A DNA stretch of 64,000 nt from an uncultured Polaribacter sp. Its GTDB lineage: Bacteria; Bacteroidota; Bacteroidia; Flavobacteriales; Flavobacteriaceae. Within the stretch, counting starts at the first letter, position 1, and each line of letters begins with the position of its first letter. The stretch is taken from the NCBI RefSeq assembly GCF_947495205.1, contig NZ_CANLXV010000009.1, forward strand, positions 65,243-129,242, written 5' to 3'. The position numbers and the translations under genes are program-made. This document shows, in pieces, positions 1-64,000 of the stretch. The notes below the pieces were generated by a model. It did not search any database and had not been told where the DNA came from. It worked only from the letters and a program-made list of their open reading frames with translations.

Positions 1-2
1 TA

Positions 3-425
3 TATCCAACAAATAAAGAAAAAAGCACGGTATACTTCAATAATAAAAAACAAGAAACACCTAATGCTAAAATTATTAATAGGGCTTGGAATATTTTTAA
101 TAATGATTCTTTTTGGCTAGTTGCACCACATAAATTATTTGATAATGGCGCCATTAGAAGTATTGAGAAAAAAAATAATAAAACTGCGCTCTTAATTAAA
201 TACACAACTGGTGGCACAACTCCTGGAGACTCGTATTTATGGATTTTAGATGAAACGTATTTACCGATTGCTTATGAAATGACAGTGCCAAGCATGAAAA
301 TGAATGGTGTTTCTGCTACATGGCAAGATTGGATAACAACAGAAAGTGGAACGTTACTTCCAAAAAATCATACTTTTGCAAACGGTAGAAAATTAAGTAT
401 GGGAGAAGTTAAAGCATATAATTAA
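3..425 (+). CDS. C-terminal part of an unrecognised conserved protein (5' end outside window)
   Basis: An open frame enters from the left edge and stops at TAA 423-425. About 140 residues are visible. They are polar and aromatic with alternating hydrophobics (for example SFWLVAPHKLFD, GDSYLWILDETYLPIAYEM), which suggests a beta-rich, probably periplasmic or lipoprotein fold. The end resembles the C-terminus of outer-membrane-lipoprotein-like proteins of flavobacteria that carry a signal peptide, but no catalytic motif is visible and I cannot name the family. Its stop overlaps the next start (TAATG), so it is probably cotranscribed and translationally coupled with the permease downstream. Confidence 0.75.
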   Translation, partial: YPTNKEKSTVYFNNKKQETPNAKIINRAWNIFNNDSFWLVAPHKLFDNGAIRSIEKKNNKTALLIKYTTGGTTPGDSYLWILDETYLPIAYEMTVPSMKMNGVSATWQDWITTESGTLLPKNHTFANGRKLSMGEVKAYN

Positions 426-1507
426 TGACGGCGAAAACAATAGCAAACGGTATTTTAAGAGCACTGGCAATTCTGTTAGGAATTTTCCTTTTATGTTATT
501 TTTTATATACTATACAGTCTGTTATTATTTACATTGTAATTGCTGCAATTTTATCTTTAATTGCTAGACCTTTCATTTTATTTTTAAGAAATAAACTAAA
601 ATTCCCAAATACCTTAGCTGTTATAGTTTCTATGGTATTAATGCTTGGTTTTCTAACAGGTATTATTGGCTTATTTATCCCTTTAATTATAGAGCAAGGC
701 GAAAGTTTATCACTTTTACAAGTAGATGGTTTAGAATCTAATATTCAAAATATATTCAATCAAATTAATACTTATTTTTCTGCCAAAGGAATAAATATAT
801 TAAACGAACTTAAAAATATAGATTTTACCTCTCAATTTAAAGCAATACCAAATTTACTAAATACAGTTTTAGGCGCTGTTGGTACATTAAGTGTTGGCTT
901 ATTTTCTGTATTGTTTATTTCTTTTTTCTTTATGAAAGACAGTCAGTTGCTAAAAAAAGGTGTTTTAATATTGATGCCTAAGAACACAGAAACTAGATTT
1001 TCTAAATCTTTAGAAACCATTAATAATTTATTGTCTAGATATTTTATTGGTTTAATATTGCAAATAACAATATTGTTTATTTTTTACACCATAATTTTAT
1101 TAATTTTCGGAATAAATAATGCCATTGTAATTGCATTTTTATGTGCTTTATTAAATTTAATCCCTTATATAGGTCCCTTAATAGGAGCTTTTATAATGTT
1201 TGTATTATCTATGACTAGTAATATTACACAAGATTTTCAAACAGAAATATTACCAACAACTATTTATGTAATGATCGGTTATTTTATTGCCCAATTGGTA
1301 GATAATTTTGCTAGCCAACCCATTATTTTTTCTAAAACCACAAAATCACATCCGTTAGAAATATTTTTAGTTATTATTATTGGTGGTTTATTATTTGGCA
1401 TTACAGGAATGATAACTGCTGTGCCTTTATACACTGCTTTAAAAGTAATTTTAAAAGAATTTTTAGCAGAAAATAAAATTGTAAAATCGTTAACAAAAGA
1501 CTTATAA
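425..1507 (+). CDS. AI-2E family transporter (PerM/YdiK-type membrane protein)
   Basis: 360 residues, the usual family length. It has two N-terminal membrane helices (about residues 12-50), another near 62-90, a soluble central segment (about 95-140), and a hydrophobic C-terminal half with the family hallmark GLLFGITGMITAVPLY near residue 325. Members are multispanning permeases; some export autoinducer-2 and others act as Na+/H+ antiporters, so the substrate is unknown here. The ATG overlaps the stop of the preceding gene by one base (TAATG), which decides the start. The next gene follows after 6 bp. Confidence 0.9.
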   Translation: MTAKTIANGILRALAILLGIFLLCYFLYTIQSVIIYIVIAAILSLIARPFILFLRNKLKFPNTLAVIVSMVLMLGFLTGIIGLFIPLIIEQGESLSLLQVDGLESNIQNIFNQINTYFSAKGINILNELKNIDFTSQFKAIPNLLNTVLGAVGTLSVGLFSVLFISFFFMKDSQLLKKGVLILMPKNTETRFSKSLETINNLLSRYFIGLILQITILFIFYTIILLIFGINNAIVIAFLCALLNLIPYIGPLIGAFIMFVLSMTSNITQDFQTEILPTTIYVMIGYFIAQLVDNFASQPIIFSKTTKSHPLEIFLVIIIGGLLFGITGMITAVPLYTALKVILKEFLAENKIVKSLTKDL

Positions 1508-1513
1508 TTCCTA

Positions 1514-2692
1514 TTGAATTTAGCCATACTCAATCCAGAAGTTCAGCAATTTATTGCAGAAAATTTAAAAACAGAAATTACAAAGCTAATTTTAAAAGGA
1601 ACTCCTTTTAAAGAAATTACCATACAGGAATTGGCAAATCAAATTATTGCCAAACAAAAATCTGAAAAGAAATTACCTACTTGGTTTGCAAGTAAAAATA
1701 TCTATTACCCACCAAAAGTAAGTATAGAGCAAACTTCATCAGAAATTACAGCAAAGTATAAAGCTAGTTTAATTTCTGGTGATAAAATTATAGATATTAC
1801 TGGAGGGTTTGGGGTAGATTGCCTATATTTTTCTAAACATTTTAAAGAAGTAATTCATTGTGAAATTAATAGTGAATTATCAACAATTGTAAACCACAAC
1901 TACAGGCAATTAAACAATCAAAATATTAAAACCATTGCTGTAAATGGTGCAAATTATTTAAAAGAAACCAAGTGTTTTTTTGATTGCATTTATATTGATC
2001 CTTCTAGAAGAGATGAAGTAAAAGGAAAAGTATTTTTACTAAAAGACTGTTTACCATACATAACTCCAAAAATTGACTTTCTTTTTACCAAAACCAATAC
2101 AATTCTGGTAAAAACATCTCCAATTTTAGACATTACACAAACTATAGGAGAACTTAAAAATGTAAAAGAAATTCATATTATAGCCGTTAATAATGAAGTA
2201 AAAGAATTATTATTTCTTTTAGAAAAAGATTTTGAAAATAAAATACAAATAAAAACAATAAACCTAAAAAAGGGAATTAAAGAATTTTTTAAATTTAATT
2301 ATAAAGAAACAAACTATTCTAAATATGAAATGCCACTCTCCTATTTATATGAGCCTAATGCAGCTATATTAAAGTCTGGTGGTTTTCATCAAATAACAAA
2401 ACACTTTAATGTTTTTAAACTACAAGAACATGCACATTTGTATACATCAGAAAATTTAGAAACATTTCCTGGTAGAGTATTTAAAATAAACCACATATTG
2501 GCTTATGATAAAAAGTTACTTAAAAAACTAATACCCAACAACAAAGCCAATATTACTACAAGAAACTTTCCAAAAACAGTAGCTCAAATTAGAAAAGAAA
2601 CTAAAATTAAAGAAGGTGGTAATCTATTTATCTTCTGCACTACTAACAAAAAAAACAAACTAACTGTACTGATTACCAGTAAAATAAAATAG
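1514..2692 (+). CDS. THUMP-like class I SAM-dependent methyltransferase
   Basis: 392 residues. A Rossmann methyltransferase core is visible: SAM-binding motif I DITGGFGVDCLYF (about residue 94), the acidic end of strand 2 HCEIN, and a catalytic-loop motif CIYIDPSRRD (about residue 155), the D-P-x-R variant of the DPPY motif. The C-terminal 100 residues fit the THUMP-like domain that follows such cores in Bacteroidota. The substrate is probably RNA, by inference. The start is TTG at 1514: there is no in-frame ATG before the core, and this start lies 6 bp behind the permease stop, suggesting one transcript. Confidence 0.85.
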   Translation: MNLAILNPEVQQFIAENLKTEITKLILKGTPFKEITIQELANQIIAKQKSEKKLPTWFASKNIYYPPKVSIEQTSSEITAKYKASLISGDKIIDITGGFGVDCLYFSKHFKEVIHCEINSELSTIVNHNYRQLNNQNIKTIAVNGANYLKETKCFFDCIYIDPSRRDEVKGKVFLLKDCLPYITPKIDFLFTKTNTILVKTSPILDITQTIGELKNVKEIHIIAVNNEVKELLFLLEKDFENKIQIKTINLKKGIKEFFKFNYKETNYSKYEMPLSYLYEPNAAILKSGGFHQITKHFNVFKLQEHAHLYTSENLETFPGRVFKINHILAYDKKLLKKLIPNNKANITTRNFPKTVAQIRKETKIKEGGNLFIFCTTNKKNKLTVLITSKIK

Positions 2693-2704
2693 AAACCAAA
2701 TAGA

Positions 2705-2737
2705 TTGTTAATAACTTTTATAGAAAAATGTTAATAA
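2705..2737 (-). promoter_or_regulatory. Pair of TTATTAACA boxes upstream of fdhD
   Basis: Two copies of the 9-mer, both on the minus strand (read as TGTTAATAA on plus), at 2706-2714 and 2729-2737, 23 bp start to start. The first extends to the full 10-mer TTGTTAATAA. The same 9-mer occurs before the HU gene and in the 47.2-47.6 kb gap. A protein-binding operator is inference. Confidence 0.4.
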
Positions 2738-2768
2738 CTAAAATATATTTTTTCTAAGGGTTACAGAT

Positions 2769-2808
2769 AATAAAGTTTAGCTTTGAAACACTTGAGTGTT
2801 ACTTTATT
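2769..2808 (+). other. Bulged RNA hairpin in the THUMP-methyltransferase/fdhD intergenic region
   Basis: An outer stem AATAAAGT (2769-2776) pairs with ACTTTATT (2801-2808), and an inner stem AACAC (2787-2791) pairs with GTGTT (2796-2800) over a TTGA tetraloop. Ten bases bulge on the 5' side. It lies 22 bp before a second, terminator-like hairpin. It may be part of the methyltransferase 3' end or of an fdhD leader; no known riboswitch class is recognised. Confidence 0.4.
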
Positions 2809-2822
2809 AGGGGTAAGAAACA

Positions 2823-2885
2823 CTTAATAAAAAGTCTTAGATGTATTTCTAAGACTTTTGTTCTTATTAAGCTATCACTTTTTTT
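2823..2885 (+). terminator. Intrinsic terminator or attenuator before fdhD
   Basis: A long hairpin is visible: CTTAATA (2823-2829) pairs with TATTAAG (2865-2871), and AAAAGTCTTAG (2830-2840) pairs perfectly with CTAAGACTTTT (2849-2859) over an 8-base loop, with a 5-base bulge between stems. A run of seven or more T follows at 2878-2885. It either ends the upstream operon or attenuates entry into fdhD, whose ATG is 42 bp past the stem. Confidence 0.6.
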
Positions 2886-2913
2886 ATTAAGTTTGTAGTA
2901 AAGCCATTTGTAA

Positions 2914-3705
2914 ATGCAAACTAATACCTACCAAGCCATAAAAATTAAAAACACAATTTTAAACAAAATTGATGATTTTTTGGTGGTAGAAGCTCCGTTG
3001 CAAATAAACATCAACAAAAAACCTTACACAGTTGTTATGCGCACGCCAAAAAGTGACAAAGAACTGGTAAGAGGCCTTTTATACGCAGAAGATATCTTAA
3101 AAAAAAAATCTTCATTTTACTTTAAAATTATTGAAGAAAAAAATAATGTTCCAACCATTATTAATGTAACAATCGCAGAAAATAATTTAGGAAAAGGTTA
3201 TTTAAATAAAAGAACACTTTTATCTGTTTCTTCTTGTGGTATTTGTGGCAAAACAGCACTAAAAGACATTAAAGTAAGTGGTAAAAAACTAGCACCAGAA
3301 AAAATAGTAGATGCTGTGCATATTTATAAAATGTTTATTCAACTAAAAAAGTACCAAGAAACATTTTTAAAAACAGGTGGTAGTCATGCTGCTGGCCTTT
3401 TTAGCGCAACTTATACATTATTAAGTATTAAAGAAGATATTGGCAGACATAATGCCGTAGATAAGGCTATTGGAGATTTACTTTTAACCGAACAACTAAA
3501 CCAAGCCAAATATTTATTAGTAAGTGGTAGAGTATCTTATGAAATTGTAACCAAAGCTTTTATTGCCAAAATACCTGTAATAATAGCAGTTTCTGCGTGT
3601 TCATCTTTAGCTGTAGATTTTGCAAAAGAATTTGGTATTTGTTTAATTGGTTTTACTAGAGCACAAAAAATGACAATCTATTCGAATCCTGAATATTTAA
3701 AATAA
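2914..3705 (+). CDS. fdhD: Formate dehydrogenase accessory sulfurtransferase FdhD
   Basis: 263 residues, normal FdhD length. FdhD carries sulfur from a cysteine desulfurase to the molybdenum cofactor of formate dehydrogenases. The essential CxxC loop is present as SSCGICGK with C108 and C111. The C-terminal cofactor-binding part (SGRVSYEIVTKAF, then AVSACSSLAVDFA) is also conserved. It lies 5 bp before a molybdopterin oxidoreductase, which is its expected client. A desulfurase that could feed it is encoded at 21758-22897, but that link is inference. Confidence 0.94.
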   Translation: MQTNTYQAIKIKNTILNKIDDFLVVEAPLQININKKPYTVVMRTPKSDKELVRGLLYAEDILKKKSSFYFKIIEEKNNVPTIINVTIAENNLGKGYLNKRTLLSVSSCGICGKTALKDIKVSGKKLAPEKIVDAVHIYKMFIQLKKYQETFLKTGGSHAAGLFSATYTLLSIKEDIGRHNAVDKAIGDLLLTEQLNQAKYLLVSGRVSYEIVTKAFIAKIPVIIAVSACSSLAVDFAKEFGICLIGFTRAQKMTIYSNPEYLK

Positions 3706-3710
3706 GCGTT

Positions 3711-6002
3711 ATGAAAAACAAAACAAATGCAACATCAGCAGAAAAATTAACAGGAATTGAATTGACAAAAATCCCAACTTCTGCCGTTGGTGCAAAAGCT
3801 ATAAAATCTGCATTAGTAAATATAAATAAAGAGGTAGGCTTTGTAAAAGGAATTAAGTTGTTAAAAAACTTGAATCAGAAATATGGTTTTGATTGCCCAG
3901 GTTGTGCGTGGCCAGATCCTGATGCTAAGCGTGCTTTTTTAGCAGAATATTGCGAAAATGGCGCAAAAGCAGTTGCAGAAGAAGCTACAAAAAACAAAGT
4001 TTCTCCCTTATTTTTTGCAACACATTCTGTACAAGAACTTTCTAAATTATCTGATTATGAAATTGGTAAAAGTGGTCGCATAACACAACCTATGTTTTTG
4101 CCTGAAGGAAAAGACAATTATGAAGAAATTTCTTGGAAAAGTGCTTTTGAATTAATTGGCAAAGAACTAAATAATTTAAACACACCAGATGAAGCCATAT
4201 TTTACACTTCTGGCAGAACTAGTAATGAAGCCGCATTTCTTTACCAACTTTTTGTAAGACAATTTGGTACCAACAATTTACCAGATTGCTCTAATATGTG
4301 TCATGAATCTAGTGGAGCTGCCTTAACCGAAACTTTAGGAATTGGAAAAGGCTCTGTTACCTTAGATGACTTTAATTATGCCGATTTGGTTATTGTAATT
4401 GGGCAAAATCCAGGAACAAACCATCCAAGAATGTTAAGCGCTTTAAGTGAAACCAAAAAAAATGGTGGTAAAATAATTACCATAAATCCATTGCCAGAAG
4501 TTGGTTTACTAAATTTTAAAGATCCTCAAAACCCTTTAAAATGGATTGGAAAAGGACAGGATTTAACAGATTTATTTTTACAAGTAAAAATTAATGGAGA
4601 TGTTGCCCTTTTAAAAATCATATTAAAACTGATGAAATTAGAAGAAATGGCAAATCCTGGTGCTGTTTTTAATCATGATTTTATTAAAAATAAGACTGCT
4701 GGTTTAGAAGAAATGCTTTTAGATTTAGATAATTTTTCTATTGAAGAGTTATTGCCACAAACTGGTCTTTCTTTAGAGATTATTCAAGAAGCAACAGAAA
4801 TGATTATCAATAATGATAAAATTATTTTTTGTTGGGCAATGGGTTTAACACAACATAAAAACTCTGTAGATAACATTAGAGAGTTGGTAAATATTTTATT
4901 GTTAAAAGGAAGTATTGGTAAAAAAGGCGCAGGTACTTGTCCTGTTCGTGGTCATTCTAATGTGCAAGGCGATAGAACTATGGGGATTTGGGAAAAAATG
5001 CCAGATTCTTTTTTAGACAAATTAGATAAAGAGTTTAATTTTTCTTCTCCAAGAAAACATGGTTTAGATGTGGTAAATTCTATAAAAGCAATGCATCAAA
5101 AAAAAGCAAAAGTATTTTTTGGTTTGGGTGGCAACTTTATTTCTGCTACACCAGATACAACATATACCGCAGAAGCTTTAAAAAACTGTAATTTAACCGT
5201 TCATGTTTCTACCAAACTAAATAGAAGTCATTTAATTACTGGTAAAAAAGCTTTAATTTTACCTTGTTTAGGACGCTCAGAGAAAGATTACCAAAGTTCT
5301 GGAGAACAATTTATTTCTGTAGAAAACTCAATGGGAGTTGTGCATAAATCTCAAGGACATTTAAATCCACATTCAAAAGATTTACTTAGTGAGCCTGCAA
5401 TAATTGCTGGCTTAGCAAATGCTACTTTAAAAAATTCAACAGTAAATTGGACTGAGTTAATTTCTAATTATGACAAAATTAGAGCTCAAATTGCCAAAAT
5501 TATTCCAGGTTTCGAAAAATATAATCAAAAAATAAGGCAAAATGGTGGTTTTTATTTACCTAACAATGCAAGAAATAACAACTTTTCTCCTACCAAAACA
5601 GGAAAAGCCAATTTTACTTTAAACAAGCCTTCAGAAATAAAACTAAATGAGCATCAATTTATAATGATGACTATTAGAAGCCACGACCAATACAATACAA
5701 CTATATATGGTTTAGATGATAGATACAGAGGTGTTTTAAATGAAAGACGCATTATCTTTATGAATAGAAAAGACATGGAAAAATCTAACTTCAAAAGCTT
5801 AGATTTAGTAGATTTAAGCAGTCATTTTAATACTGAAAAAAGAATGGCAAAAGGGTTTTTAGTTGTACCCTACAATATTCCAGAAAAATGTACTGCAACT
5901 TATTTTCCAGAAGCAAATGTTTTAGTTCCCATAAAAAGTGTAGCGCATACAAGTAACACACCAGCCTCTAAAACTGTTATTATTACTATTGAAAAAAGAT
6001 AA
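3711..6002 (+). CDS. FdhF/YdeP family molybdopterin-dependent oxidoreductase
   Basis: 763 residues, the normal length for this formate-dehydrogenase-like branch. It has the N-terminal CPGCAWP motif (C62, C65) typical of YdeP relatives, the molybdopterin core with NMCHESSGAAL (C197, at the position where formate dehydrogenases carry a Mo-ligating Cys/Sec), VIGQNPGTNHPRM, and CPVRGHSNVQGDR. The C-terminal dinucleotide-binding domain includes RSHDQYNTTIYG. There is no classical four-cysteine N-terminal [4Fe-4S] site. The genuine substrate of this branch is not settled; formate oxidation is possible but not proven. It is cotranscribed with fdhD. Confidence 0.9.
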   Translation: MKNKTNATSAEKLTGIELTKIPTSAVGAKAIKSALVNINKEVGFVKGIKLLKNLNQKYGFDCPGCAWPDPDAKRAFLAEYCENGAKAVAEEATKNKVSPLFFATHSVQELSKLSDYEIGKSGRITQPMFLPEGKDNYEEISWKSAFELIGKELNNLNTPDEAIFYTSGRTSNEAAFLYQLFVRQFGTNNLPDCSNMCHESSGAALTETLGIGKGSVTLDDFNYADLVIVIGQNPGTNHPRMLSALSETKKNGGKIITINPLPEVGLLNFKDPQNPLKWIGKGQDLTDLFLQVKINGDVALLKIILKLMKLEEMANPGAVFNHDFIKNKTAGLEEMLLDLDNFSIEELLPQTGLSLEIIQEATEMIINNDKIIFCWAMGLTQHKNSVDNIRELVNILLLKGSIGKKGAGTCPVRGHSNVQGDRTMGIWEKMPDSFLDKLDKEFNFSSPRKHGLDVVNSIKAMHQKKAKVFFGLGGNFISATPDTTYTAEALKNCNLTVHVSTKLNRSHLITGKKALILPCLGRSEKDYQSSGEQFISVENSMGVVHKSQGHLNPHSKDLLSEPAIIAGLANATLKNSTVNWTELISNYDKIRAQIAKIIPGFEKYNQKIRQNGGFYLPNNARNNNFSPTKTGKANFTLNKPSEIKLNEHQFIMMTIRSHDQYNTTIYGLDDRYRGVLNERRIIFMNRKDMEKSNFKSLDLVDLSSHFNTEKRMAKGFLVVPYNIPEKCTATYFPEANVLVPIKSVAHTSNTPASKTVIITIEKR

Positions 6003-6004
6003 TT

Positions 6005-6012
6005 TATATTTG
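6005..6012 (+). promoter_or_regulatory. TATATTTG -7 promoter element for the glycine-rich protein gene
   Basis: An exact match to the Bacteroidota -7 consensus TANNTTTG, 23 bp before the ATG at 6036 and just behind the oxidoreductase stop. It suggests that the downstream gene can be transcribed separately. Confidence 0.5.
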
Positions 6013-6035
6013 CAAAATATTTTATACATAAACTC

Positions 6036-7580
6036 ATGGTTACAAAGTACTTTTATATTCTTTTACTTATTTTTTCTAGCTGTAACTTAATTGCTCAGGA
6101 CAAAAATATTCCACAGAAATTGAAACAAAAAGGCTTTGCAAAAATAGATTACTTATCTATAGTAATGCCAGAGGTAGAAATTCCAAATGAACCAAACATG
6201 GGTTTTTCTGGAATACATTATAACATTCTTTTAAACAAGTCTTTTTATACAGGTTTAGGTATTTATGGCTCTGTTACAGGAAAAAGAGGTGGTTTTTTTA
6301 CACTTGGCTTAAATGCTGGCTACAAAAAGTTTATTTCAGAAAAATTTTATTTAGATACAGGCTTTCATTTTGGTGGTGGAGGTGGTGCAGGAGCAAAAGA
6401 TGGAGGAGGAGCTTTTATATTACCACATTTTAATTTAGGTTACGATTTTAAATATTTTTCTCTAAATACAGGCTACAGTTACGTTAATTTTTTTGATGAG
6501 GGTTTAATAAAAGGCAGTCAAATAAATGTAGCTATAGAGATTCCTTTAAATTATGATTATGCTGAAAACCAAGCATTAGAAAAAACGTATTCAATTCAAC
6601 AATTAAGAAATTCTTCTTGGAATCAGAAAAGTAAAACCAATGCTTTAATGTTACATTTAAACAATTTATATGCAACAAGAGCAATCCCTAATAAAGAAGA
6701 AATCATACAAGGCAAAACAATACGTCTTGCTGGTTTTGAATTTGCAAACTATTTTACAGACAATTGGTTTGCTTTTGTAAAAGTAGATGGCGCTTATAGC
6801 GGAATTAGAGCTGGCTTTATGGATGTATTTTTAGGAGGTGGTTATCACTTTAGCTTTAATAAAAGAAGAACAAATATTCTAGGTAAATTTAGTATTGGTG
6901 CAGCTGGTGGTGGTGGTGTAGATTCTGATGGCGGTTTTATGATTTCTCCTGATATTTCTATTGAACAAAAACTTTTTGACCATACTTTTATATCAATTAA
7001 CAAAGGATACGTTTTAACTCCTAGTAAAGATTTTACAGCATCTTCTTACGGTATTGGCTTAAAGTATTATTTAGACAGAAATGGAGCAATTACTACAAAT
7101 GAAAATAAAACTTTTAACAGTGGAATTTTTAAAGGAGTAGATTTTATTTTAAAACAAGATTGGTATTTTGATGCAAAACGAATAGAAAACCCAACAGAAG
7201 ACATGCATCAAATATCTTTGCAAATAAATTTTGATATCAATAAATACCTATACATTGCAGGACAAACTTCTTTTGCAAATTTTGGCAATGCAGGTGCTTA
7301 TGGAGAAGGTTTAATTGGTCTAGGTTTTAAATCTAAAAATATTATAGGTATAAACACCCGTTTATTCACACAACTTCTTGCAGGTGCAGCTGGTGGTGGT
7401 AATATTAGCACAGGTCAAGGCTTAATTATAAAACCTAGCTTAGGCTTTGAATATCAAGTAAATAAAACATTAAAACTACGAAGTGCTTTAGGATATGTAA
7501 AAGCAAAAGGAGGCACATTAGGTAGTACATTTTTAAATTTAGGAATAAATTATAATTTTTCCTTTTTAAATATGAAATAA
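6036..7580 (+). CDS. Secreted barrel-like protein with three glycine-rich modules, unknown function
   Basis: 514 residues with an N-terminal signal sequence (hydrophobic to about residue 18, then NLIAQD). The rest is rich in alternating aromatic and hydrophobic residues with a final NLGINYNFSF, as in outer-membrane beta-barrels. One pattern occurs three times, at about 113-142, 287-316 and 449-475: a run of Gly/Ala, a polar insert, Gly-Gly or Gly-Gln-Gly, then hydrophobics with Pro (GGGGGAGAKDGGG, GAAGGGGVDSDGG, GAAGGGNISTGQG). The spacing is about 165-175 residues, so an internal triplication is likely. I do not recognise the family. It has its own promoter but follows the oxidoreductase by 33 bp. 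Confidence 0.75.
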   Translation: MVTKYFYILLLIFSSCNLIAQDKNIPQKLKQKGFAKIDYLSIVMPEVEIPNEPNMGFSGIHYNILLNKSFYTGLGIYGSVTGKRGGFFTLGLNAGYKKFISEKFYLDTGFHFGGGGGAGAKDGGGAFILPHFNLGYDFKYFSLNTGYSYVNFFDEGLIKGSQINVAIEIPLNYDYAENQALEKTYSIQQLRNSSWNQKSKTNALMLHLNNLYATRAIPNKEEIIQGKTIRLAGFEFANYFTDNWFAFVKVDGAYSGIRAGFMDVFLGGGYHFSFNKRRTNILGKFSIGAAGGGGVDSDGGFMISPDISIEQKLFDHTFISINKGYVLTPSKDFTASSYGIGLKYYLDRNGAITTNENKTFNSGIFKGVDFILKQDWYFDAKRIENPTEDMHQISLQINFDINKYLYIAGQTSFANFGNAGAYGEGLIGLGFKSKNIIGINTRLFTQLLAGAAGGGNISTGQGLIIKPSLGFEYQVNKTLKLRSALGYVKAKGGTLGSTFLNLGINYNFSFLNMK

Positions 7581-7587
7581 ATTTTAT

Positions 7588-7822
7588 TATCTTTGTAATG
7601 TTATTTAATTATACTCCCTATAGTTAAAATTTATAATAAGTTGGAAATTGTTTAACCCTAAAAACATTTCTTGTTATAATACAATTTAAAGTTCCCTACT
7701 TTACAAAATGTATTTTTTTTCGCTATTATGTAATAGCTTAGAAAAGCAGAATTTATCCCTATATAATTTAATTCTGAGTTAGTATAATAATAGTTTTTAT
7801 TAATTTTTAAAAATTATTTATT
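7588..7822 (+). promoter_or_regulatory. Candidate promoter TATCTTTG and long untranslated leader
   Basis: TATCTTTG at 7588-7595 matches TANNTTTG, and no reading frame of note lies between it and the ATG at 7823. If used, the small lipoprotein mRNA would have a leader of about 220 bases, much longer than others in the window. The stretch is AT-rich; I see no strong stem. Confidence 0.3.
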
Positions 7823-8086
7823 ATGAGAAAAGTATGTATTGCCTTGGCATTTTTAGGTTTAACATTAGTTGGCTGTCAACCGGTAAAAACAGAGTTAGCA
7901 CATTATGAATCAAATAAAGCTGCTGTAGAGAAAGAGTTCCCAAATTACCATATAACCTCTTTTAGACAATTCAGTTATATATTTCAGGTTTCTAACCCAG
8001 AACATGTAATTGCAGTAACCCTAAAAGACGCGAAAATTATGAAAAAAGATACTTTAAAAGTATTTTCACAAGTTACAAAAAGATAA
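7823..8086 (+). CDS. Small lipoprotein of unknown function
   Basis: 87 residues. The N-terminus is a lipoprotein signal: two basic residues, a hydrophobic stretch, and a lipobox LTLVGC with C18. The mature part of about 70 residues has no recognisable motif; it is mixed alpha/beta-looking with a short aromatic segment (FRQFSYIFQVSN). It stands alone between a long leader and two downstream hairpins, so it is probably monocistronic. Membrane anchoring is well supported by the signal; function is unknown. Confidence 0.75.
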   Translation: MRKVCIALAFLGLTLVGCQPVKTELAHYESNKAAVEKEFPNYHITSFRQFSYIFQVSNPEHVIAVTLKDAKIMKKDTLKVFSQVTKR

Positions 8087-8111
8087 CTACTCCCCAAAAG
8101 CAGTTTGTAAA

Positions 8112-8164
8112 TTCGTTTATTATTTAAACGAAATAAGAGTGTCTTTTAATTAAGATACTCTTTT
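8112..8164 (+). terminator. Two tandem hairpins; the second is a likely intrinsic terminator
   Basis: TTCGTTTA (8112-8119) pairs perfectly with TAAACGAA (8125-8132). It is followed by AAGAGTGTCTT (8135-8145) pairing with AAGATACTCTT (8152-8162) with one G-U, then TTTT. This arrangement ends the small lipoprotein transcript. The 8165-8297 remainder holds only a doubtful 35-codon frame. Confidence 0.65.
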
Positions 8165-8297
8165 ACTATGTACACTTTAATCAATGGAAATTTAGAAGGA
8201 TTGATATTGGTTGGTTTTACCTTTGGATGGAAACACTTTATTTACTTTTTAAACAACTATTTTAATTGCTTTTAAAATAAATTAGAATGTATTTAAA

Positions 8298-9785
8298 TCA
8301 ATCTAAATTAATTTTTTGTATCCATAGATCTTTAAAGTATTCGCTTTTTTTTAGTTGTTCCAACTCTAATATTGCTTTGTTTTTATCTAAGTTATTAAAA
8401 ATAGATACATATTGCCATTGATTTTCTGGATTTACAAATGTTATTGGAGTATGGTTTTTATTTTTTAAAAAGTCTTTCCATTTTTCAGCAAAATCTGGGT
8501 TAGAAAACACATTTGATATGATATAATATCCTGACTTTAAATTGGGGATATTAATGTTCTTTTTAATAGCTATTTCTTTATTTGTAAGGTCTGTTATACC
8601 ATTAATATATTTTGAATCTTTAACCAAAAGTCCATTTATCTTAATTTTATTTTCTATATTTCTTTCTTCAATTTCTTTTTTATCCTTAAAAAAAACACTG
8701 TCAACTTCTGTTTTAAAAGATGCAAAAAACAAATGAAACCTATCTGATTTTGTTTGAAGTTTAAGTTTTAATGATGTTGTCGCATTTGTTAATATTTGGT
8801 TATTTTGGTTTGGTAAATCCGTTTCAACAATATCAAAACCTAAATTATTTAAATTGTATGGTAATCTATCTTTAAAGTTTTCTTCGTTTATGGTTATGGT
8901 GCCATTAAAAAAATTTCTAGCAGGTCTTAATTTATTTTTTAAAGGAATAAACTTTTCTTTTTTCTGGTTGTAAATAAGACATTGATCTCTACCTAAACCA
9001 CTGTCACCTTCTAAAGTAGCCAAAGTTAAAGCCGCTTTTACGTTTTCTTCTTTAACTGTTTTAAAACCGTTTAATTCTATCTGTAAAGGTTTTTTACTAA
9101 TTGTATTAATGCCATGATAGGTATTTATAAATTTAGGTGTACCACTTTCCGTTTCAAAGACAACATGTAGTAACCAACCTCCAGAAGAACCGCCAGTTGT
9201 AAAACCTTGTGTGGCTTTAATATTTGCAACAGTATAAACTCCGTTTTTATTTTGATTTTTATTAATTATATCTGTAACATCAAGATAACAAACATAAGGG
9301 GCATTGTCTGTATTTTTAGATTTTTCAAATCCATCATAAAGAACTTTACCTTCTATGTTTTGATAAGTATTGTTTGGTGTTTTAAATTTTATTTTATGAA
9401 TATCTTTATCTCTAACATTATTACCTCTATAAACAATGTTATTACCCTTTCTTTTTTTTACACCTCGATTAAAACTATAAATAGCTGACCAATATAAGGT
9501 AGCATTTACTATTTTTTTGGTGTTTTTAGGTATTTTTAAAGTTGCTTGACTAGAACTAAAAGTACTTTTGTCATTGTCAATATCAACATATTTCATTTTT
9601 ACAACATCATTAATAACAAATTTATTATTAAATGATTTTTTCTTGTATTTACTTAATATGGTATTTCCAATTATTTTTGCGTCTCCCCTAACAAAATACT
9701 GTTTGCTTAATCTAAAATTTGTATTTGTTTGAGCACTTAAAATTTGAAAGCAACATAAAAAAAAGATAAAATAGAGAGTTTTCAT
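8298..9785 (-). CDS. Secreted protein with C-terminal SPOR domain
   Basis: 495 residues. Signal peptide to about residue 19 (FQILSAQ). The central part (about 90-360) resembles the beta-rich N-terminal domain of large flavobacterial surface proteins: ATLYWSAIYSF, GFTTGGSSGGWLLHVVFE and LATLEGDSGLGRDQ. Residues 418-492 match the SPOR pattern: GYYIISNVFSN, a helix with AEKW, then WQYVSIFNN and a second helix rich in Lys/Glu. SPOR domains bind denuded peptidoglycan glycans, so this would be a periplasmic wall-bound protein; the role of the central domain is unknown. It is monocistronic, with dnaN upstream on the same strand. Confidence 0.75.
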   Translation of the reverse strand: MKTLYFIFFLCCFQILSAQTNTNFRLSKQYFVRGDAKIIGNTILSKYKKKSFNNKFVINDVVKMKYVDIDNDKSTFSSSQATLKIPKNTKKIVNATLYWSAIYSFNRGVKKRKGNNIVYRGNNVRDKDIHKIKFKTPNNTYQNIEGKVLYDGFEKSKNTDNAPYVCYLDVTDIINKNQNKNGVYTVANIKATQGFTTGGSSGGWLLHVVFETESGTPKFINTYHGINTISKKPLQIELNGFKTVKEENVKAALTLATLEGDSGLGRDQCLIYNQKKEKFIPLKNKLRPARNFFNGTITINEENFKDRLPYNLNNLGFDIVETDLPNQNNQILTNATTSLKLKLQTKSDRFHLFFASFKTEVDSVFFKDKKEIEERNIENKIKINGLLVKDSKYINGITDLTNKEIAIKKNINIPNLKSGYYIISNVFSNPDFAEKWKDFLKNKNHTPITFVNPENQWQYVSIFNNLDKNKAILELEQLKKSEYFKDLWIQKINLD

Positions 9786-9851
9786 TTTATAAATTTATTT
9801 TGATTTTAATATAAACAAAAAAATCTATTTTAACTCTCATTAGTTTTAATA

Positions 9852-10970
9852 CTAACTATTTAACATTACAGGCATAACTAACATGGTAATTTGCTCACCT
9901 TCATCTGTGCCATCTATAGGTGTTAAAATTCCTGCTCTATTTGGCAAAGACATTTCAATTAAAACTTCACTAGAGCTTAAATTGCTTAACATTTCACTTA
10001 AAAAACGAGAATTAAAACCAATTTGCATATCATCTCCTTGATAATCGCAACTTAAACGCTCATCTGCTTTGTTTGCAAAATCTAAATCTTCGGCAGAAAT
10101 ATTTAATTCTGTACCCGCCATTTTTAAACGAATTTGGTGCGTTGTTTTACTAGAAAAAATAGAAACACGTCTCACAGAATTTTGAAAAGATGCTCTATCT
10201 ACAGTTAATTTATTTGGATTTTCTTTAGGAATTACCGCTTCATAATTTGGATATTTTCCGTCTATTAAACGACAAACCAAGACGATATTATCAAAAGTAA
10301 ATTTTGCGTTTGCATCATTATATTCTATGGTAACTTCACTTTCAGAACCACCAAGAATTCCCTTTAATAAATTTAAAGGTTTCTTTGGCATAATAAATTC
10401 TGCCGTTTGATCTGCAGTTACATCTGTTCTAGAATATTTAACCAACTTGTGCGCGTCTGTAGCTACAAAAGTTAAACTTTGAGAACTAAACTGAAAAAAT
10501 ACACCACTCATTACAGGTCTTAAATCATCATTACCTGCAGCAAAAATGGTCTTAGAAATTGCTGTTCCTAAAACATGTGCTGGCAATACTGTTTGACTTG
10601 GACTTGGCAAAGTAACTGCTTTTGGGAATTCATCTCCACCAAAATACGCCATATCATACTTTCCTTGGTCAGAACTTATCTCTATAGTATTTTCTCCTTC
10701 TGTCTTAAATGTTAAGGGTTGATCTGGAAATGTTTTTAAAGTATCTAACAATAAACGCGCAGAAACTGCTATAGAACCTGTACTATCACTTTCTACGTCT
10801 ACCACAGAACTCATGGTAGTTTCTAGGTCTGATGCCGAAACTTTTAACTGATTCTCAGACAATTCAAACAAAAAATTGTCTAAAATTGGTAAGGTGTTGT
10901 TACTATTTATTACGCCTCCTAAAACTTGTAATTGTCTTAATAATTGCGAACTTGATACAATAAATTTCAT
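9852..10970 (-). CDS. dnaN: DNA polymerase III sliding clamp (beta subunit)
   Basis: 372 residues, standard clamp length, three repeated clamp domains. Characteristic segments are the N-terminus MKFIVSSSQLLRQLQVLGG, the middle VFFQFSSQSLTFVATDAHKL, DGKYPNYEAVIP, and the C-terminal MPVML. The clamp encircles DNA and tethers polymerase III. dnaA and recF are not adjacent, so the gene does not itself mark an origin here. A TATATTTG box lies 25 bp upstream. Confidence 0.97.
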   Translation of the reverse strand: MKFIVSSSQLLRQLQVLGGVINSNNTLPILDNFLFELSENQLKVSASDLETTMSSVVDVESDSTGSIAVSARLLLDTLKTFPDQPLTFKTEGENTIEISSDQGKYDMAYFGGDEFPKAVTLPSPSQTVLPAHVLGTAISKTIFAAGNDDLRPVMSGVFFQFSSQSLTFVATDAHKLVKYSRTDVTADQTAEFIMPKKPLNLLKGILGGSESEVTIEYNDANAKFTFDNIVLVCRLIDGKYPNYEAVIPKENPNKLTVDRASFQNSVRRVSIFSSKTTHQIRLKMAGTELNISAEDLDFANKADERLSCDYQGDDMQIGFNSRFLSEMLSNLSSSEVLIEMSLPNRAGILTPIDGTDEGEQITMLVMPVMLNS

Positions 10971-10995
10971 TTATTTTTTGTCTTAATTTGTATTA

Positions 10996-11003
10996 CAAAT
11001 ATA
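10996..11003 (-). promoter_or_regulatory. dnaN promoter -7 element TATATTTG
   Basis: Plus-strand CAAATATA reads TATATTTG toward dnaN, ending 25 bp before its ATG. Consensus Bacteroidota -7 box. Confidence 0.55.
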
Positions 11004-11115
11004 ACTTTATTAAGTTATTTTAAAAATTATTTTATCAACAGATTATAAGCATTTTGTTGATGAGCTGTAAACGTTATAATTATGTTAACAGCGTTCTTGT
11101 AGGTTATAAAAAAAG

Positions 11116-11123
11116 TACATTTG
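11116..11123 (+). promoter_or_regulatory. PIG-L operon promoter -7 element TACATTTG
   Basis: A TANNTTTG match 20 bp before the ATG at 11144. It lies inside the longer open frame that begins at 11054 and so argues that 11144 is the true start. Confidence 0.5.
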
Positions 11124-11143
11124 CTCATTATCAATATTTTAAA

Positions 11144-13627
11144 ATGAAGAAAATCTTACATTCCTTTTTAGTAATTTTACTAATTTCAACATCAATACTT
11201 GCACAAAAACCAGAAAAATTAACTAGCAACCAAATTTTTGAGAAAATTGAAAAACTAAATTTTTTAGGTACAGCTTTATATATTGCCGCACATCCAGATG
11301 ATGAAAACACCAGATTAATTGCTTATTTATCAAATAAAGTTAAAGCAAGAACAGCCTATTTATCCTTAACAAGAGGAGATGGTGGCCAAAATTTAATTGG
11401 CCCAGAAATTAGAGAATTACTAGGCGTAATAAGAACACAAGAGTTGCTAGCCGCAAGAAATGTAGATGGTGGTGAACAACTTTTTACCAGAGCGAATGAT
11501 TTTGGTTATTCTAAACACCCAGATGAAACGTTAAAAATATGGAATAAAGAAGCTGTTTTAAGTGATGTAGTTTGGGCAATAAGAACGTTTAAACCAGATG
11601 TTATTATCAATAGATTTAATCACAGAACACCAGGTACAACTCATGGCCATCACACAAGTTCTGCCATGTTAAGTGTTGCTGCTTTTGATTTGGTTAATGA
11701 TAAAACAAAATTCCCTGAACAATTAAAATATACGGAAACCTGGCAACCCAAACGTTTATACTTTAATACTTCTTCTTGGTTTTATAGAAATAAAGCCGAT
11801 TTTGAAAAAGCAACTGAAGGTAAACTTACTTCTTTTGATGTGGGCGCTTATTACCCGTTAAAAGGTTTATCTAACAACGAATTAGCATCTTTAGCAAGCA
11901 GCCAACATTTATGCCAAGGTTTTGGCAGACTTACCACAAGAGGTTCTCAAAAAGAATATATAGAGTTTTTAAAAGGTGATGCACCAAAAGATAAAGAAGA
12001 TATTTTTTCAGGAATAAATACCACTTGGAATCGTATTGAAAAGGGTGGAGAAATTGGTGAAATTTTATATGAAGTTGAAGAAAATTTTAATTTTATAAAT
12101 CCATCTAAACATTTACCAGAATTAATGAAAGCCTACAAATTAATTCAAAAATTAAAAGACAATCATTGGAGAGAAATCAAAGAAAAACAAATTAAAGAAA
12201 TTATAGAAGCTTGTGCTGGCTTGTATTTAGAAGCGTCTGCAAATACCTCTTCAACTGCGCCAAAAACAAAAGTTTCTGTAAATTTTGAAACTTTAAACAG
12301 AAGTACAACTGCTATTGAATTGGTTTCTTTCAATTCTAGATTAGAAAATAAAGTCTATAAAAAAAACACAATTCTAACGCCCAACAAAAGGGTAACTTTT
12401 AAAGAAGATTTGGTAATTAATACTACAGCATATTCAGCTCCTTATTGGCTTAAAAAACAAGCTAGCTTAGGCATGTATGCCGTGGAAAATCAACTTTTAA
12501 TTGGAAAACCAGAAACGCCAAGACCTGCAAAAATAGATTTTCATTTAATTATTGACAAGATACCACTAACCATTACGAAAAACATTGTTAGAAGATATGC
12601 AGAACGTGATAAAGGAGAAATTTATGAACCTTTTGAAGTATTGCCCAAGGTAACTACCAATCTTAAAGATAAAGTGTTACTTTTTTCTGACAATACTACA
12701 AAAGAAATACCTGTTGCAATTCGTGCAGGAGCAAATAATGTTAATGGTTTTGTAAGCTTAAATGTTCCTAATAATTGGGCAGTTTCTCCAAAGCGAATCA
12801 ATTTTAATATTCAGCAGAAAAATGATAAACAAACGGTTGTTTTTAAAGTAACACCTCCTAAAAAACAAACTGAAGGAAAACTGCAAATTTCTGCAACAGT
12901 TAATGGTGAAGAGTTTACTAAAGAATTGGTAGAAATAAATTACAATCATATTCCAAAACAATCGGTTTTAATAAATTCTGAAGCAAAAATTGTACGTCTA
13001 AATATTAAAAAAACAGGCACCAATATTGGCTACATTAAAGGCGCTGGTGATGCAATACCAGAAAACTTAAGACAAATTGGGTATTTGGTAGAAACCATAA
13101 ACCCATCTAAAATAAATGCAGAAAATTTGGAAAAATTTGATGCCGTTGTATTGGGTATCAGAGCTTATAATGTGGTAAAAGAATTAAAATTTAAACAAAA
13201 ATTCTTATTGAATTATGTTAAAAATGGTGGCAATTTAATTGTACAATACAACACCAACAGAAGAGTTGATGTTGGTGCTCCTTACCCACTGCAACTCTCT
13301 AGAGATAGAGTTACAGACGAGTTTGCAGAAGTACGAATTTTAGACAAAAACCATCCTGTTTTAAATACTCCCAACAAAATTACAACACAAGATTTTAAAG
13401 GCTGGGTGCAAGAACGTGGTTTGTATTTTCCAAATTCTTGGAATTCCGCATACACACCTATTTTATCTATGAATGATAAGGGAGAAACGCCTAAAAACGG
13501 GAGTTTACTTATTGCCAAATATGGCAAGGGAAATTACATTTACACAGGTTTAAGTTTCTTTAGAGAATTGCCTGCAGGTGTTTCTGGTGCGTATAAATTG
13601 TTCGCAAATTTATTGTCTGTTAAATAG
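11144..13627 (+). CDS. Secreted PIG-L (LmbE-like) deacetylase with C-terminal GATase-like domain
   Basis: 827 residues from the ATG at 11144, chosen because a clean signal peptide (LVILLISTSILAQ) begins there and a promoter box lies upstream; the frame is open from 11054. The PIG-L zinc site is present: AAHPDDE (49-54) and the later THGHH. PIG-L enzymes remove acetyl groups from N-acetylglucosamine-type sugars. The middle (about 380-600) is beta-rich and probably carbohydrate-binding or structural. The end (about 625-825) looks like a ThuA/class-I-glutaminase-like fold: DAVVLGIRAYNVV, NGGNLIVQYN, KGNYIYTGLSFF. It leads a short run with the next two genes. Confidence 0.9.
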   Translation: MKKILHSFLVILLISTSILAQKPEKLTSNQIFEKIEKLNFLGTALYIAAHPDDENTRLIAYLSNKVKARTAYLSLTRGDGGQNLIGPEIRELLGVIRTQELLAARNVDGGEQLFTRANDFGYSKHPDETLKIWNKEAVLSDVVWAIRTFKPDVIINRFNHRTPGTTHGHHTSSAMLSVAAFDLVNDKTKFPEQLKYTETWQPKRLYFNTSSWFYRNKADFEKATEGKLTSFDVGAYYPLKGLSNNELASLASSQHLCQGFGRLTTRGSQKEYIEFLKGDAPKDKEDIFSGINTTWNRIEKGGEIGEILYEVEENFNFINPSKHLPELMKAYKLIQKLKDNHWREIKEKQIKEIIEACAGLYLEASANTSSTAPKTKVSVNFETLNRSTTAIELVSFNSRLENKVYKKNTILTPNKRVTFKEDLVINTTAYSAPYWLKKQASLGMYAVENQLLIGKPETPRPAKIDFHLIIDKIPLTITKNIVRRYAERDKGEIYEPFEVLPKVTTNLKDKVLLFSDNTTKEIPVAIRAGANNVNGFVSLNVPNNWAVSPKRINFNIQQKNDKQTVVFKVTPPKKQTEGKLQISATVNGEEFTKELVEINYNHIPKQSVLINSEAKIVRLNIKKTGTNIGYIKGAGDAIPENLRQIGYLVETINPSKINAENLEKFDAVVLGIRAYNVVKELKFKQKFLLNYVKNGGNLIVQYNTNRRVDVGAPYPLQLSRDRVTDEFAEVRILDKNHPVLNTPNKITTQDFKGWVQERGLYFPNSWNSAYTPILSMNDKGETPKNGSLLIAKYGKGNYIYTGLSFFRELPAGVSGAYKLFANLLSVK

Positions 13628-13650
13628 TTTAACTGTATTAAAACTGCCAA

Positions 13651-14601
13651 ATTATCAATTTTAAAAAACATATTTCTTTATTTGTAATTCTAGTAAACCT
13701 AGCCATTTATGCGCAAAAAACAAATGTAGATGTTGGTTTCATTTTTAAAGCGGAAATACAACTAGGCAATCAAAATAAAGTAGTTAAATTTAGCACTTAT
13801 GCTATTGGCACAGGTCAATTTAATAATTTTGCTTTTGAAAGTGGCATTGCTTTATACAGTGGTTATCTCTTTAAAAGACATACTATAAAAACAAAAGGTT
13901 TTAATTATGGGTATGATTTTTTTACACTCTTAGGCGTTGGAAATAATCTAAACTTTTTAGCTTCTTCCTTTTTCGAAAACACATTATTAAACAGTCCTGT
14001 TAACAACAAACAACGTTTTTATGGTTTAGGTTTTGGATTCGAAAAAGAGTTTTTACCAAAAAATCTAAATACTTTTAACCAAAGATTAGGTAAGTTTTTA
14101 ATGCGATTTAGTAAAAATAACAACTCGTTAAACATTCAATTTAAAAACGATTTTAGAGGAGGAAATCTTTTTTATGGAGAAGGTACAGATTTTGGAAATA
14201 CTGGTGTTTTACAACTTAGTTATAGTAGAATTTTAAATAAGCAAGAAGTTTTTAATATAGGTTTTGCTCTTTCTTTGTTTACGCCAAATCCAGATTATAG
14301 TAAAACACCAAATAATATGGTAAATTCAGACGATGGCAGCAAAAATGTGTGGCATACAAAACCACCATTTAAAAATCTTTTTTATGCAAATGCTTATCTA
14401 TTTGGCAACTATACAACTAATAATTACAGTACAACTTTAAAAGCAGGCATCAACTCCCAGAAACTTGGTGCTTTTGTACAAAACACATTGCATGACAATG
14501 TTGGTTTAAATCCCAGATTTCCTTGGAATGTAAGTAAAAAAGACAACCTTTTTTTTGAATTGAACAGCAGCATTTTTAAAACGTTACAAACCAATGACTA
14601 A
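13651..14601 (+). CDS. Secreted beta-rich protein lacking a standard start codon; possible polymorphic-toxin-type-23-like domain
   Basis: The frame is open from the stop at 13639-13641 to TAA 14599-14601, with no in-frame ATG, GTG, TTG or CTG until ATG 14101. The part before that ATG clearly codes: a signal peptide (FKKHISLFVILVNLAIYAQ, about residues 4-22) followed by barrel-like strands. The real start is probably ATT 13651 or ATC 13654, or the start codon has been lost. The later part (FKNDFRGGNLFYGEGTDFG, then LHDNVGLNPRFPWN) recalls proteins annotated in flavobacteria as polymorphic toxin type 23; that is from memory and uncertain. It follows the PIG-L gene by 23 bp and overlaps the next gene by 8 bp. 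Confidence 0.6.
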   Translation: MINFKKHISLFVILVNLAIYAQKTNVDVGFIFKAEIQLGNQNKVVKFSTYAIGTGQFNNFAFESGIALYSGYLFKRHTIKTKGFNYGYDFFTLLGVGNNLNFLASSFFENTLLNSPVNNKQRFYGLGFGFEKEFLPKNLNTFNQRLGKFLMRFSKNNNSLNIQFKNDFRGGNLFYGEGTDFGNTGVLQLSYSRILNKQEVFNIGFALSLFTPNPDYSKTPNNMVNSDDGSKNVWHTKPPFKNLFYANAYLFGNYTTNNYSTTLKAGINSQKLGAFVQNTLHDNVGLNPRFPWNVSKKDNLFFELNSSIFKTLQTND

Positions 14602-15523
14602 AAGGCTATACTTTACATATTTGGTTTTAGCGTTTGTTTTACAAAGTTGTAATACCTACAAACGCTCTTTTGGAGAAACCTTTACAAATACAAATCTCAA
14701 AAATTATAATAAAATATATCGTTTAGATTTAAGTAATAAAAAATTAAAAAAAGTACCTATTAACTTTCATAAATTTAAAGAAATAAGAATGTTAAACCTT
14801 TCTGGAAATGTTTCTTTAAATTTAAATGCTGTTTTAAACGCTATTCCAAATCCAGAAAAAATAGAAGTCCTTATTTTAGATAGTTTGCACTTAAAAAGAA
14901 TTCCAAATTCTATTTTAAAGTTAAAGAATTTAAATCACATTTCTTTAAACAACAATCCTAATCTTAATTTTAAACAAGCCATTACAGCAATTGCCTCTTT
15001 GCCCATTCAATTTATAAACCTACAACAAAATAATTTAGAAGAAATACCTGTTGAAATTTCTAAAATAACATCACTTTCTAGCATAAATTTAAGCAATAAT
15101 CACATCCAAAAACCTGGTGTTTTTAAAATTTTAGAAAGTAATAAAAAATTAAAATCGCTTTGGTTCACAAATAACAACATCTATAATTTACCAGAAGAAA
15201 TTGGTTTATTAAGCAATTTAAAAAATTTATATTTAGAACATAATCAACTAAATAGTTTACCAAATTCTATGAAGCAGTTAAAAAAATTAAATGTACTTCA
15301 TTTAGGGCATAATACATTTACAGAATTACCTGTACAACTTATTCATGTGCCAAAACTTATTTTATTACACATCAATAATTGTAATATTACAAAAATTTCA
15401 ACCGAATTTGAAACTGAAAAATATGCCATAAAAGGGATTGTTTTAGACAACAACAAGCTATCAGAAAAAGATAAAATAAAATGGCGTAAAAAATTCAAAT
15501 CTTTTTTTATTGCACATTTTTAA
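14594..15523 (+). CDS. Leucine-rich-repeat lipoprotein
   Basis: 309 residues. Lipoprotein signal with lipobox FVLQSC (C19). From about residue 45 to 290 there are roughly ten leucine-rich repeats of about 22-24 residues of the L-x-x-L-x-L-x-x-N-x-h-x-x-h-P type, such as LKNLYLEHNQLNSLPNSM and LNVLHLGHNTFTELP. Such repeats form curved protein-binding solenoids. The ATG lies 8 bp inside the preceding gene, so translation is probably coupled. An anchored surface or periplasmic binding role is inference; no enzymatic domain is present. Confidence 0.9.
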   Translation: MTKRLYFTYLVLAFVLQSCNTYKRSFGETFTNTNLKNYNKIYRLDLSNKKLKKVPINFHKFKEIRMLNLSGNVSLNLNAVLNAIPNPEKIEVLILDSLHLKRIPNSILKLKNLNHISLNNNPNLNFKQAITAIASLPIQFINLQQNNLEEIPVEISKITSLSSINLSNNHIQKPGVFKILESNKKLKSLWFTNNNIYNLPEEIGLLSNLKNLYLEHNQLNSLPNSMKQLKKLNVLHLGHNTFTELPVQLIHVPKLILLHINNCNITKISTEFETEKYAIKGIVLDNNKLSEKDKIKWRKKFKSFFIAHF

Positions 15524-15589
15524 AATCTATTTGCAACAAACCTGTAAAAAAATTCCCTACTTCTTAAACTTTACTTATTTTTATGGTTG

Positions 15590-15640
15590 AAATCTGAATT
15601 TTTATCTATCAATTTTATTTTAGTTGTTTCAGATTTTTTA
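15590..15640 (+). terminator. Weak hairpin with T-run after the LRR lipoprotein gene
   Basis: AAATCTGAA (15590-15598) pairs with TTCAGATTT (15628-15636), but the loop is 29 bases, followed by TTTT. Possible terminator. Confidence 0.25.
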
Positions 15641-15651
15641 AATAGTTTTAA

Positions 15652-17223
15652 ATGAGTCAAAAAGAAGAATTTTTTAGTTACATAAACGAAGGTTACAAAA
15701 CCAAAGGAGATTTTATAGCATTAGGTGCAGCCATGTTGGGAGAAGAAACCATAACAGACGCTATTGTAAAAGTACCTTTAAAAACCTTAAACAGACATGG
15801 TTTAATTGCGGGTGCAACAGGAACTGGAAAAACAAAAACGTTACAGGTTTTAGCAGAAAATTTATCTGAAAAAGGTATTCCTGTTTTATTAATGGATATT
15901 AAAGGAGATTTATCTGGTTTGGCACAACCAAGTCCTGGACATGCTAAAATAGACGAACGTCATGCAAAAATTGGTTTTCCGTTTACAGCACAAAAATTCC
16001 CCATAGAAGTTTTAACAATTTCAGAGCAAGATGGTACAAGACTGCGTGCTACAATATCAGAATTTGGCCCAGTTTTATTATCTAGAATTTTAGACTTAAC
16101 AGAAACACAAAGTGGCATTGTTGCCATTATTTTTAAATATTGTGATGATAATAAATTGCCTCTTTTAGATATTAAAGACTTTAAAAAAGTATTACAATTT
16201 GTTACTAATGAAGGTAAAGAGGAAATTCAAGCAGAATATGGGCGAATTTCATCATCTTCTACTGGAGCCATTTTACGTAAAATTGTAGAAATAGAACAAC
16301 AAGGTGGCGATTTATTTTTCGGCGAAAAATCTTTTGATGTAGAAGATTTAACCAGAGTAGATCAAGATGGTAAAGGAATTATTTCTGTTTTACGTTTAAC
16401 AGATATACAAGATAAACCCAAGTTGTTTTCTACATTTATGTTACAATTATTAGCAGAAGTGTACGAAACTTTCCCAGAACAAGGAGATGCTGGCAGACCA
16501 GAATTAGTTATTTTTATAGACGAAGCACATTTGGTTTTTGAAGAAGCATCCAAAGCACTTTTAAATCAAATAGAAAGTATTGTAAAACTAATTCGTTCTA
16601 AAGGAATTGGCTTGTATTTTGTAACACAAAACCCAAAAGATGTGCCAGAAGATATTTTAGCACAATTGGGTTTAAAAGTACAACATGCCTTAAGAGCTTT
16701 TACAGCCAAAGATAGAAAAGCCATTAAATTAGCTGCAGAAAACTACCCAGATTCTGAATATTACGATACCAAAGAAGTACTAACTCAATTAGGTATTGGA
16801 GAAGCATTTGTATCTGTTTTAAACGAAAAAGGAATACCAACGCCGTTAGCAAGAACTATGTTAAGAGCGCCAATGAGTAGAATGGATATTTTAACAGACA
16901 AAGAACTCAAAAACGTAATAAACAACTCTAGATTATTCTACAAATACAACGAAAACTTAGATAGAGACAGTGCTTATGAACTTTTAAACTCTAAAATTGA
17001 TAAAATTAACCTTGCAGAAGAAAAAGCAATTGAAAAAGAAAAGGAGCTAAAAGAAAAAGAGCGTTTGGCTAAAGAAAAGGCAAAAGAAAAAGCAAGAGAA
17101 GAGCGTGCTTCTAGATCTAGTTCTAGAAGAAGAAGTACCGCACAAAACCCAATAGTTAAAGTATTAACAAGTGCTACTTTTATTAGAGCTGCATTTGGTA
17201 TTTTAAAAAAAGTTTTAAAATAA
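15652..17223 (+). CDS. HerA-like ATPase/helicase (DUF853, YjgR family)
   Basis: 523 residues. RecA/FtsK-like P-loop ATPase: Walker A GATGTGKT (54-61), the DUF853 signature LLMDIKGDLSGLAQP (about 78-92), Walker B LVIFIDEAHLVF (near 285) and the arginine-finger region VTQNPKDVPEDIL. The last 70 residues are a Lys/Glu/Arg-rich coiled coil (about 440-485) with a basic tail. Family members are presumed DNA-translocating ATPases but the YjgR branch has no settled role. No NurA nuclease gene is next to it, so it is not a HerA-NurA pair. Confidence 0.9.
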   Translation: MSQKEEFFSYINEGYKTKGDFIALGAAMLGEETITDAIVKVPLKTLNRHGLIAGATGTGKTKTLQVLAENLSEKGIPVLLMDIKGDLSGLAQPSPGHAKIDERHAKIGFPFTAQKFPIEVLTISEQDGTRLRATISEFGPVLLSRILDLTETQSGIVAIIFKYCDDNKLPLLDIKDFKKVLQFVTNEGKEEIQAEYGRISSSSTGAILRKIVEIEQQGGDLFFGEKSFDVEDLTRVDQDGKGIISVLRLTDIQDKPKLFSTFMLQLLAEVYETFPEQGDAGRPELVIFIDEAHLVFEEASKALLNQIESIVKLIRSKGIGLYFVTQNPKDVPEDILAQLGLKVQHALRAFTAKDRKAIKLAAENYPDSEYYDTKEVLTQLGIGEAFVSVLNEKGIPTPLARTMLRAPMSRMDILTDKELKNVINNSRLFYKYNENLDRDSAYELLNSKIDKINLAEEKAIEKEKELKEKERLAKEKAKEKAREERASRSSSRRRSTAQNPIVKVLTSATFIRAAFGILKKVLK

Positions 17224-17266
17224 CAAAACAATAAAAACAACGTTATAAAAGTATAAACAACCAAAA

Positions 17267-17833
17267 ATGATTCAAAAAAATATACTTAAAATTTTAGTGC
17301 TTACCTTTTCTTTAAGTCTCATAAGCTGTGGAGATGGAAATAAATTTAAAATTGAAAAAGGAAAAGTAGGTAACCTACATACTAAAACTACAATTAAAGA
17401 ATTAGATAAAATTTTTGCAAATGACTCTATTGTTAAAAATTTAAGCGAAGGCGCACTTGGCGATAATTATTTTCAAGATGATGATGAATATTTAGTATTT
17501 GAAAAAGGCGGAAAACACCTTTTAACCATAGTTCCTAAAGAGCAATTAGATTCTGTTTCTACCATTAAAAGTATAGAAATTCATGATGCTAGATACAAAA
17601 CAGAAACCGGAATTAATATTAATGCAACATTTTCTGGAATTAACACAAACAACAATATTAATAGAATAGAATCTACATTTTCTACAGCAACTTTATTTAT
17701 AAACGATTACAATATTACAATTGCTATAGATAAAGAAGAGTTGGGTTTAAGAGATTTTAGCGCACAAAAAGTAACTATTGAGCAAATTCCAGATTTAGCT
17801 AAAATGAAATCTTTAGTAGTTTGGTTCAATTAG
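17267..17833 (+). CDS. Lipoprotein of unknown function (vaguely DUF1131-like)
   Basis: 188 residues with lipoprotein signal and lipobox SLISC (C21). The mature part is acidic and beta-rich; the segment around HDARYKTETGININATFSG recalls the DUF1131 (RpoE-regulated YfeY-like) lipoproteins, but this is a weak impression. It sits 43 bp behind the HerA-like gene on the same strand, possibly in one transcript. Confidence 0.65.
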   Translation: MIQKNILKILVLTFSLSLISCGDGNKFKIEKGKVGNLHTKTTIKELDKIFANDSIVKNLSEGALGDNYFQDDDEYLVFEKGGKHLLTIVPKEQLDSVSTIKSIEIHDARYKTETGININATFSGINTNNNINRIESTFSTATLFINDYNITIAIDKEELGLRDFSAQKVTIEQIPDLAKMKSLVVWFN

Positions 17834-17890
17834 GGCAAATAACGCAAAAAAGCGTTACCGCGCTTTACACTATATCTTTTTTTTATGTTG
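17831..17890 (+). repeat. Possible degenerate copy of a flavobacterial intergenic repeat
   Basis: Just behind the lipoprotein stop lie AACGC (17841-17845), GCGTT (17852-17856) and then CGCGCTTTACACTATATC followed by eight T. This resembles the dispersed element ending in CGGGCTTTCCGCTATATCTTTT that I recall from flavobacterial genomes. It may act as a terminator. Single copy in this window. Confidence 0.3.
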
Positions 17891-18005
17891 AACTTGTTTC
17901 AATATCTAGTTATTAAAAATTTAAGTTTTAGCGAATAAAAACTTTTAGAAATTAGCACAAAAAAAAGGATGCCGTTTCAATCGCTTTTGCAAAATGCAAC
18001 CCATT

Positions 18006-18374
18006 ATGAAAAAAAAATACACCATACAAAAATCTCCATTTGTAGTTCCCACAACAGATGGTAAAATCATAGAAGAACATTTTGGCAATGCCACAGATAA
18101 AAATAATAAAGTAAGTATTGCGCACATGGTTGCACCTCCTGGTTGGAGTGAGCCATTTCAAACACCAGAATTTGAAGAATATACGTATATTATAAAAGGA
18201 AAAAAACAATTTATAATTAATGACGAAACAATTGTTTTACAAGCTGGTCAATCAATTAAAATTGAAAAAAATACTAGGGTGCAATACTCAAATCCTTTTA
18301 ATGATTCTTGCGAATACTTAGCCATTTGTTTGCCCGCTTTTTCTATGGAATTGGTAAATAGAGAAGCGCAATAA
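18006..18374 (+). CDS. Small single-domain cupin protein
   Basis: 122 residues from the ATG at 18006 (an in-frame ATG at 17994 would add four residues; MKKKY is the more natural start). One cupin fold: a first motif region PPGWSEPFQTPEFEEYTYIIKGK (metal-ligand-like Glu/His pattern weak, the usual HxH is replaced) and second motif LQAGQSIKIEKNTRVQYSNP. No other domain. Cupins of this type bind small ligands or act on sugars; the function is not predictable. Stand-alone gene, convergent with yitT. Confidence 0.8.
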   Translation: MKKKYTIQKSPFVVPTTDGKIIEEHFGNATDKNNKVSIAHMVAPPGWSEPFQTPEFEEYTYIIKGKKQFIINDETIVLQAGQSIKIEKNTRVQYSNPFNDSCEYLAICLPAFSMELVNREAQ

Positions 18375-18406
18375 AAAATTATCTAAAACAATAACTTATA
18401 TAAAAC

Positions 18407-18430
18407 TAAACGTCAAAACCAAACGTTTTA
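18407..18430. terminator. Possible shared terminator hairpin between convergent genes
   Basis: TAAACGT (18407-18413) and ACGTTTTA (18423-18430) form a short stem over an 8-9 base loop between the convergent cupin and YitT genes. Only about 7 bp of stem. Confidence 0.3.
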
Positions 18431-18448
18431 CTGTAATTTTAGAGCAAA

Positions 18449-19366
18449 TTATTTATTTTTTGAATTTTTTGCTGCCTGAAAAGCATGAAGTTTTCTATTC
18501 TTTCTCTTATCTATATAATGTCTTAAAACTCCTCCTTTTACTGTATTTACATCAAACTCTATAATAAAAGCTTCTGTATCAATATGCTCTACAATACGAT
18601 ACATTTTTTTAATATCAATTCTATTAATAATAGAATGAATAATATCAAAATCTTCTGATATACCATTGTTCCCAAAACCAGAAGATCCTTTATAAAGCGT
18701 TAGTCCTACACCCAATTCTTCTAAAATAGCTTTTTTAATTAAAGCGTTTTGTTTTGAAATAATTGTTATTCCTATAAAATCTTCAAAGCCTTCTATAACT
18801 GTATCTGTAACTTTAGCCGCTATAATGTAGGTTAAAATTGAATACAAAGCAATTTCAATAGTTTCTACGAAAGCAGTGGCTGTAAATAAAACAATATTAA
18901 AAAAGAGCACTATTTTGCCAATACTAATGCCAAATTTATCATTTAAATAAATTCCTAAAATTTCTGAGCCATCTAAAACAGAGCCGTTTCTTATGGCTAT
19001 TCCAATACCAGAACCTACTAATAAACCTCCAAAAATAGAAATTAGTAATTTATCATTTGTAATGGTTTGAAAATTCTCAAAGTGTATAAAAAGGGCAACT
19101 CCCAAAATACTAATTATAGATTTAACTACAATTCTTTTTGCAACTGTAAAATACCCTAAAATTAAAAAAGGAATGCTAAAAAGCACTAATAAGTAAGACA
19201 TATTTATGTCTACTTGGGTTCTTACCAAAAGTGCAATACCAGTTACACCACCATCTAAAAAACCATTAGGCAATAAAAAAGCTTTTAAGCCCAAACTGGT
19301 TAAAACTACTCCTAGAAATATTTGAAAATATTCATAAAAGTAGTTGATGGATTTTTTTTTATTCAT
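18449..19366 (-). CDS. YitT family membrane protein (DUF161 + DUF2179)
   Basis: 305 residues. Five or six membrane segments in residues 12-190 (FLGVVLTSLGLKAFLLP, GVTGIALLVRT, then ISIFGGLLVGSGIGIAIRNG with GSVLDGSEILGIYL), the YitT pattern, followed by a soluble C-terminal DUF2179 ligand-binding-like domain (VTDTVIEGFEDFIGITIIS; HIDTEAFIIEFDV). The role of the family is unknown, though transport is suspected. It follows folD on the minus strand by 6 bp, so they are cotranscribed. Confidence 0.92.
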   Translation of the reverse strand: MNKKKSINYFYEYFQIFLGVVLTSLGLKAFLLPNGFLDGGVTGIALLVRTQVDINMSYLLVLFSIPFLILGYFTVAKRIVVKSIISILGVALFIHFENFQTITNDKLLISIFGGLLVGSGIGIAIRNGSVLDGSEILGIYLNDKFGISIGKIVLFFNIVLFTATAFVETIEIALYSILTYIIAAKVTDTVIEGFEDFIGITIISKQNALIKKAILEELGVGLTLYKGSSGFGNNGISEDFDIIHSIINRIDIKKMYRIVEHIDTEAFIIEFDVNTVKGGVLRHYIDKRKNRKLHAFQAAKNSKNK

Positions 19367-19372
19367 ATTTTC

Positions 19373-20248
19373 TTATGCCCTTCTTTCACAAGCCAGTAAA
19401 GTGTTTTTTAACAACATTGCAATTGTCATGGGTCCTACTCCACCAGGTACAGGCGTTATAAATTCAGATTTTTCTGCCACTTCATTAAAAGCAACATCTC
19501 CTACCAATCTAAATCCGTTTTTTTTAGAAGAATCTGCAACTCTTGTAATACCAACATCTATAACAGTTACGTTATCTTTAACCATATCTGCTTTTAAAAA
19601 TTCTGGAATACCAATAGCTGCCACAACAATATCTGCCTGTAAGGTAATATCTTTTAAATTTTTAGTTCTACTGTGGCACATGGTAACTGTTGCGTTACCA
19701 ACTTTCCTTTTTTGAGAAAGTAAAATACTCATTGGGCTACCCACAATATGACTTCTACCTAAAACCACAACATGTTTACCAGAAGTTTCTACATTATACC
19801 TGTCTAACAATTCTAAAATACCAAAAGGTGTTGCAGAAATAAAAGTTGGTAAATTTAATGCCATTTTACCTACGTTTGTAGGATGAAAACCATCTACATC
19901 TTTATCTGGATCTACAGCCATTAAAACCTTTTGCTCATCTATATGTTTAGGCAAAGGCAATTGTACTATAAAGCCATCAATATCATTATCTACATTTAAA
20001 ACTGCAATTTCATTTAACAATTCTTCTTCAGTAATATCTTCGTCTAAACGAATCAAAGTAGATTCAAAACCAACGCGTTCACAAGCTTTTACTTTTGCGT
20101 TAACATAAGTTATACTTGCGCCATTATTACCAACAATAACTGCAGCTAAATGTGGTGTTCTTTTATCGTTATTTTTTAATTCGTTTACTTGTAAGGCAAT
20201 TTCTTCTTTAATATCTGCCGCTGTTTTTTTTCCGTCGAGTAGAATCAT
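19373..20248 (-). CDS. folD: Bifunctional methylenetetrahydrofolate dehydrogenase/cyclohydrolase
   Basis: 291 residues, normal FolD length. It interconverts 5,10-methylene-, methenyl- and 10-formyl-tetrahydrofolate. Signatures: catalytic [13 protein letters not shown] (Lys), [31 protein letters not shown] (NADP site) and [13 protein letters not shown] near the end. It supplies formyl-THF for Fmt (38739-39683). Cytosolic. First gene of a pair with yitT. Confidence 0.97.
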
Positions 20249-20316
20249 TTTGTTGTTTTGAATTTCAAAATTTTATTTTGAATACTAAATAGTAAATCGT
20301 GAATCTGGATATTAAA

Positions 20317-21645
20317 TTATTTCATTCCTTGCATCATCTGCATCATCTTTTTACCACCGCCACCTTGCATCATCTTCATCATTTTGCTCATTTGGTTAAA
20401 CTGTTTCATTAGTTGATTTACCTCCTGAATAGATGTTCCTGAACCTTTGGCTATTCTCTTTTTTCTACTTGCATTAATAGAAGCTGGCGTACTTCTTTCT
20501 GATGGTGTCATAGAGTGAATAATGGCCTCAATTCCTTTAAAAGCATCATCATCAATATCTACACCTTTTAAAGCTTTTCCAGCACCAGGAATCATTCCCA
20601 TAAGGTCTTTCATGCTTCCCATCTTTTTAATTTGCTGAATCTGATTTAAGAAATCATCAAAACCAAATTGATTTTTTGCTATTTTTTTCTGAAGTTTTCT
20701 CGCCTCTTGCTCATCGTATTGATCTTGGGCTCTTTCTACTAAAGAAATTACATCTCCCATTCCAAGAATACGATCTGCCATTCTATCTGGATGAAAAACA
20801 TCAATTGCATCCATTTTTTCACCAGTACCAATAAATTTAATTGGTTTGTCTACAACAGATTTTATAGATAAAGCGGCTCCACCTCTTGTATCACCGTCTA
20901 ATTTTGTAAGAACAACACCATCAAAATTTAAAATATCATTAAAAGCTTTTGCTGTATTTACAGCATCTTGCCCTGTCATAGAATCTACAACAAATAAAGT
21001 TTCTTGTGGTGTAATTGCTTTGTGAATGTTAGAAATCTCGGTCATCATTTCTTCATCTACTGCTAAACGACCAGCAGTATCTATAATAACCACATTTTTG
21101 CCGTTTGCTTTGGCATGTTTTATAGCATTTTGAGAAATTTCTATAGGATTGTTATTACCAACTTCTGCATAAACCTCTACACCTATTTGCTCTCCAACAA
21201 CTTGTAATTGATTAATTGCAGCAGGTCTATACACATCACAACCAACCAAAAGAACTTGTTTACTTTTCTTATTTTTTAAGAAGTTTGCTAATTTACCAGA
21301 AAACGTAGTTTTACCAGAACCTTGCAAACCAGACATTAAAATTACCGTTGGCAATCCTGCTAAATTTACTCCAACAGATTCTCCTCCCATTAATTCTGTA
21401 AGCTCATCTTTTACAAGCTTTACCATTAATTGCCCTGGGTTTAATGTAGTTAATACATCTTGCCCAATTGCTTTGGTTTGTACTTTTTTAGTAAATTCTT
21501 TGGCAATTTTAAAGTTAACATCGGCGTCTAAAAGCGCTCTTCTTACTTCTTTTAAAGTTTCTGCAACATTAATTTCTGTAATTTTACCATGCCCTTTTAG
21601 GGTGTGTAAGGCTTTATCTAGCTTTTCGCTTAAATTATTAAACAT
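20317..21645 (-). CDS. ffh: Signal recognition particle GTPase Ffh
   Basis: 442 residues. N domain (1-90), G domain with GLQGSGKTT (P-loop, about 108-116), DTAGRLAVDEEM, TKLDGDTRGGAA and the I-box, then the methionine-rich M domain (about 300-442), ending KMMKMMQGGGGKKMMQMMQ. It binds signal sequences with 4.5S RNA and docks on FtsY to deliver nascent membrane proteins. Own promoter 24 bp upstream. Confidence 0.98.
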   Translation of the reverse strand: MFNNLSEKLDKALHTLKGHGKITEINVAETLKEVRRALLDADVNFKIAKEFTKKVQTKAIGQDVLTTLNPGQLMVKLVKDELTELMGGESVGVNLAGLPTVILMSGLQGSGKTTFSGKLANFLKNKKSKQVLLVGCDVYRPAAINQLQVVGEQIGVEVYAEVGNNNPIEISQNAIKHAKANGKNVVIIDTAGRLAVDEEMMTEISNIHKAITPQETLFVVDSMTGQDAVNTAKAFNDILNFDGVVLTKLDGDTRGGAALSIKSVVDKPIKFIGTGEKMDAIDVFHPDRMADRILGMGDVISLVERAQDQYDEQEARKLQKKIAKNQFGFDDFLNQIQQIKKMGSMKDLMGMIPGAGKALKGVDIDDDAFKGIEAIIHSMTPSERSTPASINASRKKRIAKGSGTSIQEVNQLMKQFNQMSKMMKMMQGGGGKKMMQMMQGMK

Positions 21646-21668
21646 AATTTGTGTCTTTTTTGGAAGGA

Positions 21669-21676
21669 CAAATATA
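21669..21676 (-). promoter_or_regulatory. ffh promoter -7 element TATATTTG
   Basis: Plus-strand CAAATATA reads as the consensus toward ffh, ending 23 bp before its ATG. Confidence 0.55.
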
Positions 21677-21757
21677 AGAAATATGCTTTATTTTAATGAT
21701 GTTCTACTTGCTTTTTTAGTAGAAGTTTTTCATTCAAAAACCACTTAAAAAAGAAAA

Positions 21758-22897
21758 CTATTTTTTAAAAAGTGTGCTTAGTTTTTTAATGGTAGTTACA
21801 ATTTCTTCTTTAGTGGTGTATTTAGAAAATGAAAAACGAACAGAGGTGTTTTCTTCCTCTTCTTCTAATAAAATTTCTTGCAATACATGAGAACCTTTAT
21901 TACTACCAGATTGACAAGCACTACCTCCAGAAACAGCAATACCTGCCATATCTAACGTAAATAACAGCATACTGTTTTTTATTGGAAAACGCACATTTAA
22001 AATGGTATAACTACTTTTATCTAAATCTCCTGATGTGCCATTAAAATAAATATCTTTTGACAGTTTTTTTAACTCAGAAATAAAAAATAATTTTATACTT
22101 TCTATATAATTTTTATCTTTTTGAAGATTTTCTGTAGCTATTTTTAAGGCTTTTTCCATACCTAAAATGCCATGTACATTTTCTGTACTAGATCTTGCAC
22201 CTCTTTCTTGGTCTCCGCCATGTAGCATTGGTAAAACTCCAAATCCTTTTCTAAAAAAAGCAAATCCAATGCCTTTTGGTCCATGAAATTTATGCGCACT
22301 TGCCACTAAAAAATCAATATGAATTTCTTGCAAGTTTAATGGGTAGTGCCCAATAGTTTGCACAGTGTCTGAATGAAAAAGTGCATTGTGTTTTTTACAT
22401 ATTTCACCTACTTCTTGCAAAGGTAAAATACTACCAATTTCATTGTTAATATACATTAAACTTACTAAAGTTTTTTCTTTAGATGTTTGTAATAAATATT
22501 CTAAATCTTGTAAATCTACATTACCATTAGATTGTATTTTTACATAATTCAAAGCTATATTCTGAGTTTTTTCTAAATGTTTGCAAGTATGTAATACAGC
22601 ATGATGTTCTATTTTTGAAGTAATAATTTTGGTAACCCCTAAATTTAAAACGGCATTATTTAAAATTAAATTATCTGCTTCTGTTCCGCTTGAAGTAAAA
22701 ATTATTTCTGGAGCCGATGCATTCAACATATTTGCAATATTTTTTCTTGCAGTTTCTACAGCAGATTTTGCCTTTCTACCCAATTGGTGTGTAGAAGAAG
22801 GGTTGCCATAATTTTGTAACATAGAAACGTGCATAACATTTACCACCTCTGGATCTAACGCTGTTGTTGCTGCATTGTCTAAATATATTGTAGTCAT
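21758..22897 (-). CDS. Cysteine desulfurase (NifS/IscS type)
   Basis: 379 residues. PLP-dependent fold type I enzyme that takes sulfur from cysteine to a persulfide. YLDNAATT at the N-terminus, HHAVLH, the PLP lysine in SAHKFHGPKG (K203), and the mobile active-site cysteine in SGGSACQSGS (about residue 328). The short loop SACQSG fits the NifS/IscS group rather than SufS. Possible sulfur donor for Fe-S clusters, tRNA thiolation or FdhD; which one cannot be told here. The promoter box ends 4 bp before the ATG. Confidence 0.93.
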   Translation of the reverse strand: MTTIYLDNAATTALDPEVVNVMHVSMLQNYGNPSSTHQLGRKAKSAVETARKNIANMLNASAPEIIFTSSGTEADNLILNNAVLNLGVTKIITSKIEHHAVLHTCKHLEKTQNIALNYVKIQSNGNVDLQDLEYLLQTSKEKTLVSLMYINNEIGSILPLQEVGEICKKHNALFHSDTVQTIGHYPLNLQEIHIDFLVASAHKFHGPKGIGFAFFRKGFGVLPMLHGGDQERGARSSTENVHGILGMEKALKIATENLQKDKNYIESIKLFFISELKKLSKDIYFNGTSGDLDKSSYTILNVRFPIKNSMLLFTLDMAGIAVSGGSACQSGSNKGSHVLQEILLEEEEENTSVRFSFSKYTTKEEIVTTIKKLSTLFKK

Positions 22898-22901
22898 ATT
22901 A

Positions 22902-22909
22902 CAAAAATA
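22902..22909 (-). promoter_or_regulatory. TATTTTTG box 4 bp before the cysteine desulfurase ATG
   Basis: Reads TATTTTTG-TAAT-ATG on the minus strand. The expected transcription start falls at or next to the ATG, implying a leaderless mRNA. Confidence 0.45.
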
Positions 22910-22922
22910 CGCATTATAAATT

Positions 22923-23477
22923 TTAATTTATATTTTGATAAATATACACTTCTGTAGCTCCTAAACCATATTGTTTATAAGAAGCATCATAATATTTTAC
23001 AGGATATTTATTAAATAAAGATTGTAATTCTGATTTTAATACACCTTCTCCCACACCATGAATAAAAACTATTTTAGAAATTCGTTTTGCAATGGCATAT
23101 TCTAATTTTCTTTTTGCTGTATCTATTTGTAGGTTTAGCATATCAAAATTATCTAAACCTCTTACAGATTTTACAAGTTGATTAATATGTAAATCTACTT
23201 CCATAATTACAGCTTGTTTCTGCTTTTTAAAAAGGCTTTCTTTTTGTTTTACGGCACCAATTTTTTCTTTTAATAAATCATTATTTATATCAGAGAATTT
23301 ACTTAACTCATGTTGCTCTTTCTCTATCTTAACCAACTCTTTTTCGTCAAAATTAAAAACCATACCATCTGTGGTTTCTACAGCTATAATATTTTTATTT
23401 ACAGCCACCACTTTTCCTTTTATAACATCATCTAAAACAGCTACTTTGTTACCAATTTCTAAACGCATTCTTAACAT
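22923..23477 (-). CDS. DUF2027/Smr domain protein
   Basis: 184 residues. N-terminal SH3-like segment (about 1-50: GNKVAVLDDVIKGKVVAV), a short helix, and a C-terminal Smr domain (about 90-184) with MEVDLHINQLV (the DxH motif) and HGVGEGVLKSEL (the HGxG motif). Smr domains nick or bind nucleic acids, as in MutS2, and recent work links stand-alone ones to mRNA cleavage on stalled ribosomes. An alternative start at the fourth residue (23468) is equally plausible. It is upstream of the desulfurase on the same strand. Confidence 0.88.
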   Translation of the reverse strand: MLRMRLEIGNKVAVLDDVIKGKVVAVNKNIIAVETTDGMVFNFDEKELVKIEKEQHELSKFSDINNDLLKEKIGAVKQKESLFKKQKQAVIMEVDLHINQLVKSVRGLDNFDMLNLQIDTAKRKLEYAIAKRISKIVFIHGVGEGVLKSELQSLFNKYPVKYYDASYKQYGLGATEVYIYQNIN

Positions 23478-23507
23478 TATTTTAATTCTAAATAAAAAAT
23501 TAGATCT

Positions 23508-23525
23508 TAGTTTTGTTCAAAAATA
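23508..23525. promoter_or_regulatory. Back-to-back divergent promoters
   Basis: TAGTTTTG at 23508-23515 faces the plus-strand gene (ATG 23531), and CAAAAATA at 23518-23525 reads TATTTTTG toward the Smr gene. The two -7 boxes are only 2 bp apart, so the two polymerase footprints must overlap. Confidence 0.5.
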
Positions 23526-23530
23526 AGCAT

Positions 23531-24163
23531 ATGATTTTTAGTTCTTCTATATCTACAGAAAACTTCTTTAAGCAGGCAATAAAAAATGTGCATGTTAGTG
23601 AAGAAAGAAAGGTTTTACTTTCTAAAATTTCTGATAAAATAGCTATAGAATACCAAAAAGAAAATCTTGTAAATCTTAATTTTATTTGCACGCACAATTC
23701 TAGAAGAAGTCAATTGGGGCAAGTGTGGGCTTTTTATGCTGCAAATTTCTTCAATTTGCGTATAAATGCATTTTCTGGTGGTACAGAAGTTACAGCATTT
23801 TATAGAAATACTGTAAAAACTTTGCAAAAAGTAGGTTTTAATTTTCAGTTAGAAAAATTCTGTCATCAAAATCCTAAATATTTGGTTTCTTTTGATGGTA
23901 GTAAAAAAAGTATATTATGCTATTCCAAACATTTTGATGATTTTATAAACACTAAACCTTTTATTGCCATTACTACTTGTAATAATGCTGATAAAAACTG
24001 CCCCTTTATACCTGATGCCTTTGCACGTTTCCACTTACCTTTTGTTGATCCAAAATTTTCTGATGGCACAGAAAATCAAGTAGAAACTTACCTTAAAACG
24101 AATCAACAAATAGCTGCAGAGATTTTTTTTATTTTTAGTGCTGTTAAAAAGTTAATTGGTTAA
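23531..24163 (+). CDS. Low-molecular-weight phosphatase/arsenate reductase-like protein
   Basis: 210 residues from ATG 23531; an upstream in-frame TTG at 23513 lies inside the promoter. The CX5R phosphate-binding loop appears as FICTHNSRRSQLG (about residues 53-65), with the SQ that is typical of thioredoxin-linked ArsC enzymes, and a general-acid Asp candidate in FVDPKFSDG near residue 178. An N-terminal extension of about 40 residues is usual in the flavobacterial group. Either arsenate reduction or protein-tyrosine dephosphorylation is possible; no ars operon is adjacent. It overlaps the convergent ppk2 by 4 bp. Confidence 0.8.
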   Translation: MIFSSSISTENFFKQAIKNVHVSEERKVLLSKISDKIAIEYQKENLVNLNFICTHNSRRSQLGQVWAFYAANFFNLRINAFSGGTEVTAFYRNTVKTLQKVGFNFQLEKFCHQNPKYLVSFDGSKKSILCYSKHFDDFINTKPFIAITTCNNADKNCPFIPDAFARFHLPFVDPKFSDGTENQVETYLKTNQQIAAEIFFIFSAVKKLIG

Positions 24164-24945
24164 ATTTTAATTTCTTTATTGTAAGGTATTCTTTTTAAAA
24201 CGTGATTGATTACGTTTATTCTTGCCTCCGTTTTTCTATTCGCTCTTATAATTTTCCATGGAGAAATCTCTGTATTTGTTTTAGCAAACATGGCTTTTTT
24301 ATACTCTGTGTATTGCTCCCATAAATCTTGAGCCTTTTCATCTAGCTTTGTCATTTTCCATTGTTTTAATGGATTACTTTTAATATCTGCAAAGCGTTTG
24401 GCTTGTTCCTTTTTAGAAATAGACATGTAAATTTTAACCAAATGAATACCCGACTCTAAGATCATTTTTTCAAAATCGTTTACCTGATTCATAAAAATTT
24501 CATATTCTTTTTGAGTACAAAATTTATTTACAGGCTCTACTACTGCTCTATTATACCAACTTCTATCAAAAAAAACAATTTCTCCTGCAGTAGGAAATTG
24601 ATTCACATAACGTTGAAAATACCATTGCGTTTCTTCATCTTCTGTTGGCTTTGGTAAGGCTACAATACGCATATGTCTTGGGTTTATACGTTCTGTTAAT
24701 CTTCTAATTGCGCCACCTTTACCTGCAGCATCTCTACCTTGAAAAACTATAATAATACGCTCATTATTTTCTATTGCCCAAGTTTGCAAACGAATTAACT
24801 CTACCTGTAATTTTTTTAGTTTTTTCTGATAATCTACATAGCGTAAACTTCTTTCTATACTAAAAGGTTCTTTAGATAAAAGTGAAATTAAGCCTTTTTT
24901 TGTATTCAGTTTTTTTAACTGTTTCTCATTTAATTGATGTGCCAT
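24160..24945 (-). CDS. Polyphosphate kinase 2 family protein (first of a tandem pair)
   Basis: 261 residues, a single-domain PPK2. P-loop GRDAAGKGG (70-78), Walker B FFDRSWYNR (125-133), and the lid region with KQWKMTKLD. PPK2 enzymes use polyphosphate to phosphorylate nucleoside mono- or diphosphates, or the reverse. It is 5 bp downstream of a second PPK2 with about half identical residues by eye, so the pair arose by duplication and is cotranscribed. Which nucleotide is used cannot be read from the sequence. Confidence 0.92.
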   Translation of the reverse strand: MAHQLNEKQLKKLNTKKGLISLLSKEPFSIERSLRYVDYQKKLKKLQVELIRLQTWAIENNERIIIVFQGRDAAGKGGAIRRLTERINPRHMRIVALPKPTEDEETQWYFQRYVNQFPTAGEIVFFDRSWYNRAVVEPVNKFCTQKEYEIFMNQVNDFEKMILESGIHLVKIYMSISKKEQAKRFADIKSNPLKQWKMTKLDEKAQDLWEQYTEYKKAMFAKTNTEISPWKIIRANRKTEARINVINHVLKRIPYNKEIKI

Positions 24946-24950
24946 ACTGT

Positions 24951-25853
24951 TTAATCTATACTTTTACTATTAGATCTAAAATAACGTGTTACCACATTAG
25001 GATCTGGAGTTAATACTGTTGTTGCATCTTCTTTACCGTCATAATCAAATTGAGAAATTACATGACGAATTGCTTCTAATCTTGCAACTTGTTTATCATT
25101 TGTCTTAATCATCATCCATGGGCTATAAGAAGTGTGGGTTTTAGAAAACATTTCTTCTTTATAATGTGTGTATTTATCCCATAAAATTTGCCCTTGTTTG
25201 TCTACAGGACTAAATTTCCATCTTTTTAACGGATTTTCTTTACGTTCTTCAAAGCGTTTTAATTGTTCATCTTTAGTAATCGATAGCCAAAATTTTATAA
25301 TAATTACACCATCTTCATACATCATATGCTCAAACTCTGGCACTTGTACTAAAAATTCTTTGTATTGAGATTCTGTACAGAAACCCATTACAGGCTCTAC
25401 TACTGCCCTATTGTACCAACTTCTATCAAAAAAAACAATTTCTCCAGGGTTGGGTAATTCTTTAATATATCTTTGAAAATACCATTGCCCTTTTTCTACT
25501 TCTGTTGGCTTATTTAAAGCTACTAATCTGCTGGAACGCGGGTTTAAATGTTCCATAAATCGTCTTATATTTCCTCCTTTACCTGCTGCATCTCTTCCTT
25601 CAAAAATAATTGCTACACGCTTATTTTCTTTAGAAACCCAACGTTGTAACTTTACCAATTCAATTTGTAATTGACGAAGTTCTTCTTCATAAAAAAGTGT
25701 TTTTTGTACTTTAGAATACAAATGACTTTTAGCTTTAAGTAACTCCTTTAAATCTTCACTATTTTTTAGACTGTTAAAGTCTTCTGCGGTTAGCATACTT
25801 TTCTTACTCATACATCTCTTTAAAAACTTAAAAATATCATTTTTTTTTATCAT
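24951..25853 (-). CDS. Polyphosphate kinase 2 family protein (second of a tandem pair)
   Basis: 300 residues from 25853; a start at the ATG at 25811 (MSKKSMLTAEDF) gives 286 residues and may be the real one. P-loop GRDAAGKGG (86-94), FFDRSWYNRAVVEPV (141-155), and lid KRWKFSPVDKQGQ. Compared with its neighbour it has an extra N-terminal stretch of about 16 residues and a longer C-terminal tail (from about 275). It is the upstream gene of the pair. Together with the ppx gene at the right edge this points to active polyphosphate turnover. Confidence 0.92.
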   Translation of the reverse strand: MIKKNDIFKFLKRCMSKKSMLTAEDFNSLKNSEDLKELLKAKSHLYSKVQKTLFYEEELRQLQIELVKLQRWVSKENKRVAIIFEGRDAAGKGGNIRRFMEHLNPRSSRLVALNKPTEVEKGQWYFQRYIKELPNPGEIVFFDRSWYNRAVVEPVMGFCTESQYKEFLVQVPEFEHMMYEDGVIIIKFWLSITKDEQLKRFEERKENPLKRWKFSPVDKQGQILWDKYTHYKEEMFSKTHTSYSPWMMIKTNDKQVARLEAIRHVISQFDYDGKEDATTVLTPDPNVVTRYFRSNSKSID

Positions 25854-25889
25854 TTAAGTTAAAATTAAATCAATTTAAACATTAAATTT

Positions 25890-25897
25890 TATATTTG
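25890..25897 (+). promoter_or_regulatory. TATATTTG box 6 bp before the LpxR-like ATG
   Basis: Reads TATATTTG-TTAGAA-ATG. The predicted transcription start is within a few bases of the ATG at 25904, so the mRNA would be nearly leaderless. Confidence 0.45.
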
Positions 25898-25903
25898 TTA
25901 GAA

Positions 25904-26854
25904 ATGTTTAAAAACCTACTAATTTTTTTGCTGTTTTTTACCTGTGTAATTTTTTCCCAAGAAAAATATAGCAAGGAAATTAGCTTTGTAAGCGAAAATG
26001 ATTTGTACACTTCTACCTATAACGATAGGTATTACACCAACGGAATATTTTTAAACTACAACTATGTATCAAAAAGGAAGCATAAAAACTTAGTTAAAAA
26101 AATTTATTCCTGGCAAATTGGCCATGAAATGTATACGCCCAGTAATGCAGTAACGCAATTTGTAAATAATCATGACAGGCCATTTGCAGGTTATTTATAT
26201 GCTGGTTTTGGTATTAAAAAAGTATATACGAACAATAGTTCGTTTGCTATTAATTATAAACTTGGCATTTTAGGACCTAGTGCTTTTGGTAAAGAATTGC
26301 AAAATTTTATTCATAACCTGTATAATTTTCCTGAAGCTGTTGGTTGGCAATTTCAAATTAAAAATTCTTTGGCTGCCAACCTACAATTAAATTACAACAA
26401 ATTTCTGTTTAAAGAAACTACAAATCGTTTTGATGTTACTTGGCTAAATACTGCTAACGCAGGAAGTGTAAACACTAATATTGGTAGTGGTTTTATTGCT
26501 AGAATTGGGTTTAATGCTTTACAACCCTTTTCTAATTCTATTGCTTTTAACAATCATTTAAACAACCAAAAAAGCACTTTTTTTAGAGCTGTAGAAACGT
26601 TACTATACATTAAACCTATGGTAAATTATGTACTTTATGATGCAACTTTACAAGGCAATTTTTTAAATAAAGGCAGTGTGGTAACTAGTTTTATAAACCC
26701 AGTTGTTTTTCGTTTAGAAGTAGGTTTTTTATTTACAGCCAAAAACGTAAATTTTGGTTATGTTTTTAATTATAACACCAATAAATCTAAAGATTTAAAA
26801 AATAATACAGGCCATACTTTTGGGGCTATAAAATTGAGTTATTTATTAAAATAA
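25904..26854 (+). CDS. LpxR family outer-membrane lipid A deacylase-like protein (DUF2219)
   Basis: 316 residues from ATG 25904 (an in-frame TTG at 25895 lies inside the promoter box). Signal peptide FFTCVIFSQ. LpxR hallmarks: SENDLYTSTYNDRYYTNGI (about 24-42, conserved Asn-Asp, Asp and Arg), DRPFAGYLYAG (about 92-102) and GPSAFGKELQNFIHN (about 124-138, Ser/His catalytic region). LpxR removes the 3'-acyloxyacyl chain of lipid A in the outer membrane. Substrate in Bacteroidota lipid A is inferred only. The C-terminal HTFGAIKLSYLL looks like a final barrel strand. Confidence 0.88.
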   Translation: MFKNLLIFLLFFTCVIFSQEKYSKEISFVSENDLYTSTYNDRYYTNGIFLNYNYVSKRKHKNLVKKIYSWQIGHEMYTPSNAVTQFVNNHDRPFAGYLYAGFGIKKVYTNNSSFAINYKLGILGPSAFGKELQNFIHNLYNFPEAVGWQFQIKNSLAANLQLNYNKFLFKETTNRFDVTWLNTANAGSVNTNIGSGFIARIGFNALQPFSNSIAFNNHLNNQKSTFFRAVETLLYIKPMVNYVLYDATLQGNFLNKGSVVTSFINPVVFRLEVGFLFTAKNVNFGYVFNYNTNKSKDLKNNTGHTFGAIKLSYLLK

Positions 26855-26857
26855 ATT

Positions 26858-28285
26858 TTAAGCATCTTTAAAAAATTCATCTTTAAACCCAATTAAATAC
26901 AATTTTTCTTGAGCTCTTGTAATAGCTGTGTAAAGCCATCTAAAATAAGCTTTAGAAACACCATCTGGCAAGTAAGGTTGTTCTACAAAAACGGTTTTCC
27001 ATTGGCCACCTTGAGATTTATGACAAGTCATTGCATAAGAAAACTTAACTTGTAATGCATTAAAATATTTATTTTTTTTGATGGCTAAAAATTGTTTAAA
27101 TTTAGATTTTTCATGTGCATAATCTTCTTTAACTGCTTGGTATAACTTATTAGATTCCTCATAGGTTAAAGAAGGACTTTCACTTGTTAAAGTATCTAAC
27201 AATAAAACAGTTTCAAAAGGTTGCATTTCTGGGTAATCAATTAACCTAATTTCTACTTCAGCAAATTTAAAACCATACAATTCTTTGACAGCAAATAACT
27301 TTAAAACCTCGCAAATATCTCCATTTGCAATAAAACCAGCTTTAGAAGATTCTGGTAACCAAAAATAATTATTCTTTACAATCATAATATAATCTCCAGC
27401 AGAAATTTCATTTTCTTGCCCTCTAATATTATATCTAATTTGTTGGTTATATTGGTTTGCTCTTTTATTAGAACGTACTATAAAAGCAGTATCTTCTACC
27501 CCATCTTTCTCATAGGCAGATACTAAAGCATCTTCAATATCATAACCGTCTTCTAACCTTTTTATATCTATAAAATTTAAATCAAACTCAAACTTTTCAT
27601 CTTCATTCTTTAATAACAATCTTAATGCTGTAGCGTTTGCTAAAATACCAGAATTTTCATGCTGACGCATTACTTCATCTAATTCTATTTCTGTTACTTG
27701 TTTATCATATTCATAATGCAATTTTTCTGATTCTAAAGCAGGACTTACCTCTAATTTTACTGGTGGTAATTGGGCGGTATCTCCAATAAAAATCAATTTG
27801 CAATTTTTACCAGAATACACATAATTAATTAAATCATCTAGTAAAGATTTGGTATCTAATAATTGTTGATTTTGCTTGCCATCTGGAATCATAGAAGCTT
27901 CATCTACAATAAATATAGTATTGGTGTGTTTGTTTTTTTGCAAAACAAAATCTACAGAGCCGTTAGATTGCTTTTTAGGAAAATATATTTTTTTATGAAT
28001 GGTAAATGCAGGCCTTTTAGAATAAATGGCAATTACTTTTGCAGCTCTACCTGTTGGCGCTAATAACACCGCTTTTTTGTTAACCATCCTTAAAGAATTT
28101 ACAAAAGTACCAATTGTAGTAGTTTTTCCTGTACCTGCATAACCCTTTAATAAAAACAAAGCGCTTTTGTCTTCATTAAAAACAAATGAACTTAACAAAT
28201 TCAATAATTTATTCTGTTTTAAAGTAGGCGAATGTGGAAATTTAAAAACTAATTCTTTGTAAAAATCTAATGGTTTTTCTATCAT
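26858..28285 (-). CDS. RecD-like superfamily 1 ATP-dependent DNA helicase
   Basis: 475 residues. Walker A GYAGTGKTT (48-56), Walker B IFIVDEASMI (about 125), FIGDTAQLPP (motif III), DEVMRQ, and a UvrD_C_2-type C-terminus with TCHKSQGGQW and YTAITRAQEKLYL (motifs V/VI). This is the compact flavobacterial AAA_30/RecD2-like form lacking the long N-terminal region of classical RecD. It probably acts in 5'-3' unwinding for repair or recombination. Convergent with the LpxR-like gene; promoter 17 bp upstream. Confidence 0.92.
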   Translation of the reverse strand: MIEKPLDFYKELVFKFPHSPTLKQNKLLNLLSSFVFNEDKSALFLLKGYAGTGKTTTIGTFVNSLRMVNKKAVLLAPTGRAAKVIAIYSKRPAFTIHKKIYFPKKQSNGSVDFVLQKNKHTNTIFIVDEASMIPDGKQNQQLLDTKSLLDDLINYVYSGKNCKLIFIGDTAQLPPVKLEVSPALESEKLHYEYDKQVTEIELDEVMRQHENSGILANATALRLLLKNEDEKFEFDLNFIDIKRLEDGYDIEDALVSAYEKDGVEDTAFIVRSNKRANQYNQQIRYNIRGQENEISAGDYIMIVKNNYFWLPESSKAGFIANGDICEVLKLFAVKELYGFKFAEVEIRLIDYPEMQPFETVLLLDTLTSESPSLTYEESNKLYQAVKEDYAHEKSKFKQFLAIKKNKYFNALQVKFSYAMTCHKSQGGQWKTVFVEQPYLPDGVSKAYFRWLYTAITRAQEKLYLIGFKDEFFKDA

Positions 28286-28301
28286 AAAAAATTTAAAGTA
28301 T

Positions 28302-28309
28302 CAAAGATA
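28302..28309 (-). promoter_or_regulatory. Promoter -7 element TATCTTTG for the RecD-like helicase
   Basis: Plus-strand CAAAGATA reads TATCTTTG on minus, ending 16 bp before the ATG. Confidence 0.5.
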
Positions 28310-28352
28310 CATCGATTTATAAATAAAAATTTTTATCATTGAAAAAAAATTG

Positions 28353-28360
28353 TAGATTTG
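28353..28360 (+). promoter_or_regulatory. Promoter -7 element TAGATTTG for the 28391 operon
   Basis: A TANNTTTG match 30 bp before ATG 28391, divergent from the helicase promoter 43 bp away. It would drive three overlapping genes ending in rsmD. Confidence 0.5.
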
Positions 28361-28390
28361 CGAGTATACTATTAAAAAATATTATTAAAA

Positions 28391-29149
28391 ATGAAATTAT
28401 TAGGAATGATTATAGTTGCTGTAGAATTGCCTTTGTATGTTCAAATTTTACTTGCAGTTTTGGTTGCCGCAGCTTTTGCTTTTGTAACCGTTAAATATTT
28501 ACCATTAAAATTAAGATGGTTGGCATCAATATTATTGCTAGTTTTAGCTGTATTTTATGGTAATAAAATTTACAGTGGAATTATGGAGCCTATAAACTTT
28601 AATATCAACAAAATTAAAAGATATACTCCTGTAATTCAAAACCTTAAAATTATTAGAGATGCACAAGTAAAACATTATGAAGTAACCGGTAATTATATTG
28701 ATAATAAAGATTCTTTAATTAATTTTATAAATGTTGCGCAACTAGCACTTACAAGAACACAAACTGTTATGGAAAAAGTAAGAAAAGGTGGAGGAATTAC
28801 AGTTGATGTAGAAAAAAGAGTAACAGATACAATTGGTTACGAGCCTGTACTTAAATATTTTGAAAATAGAGACTTTAAAAACATGTTTAAAGTTCCTGGA
28901 ACAGATAAAGAATTTGAACTAGAAATTGGAACTGTAGAAAAAGTACAAGACCTTGAAGTACCTGTATTTAGAGCTAGAATTGAAAAAGAATTCTTGTTAA
29001 AAGGAATGAAACCGTCTTTAGTAAAACAAGAAATAGAAGCTTTAGCAACAGACCAAATAAGAGGAGAATATGTTCTTGTTGGTTCTTTAGATGAAGTTAC
29101 AACTGCAGGTAATTGGCCTCCATTTTATGATAAAAAAGGTGGAAATTAA
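28391..29149 (+). CDS. Membrane-anchored protein of unknown function
   Basis: 252 residues. Two membrane helices are visible (about 8-34 and 42-60), with a soluble part from about 65 that starts with a helix resembling a coil (PVIQNLKIIRDAQVKHYEVTGNYIDNKDSL). This piece resembles the start of pseudopilin/competence-like soluble domains with a helix then Gly-Asn-Tyr, but there is no prepilin cleavage site. I do not recognise the family. It overlaps the DUF3822 gene by 23 bp, and that gene overlaps rsmD by 4 bp, so the three are translationally coupled. Confidence 0.8.
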   Translation: MKLLGMIIVAVELPLYVQILLAVLVAAAFAFVTVKYLPLKLRWLASILLLVLAVFYGNKIYSGIMEPINFNINKIKRYTPVIQNLKIIRDAQVKHYEVTGNYIDNKDSLINFINVAQLALTRTQTVMEKVRKGGGITVDVEKRVTDTIGYEPVLKYFENRDFKNMFKVPGTDKEFELEIGTVEKVQDLEVPVFRARIEKEFLLKGMKPSLVKQEIEALATDQIRGEYVLVGSLDEVTTAGNWPPFYDKKGGN

Positions 29150-29960
29150 AAATAGCAATACAAGCTTAGTTCACCTAAAAGAAAATGAATTATCCATCCA
29201 ATTTAATTTGGATGGATTTTCTTTTTGCATCACAAATCAAAACGAACAAAATACCTTATATTTTTGTAAATATAGCTTTGAAAATTCTGTAAAAACTCCA
29301 GAAAAACTACTTTTAAAAATACAAGAAATTTTTAGTACAGATAGTCATTTGCAAAAAGATTTTTCTAAAGTAACTGTAATACATAGCAACAACCTTTCTA
29401 CATTAGTACCAGGTATATATTTTAAAGAAGACCAACTAGCCAGTTACTTAAAATTTAACATTAAAGTTTTAGCCACAGATTTTATTGCGTTTGATGCTAT
29501 TGCAGCACAACAAATAAAAAACGTTTATGTGCCTTATGTAAACATAAACAATTATTTATTTAACAACTTTGGTGAGTTTGATTATAAACACCACACAACA
29601 GTTCTTATAGAAAAATACACGCTGCAAAATACAGGAGAGGAAACAACTATGTATGTTAATGTTGATAAAAGCACGTTAGATATTACTATTTTAAAAGCTA
29701 AAAAAGTAGTATTAATAAACAGCTTTACTTACCATACAAAAGAAGATTTTATGTACTACATTTTATTTGTAGCAGAACAATTAAATTTAGACACCGCTAA
29801 ATTTAAATTATACTTTACCGGAGAAATAGATAAAGAAACTAGTCTTTATAAAATAGCGTATTTGTATATAAAAAACATGTATTTGTTAGAAAGCAACAAT
29901 TCTATTTTTAAAGTTTTAGACCTACCAAAACATACAAATTATACCCTTTTAGGCTCATGA
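29127..29960 (+). CDS. DUF3822 family protein
   Basis: 277 residues from ATG 29127 (MIKKVEIKN). An earlier in-frame ATG at 29091 lies deep in the upstream gene. The fold looks like two actin-like or ASKHA-type halves with alternating strands (FSFCITNQNEQNTLYF, TTMYVNVDKSTLDITILK, KLYFTGEIDKETSLY), the feature by which DUF3822 is known. In flavobacteria it precedes rsmD, as here; the next gene starts in its last codons (ATGA overlap). Function unknown. Confidence 0.85.
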   Translation: MIKKVEIKNSNTSLVHLKENELSIQFNLDGFSFCITNQNEQNTLYFCKYSFENSVKTPEKLLLKIQEIFSTDSHLQKDFSKVTVIHSNNLSTLVPGIYFKEDQLASYLKFNIKVLATDFIAFDAIAAQQIKNVYVPYVNINNYLFNNFGEFDYKHHTTVLIEKYTLQNTGEETTMYVNVDKSTLDITILKAKKVVLINSFTYHTKEDFMYYILFVAEQLNLDTAKFKLYFTGEIDKETSLYKIAYLYIKNMYLLESNNSIFKVLDLPKHTNYTLLGS

Positions 29961-30505
29961 GAATTATTTCTGGAAAATTAAAATCAAGACGCATATCTGC
30001 TCCAAAAAACTTACCTGTAAGACCAACCACAGATATGGCTAAAGAATCTTTATTTAATATTTTAAATAATACTTTTTATTTTGATGCCATTGATGTTATT
30101 GATTTATTTTCTGGTACAGGAAATATTAGTTACGAATTTGCATCTCGTGGAACAAAATCTATTTATGCTATTGATGCACATTTTGGTTGTATTAAGTTTA
30201 TAAATGAAACCGCAAAAAAGTTAGATTTAAATATTAATACCTTTAAAAGTGATGTTTATAAATTTCTAGACAAAACACCTTTAAAAGCCGATGTTATTTT
30301 TGCAGACCCACCCTATGATTTTAATGAAGAGCAATTTTTAAAAATTGCAGATGTAGTATTTGAAAGAGAAATTATAAATGAAGGTGGCGTACTAATTATA
30401 GAGCACTCTAAACACACAGACTTAACAAAACACAGCCACCACAGCTATGACAAACGCTATGGAGGTAACGTATTCAGTTTTTTTGAAATTGAAGCACCTG
30501 AGTAG
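29957..30505 (+). CDS. rsmD: 16S rRNA (guanine966-N2)-methyltransferase RsmD
   Basis: 182 residues. It methylates G966 of 16S rRNA, in late 30S assembly. MRIISGKLKSRRISAPK at the N-terminus, RPTTDMAKESLFNIL, SAM motif DLFSGTGNISYEFASRG (about 49-65), and the catalytic FADPPYDF (about 116). The ATG overlaps the DUF3822 stop. Confidence 0.96.
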   Translation: MRIISGKLKSRRISAPKNLPVRPTTDMAKESLFNILNNTFYFDAIDVIDLFSGTGNISYEFASRGTKSIYAIDAHFGCIKFINETAKKLDLNINTFKSDVYKFLDKTPLKADVIFADPPYDFNEEQFLKIADVVFEREIINEGGVLIIEHSKHTDLTKHSHHSYDKRYGGNVFSFFEIEAPE

Positions 30506-30576
30506 GCTTAATGCTTTTTGCAAATTATAGAACAATTCATATAGAAAATAGTAATTAAATCTTTTTTTGCTTTTGT

Positions 30577-30810
30577 ATGAAACACTTATACTATACACAC
30601 TAGACAATTAAAACTAAACGATAACGTTTATCATAAATTTATTTGGTTACTAAGTAGATTCAATAAAGAAAAAATTGAGATTTTTAGTGAAACCTCTAAA
30701 TTTAAATTTACTCAAAATCACTTGCAAAAAAGTTATAAGAGCGCGAAGGAGAAAAAGCTTATTTCTTATTTCAACAAGACTTTAAAAACAGATTGAATAA
30801 AATAGTTTAG
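30577..30810 (+). pseudogene. Frameshifted antitoxin-like gene remnant
   Basis: A start MKHLYYTH at 30577 stops in frame. One frame over, from about 30602, lies LKLNDNVYHKFIWLLSRFNK, which strongly recalls the N-terminal part of small flavobacterial type II antitoxins. A second shift moves the reading to KAYFLFQQDFKNRLNKIV (ending TAG 30808), matching the usual C-terminal part. So one ORF of about 75 residues has suffered two frameshifts. A toxin gene is expected next, but 30811-31131 has only disrupted frames. The rest of the 30506-31131 gap shows no gene. Confidence 0.55.
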
Positions 30811-31131
30811 TAGTTTATATGAAAAATTATATCAGGATAATTTACTGAAAGACTTGGAAATCAATTTACTTTGAAAATGATTTCATAAAAGCCTTGATAT
30901 ATGCTGGGTAAATTGGAGTCTTCAGAATAAACAAAACTCAGGTAGAAATATTGTGATTTACTCCATTTCAAAAAAACTAACGGATTAAAAAGCACTACTT
31001 ACAATAGCGTCTTCATTTAAAATACTTACAAATAAACTACTTGGTTAAATCTTTAAAATTATTGCATTTTGTAATTATTGGTAAATTTTAATACGTAAAC
31101 CACGTTTAAAACTAAACTTTCGTTTTTTGAA

Positions 31132-32085
31132 TTACAATAAACTATTAATAATATCTGCTATAGAAACGCTTTCTGCTTCTGCTTTATAATTTTTAACAAT
31201 TCTATGAGATAAAATAGGAATGGCTACTGCTTTTACGTCTTCAATATCTGGTGAGTATTTACCTTTAACAGCTGCATGTGCCTTAGCTGCTAAAATTAAG
31301 TTTTGCGAAGCTCTAGGACCTGCACCCCAATCTAAATAGCTTGTAACCATAGTTGTTGCTTTTGAAGATTTAGGTCTTGTTTTACCAACCAAACCAACGG
31401 CATACTCAATTACATTATCTGCCACGGGTATTTTTCTTATCAATTTTTGAATGGCAACAATTTCTTCACCAGAAAAAATAGCGCTTACTTTTTGGTTTAC
31501 TGCAGAAGTTGTACTTTTTACTACCTGCACTTCCTCTTCAAAAGTTGGGTATTCTAAATTAATAGAAAACATAAACCTATCTAACTGCGCCTCTGGTAAA
31601 GGGTAAGTACCTTCTTGCTCAATTGGGTTTTGGGTTGCTAAGACAAAAAAGGGTAAATCTAATTTGTAATGGTTACCAGAAACGGTTACAGAACGTTCTT
31701 GCATTGCTTCTAATAAAGCAGCTTGTGTTTTAGGCGGTGTTCTATTAATCTCATCTGCTAAAATTATATTGGAAAATATTGGGCCTTTTATAAACTTAAA
31801 CTGTCTGTTTTCATCTAATATCTCGCTACCTAAAATATCTGAAGGCATTAAATCTGGTGTAAACTGTATTCTTTTAAAATCTAAACCTAAAACCTCAGAA
31901 ACCGTGTTTACCAAAAGTGTTTTTGCTAAACCAGGAACACCTATTAAAAGCGAGTGACCTCCACAAAATATGGACAATAAGGTAAAATCTACAGCTTCTT
32001 GTTGCCCTATAATTACCTTACCTATTTCTGTTTTTAAAGATTTAAATTTATCTACTAAATTATTTATTGCTGCAACGTCTGACAT
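31132..32085 (-). CDS. MoxR family AAA+ ATPase
   Basis: 317 residues. AAA+ core with Walker A GVPGLAKT (49-56), Walker B LADEINRTPPKTQAALLEAM, sensor 1 LATQNPIEQEGTYPLPEAQ, and the C-terminal lid with GAGPRASQNLILAAKA. MoxR ATPases act as chaperones for metalloenzyme or membrane-complex maturation, usually with DUF58 and VWA partners; none of those follow here. It is the last gene of the folding-factor operon, overlapping the surA-like stop by one base. Confidence 0.95.
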   Translation of the reverse strand: MSDVAAINNLVDKFKSLKTEIGKVIIGQQEAVDFTLLSIFCGGHSLLIGVPGLAKTLLVNTVSEVLGLDFKRIQFTPDLMPSDILGSEILDENRQFKFIKGPIFSNIILADEINRTPPKTQAALLEAMQERSVTVSGNHYKLDLPFFVLATQNPIEQEGTYPLPEAQLDRFMFSINLEYPTFEEEVQVVKSTTSAVNQKVSAIFSGEEIVAIQKLIRKIPVADNVIEYAVGLVGKTRPKSSKATTMVTSYLDWGAGPRASQNLILAAKAHAAVKGKYSPDIEDVKAVAIPILSHRIVKNYKAEAESVSIADIINSLL

Positions 32086-33467
32086 TATTTACTAACTTCT
32101 TTTTTCCAATTTTTATTAAAAGTACACTTTTTATATTCTTTACCTAATTTAACATAAGTATCTTTTATCTTTTCTACAGCCCAGTTCTCTATAGTTTCTT
32201 CTTTTTTCTTTTTTAAGGCTAAATCTTGTATTTTAACGTAATCTTCTACTAAATCTGCTTTGTGCGTATTTGTTCTTTCTCTCATGTATAAAAATTTATA
32301 CATTTTTTCTCCACTTCTTTCTTCATCATAAAATGTATCAGAAATTTCGCCCTTCTTTAAATCGCTAACTCTTGCATATAAAGCAGGATCCATACCAACT
32401 AAATTAAACTTGCTTTCTCCGGTATATGGATTCACAATTAATCCTTCACTTTTTTTAGTAGCTTCATCATCTGAATATTGTTTAACTGCTTCTGCAAAAG
32501 TTAATTTACCAGCTTCTATATCTCTTTTAATTTCTTCTACTTTAAGTTGTACTTCTTTTAATCTACTATCTGGCACTTCTGGCTGCATTAAAATATGAGA
32601 TACTACTCTTGTATTTCCTTTAATTTCATGCAACATGATAATATGATACCCAAACATACTTTTAAACGGTTTAGATATTTCGCCTTTTTCTAACGCAAAT
32701 GAAGTTTCTTTAAATTCTTTTACCAAACCTGCTTCTTTAGTTACCATTATTTTACCTCCGTTTTGGGTAACTCCAGGATCTTTAGAATTTATAATAGCCT
32801 TTAATCTAAAACTAGCACCATCTAAAACTTCTTGCCTAATTTCTGTTAATTGGTCTATAATTTTTTTGTTTTCTTGAGGTGTAGGTTTTGCCTTTAAAAC
32901 CAAATGTGCCAACTCTATTTCTGCAGTAAATTCTGGTAATTCTCCTTTATCTTTAAGTCCGTTATAATATAAACGTACTTCTTCTGGAGTAACATCTACC
33001 TTTTCTGTTAGCTTAGCTTGCTCTTTATTAATTAAAAGATTATCTTTTTGTACACTGTACAATTCTGCTTTTAAATCGGTTAAATCATTCATACCATAAG
33101 CAGCAATAACTCTATCTATAGAGCCGTATTGTTGTGTAAAATACTGTATACTTCTATCTACTCTTGCATTTACTTCTGCGTCTGAAACTGTTACACTGTC
33201 TATAACAGCGTGATGAGATAGTAATTTTTGCTGCATTAATTCTTCTAGCATTTCGCAATCAGAAATGGTAATTCTACCTTCACTTTGTTTTTCTATTTCT
33301 AATTTAAATTTTTCTATATCAGAATCTAAAACAATGTTTTTACCAATTACTACGGCTACACCATCTATTTTAACTTTCTGAGCGTTTGCTTTTTGTATTA
33401 TTCCGAATAAAAAAACAAATGCAGTACATAATTTAATATATTTTAAAGTTGTTGTTTTCTGTGGCAT
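32085..33467 (-). CDS. SurA-like periplasmic peptidyl-prolyl isomerase
   Basis: 460 residues. Signal peptide ending KANAQ (about residue 29). SurA N-terminal domain (about 30-165), then a parvulin domain (about 175-275, with FTAEIELAHLVLK, GGKIMVTKEAG, GYHIIMLHEIKG), and a second rotamase-like segment (about 280-390). SurA escorts outer-membrane proteins through the periplasm. It overlaps the preceding lipoprotein gene by 35 bp, an unusually large overlap in which both frames look genuine. Confidence 0.92.
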   Translation of the reverse strand: MPQKTTTLKYIKLCTAFVFLFGIIQKANAQKVKIDGVAVVIGKNIVLDSDIEKFKLEIEKQSEGRITISDCEMLEELMQQKLLSHHAVIDSVTVSDAEVNARVDRSIQYFTQQYGSIDRVIAAYGMNDLTDLKAELYSVQKDNLLINKEQAKLTEKVDVTPEEVRLYYNGLKDKGELPEFTAEIELAHLVLKAKPTPQENKKIIDQLTEIRQEVLDGASFRLKAIINSKDPGVTQNGGKIMVTKEAGLVKEFKETSFALEKGEISKPFKSMFGYHIIMLHEIKGNTRVVSHILMQPEVPDSRLKEVQLKVEEIKRDIEAGKLTFAEAVKQYSDDEATKKSEGLIVNPYTGESKFNLVGMDPALYARVSDLKKGEISDTFYDEERSGEKMYKFLYMRERTNTHKADLVEDYVKIQDLALKKKKEETIENWAVEKIKDTYVKLGKEYKKCTFNKNWKKEVSK

Positions 33468-34278
33468 CTTTAACTATAATTTTTTCTATTTCTTTGATTA
33501 ATTCTATTTTACGTTTGTGTAAAATAATTTCTTTAATGGTGGGCTTAATATAACTTAATGGTGCAGTATCATTTCTATTTAAAACTTCTTTAATTGCGAC
33601 CAAATATAAACTTAATGAGTCTTGTTTTTGTATGAATTTTGTTTTTTTTAACAGATTCTCTTTAGAAAACGGTAGTTTTAACAAAATCTTGTCTAATGGA
33701 GTCCAAACAGAATCGTTTAGCTGATATATTTTAAAACTTAATTGTTGTTTTTCTAATGTTTCTGCATCTTCTATGGCATCTGATTTAAAAAGCGATATAA
33801 TTTCTTCTTTATCATTTATAGCATTGTCAAAAGAAAGATATTTCGCTTTCATTAAAATATCATTTAGTTTAAAATTATTTTTATTTAAATGATAATAGTT
33901 TTTTATTACTTCTTCAGAGATTGTTGTGTCTAATTTTTGTTTAACCAGTTTTTCTTTATAGCTATTAATTAATAAACTTTCTTTGTAGTCTTGCACCAAT
34001 TTATCAATATCTGTAATATCTTCCAATGTATTATTAGTGCTTGCTTTTTTAAGTAAAAGCCTTTTAATTGCCCAATCTTGAATAATACTTTTTACCAAAA
34101 TTAAACTATCTTCTGTAGCTAAGTTTTCTGGTAAAAGTTCTCTTAAATCTTGTTTAAAAAGTTTTTCTGTATTTACAGTGGCTATAATTTCTGCTGTATT
34201 TAATTGCTTTTCTTGCACCATAAAATAATCGCAAGAAACAAAAGAGGCAACAAAAAAAACAACAATTAATTTTTTCAT
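33433..34278 (-). CDS. Lipoprotein of the SurA/parvulin operon, no clear isomerase domain
   Basis: 281 residues. Lipoprotein signal with VASFVSC (C16). The mature part is mostly helical with KLFKQDLRELLP near residue 43 and EEVIKNYYHLNKNNFKL near 122, the pattern of a SurA-N-type chaperone region, but the conserved parvulin core (GGxLG...F..A) is missing. It is likely an outer-membrane-anchored chaperone that has lost or never had isomerase activity. Its start touches the upstream PPIase stop, and its end overlaps the SurA-like gene. Confidence 0.8.
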   Translation of the reverse strand: MKKLIVVFFVASFVSCDYFMVQEKQLNTAEIIATVNTEKLFKQDLRELLPENLATEDSLILVKSIIQDWAIKRLLLKKASTNNTLEDITDIDKLVQDYKESLLINSYKEKLVKQKLDTTISEEVIKNYYHLNKNNFKLNDILMKAKYLSFDNAINDKEEIISLFKSDAIEDAETLEKQQLSFKIYQLNDSVWTPLDKILLKLPFSKENLLKKTKFIQKQDSLSLYLVAIKEVLNRNDTAPLSYIKPTIKEIILHKRKIELIKEIEKIIVKDATENNNFKIY

Positions 34279-35915
34279 TATTTATTAGCGTAAAATTTAA
34301 TCAACTTTTTTAATTGTTTTTTACTTACCTTAATAGTAGCTTTTTTCCTCAAATCTGCTATCCATTCTTTTTCTAAATAATTTTGGTAGTCATTCATAAC
34401 TTCACCTTTAATTTCCTTTAAATCTGCAGTTTTGTATGCTTTACTATTTTTTGTGAAATAGCTTTTTAAACCAAGCGTATCTTTAGAAGATTTGTTCCAA
34501 ATTTTTTGCTGCATTAGCTCAAACAACAACAATCCGTCTTCGTATTCATTTAAAGTATTTGCGTATTCTGGCTCTGTGTTTACTAAATTTTCTTTGTAGT
34601 ACTTTAAAATTTCTTCGTTTTTAAATTCATCAAAAAGTAAAAAAACAGGTTTATTTCTTCTGTTTCTAGTATATTTTACAAATTCTTCTTGAGTAATCTT
34701 TTTATTGTTAATTGTGAATAAGGTTTGTTGCAAAGAATCTTTAGGTATTCCGTTGATATTTTTTCTGTTCAATATCTTTTTAGAAACTTCATTCTCTACA
34801 ATATTATATTGCGCTTTTAACTTATTAATAACTGCTGTTTTAGATATTTGCATTCTAGAACTTCTTTTAATTTTAGTTCTTAAATCATTTTCTAATTCAT
34901 TAAAAGGCTTTATTGGATGTTTTTTTAGAAGTTTTACAATATGCCAACCAAATCTAGTTTTAAATGGTTTAGAAAAACTACCTTCATTTTGTAAACCAAA
35001 AGCAGCGTCTTCAAAAGGTTTTACCATTCTGCCAGCTCCAAATTTACCCAATTTACCACCTCTACTTTTAGAGCCTCTATCTTCTGAATATTTTTGTGCT
35101 AAACCTGAAAAATCTTTGCTTATAATTAACTCATCATATATTTTATCTATTTTATTTTTACCATTATTGGTAGTGTCTAAAACCAAAATATGAGCCGCTT
35201 CAACTTCTCCTTTAGAAGGTTTAATATCGTCTACTTTTACAATATGATACCCAAATTGAGTTCTAAAGGGTTTAGACGTTTTACCAATTTTTGTATTGTA
35301 AGCAGCATCTTCAAAAGGTGCCACCATATTAAAGGCAGAAAAATAACCTAAATTACCGCCATTTCCTTTTCTACCTGTAGCAGGATCATCTTTTGCAGAA
35401 CCATCTTCTGACGTTTCTTTTGCAACTTTTTCAAAATTTTCGCCTGCCAAAATCCTATCTCGTATTGCATTTATTTTAGCATAAGCTTTCAGTGTATCTT
35501 TTGGTGTTGCATCTCTTGGCAACCTTATTAAAATATGCTTTGCTTTTATTTGGTTTTTTGTTCTGTAATAAATGTCTTTTACCAAGTCTGCAATAAACGT
35601 AGTGTCTTGCAAATAAGGTGCAGAAAGTTGATTTTTATACGTTTCTATTTCTCTTTTATAAGAAGGCAACGTATCTAATTTTAATTGATAAGCCTCTTCA
35701 ACTTTTAATTTGTAATTGATATATAATTCTAAATTTTTTGTTACGTCCTTTGCCTCTTCATTATCTACTGCATCTAGGTTTTTCTCGTAAATACGTTTAA
35801 AATCTGCAACGCTTGTTTTTTGATTATTGATGGTTACTAGCGTTTTAGATTTTTTTTGTGCAAAAACACCAAAACTTAAAAATAAAATACAAATTGATAA
35901 AATTTTAATTCTCAT
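34278..35915 (-). CDS. Periplasmic peptidyl-prolyl isomerase with two parvulin domains
   Basis: 545 residues. Signal peptide FLSFGVFAQ. An N-terminal SurA-like region (about 25-115), then two parvulin domains in tandem at about 120-230 and 235-340. Each shows the same blocks: KAKHILIRLP / AAHILVLD, then GNGGNLGYF / SRGGKLGKFGAGRM, then FGYHIVKVDD / FGWHIVKLLK. The C-terminal 180 residues are helical. Outer-membrane protein folding is the expected role. It is first of a three-gene set with the lipoprotein and the SurA-like protein. Confidence 0.93.
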   Translation of the reverse strand: MRIKILSICILFLSFGVFAQKKSKTLVTINNQKTSVADFKRIYEKNLDAVDNEEAKDVTKNLELYINYKLKVEEAYQLKLDTLPSYKREIETYKNQLSAPYLQDTTFIADLVKDIYYRTKNQIKAKHILIRLPRDATPKDTLKAYAKINAIRDRILAGENFEKVAKETSEDGSAKDDPATGRKGNGGNLGYFSAFNMVAPFEDAAYNTKIGKTSKPFRTQFGYHIVKVDDIKPSKGEVEAAHILVLDTTNNGKNKIDKIYDELIISKDFSGLAQKYSEDRGSKSRGGKLGKFGAGRMVKPFEDAAFGLQNEGSFSKPFKTRFGWHIVKLLKKHPIKPFNELENDLRTKIKRSSRMQISKTAVINKLKAQYNIVENEVSKKILNRKNINGIPKDSLQQTLFTINNKKITQEEFVKYTRNRRNKPVFLLFDEFKNEEILKYYKENLVNTEPEYANTLNEYEDGLLLFELMQQKIWNKSSKDTLGLKSYFTKNSKAYKTADLKEIKGEVMNDYQNYLEKEWIADLRKKATIKVSKKQLKKLIKFYANK

Positions 35916-35925
35916 AATTAATTTA

Positions 35926-36207
35926 CTATAATGATATAATTCCTTTAATTGCCTCTGCTTTTTTGTAATAACTTATAACCTTATCTGCATTTTGCACCTT
36001 TAAAAGCGCAGAAACACTAACATATTTGCCTGTTTTAGACTTTTTGGTATTAATAACAGCACCTGTATTGTCAAATAGATTTTCTACTTCTTTTACCTGA
36101 TCTTCTGTTGTTGGCACTATAAACTTATACAAATAATCTGCAGGAAACGTAGTTGTATCCTCTAATTGAGCTTTTAACTTGGTGTAAAATTCGGCTTTAT
36201 TACTCAT
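35926..36207 (-). CDS. DUF493 (YbeD-like) small protein
   Basis: 93 residues, the usual family length, with FYTKLKAQL, FPADYLYKFIVP and the C-terminal GKYVSVSALLKVQNADKVISYY. YbeD-like proteins have an ACT-like ferredoxin fold and are thought to be regulators. It lies 10 bp before the PPIase operon and may be its first gene. Promoter TAATTTTG lies 45 bp upstream. Confidence 0.9.
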   Translation of the reverse strand: MSNKAEFYTKLKAQLEDTTTFPADYLYKFIVPTTEDQVKEVENLFDNTGAVINTKKSKTGKYVSVSALLKVQNADKVISYYKKAEAIKGIISL

Positions 36208-36221
36208 ATGTTTTGTTAATA

Positions 36222-36231
36222 ATTTTCTAAA
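36222..36231 (-). promoter_or_regulatory. Single TTATTAACAA box between DUF493 and the AAA ATPase
   Basis: Plus-strand TTGTTAATAA, the same 10-mer that is clustered at 47.3 kb. It lies in the leader of the DUF493 gene, 14 bp from its ATG. Confidence 0.3.
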
Positions 36232-36252
36232 CTTTTTTGGGAATGCAATCTA

Positions 36253-36260
36253 CAAAATTA
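36253..36260 (-). promoter_or_regulatory. Promoter -7 element TAATTTTG for DUF493
   Basis: Plus-strand CAAAATTA reads TAATTTTG on minus, 45 bp before the DUF493 ATG. Confidence 0.45.
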
Positions 36261-36292
36261 CATTAAAAATTAGGTTTATAAACGGAATGAAT

Positions 36293-36300
36293 TATTTTTG
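36293..36300 (+). promoter_or_regulatory. TATTTTTG box 4 bp before the AAA ATPase ATG
   Basis: Reads TATTTTTG-TGAA-ATG, the same spacing as at the cysteine desulfurase. It lies inside a longer open frame starting at 36287, so it favours ATG 36305 and a leaderless mRNA. Confidence 0.45.
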
Positions 36301-36304
36301 TGAA

Positions 36305-36847
36305 ATGCAAAATAAAATTGTGCTTATTGGTGGCCCTGGAACTGGCAAAACTTCTGTATTAAATGCCCTTAAAAATCGTGGCTTTTATTGTTTTTCTGAA
36401 ATTTCTAGAGAAGTTACCTTAAAAGCACAAGAAAAAGGTATTGATCAACTTTTTTTAACAGAACCTTTATTGTTTAGCAAATTGCTTTTAGAAGGTAGAG
36501 AAGCACAATACAAAGCAGCAGAACAAGTTGCCGAAAAAGTAGTGTTTTTTGACAGAGGCATTCCTGATGTGCATGCATATATGGATTATTTTAAAACAGC
36601 TTATCCTGCCTATTTTTTAGAAAAAAGCAAACATTATAAATACACCAAAATATTTCATTTTGCGCCTTGGAAAGACATTCATATTACAGATAATGAACGT
36701 TATGAAACTTTTGAAGAATCTTTAGCAATAGATAATTTTTTAGTAAAAACATATTCAGATTTAGGCTATAAATTAATTAAAGTTCCTTTTGGTAGTATTG
36801 CCAAAAGATGCGATTTTATCATAAATTCGCTTAATAGCGATATATGA
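36305..36847 (+). CDS. AAA family ATPase (NadR-like nucleotide kinase fold)
   Basis: 180 residues from ATG 36305. P-loop GGPGTGKTS (about 8-16), SEISREVTL, VVFFDRGIPDVHAY (about 81-94, Walker B with DRG as in AAA_28), and HFAPWKDIHITDNERYET. This group resembles the ribosylnicotinamide-kinase domain of NadR and thymidylate-kinase-like enzymes; the substrate is not known. Its stop overlaps the recQ start by 4 bp (ATGA). Confidence 0.85.
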   Translation: MQNKIVLIGGPGTGKTSVLNALKNRGFYCFSEISREVTLKAQEKGIDQLFLTEPLLFSKLLLEGREAQYKAAEQVAEKVVFFDRGIPDVHAYMDYFKTAYPAYFLEKSKHYKYTKIFHFAPWKDIHITDNERYETFEESLAIDNFLVKTYSDLGYKLIKVPFGSIAKRCDFIINSLNSDI

Positions 36848-38736
36848 TTTCACCAAAAGAAATATTAGAAAAATATTGGGGATTTTCTTCCTTTAGAACA
36901 CCACAAGAAGCAATTATACAAGCCGTTTTAGCACAAAAAGACACCATTGCATTGTTGCCTACAGGTGGTGGTAAATCTATCTGTTTTCAAATACCCGCTT
37001 TAGCAAAAGAAGGCATCTGTTTGGTAATTTCTCCATTAATTGCTTTAATGCAAGATCAAGTAAAAAACTTAAACAATAAGGGTATTAAAGCTGCTTTAAT
37101 TCCTTCTGGCATAGACCAAAATGAGCAAATTACACTTTTTGATAATATAAAATTTGGCGGCTTTAAATTTTTATATATTTCACCAGAAAGATTACAGTCG
37201 CAATTTATTCAACAGAAAATAAAAGAGTTAAATGTAAATCTAATTGCTATAGATGAAGCACATTGCATCTCTGAATGGGGTCATGATTTTAGACCTTCTT
37301 ACAGAAATATTGCCGTTTTAAAAGATTTACAACCTCATGCTAATTTTATTGCTTTAACAGCAACTGCAAACCAAAAGATATTAGAAGATATTTCTAAAAA
37401 CCTAAACTTAAAAAAGCCAGTAATTTTTAAGAAATCTTTTTTTAGAGAAAATTTGGCGTATCAAATTTTTAAAATTGAAGACAAATTAACGCGTTTACTC
37501 CATATTTTTAAAAAGACAAAAAAACCAGCGATTATCTATGTAAACTCACGCAAGAAAACCATAGAGATTTCTAATTTTCTAAATGCAAATCACTTTAAAA
37601 GTTCTTTTTATCATGCAGGACTAACATCCGCAGAAAAACAAGAACATTTTAACAATTGGATGTCTGAAAAAATACCAATTATAGTTGCTACCAATGCATT
37701 TGGCATGGGTATAGACAAAGCTAATGTAGGGTTGGTAATTCATTATAATTTACCAGCTAGCACAGAAAATTATGTGCAAGAAACAGGTAGAGCTGGTAGA
37801 GATTTACAAAAATCTTTTGGCGTTTTATTATATAATGATAATGATATTAAAATACACCAGCTAAATACCCAAAATGCGTTGCCTTCAATTAAAGAAATTA
37901 AAGATGTTTTAAAAAAACTGTACCAGTATTTTAGAATTGCCCATGGTGAACTTACCATAGAAAATTTCGATTTTACCTTTTTTGAATTTTGTAAAAAACA
38001 TAATTTCTCTTTGATAAAAACAGATATCATTTTAAAATTATTATCCAATTACGGTATTATTCAACTTACCAATAATTACAATAAAAAGGCAACTTTACAA
38101 GTATTGACTTCTCATAAAGCAATTTTAAAATTTTCTGCAGAAAATACGCAATTCAAAAATTTTTTAAATGTAGTTTTAAGAACTTATGGTGGGCTTTTTG
38201 AAACTGAAACTAAAATAAACGAATTTTTAATTGCAAAAAAGGCAGGCATAACCACACAACAAACCATAAGAAATTTAGAAAAACTACAAGAAAATAATTT
38301 GGTAAACTATGTTCCTGTAAAAGCAGAAAGCTCCATAACATTCCTGTTACCTAGAGAAGACAATAGTACTGTAAATCAAATTAGTAAAGAAATAAAACAA
38401 TTTCTAAATCAGAAACAAAAAAAAGCAGCAAATTTCATAAATTTTATTAAAAACAATAAGGTTTGTAGAAGCATACAGTTGTTAAATTATTTTGATGAAA
38501 ACTCAACTAAAAATTGTGGAATTTGCGATGTCTGCATCCAAAGAAAAAAGAAGAACCCTACAAATTTAGACGCCAAAATTTTAGAATTAATTGAAAAACA
38601 TCAACAATTAACTTCTACAGAAATAAGCAGCGCAATAGAAGCGTCAGAAAATAGCATTTTAATACATTTGCAAAACCTAATAGCTATTGGTGTTTTGGTA
38701 ATAAATCATCAGAATAAATTTCAATTAAAAAAATAA
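36844..38736 (+). CDS. recQ: RecQ family ATP-dependent DNA helicase
   Basis: 630 residues, close to E. coli RecQ in length. Superfamily 2 motifs: FRTPQEAIIQAV, Walker A LPTGGGKSICFQ, AIDEAHCISEWGHDF (DEAH), ALTATA, YVNSRKKT, and QETGRAGRD. The zinc-binding region has CRSIQLLNYF then CGICDVC (near 550), followed by a winged helix; the C-terminal HRDC domain is reduced or absent. 3'-5' helicase for recombination and fork repair. Middle gene of a three-gene operon with fmt. Confidence 0.96.
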   Translation: MISPKEILEKYWGFSSFRTPQEAIIQAVLAQKDTIALLPTGGGKSICFQIPALAKEGICLVISPLIALMQDQVKNLNNKGIKAALIPSGIDQNEQITLFDNIKFGGFKFLYISPERLQSQFIQQKIKELNVNLIAIDEAHCISEWGHDFRPSYRNIAVLKDLQPHANFIALTATANQKILEDISKNLNLKKPVIFKKSFFRENLAYQIFKIEDKLTRLLHIFKKTKKPAIIYVNSRKKTIEISNFLNANHFKSSFYHAGLTSAEKQEHFNNWMSEKIPIIVATNAFGMGIDKANVGLVIHYNLPASTENYVQETGRAGRDLQKSFGVLLYNDNDIKIHQLNTQNALPSIKEIKDVLKKLYQYFRIAHGELTIENFDFTFFEFCKKHNFSLIKTDIILKLLSNYGIIQLTNNYNKKATLQVLTSHKAILKFSAENTQFKNFLNVVLRTYGGLFETETKINEFLIAKKAGITTQQTIRNLEKLQENNLVNYVPVKAESSITFLLPREDNSTVNQISKEIKQFLNQKQKKAANFINFIKNNKVCRSIQLLNYFDENSTKNCGICDVCIQRKKKNPTNLDAKILELIEKHQQLTSTEISSAIEASENSILIHLQNLIAIGVLVINHQNKFQLKK

Positions 38737-38738
38737 TA

Positions 38739-39683
38739 ATGAGAGATATACGTATCGTTTTTATGGGAACACCAGATTTTGCTGTTGCCATTTTAAAAAA
38801 CTTAATTATACATAATTACAAAGTTGTTGGTGTTATAACTGCACCAGATAAACCTGCAGGTAGAGGTCGAAAGTTAAACCAATCTGCAGTAAAAAAATAT
38901 GCACTTTCTCAAGAATTACCAATACTACAACCTACAAATTTAAAAAACCAAGCCTTTAACGATCAGTTGCAAAGCTTAAATGCAAATTTGCAAATCGTAG
39001 TTGCTTTTAGAATGTTACCCAAAATTGTATGGCAACTGCCAACGTATGGTACATTTAATTTACATGCATCTCTTTTGCCAGCATACAGAGGTGCAGCACC
39101 AATACATTGGTCTATTATTAATGGTGAAACAAAAACTGGGGTTTCTACTTTTTTTATTGATGATAAAATTGATACAGGAGAAATTATATTACAAGAAGAA
39201 ATTGATATTGCAAATAATGAAACTGTAGGCACATTGCACGATAAATTAATGCATTTAGGTGCAAATTTAGTTGCCAAAACGGTAGACCTTATTAAACAAG
39301 ATAAAGTTGCTACCACAAAACAACCTGATTTTGAAGAAAAATTTGCTCCTAAATTAAATGCTGAGAACACAAAAATAAATTGGTCAGCTTCTCTTGATTC
39401 TATTTATAATAAAATAAGAGGTTTAAATCCATTTCCTGCAGCTTGGACAATTATAAAAAATGACGAAAATGAAATTTCAGCTAAAATTTATGCTGTTTCA
39501 AAGCAAGAAGAAAATCACAATTACAAAACAGGTAAAATAATTGATAACAAAAAAGAATTAAAAGTAGCCGTACATAAAGGATACTTAATAATTGAAGAAA
39601 TAAAAATATCTGGTAAGAAAAAAATGGACGCTAAAAGTCTATTGAACGGGTTTACTTTTTCTGAAGACGCAATAATGTTGTAA
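38739..39683 (+). CDS. fmt: Methionyl-tRNA formyltransferase
   Basis: 314 residues, standard length. Formylates Met-tRNAi with 10-formyl-THF. N-terminal formyltransferase domain with IVFMGTPDFAV, NLHASLLPAYRGAAPIHWS (the SLLPxxRGAAPI signature, about 108-126), GVSTFFIDDKIDTGEI, and a C-terminal OB-like domain from about 205 (NPFPAAWT). It starts 2 bp after the recQ stop. Confidence 0.97.
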   Translation: MRDIRIVFMGTPDFAVAILKNLIIHNYKVVGVITAPDKPAGRGRKLNQSAVKKYALSQELPILQPTNLKNQAFNDQLQSLNANLQIVVAFRMLPKIVWQLPTYGTFNLHASLLPAYRGAAPIHWSIINGETKTGVSTFFIDDKIDTGEIILQEEIDIANNETVGTLHDKLMHLGANLVAKTVDLIKQDKVATTKQPDFEEKFAPKLNAENTKINWSASLDSIYNKIRGLNPFPAAWTIIKNDENEISAKIYAVSKQEENHNYKTGKIIDNKKELKVAVHKGYLIIEEIKISGKKKMDAKSLLNGFTFSEDAIML

Positions 39684-39732
39684 CCCCTTTATTGGCGTGG
39701 TTTGTAGGGTTTTTTGATTTTCAAAGACTACT

Positions 39733-39763
39733 TTATTAACATTACACCTACTTTTATTAACAA
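39733..39763 (+). promoter_or_regulatory. Pair of TTATTAACA boxes upstream of the HU gene
   Basis: Plus-strand copies at 39733-39741 and 39754-39762 (the second extends to TTATTAACAA), 21 bp start to start, same orientation. They lie 50-80 bp upstream of the -7 box, where an activator could bind. Same motif as at 2.7 kb and 47.3 kb. Confidence 0.4.
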
Positions 39764-39810
39764 AAAGGTGCTTTTTTAGGGTCTTAATTTGCCTAATCCC
39801 CCATTCCGTC

Positions 39811-39818
39811 TATATTTG
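39811..39818 (+). promoter_or_regulatory. HU promoter -7 element TATATTTG
   Basis: Consensus -7 element 53 bp before the HU ATG. The leader between is AT-rich without a visible stem. Confidence 0.55.
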
Positions 39819-39871
39819 TTAAGCTATTAAGCAAAAAAATAAAATATTAAATAATTTAAAAAACATTTATT

Positions 39872-40144
39872 ATGAACAAATCAGATTTAATCGATGCAAT
39901 GGCTGCTGACGCAGGAATTTCTAAAGTAGCAGCTAAAGCAGCTTTAGAGTCTTTTACAGATAATGTAACTTCTTCTTTAAAAAAAGGAGATAAAGTTGCT
40001 TTAGTAGGTTTTGGAACTTTTTCAGTTTCTAACAGAGCTGCAAGAAGCGGTAGAAACCCACAAACAGGAAAAACGATTCAAATTGCTGCTAAAAATGTAG
40101 CAAAATTTAAAGCTGGTGCAGGATTAAGCGATGCTGTAAACTAG
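39872..40144 (+). CDS. HU family nucleoid DNA-binding protein
   Basis: 90 residues. [18 protein letters not shown], then the beta-arm with [22 protein letters not shown] (about 45-66) and [14 protein letters not shown]. Dimeric DNA-bending architectural protein. It is separately transcribed and ends in a strong terminator. Confidence 0.97.
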
Positions 40145-40170
40145 TAAACACAGCGTTTTACACGATATTA

Positions 40171-40200
40171 AACTCTCTTTTTTTAAGAGAGTTTTTTTTT
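40171..40200 (+). terminator. Strong intrinsic terminator after HU
   Basis: AACTCTCTT (40171-40179) pairs with AAGAGAGTT (40185-40193) over a 5-base T loop, followed by a T-run to 40200. Confidence 0.85.
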
Positions 40201-40236
40201 GTGCAAATAATTCCTATATTTATAAAAAAAGTTTAA

Positions 40237-40794
40237 ATGTCTAAATTACTTCCTAAAAAGGGTAGATTATTAGTTGCAGAACCTGCTATATTAAATGACG
40301 ATTCTTTTAACAGAGCAATTATTTTGTTAACAGAACATACAGATAACAATTCTGTTGGTTTTATATTAAACAAGCCATTAGGGTATAATTTAAATGATTT
40401 AATGCCAGAAATAGCTTGTGAGTTTAATATATACCAAGGAGGTCCTGTAGAACAGGATAATTTATATTTTGTGCATAGAATACCTCAATTATTAGAAGAT
40501 AGCATAGAAGTTGCTAATGGCATCTTTTGGGGTGGTAATTTTAATCAATTAAAAAAACTTTTAAATGAAGGATTGTTACAAGAATCAGATATCCGATTTT
40601 TCTTAGGATATTCTGGTTGGGATAAACAACAACTTTCTGAAGAATTAAAAACAAGCTCTTGGTTTGTTTCAGAAAATAATTTTGATAATATTTTTTCGAA
40701 TAAAGAAGAAAGTCTCTGGAAAAACAAATTGCTAGAAAAAGGTGGCAATTATAAACTTTGGGCAAATGCACCTAGTGATTTTAATTTAAATTAA
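40237..40794 (+). CDS. YqgE/AlgH family protein
   Basis: 185 residues, the family norm. GRLLVAEPAILNDDSFNRAIILLTEH, NSVGFILNKPLG (about 44-55), and YQGGPVEQDNLYFVH (about 66-80), then GNFNQLKKLLNEG and FFLGYSGWDKQQLSEEL. Flavodoxin-like unusual fold; no confirmed biochemical role, though linked to envelope/pigment regulation in other bacteria. Single gene, with the tRNA pair beyond on the other strand. Confidence 0.93.
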   Translation: MSKLLPKKGRLLVAEPAILNDDSFNRAIILLTEHTDNNSVGFILNKPLGYNLNDLMPEIACEFNIYQGGPVEQDNLYFVHRIPQLLEDSIEVANGIFWGGNFNQLKKLLNEGLLQESDIRFFLGYSGWDKQQLSEELKTSSWFVSENNFDNIFSNKEESLWKNKLLEKGGNYKLWANAPSDFNLN

Positions 40795-40926
40795 AAACCA
40801 TTATTCCCCAAGCAAAAAACTATTCAAAACTATTATTGATACCTTTATCTACTCCATCTTTCTAAAAACACAACACCAACTACTTTTTTAAATAATAATA
40901 GCGTTTACAACTGAATTATAAAATTC

Positions 40927-41088
40927 GTGAATAACAGCTACTTTGAATTCAAAATTGCAATAAAACTTTTGTTTCTTGTTGCTACAAGTATTTCTGAAAA
41001 AATTCTTAGAAAAAAATTAAAGAACAGCTTTAAAACTAATATTGAATTTTATAAATCTAATTCATTTACACCAAACGAATTGCTATAA
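40927..41088 (+). pseudogene. Doubtful 53-codon reading frame, possibly a decayed gene fragment
   Basis: GTG 40927 opens a 53-codon frame to TAA 41086 whose composition is protein-like (IAIKLLFLVATSISEKILRK). I do not recognise it. It sits alone in the 40795-41196 gap, which otherwise holds nothing I can identify. It could be chance in AT-rich DNA or a gene remnant. Confidence 0.2.
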
Positions 41089-41198
41089 TTATTAATGAAT
41101 TACTTTAAAATGAAAAGATGTAAGTTTTTAAAAAAGGAAAAATGTAAAAAGATCTTTTTACAGTTAAATTATAGTTGTTTAATATTTTTCAGAAATAA

Positions 41199-41230
41199 AA
41201 AAGCCTCAGTTTAAAAACTGAGGCTTTTGT
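41199..41230 (-). terminator. Terminator of the tRNA-Ser/tRNA-Pro transcript
   Basis: AAAAGCCTCAGTTT (41199-41212) pairs perfectly with AAACTGAGGCTTTT (41215-41228), 14 bp with a 2-base gap at the tip. It directly follows the tRNA-Pro 3' end. In the minus direction a T-stretch follows, and the stem can also end transcription in the plus direction. Confidence 0.8.
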
Positions 41231-41304
41231 CGGGGTGGCAGGATTCGAACCTGCGACCTCCTCGTCCCAAACGAGGCGCGATGACCGGGCTACGCTACAC
41301 CCCG
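41230..41304 (-). tRNA. tRNA-Pro (anticodon TGG)
   Basis: On the minus strand the acceptor CGGGGTG pairs with CACCCCG, the T arm contains GGTTCGAATCC, and the anticodon arm CTCGT-TTGGGAC-GAG exposes TGG, which reads CCA/CCN proline codons. The CCA end is not encoded. It is downstream of tRNA-Ser on the same strand, 14 bp apart. Confidence 0.95.
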
Positions 41305-41318
41305 AGTATTAAATTTTG

Positions 41319-41402
41319 CGGAGAGACAGGGACTCGAACCCTGGCGACAGTTACCCGTCGACAGATTAGCAATCTGCTCCATTACCACTCTGGCACCTCT
41401 CC
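41319..41402 (-). tRNA. tRNA-Ser (anticodon GCT)
   Basis: Minus strand. Acceptor GGAGAGG pairs with TCTCTCC (one G-U at the end), the anticodon loop TTGCTAA gives GCT for AGC/AGU serine codons, and the long variable arm is GACGGGTAACTGTC, as expected for class II tRNAs. T arm with GGTTCGAGTCC. CCA not encoded. First of the tRNA pair. Confidence 0.95.
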
Positions 41403-41502
41403 TTTTTAATGAACTACTGCATTTATCTAAAAATGCGAGTGCAAATGTACTATTACATTTACAATATTACAAATGGTTTCTTAACTTTTTTCTATATTTT
41501 TT

Positions 41503-43566
41503 TTAATCAGGATACTCTAGCCTTAAGTGATAGATGTTTAGCAGTTTTTTCTTAATAACTTTCTTTATTGTTTCGATCTCTTTAAATGTAACATCTGCAT
41601 TTAAAAATTGATTTTCTGCCATCTGTTTATCTGTAATTTTATCTATTAAATCGCTAATAGATTGTGCTGTTGGCTTTTTTAAACTTTTAGAAGCTGCTTC
41701 TGAAGCATCACACATCATTAAAATAGCGGTTTCTTTAGAAAAAGGATTTGGTCCTTTATATTGAAATTTTTTAATATCAATATGTTCATCTGGGTTTTGC
41801 TCCTTTTCTTTCATATAAAAATAATAGACCGTACTCGTTCCATGATGTGTTCTAATAAAATCTATAATCCTATCTGGTAGCTTATATTTTTTTGCAATTT
41901 CTATTCCTTTAATAACATGGTCTGTTATTATTTTTGCGCTATCTCTAGGAGGTAATTCGTTATGTGGATTTACGCCTGTAGTTTGATTTTCTATAAAATA
42001 CATAGGATCTACCATTTTACCTACATCATGATATAGTGCACCTGTTCTAACCAACATAGAATTTGCTCCTATTTCATTAGCCGCTGCTTCTGCTAAATTA
42101 GCGACTTGCATAGAGTGCTGAAAAGTACCTGGAGCTTTTTCATTTAAATCTCTTAATAATTTTGTGTTTGTATTAGAGAGTTCTAACAAAGTAACATCAG
42201 ACACCAAACCAAATACTTTTTCATAGATATAAATTAAAATAATAGATAAAAAAGATAACAAACCATTCACTGCAAATAAAATAAAATATTCTAAATTAAT
42301 TTGAGAGGCATTACCTTCTCTAATTATAGAAAATGCAAAATACGTAATCATGTAAATTCCTGTAATTTGTGCAACAGAAATAAAAAGATTTGCTCTTTTA
42401 TACAATTCAGAAACCGTTAAAATAGTTACAATACCTGCAATAATATGAAGGTAAATAAACTCAAAGCTATTGGGCACAATGTAACCTAAAAGCAATACTG
42501 TTAAAACGTGCGTAAAAAGACCAAGGCGTGCATCAAAAAAAGCTTTTAAAATAATTGGCAGTATACTTAAAGGCACAACATATAGGTAATCTACATTATA
42601 TTTTATAACAAGTGTTTGTATAAATATCATAGAAAACACATTAAAAAATATAAACGTTACTTTATTGGTATTATTAAAAATTTCTATTCTATATTTTTGA
42701 AGAAATAGCAATAACATTAATAAGGCTAACGCAACCAGAATGGTATAGCCAAAAATAATCCAATTGTAATTAGATTCTGTCCAAACTTTAGACTCAGATT
42801 CACTTTTTAAAGAATTTAAAATGGCCAACTTTTTTCCTTCAACAATATCTCCTTTTAAAATAATTAATTCACCAGCAGATACTTTTCCTTTAGTATAAGA
42901 AATATTAGACATTTCTGTTTCTAAAACTTTATCCGTAAACGCTGCGTCATAAAAAACATTCGGTTTTATAATTTCTGATAAAACAGTGTATACCTGCGCC
43001 ACAAAAGTATTTGAATTTGAATTGGGAATTCCCGCTGATATTTTCTTTAAGACGTTGTTAGAATTTAATAGGTTTTTAAACAAAACATTTTCTACAACAT
43101 TCCCTTTTTTTATAGCCACCAACTCATTTCCGTTAGAAACCCTATCCTGACTAATTACTTCTAAAAAACCAGTTTTATATATTTCTTTTATAATGTTTAC
43201 ACCCCTGAGAATTAAACGTTCCCTATCAACTAAATTTACGGAATCATTTTGTGTAAATGCGCTTACCCTTCTTTTAAAAGTAGCCAAAACTTCCTCTTGC
43301 ACAAGTTCATCATAATTAAAATACAATTGTGTACTAACAGAAATCTGTTTTTTCTCAATAACTATTTCTTCTTCAGATTTTTGAATAGCAAAATCAAAAG
43401 GGGCATACAAATTATCATATTTCCATAATTGCCCATTATTAAAATCGTACTTAAACTGCCCTCCTTTTGGAAACAAATACACAATAGCTGTTGTAGTTAT
43501 TAAAAACAGCATTACCTTATAAATTATGGCGTTGTTTTGATAGAGTTTGTTTACTAAATTACTCAT
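41503..43566 (-). CDS. 7TMR-HD family HDIG phosphodiesterase (PgpH-like)
   Basis: 687 residues. A membrane helix near residue 18, an extracytoplasmic HDED domain (about 50-265), seven membrane helices (about 267-455), and a cytosolic HD domain (about 470-640) with HSMQVANLAEAAANEIG, GALYHDVGKMVDP and IRTHHGTS. PgpH proteins hydrolyse cyclic di-AMP. The HD metal ligands are intact, so hydrolysis is likely. Bacteroidota usually make c-di-AMP with a DacA-type cyclase, not present in this window. Promoter 20 bp upstream; the tRNAs lie downstream on the same strand. Confidence 0.93.
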   Translation of the reverse strand: MSNLVNKLYQNNAIIYKVMLFLITTTAIVYLFPKGGQFKYDFNNGQLWKYDNLYAPFDFAIQKSEEEIVIEKKQISVSTQLYFNYDELVQEEVLATFKRRVSAFTQNDSVNLVDRERLILRGVNIIKEIYKTGFLEVISQDRVSNGNELVAIKKGNVVENVLFKNLLNSNNVLKKISAGIPNSNSNTFVAQVYTVLSEIIKPNVFYDAAFTDKVLETEMSNISYTKGKVSAGELIILKGDIVEGKKLAILNSLKSESESKVWTESNYNWIIFGYTILVALALLMLLLFLQKYRIEIFNNTNKVTFIFFNVFSMIFIQTLVIKYNVDYLYVVPLSILPIILKAFFDARLGLFTHVLTVLLLGYIVPNSFEFIYLHIIAGIVTILTVSELYKRANLFISVAQITGIYMITYFAFSIIREGNASQINLEYFILFAVNGLLSFLSIILIYIYEKVFGLVSDVTLLELSNTNTKLLRDLNEKAPGTFQHSMQVANLAEAAANEIGANSMLVRTGALYHDVGKMVDPMYFIENQTTGVNPHNELPPRDSAKIITDHVIKGIEIAKKYKLPDRIIDFIRTHHGTSTVYYFYMKEKEQNPDEHIDIKKFQYKGPNPFSKETAILMMCDASEAASKSLKKPTAQSISDLIDKITDKQMAENQFLNADVTFKEIETIKKVIKKKLLNIYHLRLEYPD

Positions 43567-43585
43567 ATAGTTATGGTTCTAGAAA

Positions 43586-43593
43586 CAAACTTA
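43586..43593 (-). promoter_or_regulatory. Promoter -7 element TAAGTTTG for the HDIG protein
   Basis: Plus-strand CAAACTTA reads TAAGTTTG on minus, 19 bp before the ATG. Confidence 0.45.
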
Positions 43594-43699
43594 CTGTAAA
43601 AATATTTAGGTTTAAAATTACAAGGATACAATCCCTTTAAAATTGATTAAATTTCTTTAATTTAGCCATAATTCCGATGAATTTAAAATCTACTAGAAT

Positions 43700-44878
43700 A
43701 TGAAAGAAGTTGTAATTGTATCTGTTGCAAGAACCCCTATTGGCAGTTTTTTAGGGAGTTTGTCTGGTATACCAGCCACTAAATTAGGCGCAATTGCCAT
43801 AAAAGGTGCTTTAGATAAAATAAATTTAGATACAAATTTAGTAGATGAAGTTTTCATGGGAAATGTAGTTTCTGCTGGTTTAGGGCAAGCGCCAGCAAGA
43901 CAAGCCGCTATTTATGCTGGAATTCCAGAAAACGTGCCTTGTACAACTGTAAATAAAGTTTGTGCCTCTGGCATGAAATCTATAATGCTAGCAGCACAAA
44001 CCATTGCTTTAGGTGATGCAGCAATTGTAATTGCTGGAGGTATGGAAAACATGAGTAGCATACCTCATTATCAACATGCAAGAAAAGGATCTAAATTTGG
44101 CCCAATTACCATGGAAGATGGCATGCAAAAAGATGGTTTAGTAGATGCATACCAACAAGTAGCAATGGGTGTTTGTGCAGATGAATGTGCAACAAAATAT
44201 AATTTTTCTAGAGAAGAGCAAGATAATTTTGCCATAACCTCTTACAACAAAGCTGCCAAAGCTTGGAAAGATGGTAAATTTAAAGAAGAAATTGTACCAG
44301 TTTCTATACCTCAAAGACGCGGAGAACCTATTTTATTTACTGAAGACGAAGAGTTTAAAAATGTAAAACTAGAAAAAATACCTACTTTAAGACCTGCATT
44401 TACAAAAGAAGGCACTGTAACCGCTGCAAATGCATCTACAATTAACGATGGAGGTGCTGCTTTAGTGCTAATGTCTGCAGAAAAGGCAAAAGAATTAAAA
44501 ATTAAACCATTGGCAAAAATAGTAAGTTATGCAGATGCTGCACAAGAACCTAAATGGTTCACCACAGCACCTGCCAAAGCATTACCAAAAGCTTTAGAAA
44601 AAGCTAATATAAATATTAAAGATGTAGATTTTTTTGAGTTAAACGAAGCTTTTTCTGTAGTTGGTTTGGCTAACATAAAGCTTTTAAACCTGAATAATAA
44701 TAAGGTAAATGTAAATGGTGGAGCAGTTTCATTAGGACATCCTTTAGGTGTCTCTGGCGCTAGAATTATAATTGCTTTAACCTCTATTTTAAAACAAAAT
44801 AATGCGAAAATTGGTGCAGCAGGAATTTGTAATGGTGGTGGTGGTGCAAGTGCTATGGTTATAGAAAGAGTTTCTTAA
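43700..44878 (+). CDS. Acetyl-CoA C-acetyltransferase (thiolase)
   Basis: 392 residues. Condenses or cleaves acetoacetyl-CoA. Active-site cysteine in VNKVCASGMKS (C88), NEAFSVVGLA, GHPLGVSGAR (His) and the C-terminal CNGGGGASAM (second Cys), all intact. Biosynthetic thiolase II type by overall length. The neighbouring NlpC/P60 gene is only 53 bp on but is functionally unrelated. Confidence 0.96.
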   Translation: MKEVVIVSVARTPIGSFLGSLSGIPATKLGAIAIKGALDKINLDTNLVDEVFMGNVVSAGLGQAPARQAAIYAGIPENVPCTTVNKVCASGMKSIMLAAQTIALGDAAIVIAGGMENMSSIPHYQHARKGSKFGPITMEDGMQKDGLVDAYQQVAMGVCADECATKYNFSREEQDNFAITSYNKAAKAWKDGKFKEEIVPVSIPQRRGEPILFTEDEEFKNVKLEKIPTLRPAFTKEGTVTAANASTINDGGAALVLMSAEKAKELKIKPLAKIVSYADAAQEPKWFTTAPAKALPKALEKANINIKDVDFFELNEAFSVVGLANIKLLNLNNNKVNVNGGAVSLGHPLGVSGARIIIALTSILKQNNAKIGAAGICNGGGGASAMVIERVS

Positions 44879-44931
44879 AGAATTGATATTTATGACGGTA
44901 CTTTTAAAATTTAAAAACCAAAAACAATAGT

Positions 44932-45708
44932 TTGTTATACGGCATTTGTAATTTAAGCATTGCTCCTTTAAGAGCAGTTGGGTCTCATGTTTCTGAAATG
45001 ACTAATCAGATATTGTTTGGCGAGCATTTTACCATATTAGAAAATGATGGTGATTGGAGTAAAATTAAACTTGCTTTTGATGACTTTGAAGGCTATATAA
45101 GCAACAATCAATTTGCTACAATAGCTAAAGATACATTTGAAGAAATAGCAACTCAAAATATTGCTTGCAGCTCAGAAATTGTAGATTTTGTAATAAATTC
45201 TAAAAACGAATTGACTACAATCTGTATTGGCTCTCACCTACCTTTATTAAAAGACGGAAAACTACAAATTGCAGCAACAGTATACGATTATAAAAGTAAA
45301 ATTTTTAATAGTCAATTACCAAAAAGCGCCATAGTAAAAATGGCTTTTACTTTTTTAAACTGCCCTTATTTATGGGGTGGTAAATCTCCTTTTGGTATAG
45401 ATTGCTCTGGCTTTACACAAATGGTTTACAAGCTTTGTGGTTATAAATTGTTTAGAAACGCTAAAGAACAAGCCGCACAAGGTGAAGTTTTAAGCTTTAT
45501 TGAAGAAAGTGAACCAGGAGACTTGGCTTTTTTTGATAACGAAGAAGGAGAAATTATTCATGTAGGTATTATATTAAACAATTATAACATTATACATGTG
45601 CATGGCAAAGTTAGAATAGACACTTTAGATCATAGTGGAATTTTTAACTTAGACACTCAAAAGCATACGCATAAACTTAGAGTCATAAAAAGAATAATCT
45701 CTTTATAA
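44932..45708 (+). CDS. NlpC/P60 family cell-wall peptidase with N-terminal SH3-like domains
   Basis: 258 residues from TTG 44932; no ATG is available, and LYGICNLSIAPLRA is the usual N-terminus of this family. Bacterial SH3-like domain at about 8-60 (VLFGE-type segment ILFGEHFTILENDG) and a second to about 125, then NlpC/P60 from about 135 with GIDCSGF (C158), EIIHVGII (His) and NIIHVHG. Cleaves gamma-D-glutamyl-diamino acid bonds in peptide stems. No signal peptide: acts in the cytosol on imported muropeptides. Confidence 0.9.
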   Translation: MLYGICNLSIAPLRAVGSHVSEMTNQILFGEHFTILENDGDWSKIKLAFDDFEGYISNNQFATIAKDTFEEIATQNIACSSEIVDFVINSKNELTTICIGSHLPLLKDGKLQIAATVYDYKSKIFNSQLPKSAIVKMAFTFLNCPYLWGGKSPFGIDCSGFTQMVYKLCGYKLFRNAKEQAAQGEVLSFIEESEPGDLAFFDNEEGEIIHVGIILNNYNIIHVHGKVRIDTLDHSGIFNLDTQKHTHKLRVIKRIISL

Positions 45709-45876
45709 AAAAGGTTTACAACAAAATTTTATCACATTTTAAATAGGTAAGTTTCTGTTTGAATGTCTTTAGCAAATGCCTAAGAAAATAAAAACAAGAA
45801 ATGCTAAAAACACAAAATTAGCGCAACTGAGATTTTTTACCAAGCTGTTTCTCTGTCTTTAAAAATTTCATTATCC

Positions 45877-47166
45877 CTATTTATTTAACTTAGAAACTAT
45901 TCTATTACCAGACTTTACATTTGTAACAAAATTTTCATTTTCTTTTCCTTTTATTAAATTTAAGGCTTTTATCAAAACATCATCATTTAAAATACTTTGT
46001 TGTGTAACCAGGTGTTTTGGAACAAAATTCTCTCTTGCTTCACCATTAACATGCAATATTTTATCGGTTGTAATGCTATAACCATAATTTCTATTATTAA
46101 AAGAATAATTTACAATTGAACCTGCCAATTTACCCATTTCTGAACCAACAATTGTAGCTCTTTGCATTCCATCTAAACCAATAGCCAAACCTTCTCCCAT
46201 GCTACCTGTCCATCTTCCTACTAAAACCACAACTGGCTTTTTGTATTGCTTACCTCTAGGCATTACATACTCTACCCATCTTTTAGAAATTGCTGGATTA
46301 TTTCCATATTTTTCTTTAGAGATATGTTTTTGGTAAGGCAATTCTGTTTCTATAAATCTACTCATTATTGCTCTTGCCACGTAGGTATTTCCTCCACTAA
46401 TGGTGTTTCTTAAATCTAAGATTATACCTTTAGTATCTGTAAGTTGATCTAAAGCCCTATCAAAACGTTTAATTAAATTGTTGTTACCCAAAGAATTATT
46501 TATCCTTATAATAGCAATGTCATTTTTTTTAGTGACAGAAAATAATTTATTATCTTTTCTAACTTCAATTTCATCAAGATTTAAGCTAATCCTTCTATCA
46601 TCTGCCAATTGTAATGTTAACATTCTTGCCTCATTATATCTTCCAGCAATTATTTTATTTGCTATCCACTCCCTTACTTCTGGTATTTGTTTGTTTACAC
46701 ATTGCACAGGAAAATCATCAATAGCACTATTTAAATCTTTGCCATTAAATCTTAAAACTTCTGCATTTAAAATATTTTTACCAAATTTCTCTAATTGCGA
46801 AAACCAAATGTTTTCTATACAAAATGAATTATTTCTCAACTTTACATAAACAGGAGAATGTAACCTAAAAGAGGCTTTTGTTTTGGTATTTAATAATAAA
46901 TGCCCATCGTAAAACTCGTTTAGTAAATATTCAAAAAACAAAACACTTTCTTGATTTGTTTTTACTTTAGAAATGTACTTTGAGTAGGTTTCTTTTACGC
47001 AATTAAAATCTGTTTTTTTATCATTTAAATAAATATAATTATTAGATAAATCTTGAATAATTTTACCGAAATCTTGATTCAATTTATAAGAATCTACAGT
47101 ATTACTTGTTTGACCAAATACATTTACACCAATGAAACATATAAAGAAAGTTAGTTTGATTTTCAT
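45877..47166 (-). CDS. S41 family peptidase (tail-specific-protease-like)
   Basis: 429 residues. Signal peptide FFICFIGVNVFGQ. No PDZ domain is evident between the N-terminal region (about 30-190) and the catalytic core (from about 215: IAIIRINNSLGNNN). Core motifs are GIILDLRNTISGGNTYVAR (about 250-268) and VVVLVGRWTGSMGEGLA (about 316-332), with the catalytic Ser and a later Lys candidate. Secreted serine peptidase; some S41 forms act in envelope quality control. Monocistronic, behind the repeat-bearing gap. Confidence 0.88.
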   Translation of the reverse strand: MKIKLTFFICFIGVNVFGQTSNTVDSYKLNQDFGKIIQDLSNNYIYLNDKKTDFNCVKETYSKYISKVKTNQESVLFFEYLLNEFYDGHLLLNTKTKASFRLHSPVYVKLRNNSFCIENIWFSQLEKFGKNILNAEVLRFNGKDLNSAIDDFPVQCVNKQIPEVREWIANKIIAGRYNEARMLTLQLADDRRISLNLDEIEVRKDNKLFSVTKKNDIAIIRINNSLGNNNLIKRFDRALDQLTDTKGIILDLRNTISGGNTYVARAIMSRFIETELPYQKHISKEKYGNNPAISKRWVEYVMPRGKQYKKPVVVLVGRWTGSMGEGLAIGLDGMQRATIVGSEMGKLAGSIVNYSFNNRNYGYSITTDKILHVNGEARENFVPKHLVTQQSILNDDVLIKALNLIKGKENENFVTNVKSGNRIVSKLNK

Positions 47167-47266
47167 ATTTTTTAATTTTTAGGATAAAACAGATTGTTAA
47201 AATAAGTGCTAAAATCAGTAACAATTTACAAACTTTTAATGTTACCCTAAAACGAACGAGTTTGAC

Positions 47267-47287
47267 TTATTAACAAATTGTTAATAA
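47267..47287. repeat. 21-bp perfect palindrome TTATTAACAA-A-TTGTTAATAA
   Basis: Two 10-mers inverted around a single A. A third copy (TTGTTAATAA) follows at 47301-47310, 23 bp from the second arm. Symmetry suggests a dimer-binding site. Confidence 0.6.
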
Positions 47288-47526
47288 ACAAAACATCTTG
47301 TTGTTAATAAGGTTAAAACATAAAACGAAGTTAAACACGGCCTGTAAACCAATATTTTTTACACCTTTTTCTGATATAAAACCCTAAACAATACGTATCA
47401 TATCACATAACATCAAAAAAAATAAATAACTTATAATCAGTATTTTAAATTTAAAAAAAAAGAAAAGATAAAGTAGAAATAAAAAATATTTAAATAGATA
47501 AAAACACAAAAAAGAGAATAGCGAAA

Positions 47527-47550
47527 CCTTTATTTTTCGGTAAATAAAGG
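47527..47550. other. Perfect hairpin in the 47.2-47.6 kb gap
   Basis: CCTTTATTT (47527-47535) pairs with AAATAAAGG (47542-47550) over a 6-base loop TTCGGT. On the minus strand it is about 100 bp past the hemF stop and is not followed by a clear T-run, so it is a poor terminator. Confidence 0.4.
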
Positions 47551-47645
47551 GTAGGTTTTTACAGTGAATTAGGAGTTATTAACAATTTAAAAAGAATCAA
47601 AAAAAATAATGACCACTATTAACAATCAATCTATAAGTAATGTTT

Positions 47646-48575
47646 TTATAAATTTAACCAGTTTTTAGGTTTTGCTAAAACTTGTAAAAGTTTTGCTTCT
47701 TTAGAATTTTCTTTTGGTAGATGATTATATTTCCACTGCACAACAGGTGGTAAACTCATTAAAATACTCTCTATTCTTCCGTTTGTTTTTAAACCGAACA
47801 ATGTGCCTCTATCATGCACTAAATTGAATTCTACATAACGCCCTCTTCTTACCTCTTGCCAATCTTTATGCTCTTTAGAATAAGTTAAAGATTTTCTTTT
47901 TTCTACAATAGGAGTGTAAGAATTTAAAAAGCTATTCCCAATTTCTGTTACAAAATTATATCGATCTTCAATAGAAAAATCTTCGGTCTCTTTTAAATAA
48001 TCGAAAAATAAACCACCAATTCCTCTTGCTTCATTTCTATGTGTATTCCAGAAATAGGTATCGCAAGTATCTTTAAATTTTGGATAAAATTCAGCACTAT
48101 GTTTATCACAAGCGGTTTTACATACTTTATGAAAATGTATAGCATCTTCATCAAACAAATAATAAGGCGTTAAATCTTGCCCACCACCAAACCATTGTGT
48201 TACAATGTTACCTTCCTGATCATACATTTCAAAATAACGCCAATTTGCATGTACGGTTGGCACAAACGGATTTGTTGGATGCAAGACCAAACTTAAGCCA
48301 CACGCAAAAAAGTTTCCTTCTTTTACACCAAATTGTTTGCGTAAAGCTTCTGGCAATTCTCCAAAAACTTTAGATATATTTACGCCTCCTTTCTCAAAAA
48401 CATTACCGTTTTCTATAACTCGTGTTCTACCTCCTCCTCCTTCTGCTCTTTGCCAAAGATCTTCTTTAAACTTTGCTTTGCCGTCTAATTTCTCTAGAGT
48501 TAAAGTTATCGTATCTTGTAAATTTTCTATGTACTTGTAAAATTCCTTTTTAAAACTAACTTTACCTTTCTGCAT
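47646..48575 (-). CDS. hemF: Oxygen-dependent coproporphyrinogen III oxidase
   Basis: 309 residues, the family length. Oxidative decarboxylation of coproporphyrinogen III with O2. Signatures GGGRTRVIENGNVFEKGGVN (about 46-65), HPTNPFVPTVHANWRYFE (about 97-114), WFGGGQDLTPYYLF, and GIGGLFFDYL. Last gene of the minus-strand haem set, in the protoporphyrin-dependent branch together with HemJ and HemH. It requires oxygen, consistent with an aerobe. Confidence 0.96.
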   Translation of the reverse strand: MQKGKVSFKKEFYKYIENLQDTITLTLEKLDGKAKFKEDLWQRAEGGGGRTRVIENGNVFEKGGVNISKVFGELPEALRKQFGVKEGNFFACGLSLVLHPTNPFVPTVHANWRYFEMYDQEGNIVTQWFGGGQDLTPYYLFDEDAIHFHKVCKTACDKHSAEFYPKFKDTCDTYFWNTHRNEARGIGGLFFDYLKETEDFSIEDRYNFVTEIGNSFLNSYTPIVEKRKSLTYSKEHKDWQEVRRGRYVEFNLVHDRGTLFGLKTNGRIESILMSLPPVVQWKYNHLPKENSKEAKLLQVLAKPKNWLNL

Positions 48576-48672
48576 GTTTATTAACTTTATTGTCAGTATT
48601 ATTCATTTTATAACTTCCTACTTTATTTACTAAAACAAAGTATTAACGCATCATTTTTAAAGGAAATATTTC

Positions 48673-49422
48673 TTAACTATACGCTTTCTGTTTGTTTAAT
48701 ACCTTAACTGTATTTACAGTTGCAGAAGTTACAGATAGTGGTAAAACAAAAACAACCCCAATTACTGGTATTAATAAAAACAGTAAAAAAACAATACCGT
48801 TGCCAATTGCAAAACCTTTGTTTTTACTTACAAAATGTATACTTTCTCTATATTTTAAATGCCGTTCTAAAGTATAATCCATATTACCAAAACCTGCATA
48901 ATATGCTTGAACTAAAAACAATAATAGCGTAGAAAATATATTTACTATAGGCACCAACTTTAAAAGTAAAATTGGAATGGTTACTAATAGTTCTTTTGTT
49001 AAGTTTCTACCGTTAATTCTTATTCCTCTTATTAATTGCTCTTGAAACGAGGTTTTTCTATGTTGATGTGATAAATTTCCATTAATATAAATTTCTATTT
49101 TTTCTGAAACAGGACTCATAAATGGTGCAGATAATGCTAAAATTATATGCTTATATAGAATTAAACCAAGTACTAAAACAACTAAACCTCCAATAAATGC
49201 AGATATGGTTGTAAAGGTTGTTTTGCCCCAATCCCAAATCCAAATTTTAGCTAAAAAATTACCTATAGGATTTGACAAATTATAAGCTATAACACCAATT
49301 ACCAAAGCGGTTACAAAACTAATAAACATTGGTATTGCAAAATACTTCCATAGCTTTAGTTTAGATATTAAACCAAAAGCACCAAAATAGGTTCTAATTC
49401 CTGAAAGTATGTCTTTAACCAT
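48673..49422 (-). CDS. EI24/CysZ-like multispanning membrane protein
   Basis: 249 residues, EI24 domain (CysZ) pattern: four to five membrane helices (about 27-48, 72-92, 155-175, 205-230), with the family hallmarks GYKHI-like ILYKHIILALSAPFMSPVSEKIE (about 88-110) and AYYAGFGNMDYTLERH (near 175). CysZ imports sulfate; others in the family are of unknown role. It lies inside the hem cluster but its link to haem is not evident. Confidence 0.85.
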   Translation of the reverse strand: MVKDILSGIRTYFGAFGLISKLKLWKYFAIPMFISFVTALVIGVIAYNLSNPIGNFLAKIWIWDWGKTTFTTISAFIGGLVVLVLGLILYKHIILALSAPFMSPVSEKIEIYINGNLSHQHRKTSFQEQLIRGIRINGRNLTKELLVTIPILLLKLVPIVNIFSTLLLFLVQAYYAGFGNMDYTLERHLKYRESIHFVSKNKGFAIGNGIVFLLFLLIPVIGVVFVLPLSVTSATVNTVKVLNKQKAYS

Positions 49423-49510
49423 AATCTTAACCTTAGTCCTTTTCTAAAAAAGAGGAAACACGATAGCTCATCAAAATTTAATCGAATCGTTTTTTTACCT
49501 TTTCACCAAA

Positions 49511-50542
49511 TTAAGACGGACTCTTATATTCTTTAACTGCATCTATAAATGCTTTGGCATTTTCTAAAGGAATGTCTGGCAAAATACCATGCCCTAAATT
49601 TACAATATATTTATCCTTCCCAAATTCGTTTATCATTTGTGTTACCATTCTTTTAATTTCAGATGGTGATGAGTACAAACGCGTAGGATCAAAATTACCT
49701 TGTAATGTCATATTTCCGCCAGTTAAATAACGCGCGTTTCTTGCAGTAATTGTCCAATCTACACCTAAAGCAGATGCACCAGATTTAGACATTTCTTGCA
49801 AGGCAAACCAACATCCTTTACCAAAGGCAATTACTGGAGCTTCATCTTTTAACGCATTAATTATTTGCTGAATATATTGCCACGAAAATTCTTGATAATC
49901 TGTTGGTGACAACATTCCTCCCCAAGAATCAAAAACTTGTACAGCATTTACACCCGCTTTAACTTTTTCCTTTAAATACGCTATTGTGGTATCTGTAATT
50001 TTTTGCAATAATTGATGCGCAGCAATAGGATTTGTAAAACAAAATTTCTTCGCCTTATCAAAGTTTTTAGAACCTTGCCCTTGCACACAATAACATAAAA
50101 TGGTCCAAGGAGAACCTGCAAAACCAATTAAGGGAATTTCGTCATTCAGCTTTTCTTTGGTTGCTTTTATGGCTTCCATAACGTAACCTAATGTTTCCTG
50201 AATATCTGGTACAATTACATTATCTACATCTTTTGAAGTTCTAACCGGGTTTGGTAAATATGGCCCAAAATTAGGTTTCATTTCCACATGTATATTCATA
50301 GCTTGTGGAATTACCAAAATATCCGAAAATAAAATGGCAGCATCCATACCATACCTTCTAATAGGTTGCACTGTAATTTCTGATGCCAATTCTGGAGTTT
50401 GACAGCGTGTAAAGAAATCATATTTCTTCTTTATTTCTTGAAACTCTGGCAAATATCTACCTGCTTGACGCATCATCCAAACTGGAGGACGTTCTACCGT
50501 TTCTCCTTTTAAGGCTCTTAAAAATAAATCGTTTTTTATCAT
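49511..50542 (-). CDS. hemE: Uroporphyrinogen decarboxylase
   Basis: 343 residues. Converts uroporphyrinogen III to coproporphyrinogen III. N-terminal [17 protein letters not shown] (about 18-34), [23 protein letters not shown] (near 142) and the end [14 protein letters not shown]. All hallmark residues including the essential Asp in SDIL are present. In the minus-strand haem run. Confidence 0.97.
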
Positions 50543-50553
50543 AATATTTTATT

Positions 50554-50582
50554 AACCGCGAAGACACAAAAGTTCGCAAAGG
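50554..50582 (+). repeat. Left terminal repeat of a GxxExxY cassette
   Basis: AACCGCGAAGACACAAAAG followed by TTCGCAAAGG. It is an imperfect inverted partner of 50984-51017 and flanks only the GxxExxY gene. Confidence 0.6.
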
Positions 50583-50584
50583 TT

Positions 50585-50962
50585 CTATAAGTTGTTCACT
50601 ATTCTTTTAATACCGTATTTTATTAGACTCACATTAAAATTTATTAATAACCCTAGTTTACAATCTGATAATCTTAAATAGGTAATCATTTGAGCTGTGT
50701 GAACATCATCTAATTTTTTAACTGATTTTAGTTCTATTATCACTTTGTTTTCAACCAATAAATCTATCCTATATCCAGCTTCTAATTTTAAATTATCATA
50801 AATTACTGGTAGTACTTTTTGTTTTTGAACAACCAAATTATTTTTGTCTAACTCATAGTACAAACAAGCTTCATATGTACTTTCTAATAAACCAGGACCT
50901 AATGATTTATGCACTCTGTAAGCACAATCAACTATAATTTTAGAAATTTCATTTTCTGTCAT
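50585..50962 (-). CDS. GxxExxY protein (PD-(D/E)XK-like nuclease fold)
   Basis: 125 residues. The name-giving motif is GLLESTYEACLYYEL (about 24-38), followed by a PD-(D/E)XK-like core: RIDLLVENKVIIELKSVKKLDD (about 71-92) with Asp, Glu-x-Lys. The family has no known biological role, but nuclease activity is plausible. It interrupts the hemL-hemE pair and is bracketed by inverted GC-richer repeats, so it looks like a small mobile cassette. Same strand as the hem genes. Confidence 0.9.
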   Translation of the reverse strand: MTENEISKIIVDCAYRVHKSLGPGLLESTYEACLYYELDKNNLVVQKQKVLPVIYDNLKLEAGYRIDLLVENKVIIELKSVKKLDDVHTAQMITYLRLSDCKLGLLINFNVSLIKYGIKRIVNNL

Positions 50963-50983
50963 AAAAATTTAAAGTTGTAACCA

Positions 50984-51017
50984 CCAAAACTTTGCGCCCT
51001 TTTTTTCTTTGCGGTTT
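50984..51017 (-). repeat. Right terminal repeat of a GxxExxY cassette
   Basis: Read on minus: AAACCGCAAAGAAAAAAAG then GGCGCAAAGTTTTGG. It matches the left repeat in the AACCGC and CGCAAAG blocks, inverted. It abuts the 3' end of hemL (stop 51021). Confidence 0.6.
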
Positions 51018-51020
51018 ATT

Positions 51021-52310
51021 TTACATTTCTGACACCGCTTTCATTGCTTTGTCTGTTGCTTCTGCAATTACTTTTATATCTTTAGCTGAAATAGCAGAGT
51101 TTAAAAACCAAGCTTCAAACTGACTTGGTGGCAAAAACACACCATTTTTAATCATTTCCCAAAAGAAAACGCCAAATTTTTCTGTATCTGAGGTTTGAGC
51201 TTCTGCAAAATTAGTAACCTTACTTTTGGTAAAAAAAGGATTCATCATAGAGCCAAAGCGATTTACTACCAAATCTACATTGTATTTTTTAGCAGTTTCT
51301 AATAAAATTACTTCTATTATAGCACCAATTTCATCAAATTTATCATAAGGATTTTGTCTTTTTAATTCTGATAAAGTAGAAATTCCACCTGCCATAGCAA
51401 TTGGATTTCCAGACAACGTTCCTGCTTGATACATTCCGCCCAAAGGCGCAACATTTTCCATAATTTCATTTCTTGCACCATAAGCTCCAACAGGAAAACC
51501 ACCACCAATAACTTTACCCAAACAAGTAATATCTGCAACAACACCTAATTTTTCTTGTGCACCACCAAAAGTAGATCTAAAACCTGTCATTACTTCATCT
51601 GCAATTAATAAAGCACCTTTAGATTCTAAATAAGTTTTTAGGTCTTTTAAAAATCCGTTTTGCGGAATTACAACACCCATATTTCCACCAATTGGTTCAA
51701 TAATTACACCTGCAATATCATCATGTTCTTCAAAGTGTTTTTTTACACTTTCCAAGTTATTGTATTCTGCAATTAAGGTATTTTTTACAGCACCTTCTGG
51801 TACTCCTTTAGAACCTGGCAAACTTAATGTTGCCAAACCAGAACCTGCAGCTACCAATAATGCATCTTGATGCCCGTGATAACAGCCAGAAAATTTAATA
51901 ATTTTATCTTTACCCGTAAAAGCTCTTGCCAAACGAATGCCGCTTAAAACAGCTTCTGTTCCTGAATTTACAAAACGTACTTTATCCATTTCAGGAAAAG
52001 CATCACAAACTATTTTTGCTAATTTAATTTCTGCTGCTGTAGATGCTCCAAAAGAATAGCCATTTTTTAAGGCTTTTTTAGCTGCTTTTTCTACCTTTTT
52101 ATGTCTGTGACCTAAAATCATAGGACCATAAGAAACTACTAAATCTACATACTTATTTCCATCAACATCATAGATTTTACTTCCTTTTGCTTTTTTTATA
52201 AACAAAGGATTTCCTCCAACAGATGAAAATGCTCTTACTGGAGAATTTACAGCTCCAACAAGGTTTTTTAATCCTTTTTCGTATAACTTTTGTGATTTTT
52301 TGAATTTCAT
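51021..52310 (-). CDS. hemL: Glutamate-1-semialdehyde 2,1-aminomutase
   Basis: 429 residues. PLP enzyme giving 5-aminolevulinate from glutamate semialdehyde. GAVNSPVRAFSSVGG at the N-terminus, FVNSGTEAVLSGIRLAR, CYHGHQDALLV, and the PLP lysine in CLGKVIGGGFPVGAYG (about 264-279). Pairs with HemA in the C5 route. Confidence 0.97.
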   Translation of the reverse strand: MKFKKSQKLYEKGLKNLVGAVNSPVRAFSSVGGNPLFIKKAKGSKIYDVDGNKYVDLVVSYGPMILGHRHKKVEKAAKKALKNGYSFGASTAAEIKLAKIVCDAFPEMDKVRFVNSGTEAVLSGIRLARAFTGKDKIIKFSGCYHGHQDALLVAAGSGLATLSLPGSKGVPEGAVKNTLIAEYNNLESVKKHFEEHDDIAGVIIEPIGGNMGVVIPQNGFLKDLKTYLESKGALLIADEVMTGFRSTFGGAQEKLGVVADITCLGKVIGGGFPVGAYGARNEIMENVAPLGGMYQAGTLSGNPIAMAGGISTLSELKRQNPYDKFDEIGAIIEVILLETAKKYNVDLVVNRFGSMMNPFFTKSKVTNFAEAQTSDTEKFGVFFWEMIKNGVFLPPSQFEAWFLNSAISAKDIKVIAEATDKAMKAVSEM

Positions 52311-52324
52311 ATTTATTCTTTTCT

Positions 52325-52399
52325 GTCATTGCGAACACGGTGAAGCAATCTGTTATTCATATGAAAAAGATTACTTCGTCATGCTTCCTCGTAATGACG
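52325..52399. repeat. CATTGCGA-type palindromic repeat between hemL and hemB
   Basis: A left arm CTGTCATTGCGAACACGG-TGAAGCAATCT and a right arm whose reverse complement starts CGTCATTACGAGGAAGC form an imperfect inverted repeat of about 30 bp around a 16-base AT-rich loop. It ends next to the hemB stop codon (52400-52402). It is the same type as the well-known TCATTGCGA...TCGCAATGA palindromes in other Bacteroidota. Confidence 0.75.
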
Positions 52400-53365
52400 T
52401 TATTTTTCTAACAAGATTTTCGCTGCTTCTTTTGCAAAATAGGTAATAATAATATCTGCTCCTGCTCTTTTCATAGATAATAAACTTTCCATCATTACGC
52501 GTTCGCCATCAATCCAACCTTTTTCTGCGGCTGCTTTTACCATGGCATATTCTCCACTAACATTATAGCAGGCAATTGGTCTATCAAAATTATTTTTTAA
52601 ATCTCTAATAATATCTAAATAAGACAATGCTGGTTTTACCATTAAAATATCTGCGCCTTCTTGATCATCAAAAGTTGCTTCACGCATTCCTTCGTCTCTG
52701 TTTGAAGGATCCATTTGATAAGTTCTGCGATCTCCAAATGTTGGAGCAGAATCTGCAGCATCTCTAAAAGGACCGTAAAATGCAGATGCATATTTTACAG
52801 AATACGCCATTATTGGTAAGTTTACAAAACCTGTATTGTCTAAAGATTGGCGAATCATATCTATCGTTCCATCCATCATTCCTGATGGTGCAACCATATC
52901 TACACCAGCTTTTGCATGAGAAATTACTTGTTTCGCTATATTTACTAAAGTTGCATCATTATCTACATCATTATCATGAATAATACCACAATGACCATGA
53001 GAAGTATATTCACAAAAACAAACATCTGTAATTACATATAAACTTGGGTAATTTTTTTTGATAAAACGAATAGCTTGTTGCATAATTCCATTATCGTTCC
53101 AAGTTTCTGTACCTTCATTATCTTTTTCTGACGGAATTCCAAATAATAAAACTGAAGGAATATTTAAAGCTACAACCTCATCTAATTCTTTAGAAATTCT
53201 GTCTAAAGAAAAACGCTTTATACCTGGCATAGAAACAATTTCTGTTTCTATATTTTCTCCCTCTTCAATAAAAAGAGGATACACAAAATCATCTACAGAA
53301 AGTTTGGTTTCTTTTACCAACCTTCTAATTCCCTTGTGTTTTCTTAGTCTTCTTGTTCTATACAT
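52400..53365 (-). CDS. hemB: Porphobilinogen synthase (delta-aminolevulinate dehydratase)
   Basis: 321 residues. Joins two 5-aminolevulinate. Cysteine-rich zinc site in [14 protein letters not shown] (about 117-130), Schiff-base lysines in [15 protein letters not shown] (about 192-206) and [15 protein letters not shown] (about 241-255). Zn-type rather than Mg-type, from the cysteines. Stop codon directly adjoins the palindromic repeat. Confidence 0.97.
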
Positions 53366-53398
53366 TTATTTATTTTTACAAGGGACTTAAATCCTTTG

Positions 53399-54988
53399 TT
53401 ACGCGTATCTTTTTTTTACCAAATCCAACAAACTATCTGCACTTGGCAAATAAGCAACTTCTACATTTTCAAAATGTTTTCTTGCCTCTATAGCTGTTGT
53501 TTCTCCAATACAAAAAGCAGTTTTATCTGTTGTATTTTGCTCTAAATAACTTTTAATTCCAGACGGACTGTAAAACAAAACTCCTTTTACATCAGCTGCT
53601 ATATTCTCTGGACTTAACATTGTTTTGTATGCTTCAACTTCGTTTACTAAAACTCCGTTTTCTTTTAAAATTGATGGCAAAACATCTAATCTTACATCAC
53701 TACAGAAATAAGAAACTTTTTTAATATCAGTTTCTTTACTAATATATTCTGCCAGTTTTTGAGCATTTTTGGCAACCTTAGTTACTTTACCTATTCTATT
53801 TTCAATTAATTTTTTGGTTCTTCTACCCACACAAAAAATATTTTTGAAATTAATTTCGTCTTTTGTGAAAGAGTTTAAAATAGCTTCTACTCCGTTTTGA
53901 CTGGTAATAATTACGTTTTCGTGCGCCTGTTTCATCACTTTTGGCGAAATTCTATTGAAACGAATTTTAATAAAATCGCTATCTTCTATTCCAATACTAC
54001 TTGGTAATTCTTTCTTTTGAAGTTTAGATAGTTTTTTAGTAGAATACACTTTAGTTTTTACTATTGAAACCCCTTCTAAATCTGCCAACATTAGGTCTTT
54101 ACCACCTCTGTTAAGTATATAATCAGCGCAATCTTTTGCTAAATTATGATGACTGCCTAGTCTAATTGCTTTTTCTACTTTAATTTTTCTGGTACCGTCT
54201 TTACTCAATAAAACGCCTTTAAAATTAACTTCTTCGGTTTTAGAATTTACATAAGCTAAAGCACCAATTGGCGCTGTACAACCACCTTCTAGCAATCTTA
54301 AAAACTCACGTTCTACACCTACACAAACTTTGGTTTCATGATGGTTTAATTGTTCACAAGCATCTAAAACATAGGTATCTTTTTCTAAAGCGGCAATCAT
54401 TATTGCACCTTGTGCGGGTGCAGAAATCATCCAAGAAAGATCTACAGTTTCTTCTGGTCTAATACCTAATCTTTCTAAACCTGCAGCAGCAAAAATTGCT
54501 CCATTCCAAGTTTCGCTATCTTCAAGTTTTTGCAAACGGGTGTTTACATTTCCTCTTAAATCTTCAATTTTATGCGTAGGATATCTGTTTAACCACATTG
54601 CTTTTCTACGCAAACTTCCTGTAGCAATAATTCCGTTTGGTTGTCCAAAAAACTCTTCATTGTCTTTTAAAACCAATACATCATTATAATTACCTCTTTT
54701 TAAAACCGCTGCTTGCACAATTCCTTCTGGTAAAGCAGTTGGCACATCTTTCATAGAATGTACAGCAATATCAATATCACCATTTAGCATGGCAATATCT
54801 AAGCTTTTGGTAAAAACACCTGTTATACCTAATTCATACAAAGGTTTATCTAAAACAATATCTCCTAAAGATTTTATTGGTACTAAAACAGCCTCATAAC
54901 CTAAATCTGTTAATTCTTTGCGCACTTTATTTGCTTGCCAAAGTGCTAATTCACTTTCACGAGTTCCTATTCTAATTACTTTTTGCAT
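53399..54988 (-). CDS. hemCD: Fused hydroxymethylbilane synthase and uroporphyrinogen III synthase
   Basis: 529 residues, far longer than a lone HemC (about 310). Residues 1-305 are HemC: RIGTRESELALWQA, HSMKDVPT, GSLRRKAM, and the dipyrromethane-binding cysteine in LLEGGCTAPIGAL (C237). Residues about 310-529 are HemD: VIITSQNGVEAI, FCVGRRTKKLIENRIG, VSYFCSDVRLDVLP, and GVLFYSPSGIKSYL. The fusion channels hydroxymethylbilane straight to ring closure; fused forms are known in several Bacteroidota. Next to hemA. Confidence 0.95.
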   Translation of the reverse strand: MQKVIRIGTRESELALWQANKVRKELTDLGYEAVLVPIKSLGDIVLDKPLYELGITGVFTKSLDIAMLNGDIDIAVHSMKDVPTALPEGIVQAAVLKRGNYNDVLVLKDNEEFFGQPNGIIATGSLRRKAMWLNRYPTHKIEDLRGNVNTRLQKLEDSETWNGAIFAAAGLERLGIRPEETVDLSWMISAPAQGAIMIAALEKDTYVLDACEQLNHHETKVCVGVEREFLRLLEGGCTAPIGALAYVNSKTEEVNFKGVLLSKDGTRKIKVEKAIRLGSHHNLAKDCADYILNRGGKDLMLADLEGVSIVKTKVYSTKKLSKLQKKELPSSIGIEDSDFIKIRFNRISPKVMKQAHENVIITSQNGVEAILNSFTKDEINFKNIFCVGRRTKKLIENRIGKVTKVAKNAQKLAEYISKETDIKKVSYFCSDVRLDVLPSILKENGVLVNEVEAYKTMLSPENIAADVKGVLFYSPSGIKSYLEQNTTDKTAFCIGETTAIEARKHFENVEVAYLPSADSLLDLVKKRYA

Positions 54989-54997
54989 GTGGTTTGG

Positions 54998-56233
54998 TTA
55001 TGATTGAAATACTTTTTGAATAACATCTATACTTTCTGATACAGAAGTATCTTCGTTTTTAAGATGTTTTACAAACTGTGTGGTAATTTTTTGTATCAAG
55101 CGAGATGTTAAAATCTCTGCTTGATCTTCATCAAAATTAGAAATCTTCTTCTTTTGGAAGTTAATTTCATCGTTTTTAATATTTTCTAACGAATTTTTTA
55201 AAGCGGTAATTGCAGGTGTAAATCTTCTATGGTTCAACCAATCGTTAAAATCTACCTTGTGTGTTTCTATAATTTTTTCTGCCTTAGGCACTTCTGCCAA
55301 ACGAATTGCCAATGTTTCGTCTGTTATTTTAGAAAGCTCATCAACATTAACTAAAGAGATATTATCATTTTCTAAAACATCATGCGCCACATTTTCTGGC
55401 ATAGACAAATCTAAAATTAATAAAGGTTTATCTTGTTTTAAATTTGCTTTTGTAATTGTTGGTTTATCTGCTCCTGTAGAAACTATTAAAACATCTGCTT
55501 TGGCAATTTCTTTATCTAGATTTTCTATAACAGCTTTTCTTATAGCGCTGTTTTCTTTTACAAAATTTGTAGTTTTTGCTTCTGTTCTATTAACTAAACA
55601 AACAGATTTATTGTTGGTATATTCTGCTAAATTTTTACAGGTATGTTTCCCCATTTTTCCTAAACCAAAAACCAAAATGTTTTTATTGTTGTAATTGGCT
55701 AAATTCTTAATAATGTATTGCACAGCTGCATAAGAAACAGAAGTTGTACCTGAACTTAATTTGGTTTGATTTTTAACTTTTTTACTTGCTTGTAAAACGC
55801 TACCTACTAATCTTTCTAGATAAGCACTTGTAGTTTTTTGTTGTTGTGCTAACCTAAAAGATTGCCTTAATTGACCAACAATTTCATAATCTCCTAAAAT
55901 CTGAGAATCTAATCCTGTACCAATTCTGTACATGTGATTTATTGCTTTTTGATCTTGGTATACATGAGAGTAAGCAGAAAATTCTTTGGTATTACCTTCT
56001 GAATGCTCACAAAGTAATTCTATTAACAAACAAGGTCTGTTTGCAAAACCAAATATTTCTGTTCTGTTGCAGGTAGAAATAATTAAAACACTAGAAATAC
56101 CTTTGTTGCTAGCCGCTTTTAAAAGCGCTATTTGGTTTTCTTTAGACACAGAAAACTTACCGCGAGTTTCTGCATCTGCTTTTTTATAACTTACCCCAAT
56201 GTTGTAAAAGTGCTCTTGCCCTAGTTCTTTCAT
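54998..56233 (-). CDS. hemA: Glutamyl-tRNA reductase
   Basis: 411 residues. First committed step of the C5 pathway. Catalytic Cys in IISTCNRTEIFGF (C55), SQILGDYEIVGQLRQSF (about 112-128), and the NADPH domain with NILVFGLGKMGKHT (about 184-197). C-terminal dimerisation helix from about 310. First gene of the minus-strand haem operon, 9 bp before hemCD; promoter just upstream. Confidence 0.97.
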   Translation of the reverse strand: MKELGQEHFYNIGVSYKKADAETRGKFSVSKENQIALLKAASNKGISSVLIISTCNRTEIFGFANRPCLLIELLCEHSEGNTKEFSAYSHVYQDQKAINHMYRIGTGLDSQILGDYEIVGQLRQSFRLAQQQKTTSAYLERLVGSVLQASKKVKNQTKLSSGTTSVSYAAVQYIIKNLANYNNKNILVFGLGKMGKHTCKNLAEYTNNKSVCLVNRTEAKTTNFVKENSAIRKAVIENLDKEIAKADVLIVSTGADKPTITKANLKQDKPLLILDLSMPENVAHDVLENDNISLVNVDELSKITDETLAIRLAEVPKAEKIIETHKVDFNDWLNHRRFTPAITALKNSLENIKNDEINFQKKKISNFDEDQAEILTSRLIQKITTQFVKHLKNEDTSVSESIDVIQKVFQS

Positions 56234-56250
56234 TTCATTTTAAGCTCGCA

Positions 56251-56258
56251 CAAAAATA
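56251..56258 (-). promoter_or_regulatory. hemA operon promoter -7 element TATTTTTG
   Basis: Plus-strand CAAAAATA reads TATTTTTG on minus, 17 bp before the hemA ATG. It would drive the whole hemA-hemF set. Confidence 0.5.
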
Positions 56259-56353
56259 AAAACTTCATTAAGATAAAAACATCGCTAGAAGTACTTTTAA
56301 TAACGATAAATGTTTTTTAGAAGATTTTTAACAAGATAAAGCACAAAAACATT

Positions 56354-56361
56354 TATTTTTG
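56354..56361 (+). promoter_or_regulatory. AraC-type gene promoter -7 element TATTTTTG
   Basis: A TANNTTTG match facing the AraC-type gene, 76 bp before its ATG, and divergent from the hemA promoter about 95 bp away. Confidence 0.5.
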
Positions 56362-56437
56362 CAGTGTTTATAGTCAATTCGAAAGAATTAATATAGAATG
56401 ATTCTAAATAAAAACAACTTAAAAAACCACTTTTTTT

Positions 56438-57319
56438 ATGTTTAAAAATGTCGGAGAAAGTACTTTTAATGAGATTACTTTAGAGAATGGTTTTTATGTA
56501 CTTCATTTTCAGAACGAAAGCGGCAACACTGCCAACTTTGAGAGAAAAATAGACAGTACCTATATACAAATGCATTTTTGTTTAAAAGGTACAGCAAAGT
56601 TTAATTTTAATACGGGTAACTATTCTTTTGATGTGCTAGACAAAAAATCGATTTTACTTTATAACCCGCAAAAAACTTTACCTATAAATTTAGAGATTAA
56701 GCCAAAAACTACATTAGTATCACTTTTAATTTCTATTGAAAAATTTCATTCATTATTTTCTAAAGAGTCTGGTTATATTCCGTTTTTAAGTGATGAAAAT
56801 AGCAATCGTAAATTTTATGATGAACAAGAAATAAAGCCTAATGTTTCTATTGTTTTACAGCAAATAATTAATTCTAACATAAACAGTTCTATTAAAAATT
56901 TATATGTAAAAGGTAAAGTATACGAACTATTGAGTCTTCATTTTCAAAAAGAAGAAAACACAAATGCAGAATTTTGTCCTTTTTTGGTAGATGAAGAAAA
57001 TGTTTTAAAAATTAGAAAAGCCAAAGATATTATAATTTCTAAAATGTCTGAACCACCAAGTTTGCAAGAATTGGCCAATGAAATTGGGCTAAGTTTAAAA
57101 CGCTTAAAAGAAGGTTTTAAACAAATTTATGGCGACACCGTTTATAGTTTTTTATTAGATTATAAAATGGAACATTCTAGAAAATTATTAGAAAGCAACC
57201 AATATAACGTAAATGAAGTAGGCTTACAGGTTGGTTACAGCACTGCCAGCCATTTTATTGCTGCATTTAAAAAGAAATTTGGTACAACACCAAAAAAATA
57301 CATGCAAAGTATTGGTTAA
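56438..57319 (+). CDS. AraC family transcriptional regulator
   Basis: 293 residues. N-terminal ligand-binding-like beta domain (1-about 150) and a C-terminal double helix-turn-helix (about 195-290): PPSLQELANEIGLSLKRLKEGF, then the second motif NVNEVGLQVGYSTASHFIAAFKKKFG and TPKKYM. It is divergent from hemA and shares the 204-bp intergenic region, so it is the best candidate for regulating haem genes; the effector is not known. No close family tag is visible for the N-terminal domain. Confidence 0.93.
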   Translation: MFKNVGESTFNEITLENGFYVLHFQNESGNTANFERKIDSTYIQMHFCLKGTAKFNFNTGNYSFDVLDKKSILLYNPQKTLPINLEIKPKTTLVSLLISIEKFHSLFSKESGYIPFLSDENSNRKFYDEQEIKPNVSIVLQQIINSNINSSIKNLYVKGKVYELLSLHFQKEENTNAEFCPFLVDEENVLKIRKAKDIIISKMSEPPSLQELANEIGLSLKRLKEGFKQIYGDTVYSFLLDYKMEHSRKLLESNQYNVNEVGLQVGYSTASHFIAAFKKKFGTTPKKYMQSIG

Positions 57320-57372
57320 TTTATGCATATTTATGCAATGCAAAAACCTAACTTTAAAACTAATTTTAAAAT

Positions 57373-57900
57373 TTGAAACAGTTAACACATTACGATATCG
57401 AAAATTCTAAAAAGCAATTTCCCATAACAATTGTTTGTGATGCCATTAGAACGCCAGAAAATATAGGTATGTGTTTTAGAATTGCCGAAAGTTTTGGTGT
57501 TTCTGAAATTTATTTTCATGAAAACTCACCTTCTTTAACAAATAGAAAGGTAATTAATACTGCTAGAAACACAATTAATCAAATTAAACATAGCGTTTAT
57601 GATAATTTTGATCAATTGATGCAACAATTAAAAAAAGAAGGCAATACAATTATAGGCATAGAAATTACTGATAAAAGTATCGATATTCAGAATTTTAATT
57701 TTAAAAATCATGAAAAAATCGTTTTACTTTTGGGTAGTGAAAGAAACGGAATTGCAAACACAACTTTAATAGACCAAACCATTGCAATACCTATGTATGG
57801 CAGAAATTCTAGCATGAATGTTATACACAGTTTAGCAATAACTTTGTATGAGGTTACAAATCAGTTATCCTATTCTAACCTTAACAAGGTAAAAGAATAG
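57373..57900 (+). CDS. TrmH/SpoU family RNA 2'-O-methyltransferase
   Basis: 175 residues from TTG 57373, without a nearby ATG. SPOUT knot motifs: DAIRTPENIGMCFRIAESFG (motif 1), LLLGSERNGI (motif 2) and IPMYGRNSSMNVIHSLAI (motif 3), all intact. It lacks an N-terminal substrate domain, as in the shortest members, so the RNA target (tRNA or rRNA) is open. Confidence 0.9.
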   Translation: MKQLTHYDIENSKKQFPITIVCDAIRTPENIGMCFRIAESFGVSEIYFHENSPSLTNRKVINTARNTINQIKHSVYDNFDQLMQQLKKEGNTIIGIEITDKSIDIQNFNFKNHEKIVLLLGSERNGIANTTLIDQTIAIPMYGRNSSMNVIHSLAITLYEVTNQLSYSNLNKVKE

Positions 57901-58000
57901 TAATTTAATAAGAAAAAGAATATTTTTAGACTTTCTAAAAGAATAAAGAGTATAAAATCAAAAATATAAATTTCTTCCTTAGGAAGACTAAGATGCGATT

Positions 58001-59020
58001 ATGAAAGGAGTATTATTAGTAAATTTAGGATCACCAGATAGCACCAGCACAAAAGATGTTAGAAAATATTTGGATGAATTTTTAATGGATGAGCGTGTTA
58101 TAGACGCACCAAAATGGTTAAGAACCATATTAGTTAGAGGTATTATTTTAAATACCAGGCCAAAAAAATCTGCAAAAGCTTACAAGAAAATTTGGTGGGA
58201 TGAAGGTTCTCCTTTAATTGTTTTATCAGAAAGATTGTTAGATAAGGTGCAAAAGAAAACAGAAATACCTGTAGCTTTAGCAATGCGTTACAGAAACCCG
58301 TCTATAAAAGCTGGTTTGCAAGAATTACATGATAAAGGAGTTACAGATGTATTAATTGTTCCGCTTTATCCACAGCATGCTATGGCAACTACAGATACTA
58401 TTTTAGTATTGGCAGAAGAAATAAGACAAGAATTTTTCTCTCACATGAAATTCAAACATATTCCTGCATTTTATGATAGAAAAGATTACATTAAAGTACT
58501 TGCAGATAGTATTAAGCGAACTTTAGAAGGCAAAGAATGGGATAAAATTTTATTTTCTTATCATGGAATTCCAGAAAGACATGTAAGAAAATCAGACATC
58601 ACAAAATCGCACTGTAAACCAAATGATAGTGTAAATTTTGAATGCTGTAAAACAAACTCTCCTGCTCATGAGTTTTGCTACAAACACCAATGTTATGAAA
58701 CCACAAAACAGGTTGCAGAATACTTAAATTTAACTCCCGAAGAATATTTTGTTTCTTTTCAATCTCGTTTAGCAGGAGACCCATGGTTACAACCTTACAC
58801 AGATAAAATGTTAGAGAAATATCCAGAAGAAGGTGTAAAAAAATTAGCAGTTGTAACTCCTGCTTTTGTTTCTGATTGTTTGGAAACTCTAGAGGAAATT
58901 GCCATGGAAGGTAAAGAAGAATTTTTAGAAGCCGGTGGTGAAGCTTTTTATGCAATACCTTGTATAAATGATAATGATGATTGGGTAGATGTTTTAGTAA
59001 ACTGGATAGAAACTGAATAG
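58001..59020 (+). CDS. hemH: Ferrochelatase
   Basis: 339 residues. Inserts Fe2+ into protoporphyrin IX. VNLGSPDSTSTKDVRKYLDEF, QHAMATT, the catalytic His in SYHGIPERHVRKSD (about 187-200), and VSFQSRLAGDPWLQPYT, then TPAFVSDCLETLEEI. A cysteine cluster (CKPNDSVNFECC, then CYKHQCY, about 206-230) is notable and could be metal-related. Followed 69 bp later by hemJ. Confidence 0.97.
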   Translation: MKGVLLVNLGSPDSTSTKDVRKYLDEFLMDERVIDAPKWLRTILVRGIILNTRPKKSAKAYKKIWWDEGSPLIVLSERLLDKVQKKTEIPVALAMRYRNPSIKAGLQELHDKGVTDVLIVPLYPQHAMATTDTILVLAEEIRQEFFSHMKFKHIPAFYDRKDYIKVLADSIKRTLEGKEWDKILFSYHGIPERHVRKSDITKSHCKPNDSVNFECCKTNSPAHEFCYKHQCYETTKQVAEYLNLTPEEYFVSFQSRLAGDPWLQPYTDKMLEKYPEEGVKKLAVVTPAFVSDCLETLEEIAMEGKEEFLEAGGEAFYAIPCINDNDDWVDVLVNWIETE

Positions 59021-59089
59021 TTTGTCGCAAATCTTTTAACGATTAGCAATTTACAATGTACGATTTACGATTAAACAAAAATTAAAAAA

Positions 59090-59662
59090 ATGAGTGTTTA
59101 TTATATTAAAGCATTACATATTATTTTTGTGGTAACTTGGTTTGCTGGCTTATTCTATATTCCGCGTTTGTTTATTTACCAAGTGGAGGCAGAAAAAAAG
59201 TTAGCGCCAGCAAAGTCTATTTTACAAACCCAATACAAATTAATGGCAAAGCGTTTGTGGTACATTATTACGTGGCCTTCTGCTATATTAACTTTTATTT
59301 TTGGTTTTTGGACTTTTTATCACTTCCCAGAATATTTACAAGAACCTTGGATGTTGGTAAAATTATCTTTTGTTTTAGCACTTTATTTTTATCACGGTTT
59401 TTGCCATAATTTATACAAGAAACTTCAAAAGGATATTATACCATATACTGCTTTTAAACTTAGAGTAATTAATGAAATTCCTACAATAATTTTGTTTGCC
59501 GTAGTTTTTTTAGTTACCGTACAAAGTGCAATAAGTTGGCTTTGGGGTGTTGTGGGTATTTTACTTTTTGGTGTTATACTGATGCTAGCCACTAAACTTT
59601 ATAAAAAGTTAAGACAAAAAAAATCTTGGGATAAAGCAGAAAAGGAAGTTTTGGAAAAATGA
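59090..59662 (+). CDS. hemJ: Protoporphyrinogen oxidase HemJ (CopD-like)
   Basis: 190 residues. The penultimate step of the pathway. HemJ hallmark ALHIIFVVTWFAGLFYIPRLFIY (about 8-30) with the conserved His, four membrane helices, RLWYIITWPSAI, and YHGFCHNLYKKL (about 103-114, second conserved His region). Its place beside hemH makes HemJ more likely than a copper-resistance CopD role. Inner-membrane enzyme. Confidence 0.93.
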   Translation: MSVYYIKALHIIFVVTWFAGLFYIPRLFIYQVEAEKKLAPAKSILQTQYKLMAKRLWYIITWPSAILTFIFGFWTFYHFPEYLQEPWMLVKLSFVLALYFYHGFCHNLYKKLQKDIIPYTAFKLRVINEIPTIILFAVVFLVTVQSAISWLWGVVGILLFGVILMLATKLYKKLRQKKSWDKAEKEVLEK

Positions 59663-59716
59663 TAAAAAACATATAAAGTACCTGTTTTAGGTATAATAAA
59701 AAAGTAAAATATTCAA

Positions 59717-59724
59717 TACATTTG
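59717..59724 (+). promoter_or_regulatory. Promoter -7 element TACATTTG for the lipocalin-like gene
   Basis: A TANNTTTG match 23 bp before ATG 59748. Confidence 0.5.
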
Positions 59725-59747
59725 TTTCTTAACTTAAATAAATTATT

Positions 59748-60173
59748 ATGAAAAAATTATTGTACCTATTTATTGCAACAACACTTTTAATTTCTTGTGA
59801 GTCTAATGAAGATGAAGAAGACATGTCTAATTCAGATCCAATTATTGGCACCTGGCAATTAGAGTCAGCTGAAATAAACGACGAAGAATTCTCCACAGAA
59901 TGTGAGAAACAAACTACAGTAACTTTCCTGGAAAACGGGGTTGTAAACGCTATTAGTTTTTTTGAAGACAACAACGGTTGTGAAAGCGAAACAGAAACCT
60001 CTTCTTGGAGAAAAATTTCAGATTCTATATACAGAATAACATATGATACTGAAGATGAGTTTGAAGATATTAATTTAATTTTCTCACAAAACAACACTAT
60101 TTTTACTATTTCTGTAAGTGAAACTTTTGACGGAATGACATTTACAAGTGTAATTACTTACAAAAAAATATAG
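59748..60173 (+). CDS. Lipocalin-like lipoprotein
   Basis: 141 residues. Lipobox LLISC (C16), an acidic linker, and a lipocalin-like barrel beginning with the PIIGTWQLESAEIND (about 33-47) segment, followed by alternating strands (TTVTFLENGVVNAI, SWRKISDSIYRITY). Typical small flavobacterial lipocalin-like protein (DUF5004-type). Ligand unknown. Own promoter and own terminator. Confidence 0.85.
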   Translation: MKKLLYLFIATTLLISCESNEDEEDMSNSDPIIGTWQLESAEINDEEFSTECEKQTTVTFLENGVVNAISFFEDNNGCESETETSSWRKISDSIYRITYDTEDEFEDINLIFSQNNTIFTISVSETFDGMTFTSVITYKKI

Positions 60174-60189
60174 TTACATACACTTTAGA

Positions 60190-60218
60190 AAAGCTCACTT
60201 TTAAAGTGGGCTTTTTTT
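60190..60218. terminator. Bidirectional terminator between the lipocalin-like gene and recR
   Basis: AAAGCTCACTTT (60190-60201) pairs with AAAGTGGGCTTT (60203-60214) with one G-U, then seven T to 60218. The recR stop codon (60217-60219) overlaps the T-run. Confidence 0.8.
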
Positions 60219-60834
60219 ATGCCTTTAGAGATTGTGAAAAAGGAATTCTATTTACAATACTTCTGCCCAAAGTAACCTCATCTGCATACTCTAATTCGTC
60301 TCCAACAGAAATTCCGCGTGCAATTGTAGAAGTGGTAATGTTAAATTTTTCAATTTGTTTATAAATATAAAAATTAGTGGTGTCACCTTCCATAGTAGAA
60401 CTTAAAGCAAAAATTAATTCTTTTATTTCCCCACTTTCTACTTTATGAATTAAAGAATCTATTTGTAAATTTTGTGGCCCAATACCTTCAATAGGAGAAA
60501 TTTTACCACCTAAAACATGATACAAACCCTTAAATTGAGCTGTACTTTCTATAGCCATTACATCTCTAATATCTTCTACAACACACACAATTTCTGGATT
60601 TCTTTTAGAATTCTGACAAATAGCACATAAAATGGTGTCTGAAATGTTATGACATTTTTCGCACGTTTTTACATCATTTCTAACCTGTAGTAAAGCTTCA
60701 GACAAAAATTTAGTATGATCTGTAGGTTGCTTTAATAAATGTAACACCAAACGCAATGCTGTACGCTTACCTATTCCTGGTAAACGACTCACTTCATTCA
60801 CTGCATTTTCTAATAATTTAGATGAAAAATCCAT
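60217..60834 (-). CDS. recR: Recombination protein RecR
   Basis: 205 residues from ATG 60834 (an earlier in-frame TTG at 60843 lies inside the promoter box). Helix-hairpin-helix [13 protein letters not shown] (about 18-30), zinc site with C58, C61, C70 and C73 (CEKC, CAIC), and Toprim [14 protein letters not shown] (about 80-93). With RecO loads RecA on gapped DNA. The promoter box ends 6 bp before the ATG. Confidence 0.97.
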
Positions 60835-60840
60835 AAGCAA

Positions 60841-60848
60841 CAAAATTA
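60841..60848 (-). promoter_or_regulatory. TAATTTTG box 6 bp before the recR ATG
   Basis: Reads TAATTTTG-TTGCTT-ATG on the minus strand; near-leaderless arrangement, the same spacing as at the LpxR-like gene. Confidence 0.4.
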
Positions 60849-60929
60849 CGAATTATGAATTACGAAATCCTAAAAAGATACAAGAAAAACATATATTCGT
60901 ATTTCATAATTAAACATTTGTAATAACTA

Positions 60930-62366
60930 ATGCAACCACTTCATATTATATTATTAATAATAGGTTATTTTTCTGTACTGATATTTATCTCCTACATTAC
61001 AGGGAAATCTGCAGATAATAAAACCTTTTTTAAAGCAAATAACTCTTCACCTTGGTATTTAGTTGCTTTTGGTATGATTGGCGCATCACTTTCTGGAGTA
61101 ACTTTTATTTCTGTTCCTGGTTGGGTAGAAGCACAAAACATGAGTTATTTTCAAATGGTTTTAGGCTATATTGTTGGGTATGCTGTTATTGGCTTAATTT
61201 TACTACCTCTCTATTACAAACTAAATCTTACATCAATTTACACCTATTTAGAAGATAGGTTTGGTAAGTATACTTACAAAACAGGTGCTAGCTTCTTTTT
61301 ACTATCTAGAACTATTGGTGCTGCATTTCGTCTTTTTTTAGTAGCAAATGTATTGCAAGTAATTTTGTTTGATGCCTATGGTATTCCTTTTTGGATTACT
61401 GTTTCTATAACCATTTTATTAATTTGGCTATATACTTTTAAAGGCGGCATTAAAACCATTGTATGGACAGATACACTGCAAACCTTATTTATGCTTATTG
61501 CTGTTGGTGTTTGTATTTATACCATTTCTAGTGAAATGAAAATTGAAAATTTATTTGATTATATTTCTAATAATAAACGCTCTAAAACTTTCTTTTTTGA
61601 TGATATAAATGCCGGAAATTATTTCTGGAAACAATTTTTTTCTGGAGCATTAATTGCTATTGTAATGACGGGTTTAGATCAAGATATGATGCAAAAAAAC
61701 CTTACCTGCAGAAACTTAAAAGACGCACAAAAAAACATGTTTTGGTTTACAATTGTTTTAGTTATTGTAAATTTTTTCTTTTTAGCTTTAGGCGTTTTAT
61801 TAACAGATTATGCACAAGCTAATAGCATTAACGCACATAAAGATGAGCTTTTTCCTATAATTGCAACTAGTGGAAAATTAGGTTTAGCAACAGCATTATT
61901 CTTTTTACTAGGATTAATTGCTGCGGCGTATTCTAGTGCAGATTCCGCCTTAACCTCTTTAACAACTTCTTACAGCATAGATATTATTGAATTAGATAAA
62001 AAAAATATTACAGCTTACAAGAAGCAAAAGATTAGAAAGAAAGTACATATTATTTTTTCTATCATTTTAATTATTACAATTTTAATATTTAAATATTTTA
62101 TTGCAGACGAAAGCGTAATTGCCAATATTTTTAAAGCTGCTGGCTATACTTATGGTCCTCTTTTAGGTTTGTATAGTTTTGGTTTGTTTACAAAACTAAA
62201 AGTAAAAGATAAAATGGTACCTGCTATTTGTATTGTTGCACCAATTTTAACCTTTATTATTAGCTATAATAGTTTATATCTCATGAATTTTGATTTTGGC
62301 TTTTTTGTCTTAGCCTTAAACGGATTTTTAACTTTTTTGGGGTTATATTTGTTTAAAAGAAAATAA
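60930..62366 (+). CDS. Sodium:solute symporter family protein
   Basis: 478 residues with about 13 membrane helices, SSS fold. SGVTFISVPGWVEAQNMSYFQM (about 51-72), RTIGAAFRLFLVANVLQ (about 129), GGIKTIVWTDTLQTLFML (about 172), DQDMMQKNLTCRN (about 250) and AAAYSSADSALTSLTTSY (about 332-349, sodium site region). Likely Na+-coupled uptake of a small organic solute such as a sugar, amino acid or pantothenate; not resolvable. Confidence 0.93.
   Translation: MQPLHIILLIIGYFSVLIFISYITGKSADNKTFFKANNSSPWYLVAFGMIGASLSGVTFISVPGWVEAQNMSYFQMVLGYIVGYAVIGLILLPLYYKLNLTSIYTYLEDRFGKYTYKTGASFFLLSRTIGAAFRLFLVANVLQVILFDAYGIPFWITVSITILLIWLYTFKGGIKTIVWTDTLQTLFMLIAVGVCIYTISSEMKIENLFDYISNNKRSKTFFFDDINAGNYFWKQFFSGALIAIVMTGLDQDMMQKNLTCRNLKDAQKNMFWFTIVLVIVNFFFLALGVLLTDYAQANSINAHKDELFPIIATSGKLGLATALFFLLGLIAAAYSSADSALTSLTTSYSIDIIELDKKNITAYKKQKIRKKVHIIFSIILIITILIFKYFIADESVIANIFKAAGYTYGPLLGLYSFGLFTKLKVKDKMVPAICIVAPILTFIISYNSLYLMNFDFGFFVLALNGFLTFLGLYLFKRK
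62344..62351 (+). promoter_or_regulatory. Promoter -7 element TATATTTG for pdxH
   Basis: Consensus box within the last codons of the symporter gene, 27 bp before the pdxH ATG. Confidence 0.4.
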
Positions 62367-62378
62367 ACATGAAAAAAA

Positions 62379-63026
62379 ATGGCAAAAGACTTAAGTAATT
62401 ACCGTAAATCTTACGAAAAACAAGAATTTTTAGAAAGTACTTGTCCAAAAAACCCTATGGAATTATTTCAAACTTGGTTTAGAAATGCAGATGAGTCTAA
62501 TACTGTAGAAGAAACCAATGCAATGAATATTAGCACCATTGGTAAAGATGGTTTCCCTAAAAATAGAATTGTTTTATTAAAAAAGTTTACTTGGGAAGGT
62601 TTTATATTCTACACCAATTATACTTCAGAAAAAGGAAAAGCCATAGAAGAGAACAACAATATTTGTTTGTCTTTCTTTTGGCCGGCTTTAGAACAACAAA
62701 TTATTATTAAAGGACAAGCAGAAAAATTAGCAGAAAACTTGTCTGATGGTTATTTTGAATCAAGACCAAATGGTAGCAAATTGGGCGCTTGGGCATCTAA
62801 CCAAAGTAGTGTTGTAAGCTCAAGACAAGAATTAGAAGAAAACTTATCAACCTTAGAAAAGAAATACGAAAACAAAGAAATACCAAGACCAAAACACTGG
62901 GGTGGTTACTTGGTAAAACCAATAGCTATAGAATTTTGGCAAGGGAGACCTAACAGACTACATGATAGAATTTTATACGCTTTACAAGAAGATTTTTCTT
63001 GGAAACTAGAAAGATTAGCACCATAA
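62379..63026 (+). CDS. pdxH: Pyridoxamine 5'-phosphate oxidase
   Basis: 215 residues. FMN-dependent oxidation of PNP/PMP to PLP. FQTWFRNADES, NRIVLLKKFTWEGFIFYTNY (about 66-85, FMN site), SKLGAWASNQSSVVSSRQEL (about 132-151), and the C-terminal EFWQGRPNRLHDR and WKLERLAP hallmarks. Complete. Starts 12 bp after the symporter stop. Confidence 0.97.
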   Translation: MAKDLSNYRKSYEKQEFLESTCPKNPMELFQTWFRNADESNTVEETNAMNISTIGKDGFPKNRIVLLKKFTWEGFIFYTNYTSEKGKAIEENNNICLSFFWPALEQQIIIKGQAEKLAENLSDGYFESRPNGSKLGAWASNQSSVVSSRQELEENLSTLEKKYENKEIPRPKHWGGYLVKPIAIEFWQGRPNRLHDRILYALQEDFSWKLERLAP

Positions 63027-63057
63027 TTTTTATATTTACCCTATCAACTTAAAAAAA

Positions 63058-63546
63058 ATGAAAACTCTTTATATTGTGCGACATGCAAAATCTTCTTGGG
63101 AATATTCTGGCATAAAGGACATTGACAGACCTTTAAAAAAAAGAGGAATTAAAGATGCGCATTTAATGGCTAAATTTATTTCTAAAGAAATAGAAAAGCC
63201 AGATGTTTTTGTATCTAGTAGTGCTAACAGAGCACTGCATACAGGCATAATTTTTTGTGAAAATTTAGGTTACCCATTAGCAAACCTTCAAATAAAGAAA
63301 CAATTATACAGTTTTAGTGATGGTTATTTGGTTAAAACTGTAAAAGCCTTAGATGATAGCTTTAATTCTGCCATTATTTTTAGTCATGATCATGGTATTA
63401 ATTCTTTTGTAAACAAATTTGGTAGTACGCCTATTTCTCATGTAGCAACCTGTGGTATTATTGGCATTCAATTTGAAGACAAACATTGGAAAAACATTAA
63501 AAAAGGAAAAACAATTTTAGTTGATTTTCCAAAAAATCATAAATAA
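63058..63546 (+). CDS. Histidine phosphatase family protein (SixA-like)
   Basis: 162 residues. N-terminal LYIVRHAKSSW (phosphohistidine motif RHAKSS), DRPLKKRG, VSSSANRALHTG and SHDHGINSFV (second catalytic His). The short, SixA-type member of the phosphoglycerate-mutase-like fold, which removes phosphate from phosphohistidine in phosphorelay proteins in E. coli; the target here is unknown. It precedes ppx by 8 bp and is probably in one operon with it. Confidence 0.9.
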   Translation: MKTLYIVRHAKSSWEYSGIKDIDRPLKKRGIKDAHLMAKFISKEIEKPDVFVSSSANRALHTGIIFCENLGYPLANLQIKKQLYSFSDGYLVKTVKALDDSFNSAIIFSHDHGINSFVNKFGSTPISHVATCGIIGIQFEDKHWKNIKKGKTILVDFPKNHK

Positions 63547-63553
63547 AAAGGTT

Positions 63554-64000
63554 TTGTTAGACATAAAAAAATACGGCGCCATAGATATTGGTTCAAACGC
63601 AATTCGTTTATTAATTGCCAACGTTATTGTTTCCGAAGAAAAAGAACCACAATTTAAAAAATCTTCTTTAGTTCGTGTGCCTATTCGTCTAGGTGCAGAT
63701 GCCTTTAATGGTAAAGGTATTATTACAAAAGAAAATGTAACTAGAATGGTAAATGCCATGAAGGCATTTCAACTACTTATGAATGTACATAATGTAGAAC
63801 ATTACAAAGCCTGTGCAACATCTGCTATGAGAGAAGCTAGTAATGGAAAAGAAGTGGTTACACAAATTTTAAAAGATACAGGTATAAAAATAGATATTAT
63901 TGGTGGTAAAGAAGAGGCTGCCATTATATCTTCTACAGATTTAAGTGAATTAATAGACGGCAATAACACCTATCTTTATGTAGATGTTGGTGGTGGTAGT
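63554..64000 (+). CDS. Ppx/GppA family exopolyphosphatase, 3' end outside window
   Basis: 149 codons are visible from TTG 63554 to the right edge, without a stop. ASKHA-fold start YGAIDIGSNAIRLLIANV (phosphate 1 motif), a middle SLVRVPIRLGADAF, CATSAMREASNG, KEEAAII, and YVDVGGGS (phosphate 2 motif) at the edge. Hydrolyses polyphosphate or pppGpp. There is no better ATG upstream, so TTG is taken as start. Joins the two PPK2 kinases (24-26 kb) in the polyphosphate theme. Confidence 0.9.
   Translation, partial: MLDIKKYGAIDIGSNAIRLLIANVIVSEEKEPQFKKSSLVRVPIRLGADAFNGKGIITKENVTRMVNAMKAFQLLMNVHNVEHYKACATSAMREASNGKEVVTQILKDTGIKIDIIGGKEEAAIISSTDLSELIDGNNTYLYVDVGGGS

Follow-up and report, generated by a model that had tools for sequence, protein, structure and literature searches.

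The window analysed here, a stretch of 64,000 nucleotides from an uncultured Polaribacter sp., contains a gap between an S41-peptidase gene and hemF in which one 9-mer, TTATTAACA, recurs in both orientations, raising the question of which protein could read these boxes and to what effect. A sequence-only reading had offered an operator array, a nucleoid-protein site or an origin-like region. Based on the clustering of the boxes, their conservation with the gene, the same word at a skew-defined origin and the residues of DnaA, it is fairly probable that the boxes are DnaA sites of the form TTATYAACA, that the gap is an extra-origin array and that DnaA sets the transcription of the S41 gene; DnaA as the protein and its action on transcription are what we infer. 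The locus comprises the following features.

45877..47166, minus strand: S41-peptidase gene (PF03572, 57.8 bits), with which the array is conserved
47167-47645: the gap, 479 bp with 21.9% GC, between the S41-peptidase gene and hemF
47267..47275, plus strand: box I, TTATTAACA, the left palindrome arm, in opposite orientation to boxes II and III and retained at all five orthologous loci
47279..47287, minus strand: box II, TTATTAACA, the right palindrome arm, pointing at the S41 gene, at -121 from its start codon
47302..47310, minus strand: box III, TTATTAACA, in the same direction as box II and 23 bp away, at -144 from the S41 start codon
47527..47550: hairpin with a perfect 9-bp stem downstream of hemF, arms CCTTTATTT (47527-47535) and AAATAAAGG (47542-47550)
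47576..47584, plus strand: distal box, TTATTAACA, in the context GTTATTAACAATTT
47616..47624, plus strand: near copy, CTATTAACA, the 9-mer most enriched upstream of rpiB outside the genus
47646..48575, minus strand: hemF, coproporphyrinogen III oxidase (PF01218), a neighbour outside the conserved unit

The cluster, the 21-bp palindrome and the hairpin are all present as they had been described. The 10-mer TTATTAACAA occurs exactly at 47267 and 47576 on the plus strand and at 47278 and 47301 on the minus strand, the near copy adds a fifth box, and 47267-47287 is palindromic at every base except the central one, while the hairpin is a probable terminator of hemF. The claim that four copies in one gap exceed chance is borne out by dinucleotide shuffles of the gap alone, which contained on average 0.057 copies of TTATTAACA and at most 2, with four or more in 0 of 20,000. 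Over the whole window the enrichment is mild (10 copies against a shuffle mean of 4.7, with 3 of 100 shuffles reaching 10), and the 3.14-Mb genome holds 131 copies against 215 of the reversed word, so that the gap represents a local concentration of a scarce word; at the genome-wide density, about 7e-5 clusters this tight would be expected per genome. Among the 100 places listed out of 131, copies no more than 50 bp apart were found only at 2706/2729, 39733/39754 and 47267-47310, all in the window. Six of the 30 genome copies whose surroundings were read are intergenic, and the genome-wide count that had been proposed as a check supports local clusters only, no general intergenic enrichment being claimed.

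Several other occurrences were recorded. At 2706-2737 of the window a further pair of minus-strand copies, with 23-bp spacing, lies between a putative methyltransferase-like gene and fdhD, and contig C3 carries four copies within 1.4 kb inside two genes. This genome has just one other palindrome with a single mismatch, TTATTAACAAATTGTTAATCA (G000:C5:133209; L121:1501-1521), which lies between two divergent genes, presumably carB and pyrG from the look of their starts. In Polaribacter sp. BM10 (G001), nine plus-strand copies fall within 34 kb (C1:2013938-2047839) among the matches listed.

Homologues of the S41 gene were sought in 58 evenly drawn genus genomes, some of them incomplete, and the 14 longer of the 28 matches were read. 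The array, consisting of the inverted pair, a distal box and usually a third box, was present in 5 of 5 genomes with an S41 orthologue at 59-65% identity (64% in G022, 65% in G002, 59% in G047 and 59.6% in Polaribacter sp. BM10), and the conservation in relatives on which the sequence-only reading had staked its case thus held. In the window and these four relatives alike, the palindrome arms are separated by 2-3 bp, and at all five loci a distal box with the surrounding sequence GTTATTAACAATTT lies 212-299 bp away. Box III, 23 bp from box II, is exact in the window, reads TTATCAACA in G022 and has one mismatch in G002 (TAATTAACA) and BM10 (TTGTTAACA); it was not found in G047, and the near copy CTATTAACA was not seen at the corresponding place in the four relatives with the array. 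All 10 S41 homologues read at no more than 51% identity lack the array, two of them having a single TTATAAACA at -36. The orthologue itself is sporadic (4 of 58 genus genomes, plus BM10), and the argument is carried by five loci only. Tight palindromes with a 2-3-bp gap occur in 5 of the 58 genus genomes, four at the S41 gene and one upstream of rpiB. In G022 the array is kept though the far-side neighbour is a gene other than hemF, which indicates that it is the S41 gene that the array accompanies. A link of the element to hemF was considered and rejected: in a comparison of 80 hemF loci, many with short flanks and 33 of them listed, BM10 alone had two or more exact TTATTAACA copies in the 3 kb downstream.

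The likeness of the box to the DnaA box, from which an origin had been suspected in the gap, proved to be the right clue at the wrong place. The relevant region lies on contig C1.

C1 280,998-281,426, minus strand: rpiB, diverging from rnr
C1 281,427-282,674: rpiB-rnr gap with six TTAT(T/C/A)AACA boxes, in the spellings TTATTAACA, TTATCAACA and TTATAAACA, and no dnaA nearby
C1 282,675-284,894, plus strand: rnr

The 800 bp upstream of rpiB were compared in 30 loci of the genus (28 readable; L205 and L210, without a readable start, were omitted) and 29 of named genomes. The 28 genus loci contained 51 TTATTAACA, 61 TTATCAACA and 50 TTATAAACA, and 22 named loci outside the genus contained 32, 15 and 15, respectively; 0 of 300 shuffles reached any of these counts in either set. 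At least one of the three spellings was found in 27 of 29 named Flavobacteriaceae, and none within 800 bp in Kordia and Gelidibacter pelagius. When no word was given in advance, CTATTAACA, GTTATTAAC, TTATCAACA and TTATTAACA were among the top five 9-mers outside the genus. The E. coli word TTATCCACA was also in excess there (5 against 0.16 expected in 22 loci), as expected of an origin, and was absent from the 28 genus loci. G019 has five TTATTAACA copies upstream of rpiB, two forming a tight palindrome; rnr is the divergent neighbour of rpiB in some but not every locus.

The cumulative GC skew of C1 (400 kb) reaches its minimum at 276-286 kb, and the third-position (GC3) lead-lag contrast peaks for turning points at 271-291 kb, with 0 of 300 permutations as high. 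As a counter-sign, the fraction of coding sequence on the leading strand, taken by itself, peaks for a turning point at 216 kb (0.644, against 0.621 at 276 kb). Coarse skew from 20 samples of 20 kb in each of four finished genomes agreed only roughly: the lowest interval contained rpiB in the gene-corrected curve of BM10 and the raw curve of G025 and was about 0.1-0.3 Mb away from it in G025 (gene-corrected), G022 (raw) and G002 (gene-corrected), the gene-corrected curve of G022 being flat and the raw curve of G002 having no clear minimum. Taken from box content and skew, the oriC of this genome is probably the rpiB-rnr gap upstream of rpiB on C1. mnmG starts at 295,047 on C1, 12.4 kb from the rnr end of that gap, and two papers predict Flavobacteriaceae oriC near mnmG with GC skew as support (PMC12843772, PMC11278836; a figure legend in the latter exchanges the oriC and ter labels). 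These predictions are consistent with the same place, but name mnmG rather than rpiB-rnr, and they differ from the S41-hemF gap. The S41-hemF gap does have a box cluster beside AT-rich DNA, which is insufficient alone; it was rejected as oriC, given the turning point on C1 and a cumulative skew of the window that falls through the gap without a turn. The absence of dnaA, which had been held against an origin, is no valid argument in this phylum, because oriC is commonly far from dnaA in Bacteroidetes, according to PMC4755523; in this genome contig C5 carries dnaA and contig C1 carries rpiB.

The same boxes recur in front of the gene for the nucleoid protein HU, which lies in the window.

39733..39741, plus strand: HU promoter box 1, TTATTAACA, at -139
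39754..39762, plus strand: HU promoter box 2, TTATTAACA, at -118, 21 bp from box 1, family-conserved
39788..39818, plus strand: promoter-like match TTTG-N19-TATATTTG of the HU gene, in the promoter form of Bacteroidetes
39872..40144, plus strand: HU gene, 90 aa (PF00216, 113 bits)

A direct box pair was found in 51 of the 58 genus genomes. It occurred at 62 places, the reversed pattern at 11, and 24 of the 30 loci read were in front of HU. Among the 29 named Flavobacteriaceae genomes, 25 have an exact TTATYAACA pair before HU; a single box is present in three Flavobacterium genomes, and an exact one is lacking in Pustulibacterium. The two boxes are offset by 20 bp except in Polaribacter, Tenacibaculum and Flavicella, where the offset is 21 bp. 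Downstream, 53 of the 54 HU loci read contain the promoter-like match (certain genomes being counted twice; for G071, L367 and L356 are the first and second of two tandem genes, and both rows represent the same promoter), and in loci with boxes the second box starts 34-35 bp before the first promoter element. T and C replace each other at box position 5 not only at the origin but also at HU and in box III of the S41 array. The suggestion of a nucleoid-protein site in the gap received no direct support, though the HU gene is preceded by the same boxes. As a separate observation, G004 carries the direct pair TTATTAACAACTTTATTAACA with a 12-bp offset at C2:75175 (L154; the word is also in G003 and G046), 291 bp before a gene that presumably, from its look, is purH.

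TTATYAACA is most likely the Flavobacteriaceae DnaA box, because it is concentrated at the skew-defined origin, canonical pairs are not in excess, DnaA carries two alanines at base-reading positions and there is an independent precedent in mycoplasmas; TTATAAACA and CTATTAACA probably also serve as DnaA boxes. Canonical TTATNCACA boxes paired in direct orientation at other places in the genus genomes were considered and rejected, with 6 matches against 9 for the reversed control in the 58 genomes. The genome's own DnaA (TIGR00362, 518 bits; L397, a weak second match, was not counted as DnaA) reads SLA...RDHATV for SLP...RDHTTV when set against domain IV of E. coli DnaA (1j1v), and alanine occupies the positions of E. 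coli P423 and T435 in this protein and in 29 of 29 relatives. PMC5043019 lists residues 399, 423, 432-435 and 438-439 as base-reading. The two alanines may account for the A instead of C at position 6, by which the family box fails to match TTATNCACA. The identical 9-mer TTATTAACA has been proposed, on position and likeness, as a DnaA box of Mycoplasma hominis, M. mobile and M. arthritidis (PMC2751442), and TT(T/A)TCAACA is a motif proposed for mollicutes (PMC3322544). The mycoplasma boxes lie upstream of dnaA, whereas the Flavobacteriaceae clusters lie upstream of rpiB, HU and the S41 gene. Only one of 30 regions upstream of dnaA (L111, L368-L396; most of them 350 bp long, two of them 321 and 91 bp) has a box, and autoregulation of dnaA by these boxes was rejected; with 29 of 30 regions free of boxes, classic DnaA autoregulation seems absent in Flavobacteriaceae.

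If DnaA is the reader, its putative binding to the gap array would probably set the transcription of the adjacent S41-peptidase gene, and the operator array suggested from the sequence would stand in outline, with DnaA now as the candidate regulator. Boxes III and II share one direction, with about two helical turns between them, and point at the S41 gene from -144 and -121; the palindrome of inverted box I and box II could hold two DnaA molecules face to face. The S41 pair at -144/-121 resembles the window's HU pair at -139/-118, a likeness that favours transcription control. The HU pair is placed where an upstream activator touching RNA polymerase would sit, so that DnaA may activate HU. As in a promoter region, the boxes are conserved in place before one gene at 5 of 5 orthologous loci; a loose promoter pattern was matched before the S41 gene in one of these loci, and no promoter was recognised in the other four. 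DnaA-regulated promoters in E. coli, according to PMC4585315, include dnaA and mioC, which likewise have DnaA boxes in or upstream of the promoter, but the gene is a different one, and the S41 promoter and the effect on it are only putative here.

Another regulator, with sites also upstream of rpiB and HU, could read the boxes instead of DnaA, which would agree with a dnaA promoter without boxes and with DnaA binding that is only predicted. It is nevertheless unlikely, because most sites of this unknown protein would then have to lie at the skew-defined origin, leaving DnaA without recognisable clusters of its own.

Quite unlikely, too, is that the array acts as a DARS-like element, on whose palindrome DnaA would meet head to head and exchange its nucleotide to time initiation, the S41 gene being a mere neighbour. 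E. coli DARS1 and DARS2 also have three boxes, with box I opposed to boxes II and III (PMC5742627 and PMC8682772), and are noncoding and away from oriC; the gap offers an extra distal box within 0.4 kb, and in the finished genomes of BM10, G002 and G022 the array lies mid-arm, at fractions of 0.53, 0.65 and 0.60 along the arm that runs from rpiB to the opposite point. The MG1655 DARS cores, in the bioD-uvrB and rppH-mutH intervals, show the same box order but have offsets of 14 and 12 bp, unlike the 12/23 bp of the window (11 or 12/23 in relatives, G047 having no third box). The tight palindrome was found only in the few genus genomes noted above, and a replication-control element should not follow one sporadic gene. 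Because its spacing differs and it follows such a gene, the array was not filed as a DARS; it might conceivably still work like one, although this is less likely than a role as promoter region. There is a slim chance that everything holds jointly: a TTATYAACA-reading DnaA would be a conserved HU regulator that couples the supply of the nucleoid protein to replication, and the gap array would be both a DARS-like element that recycles DnaA or times initiation and the promoter region for a secreted protease gene.

A passive sink that titrates DnaA with no effect on the gene is very improbable: four to five near-consensus boxes stand together in a genome where the word is scarce, but the array is conserved with and oriented to one gene, and is missing where the gene is missing according to the pair searches. 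E. coli datA is similarly a noncoding DnaA-box cluster away from oriC, yet PMC4585315 describes it as close to oriC, and the array is more than half an arm away in the three finished genomes. Chance repetition in AT-rich DNA, with which the mild window-wide enrichment would be compatible, is contradicted by the gap shuffles and by conservation in four other genomes and deserves hardly any weight.

A promoter region under putative DnaA control is the best reading of the gap. Flavobacterial origin prediction used the E. coli word TTATCCACA (PMC8994065), and this word is the default in Ori-Finder 2022 (PMC10225481). In the literature within reach, which excluded DoriC entries and most subscription journals, the word TTATTAACA was nowhere given as a Flavobacteriaceae DnaA box, and no description of such boxes at HU was found; the word itself is not new, being already a putative DnaA box in mycoplasmas (PMC2751442). 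Taken together, the proposed TTATYAACA box of the family, the oriC gap defined here and the conserved HU box pair make replication control in Bacteroidota directly testable, and they raise the possibility that HU is regulated by DnaA throughout a family.
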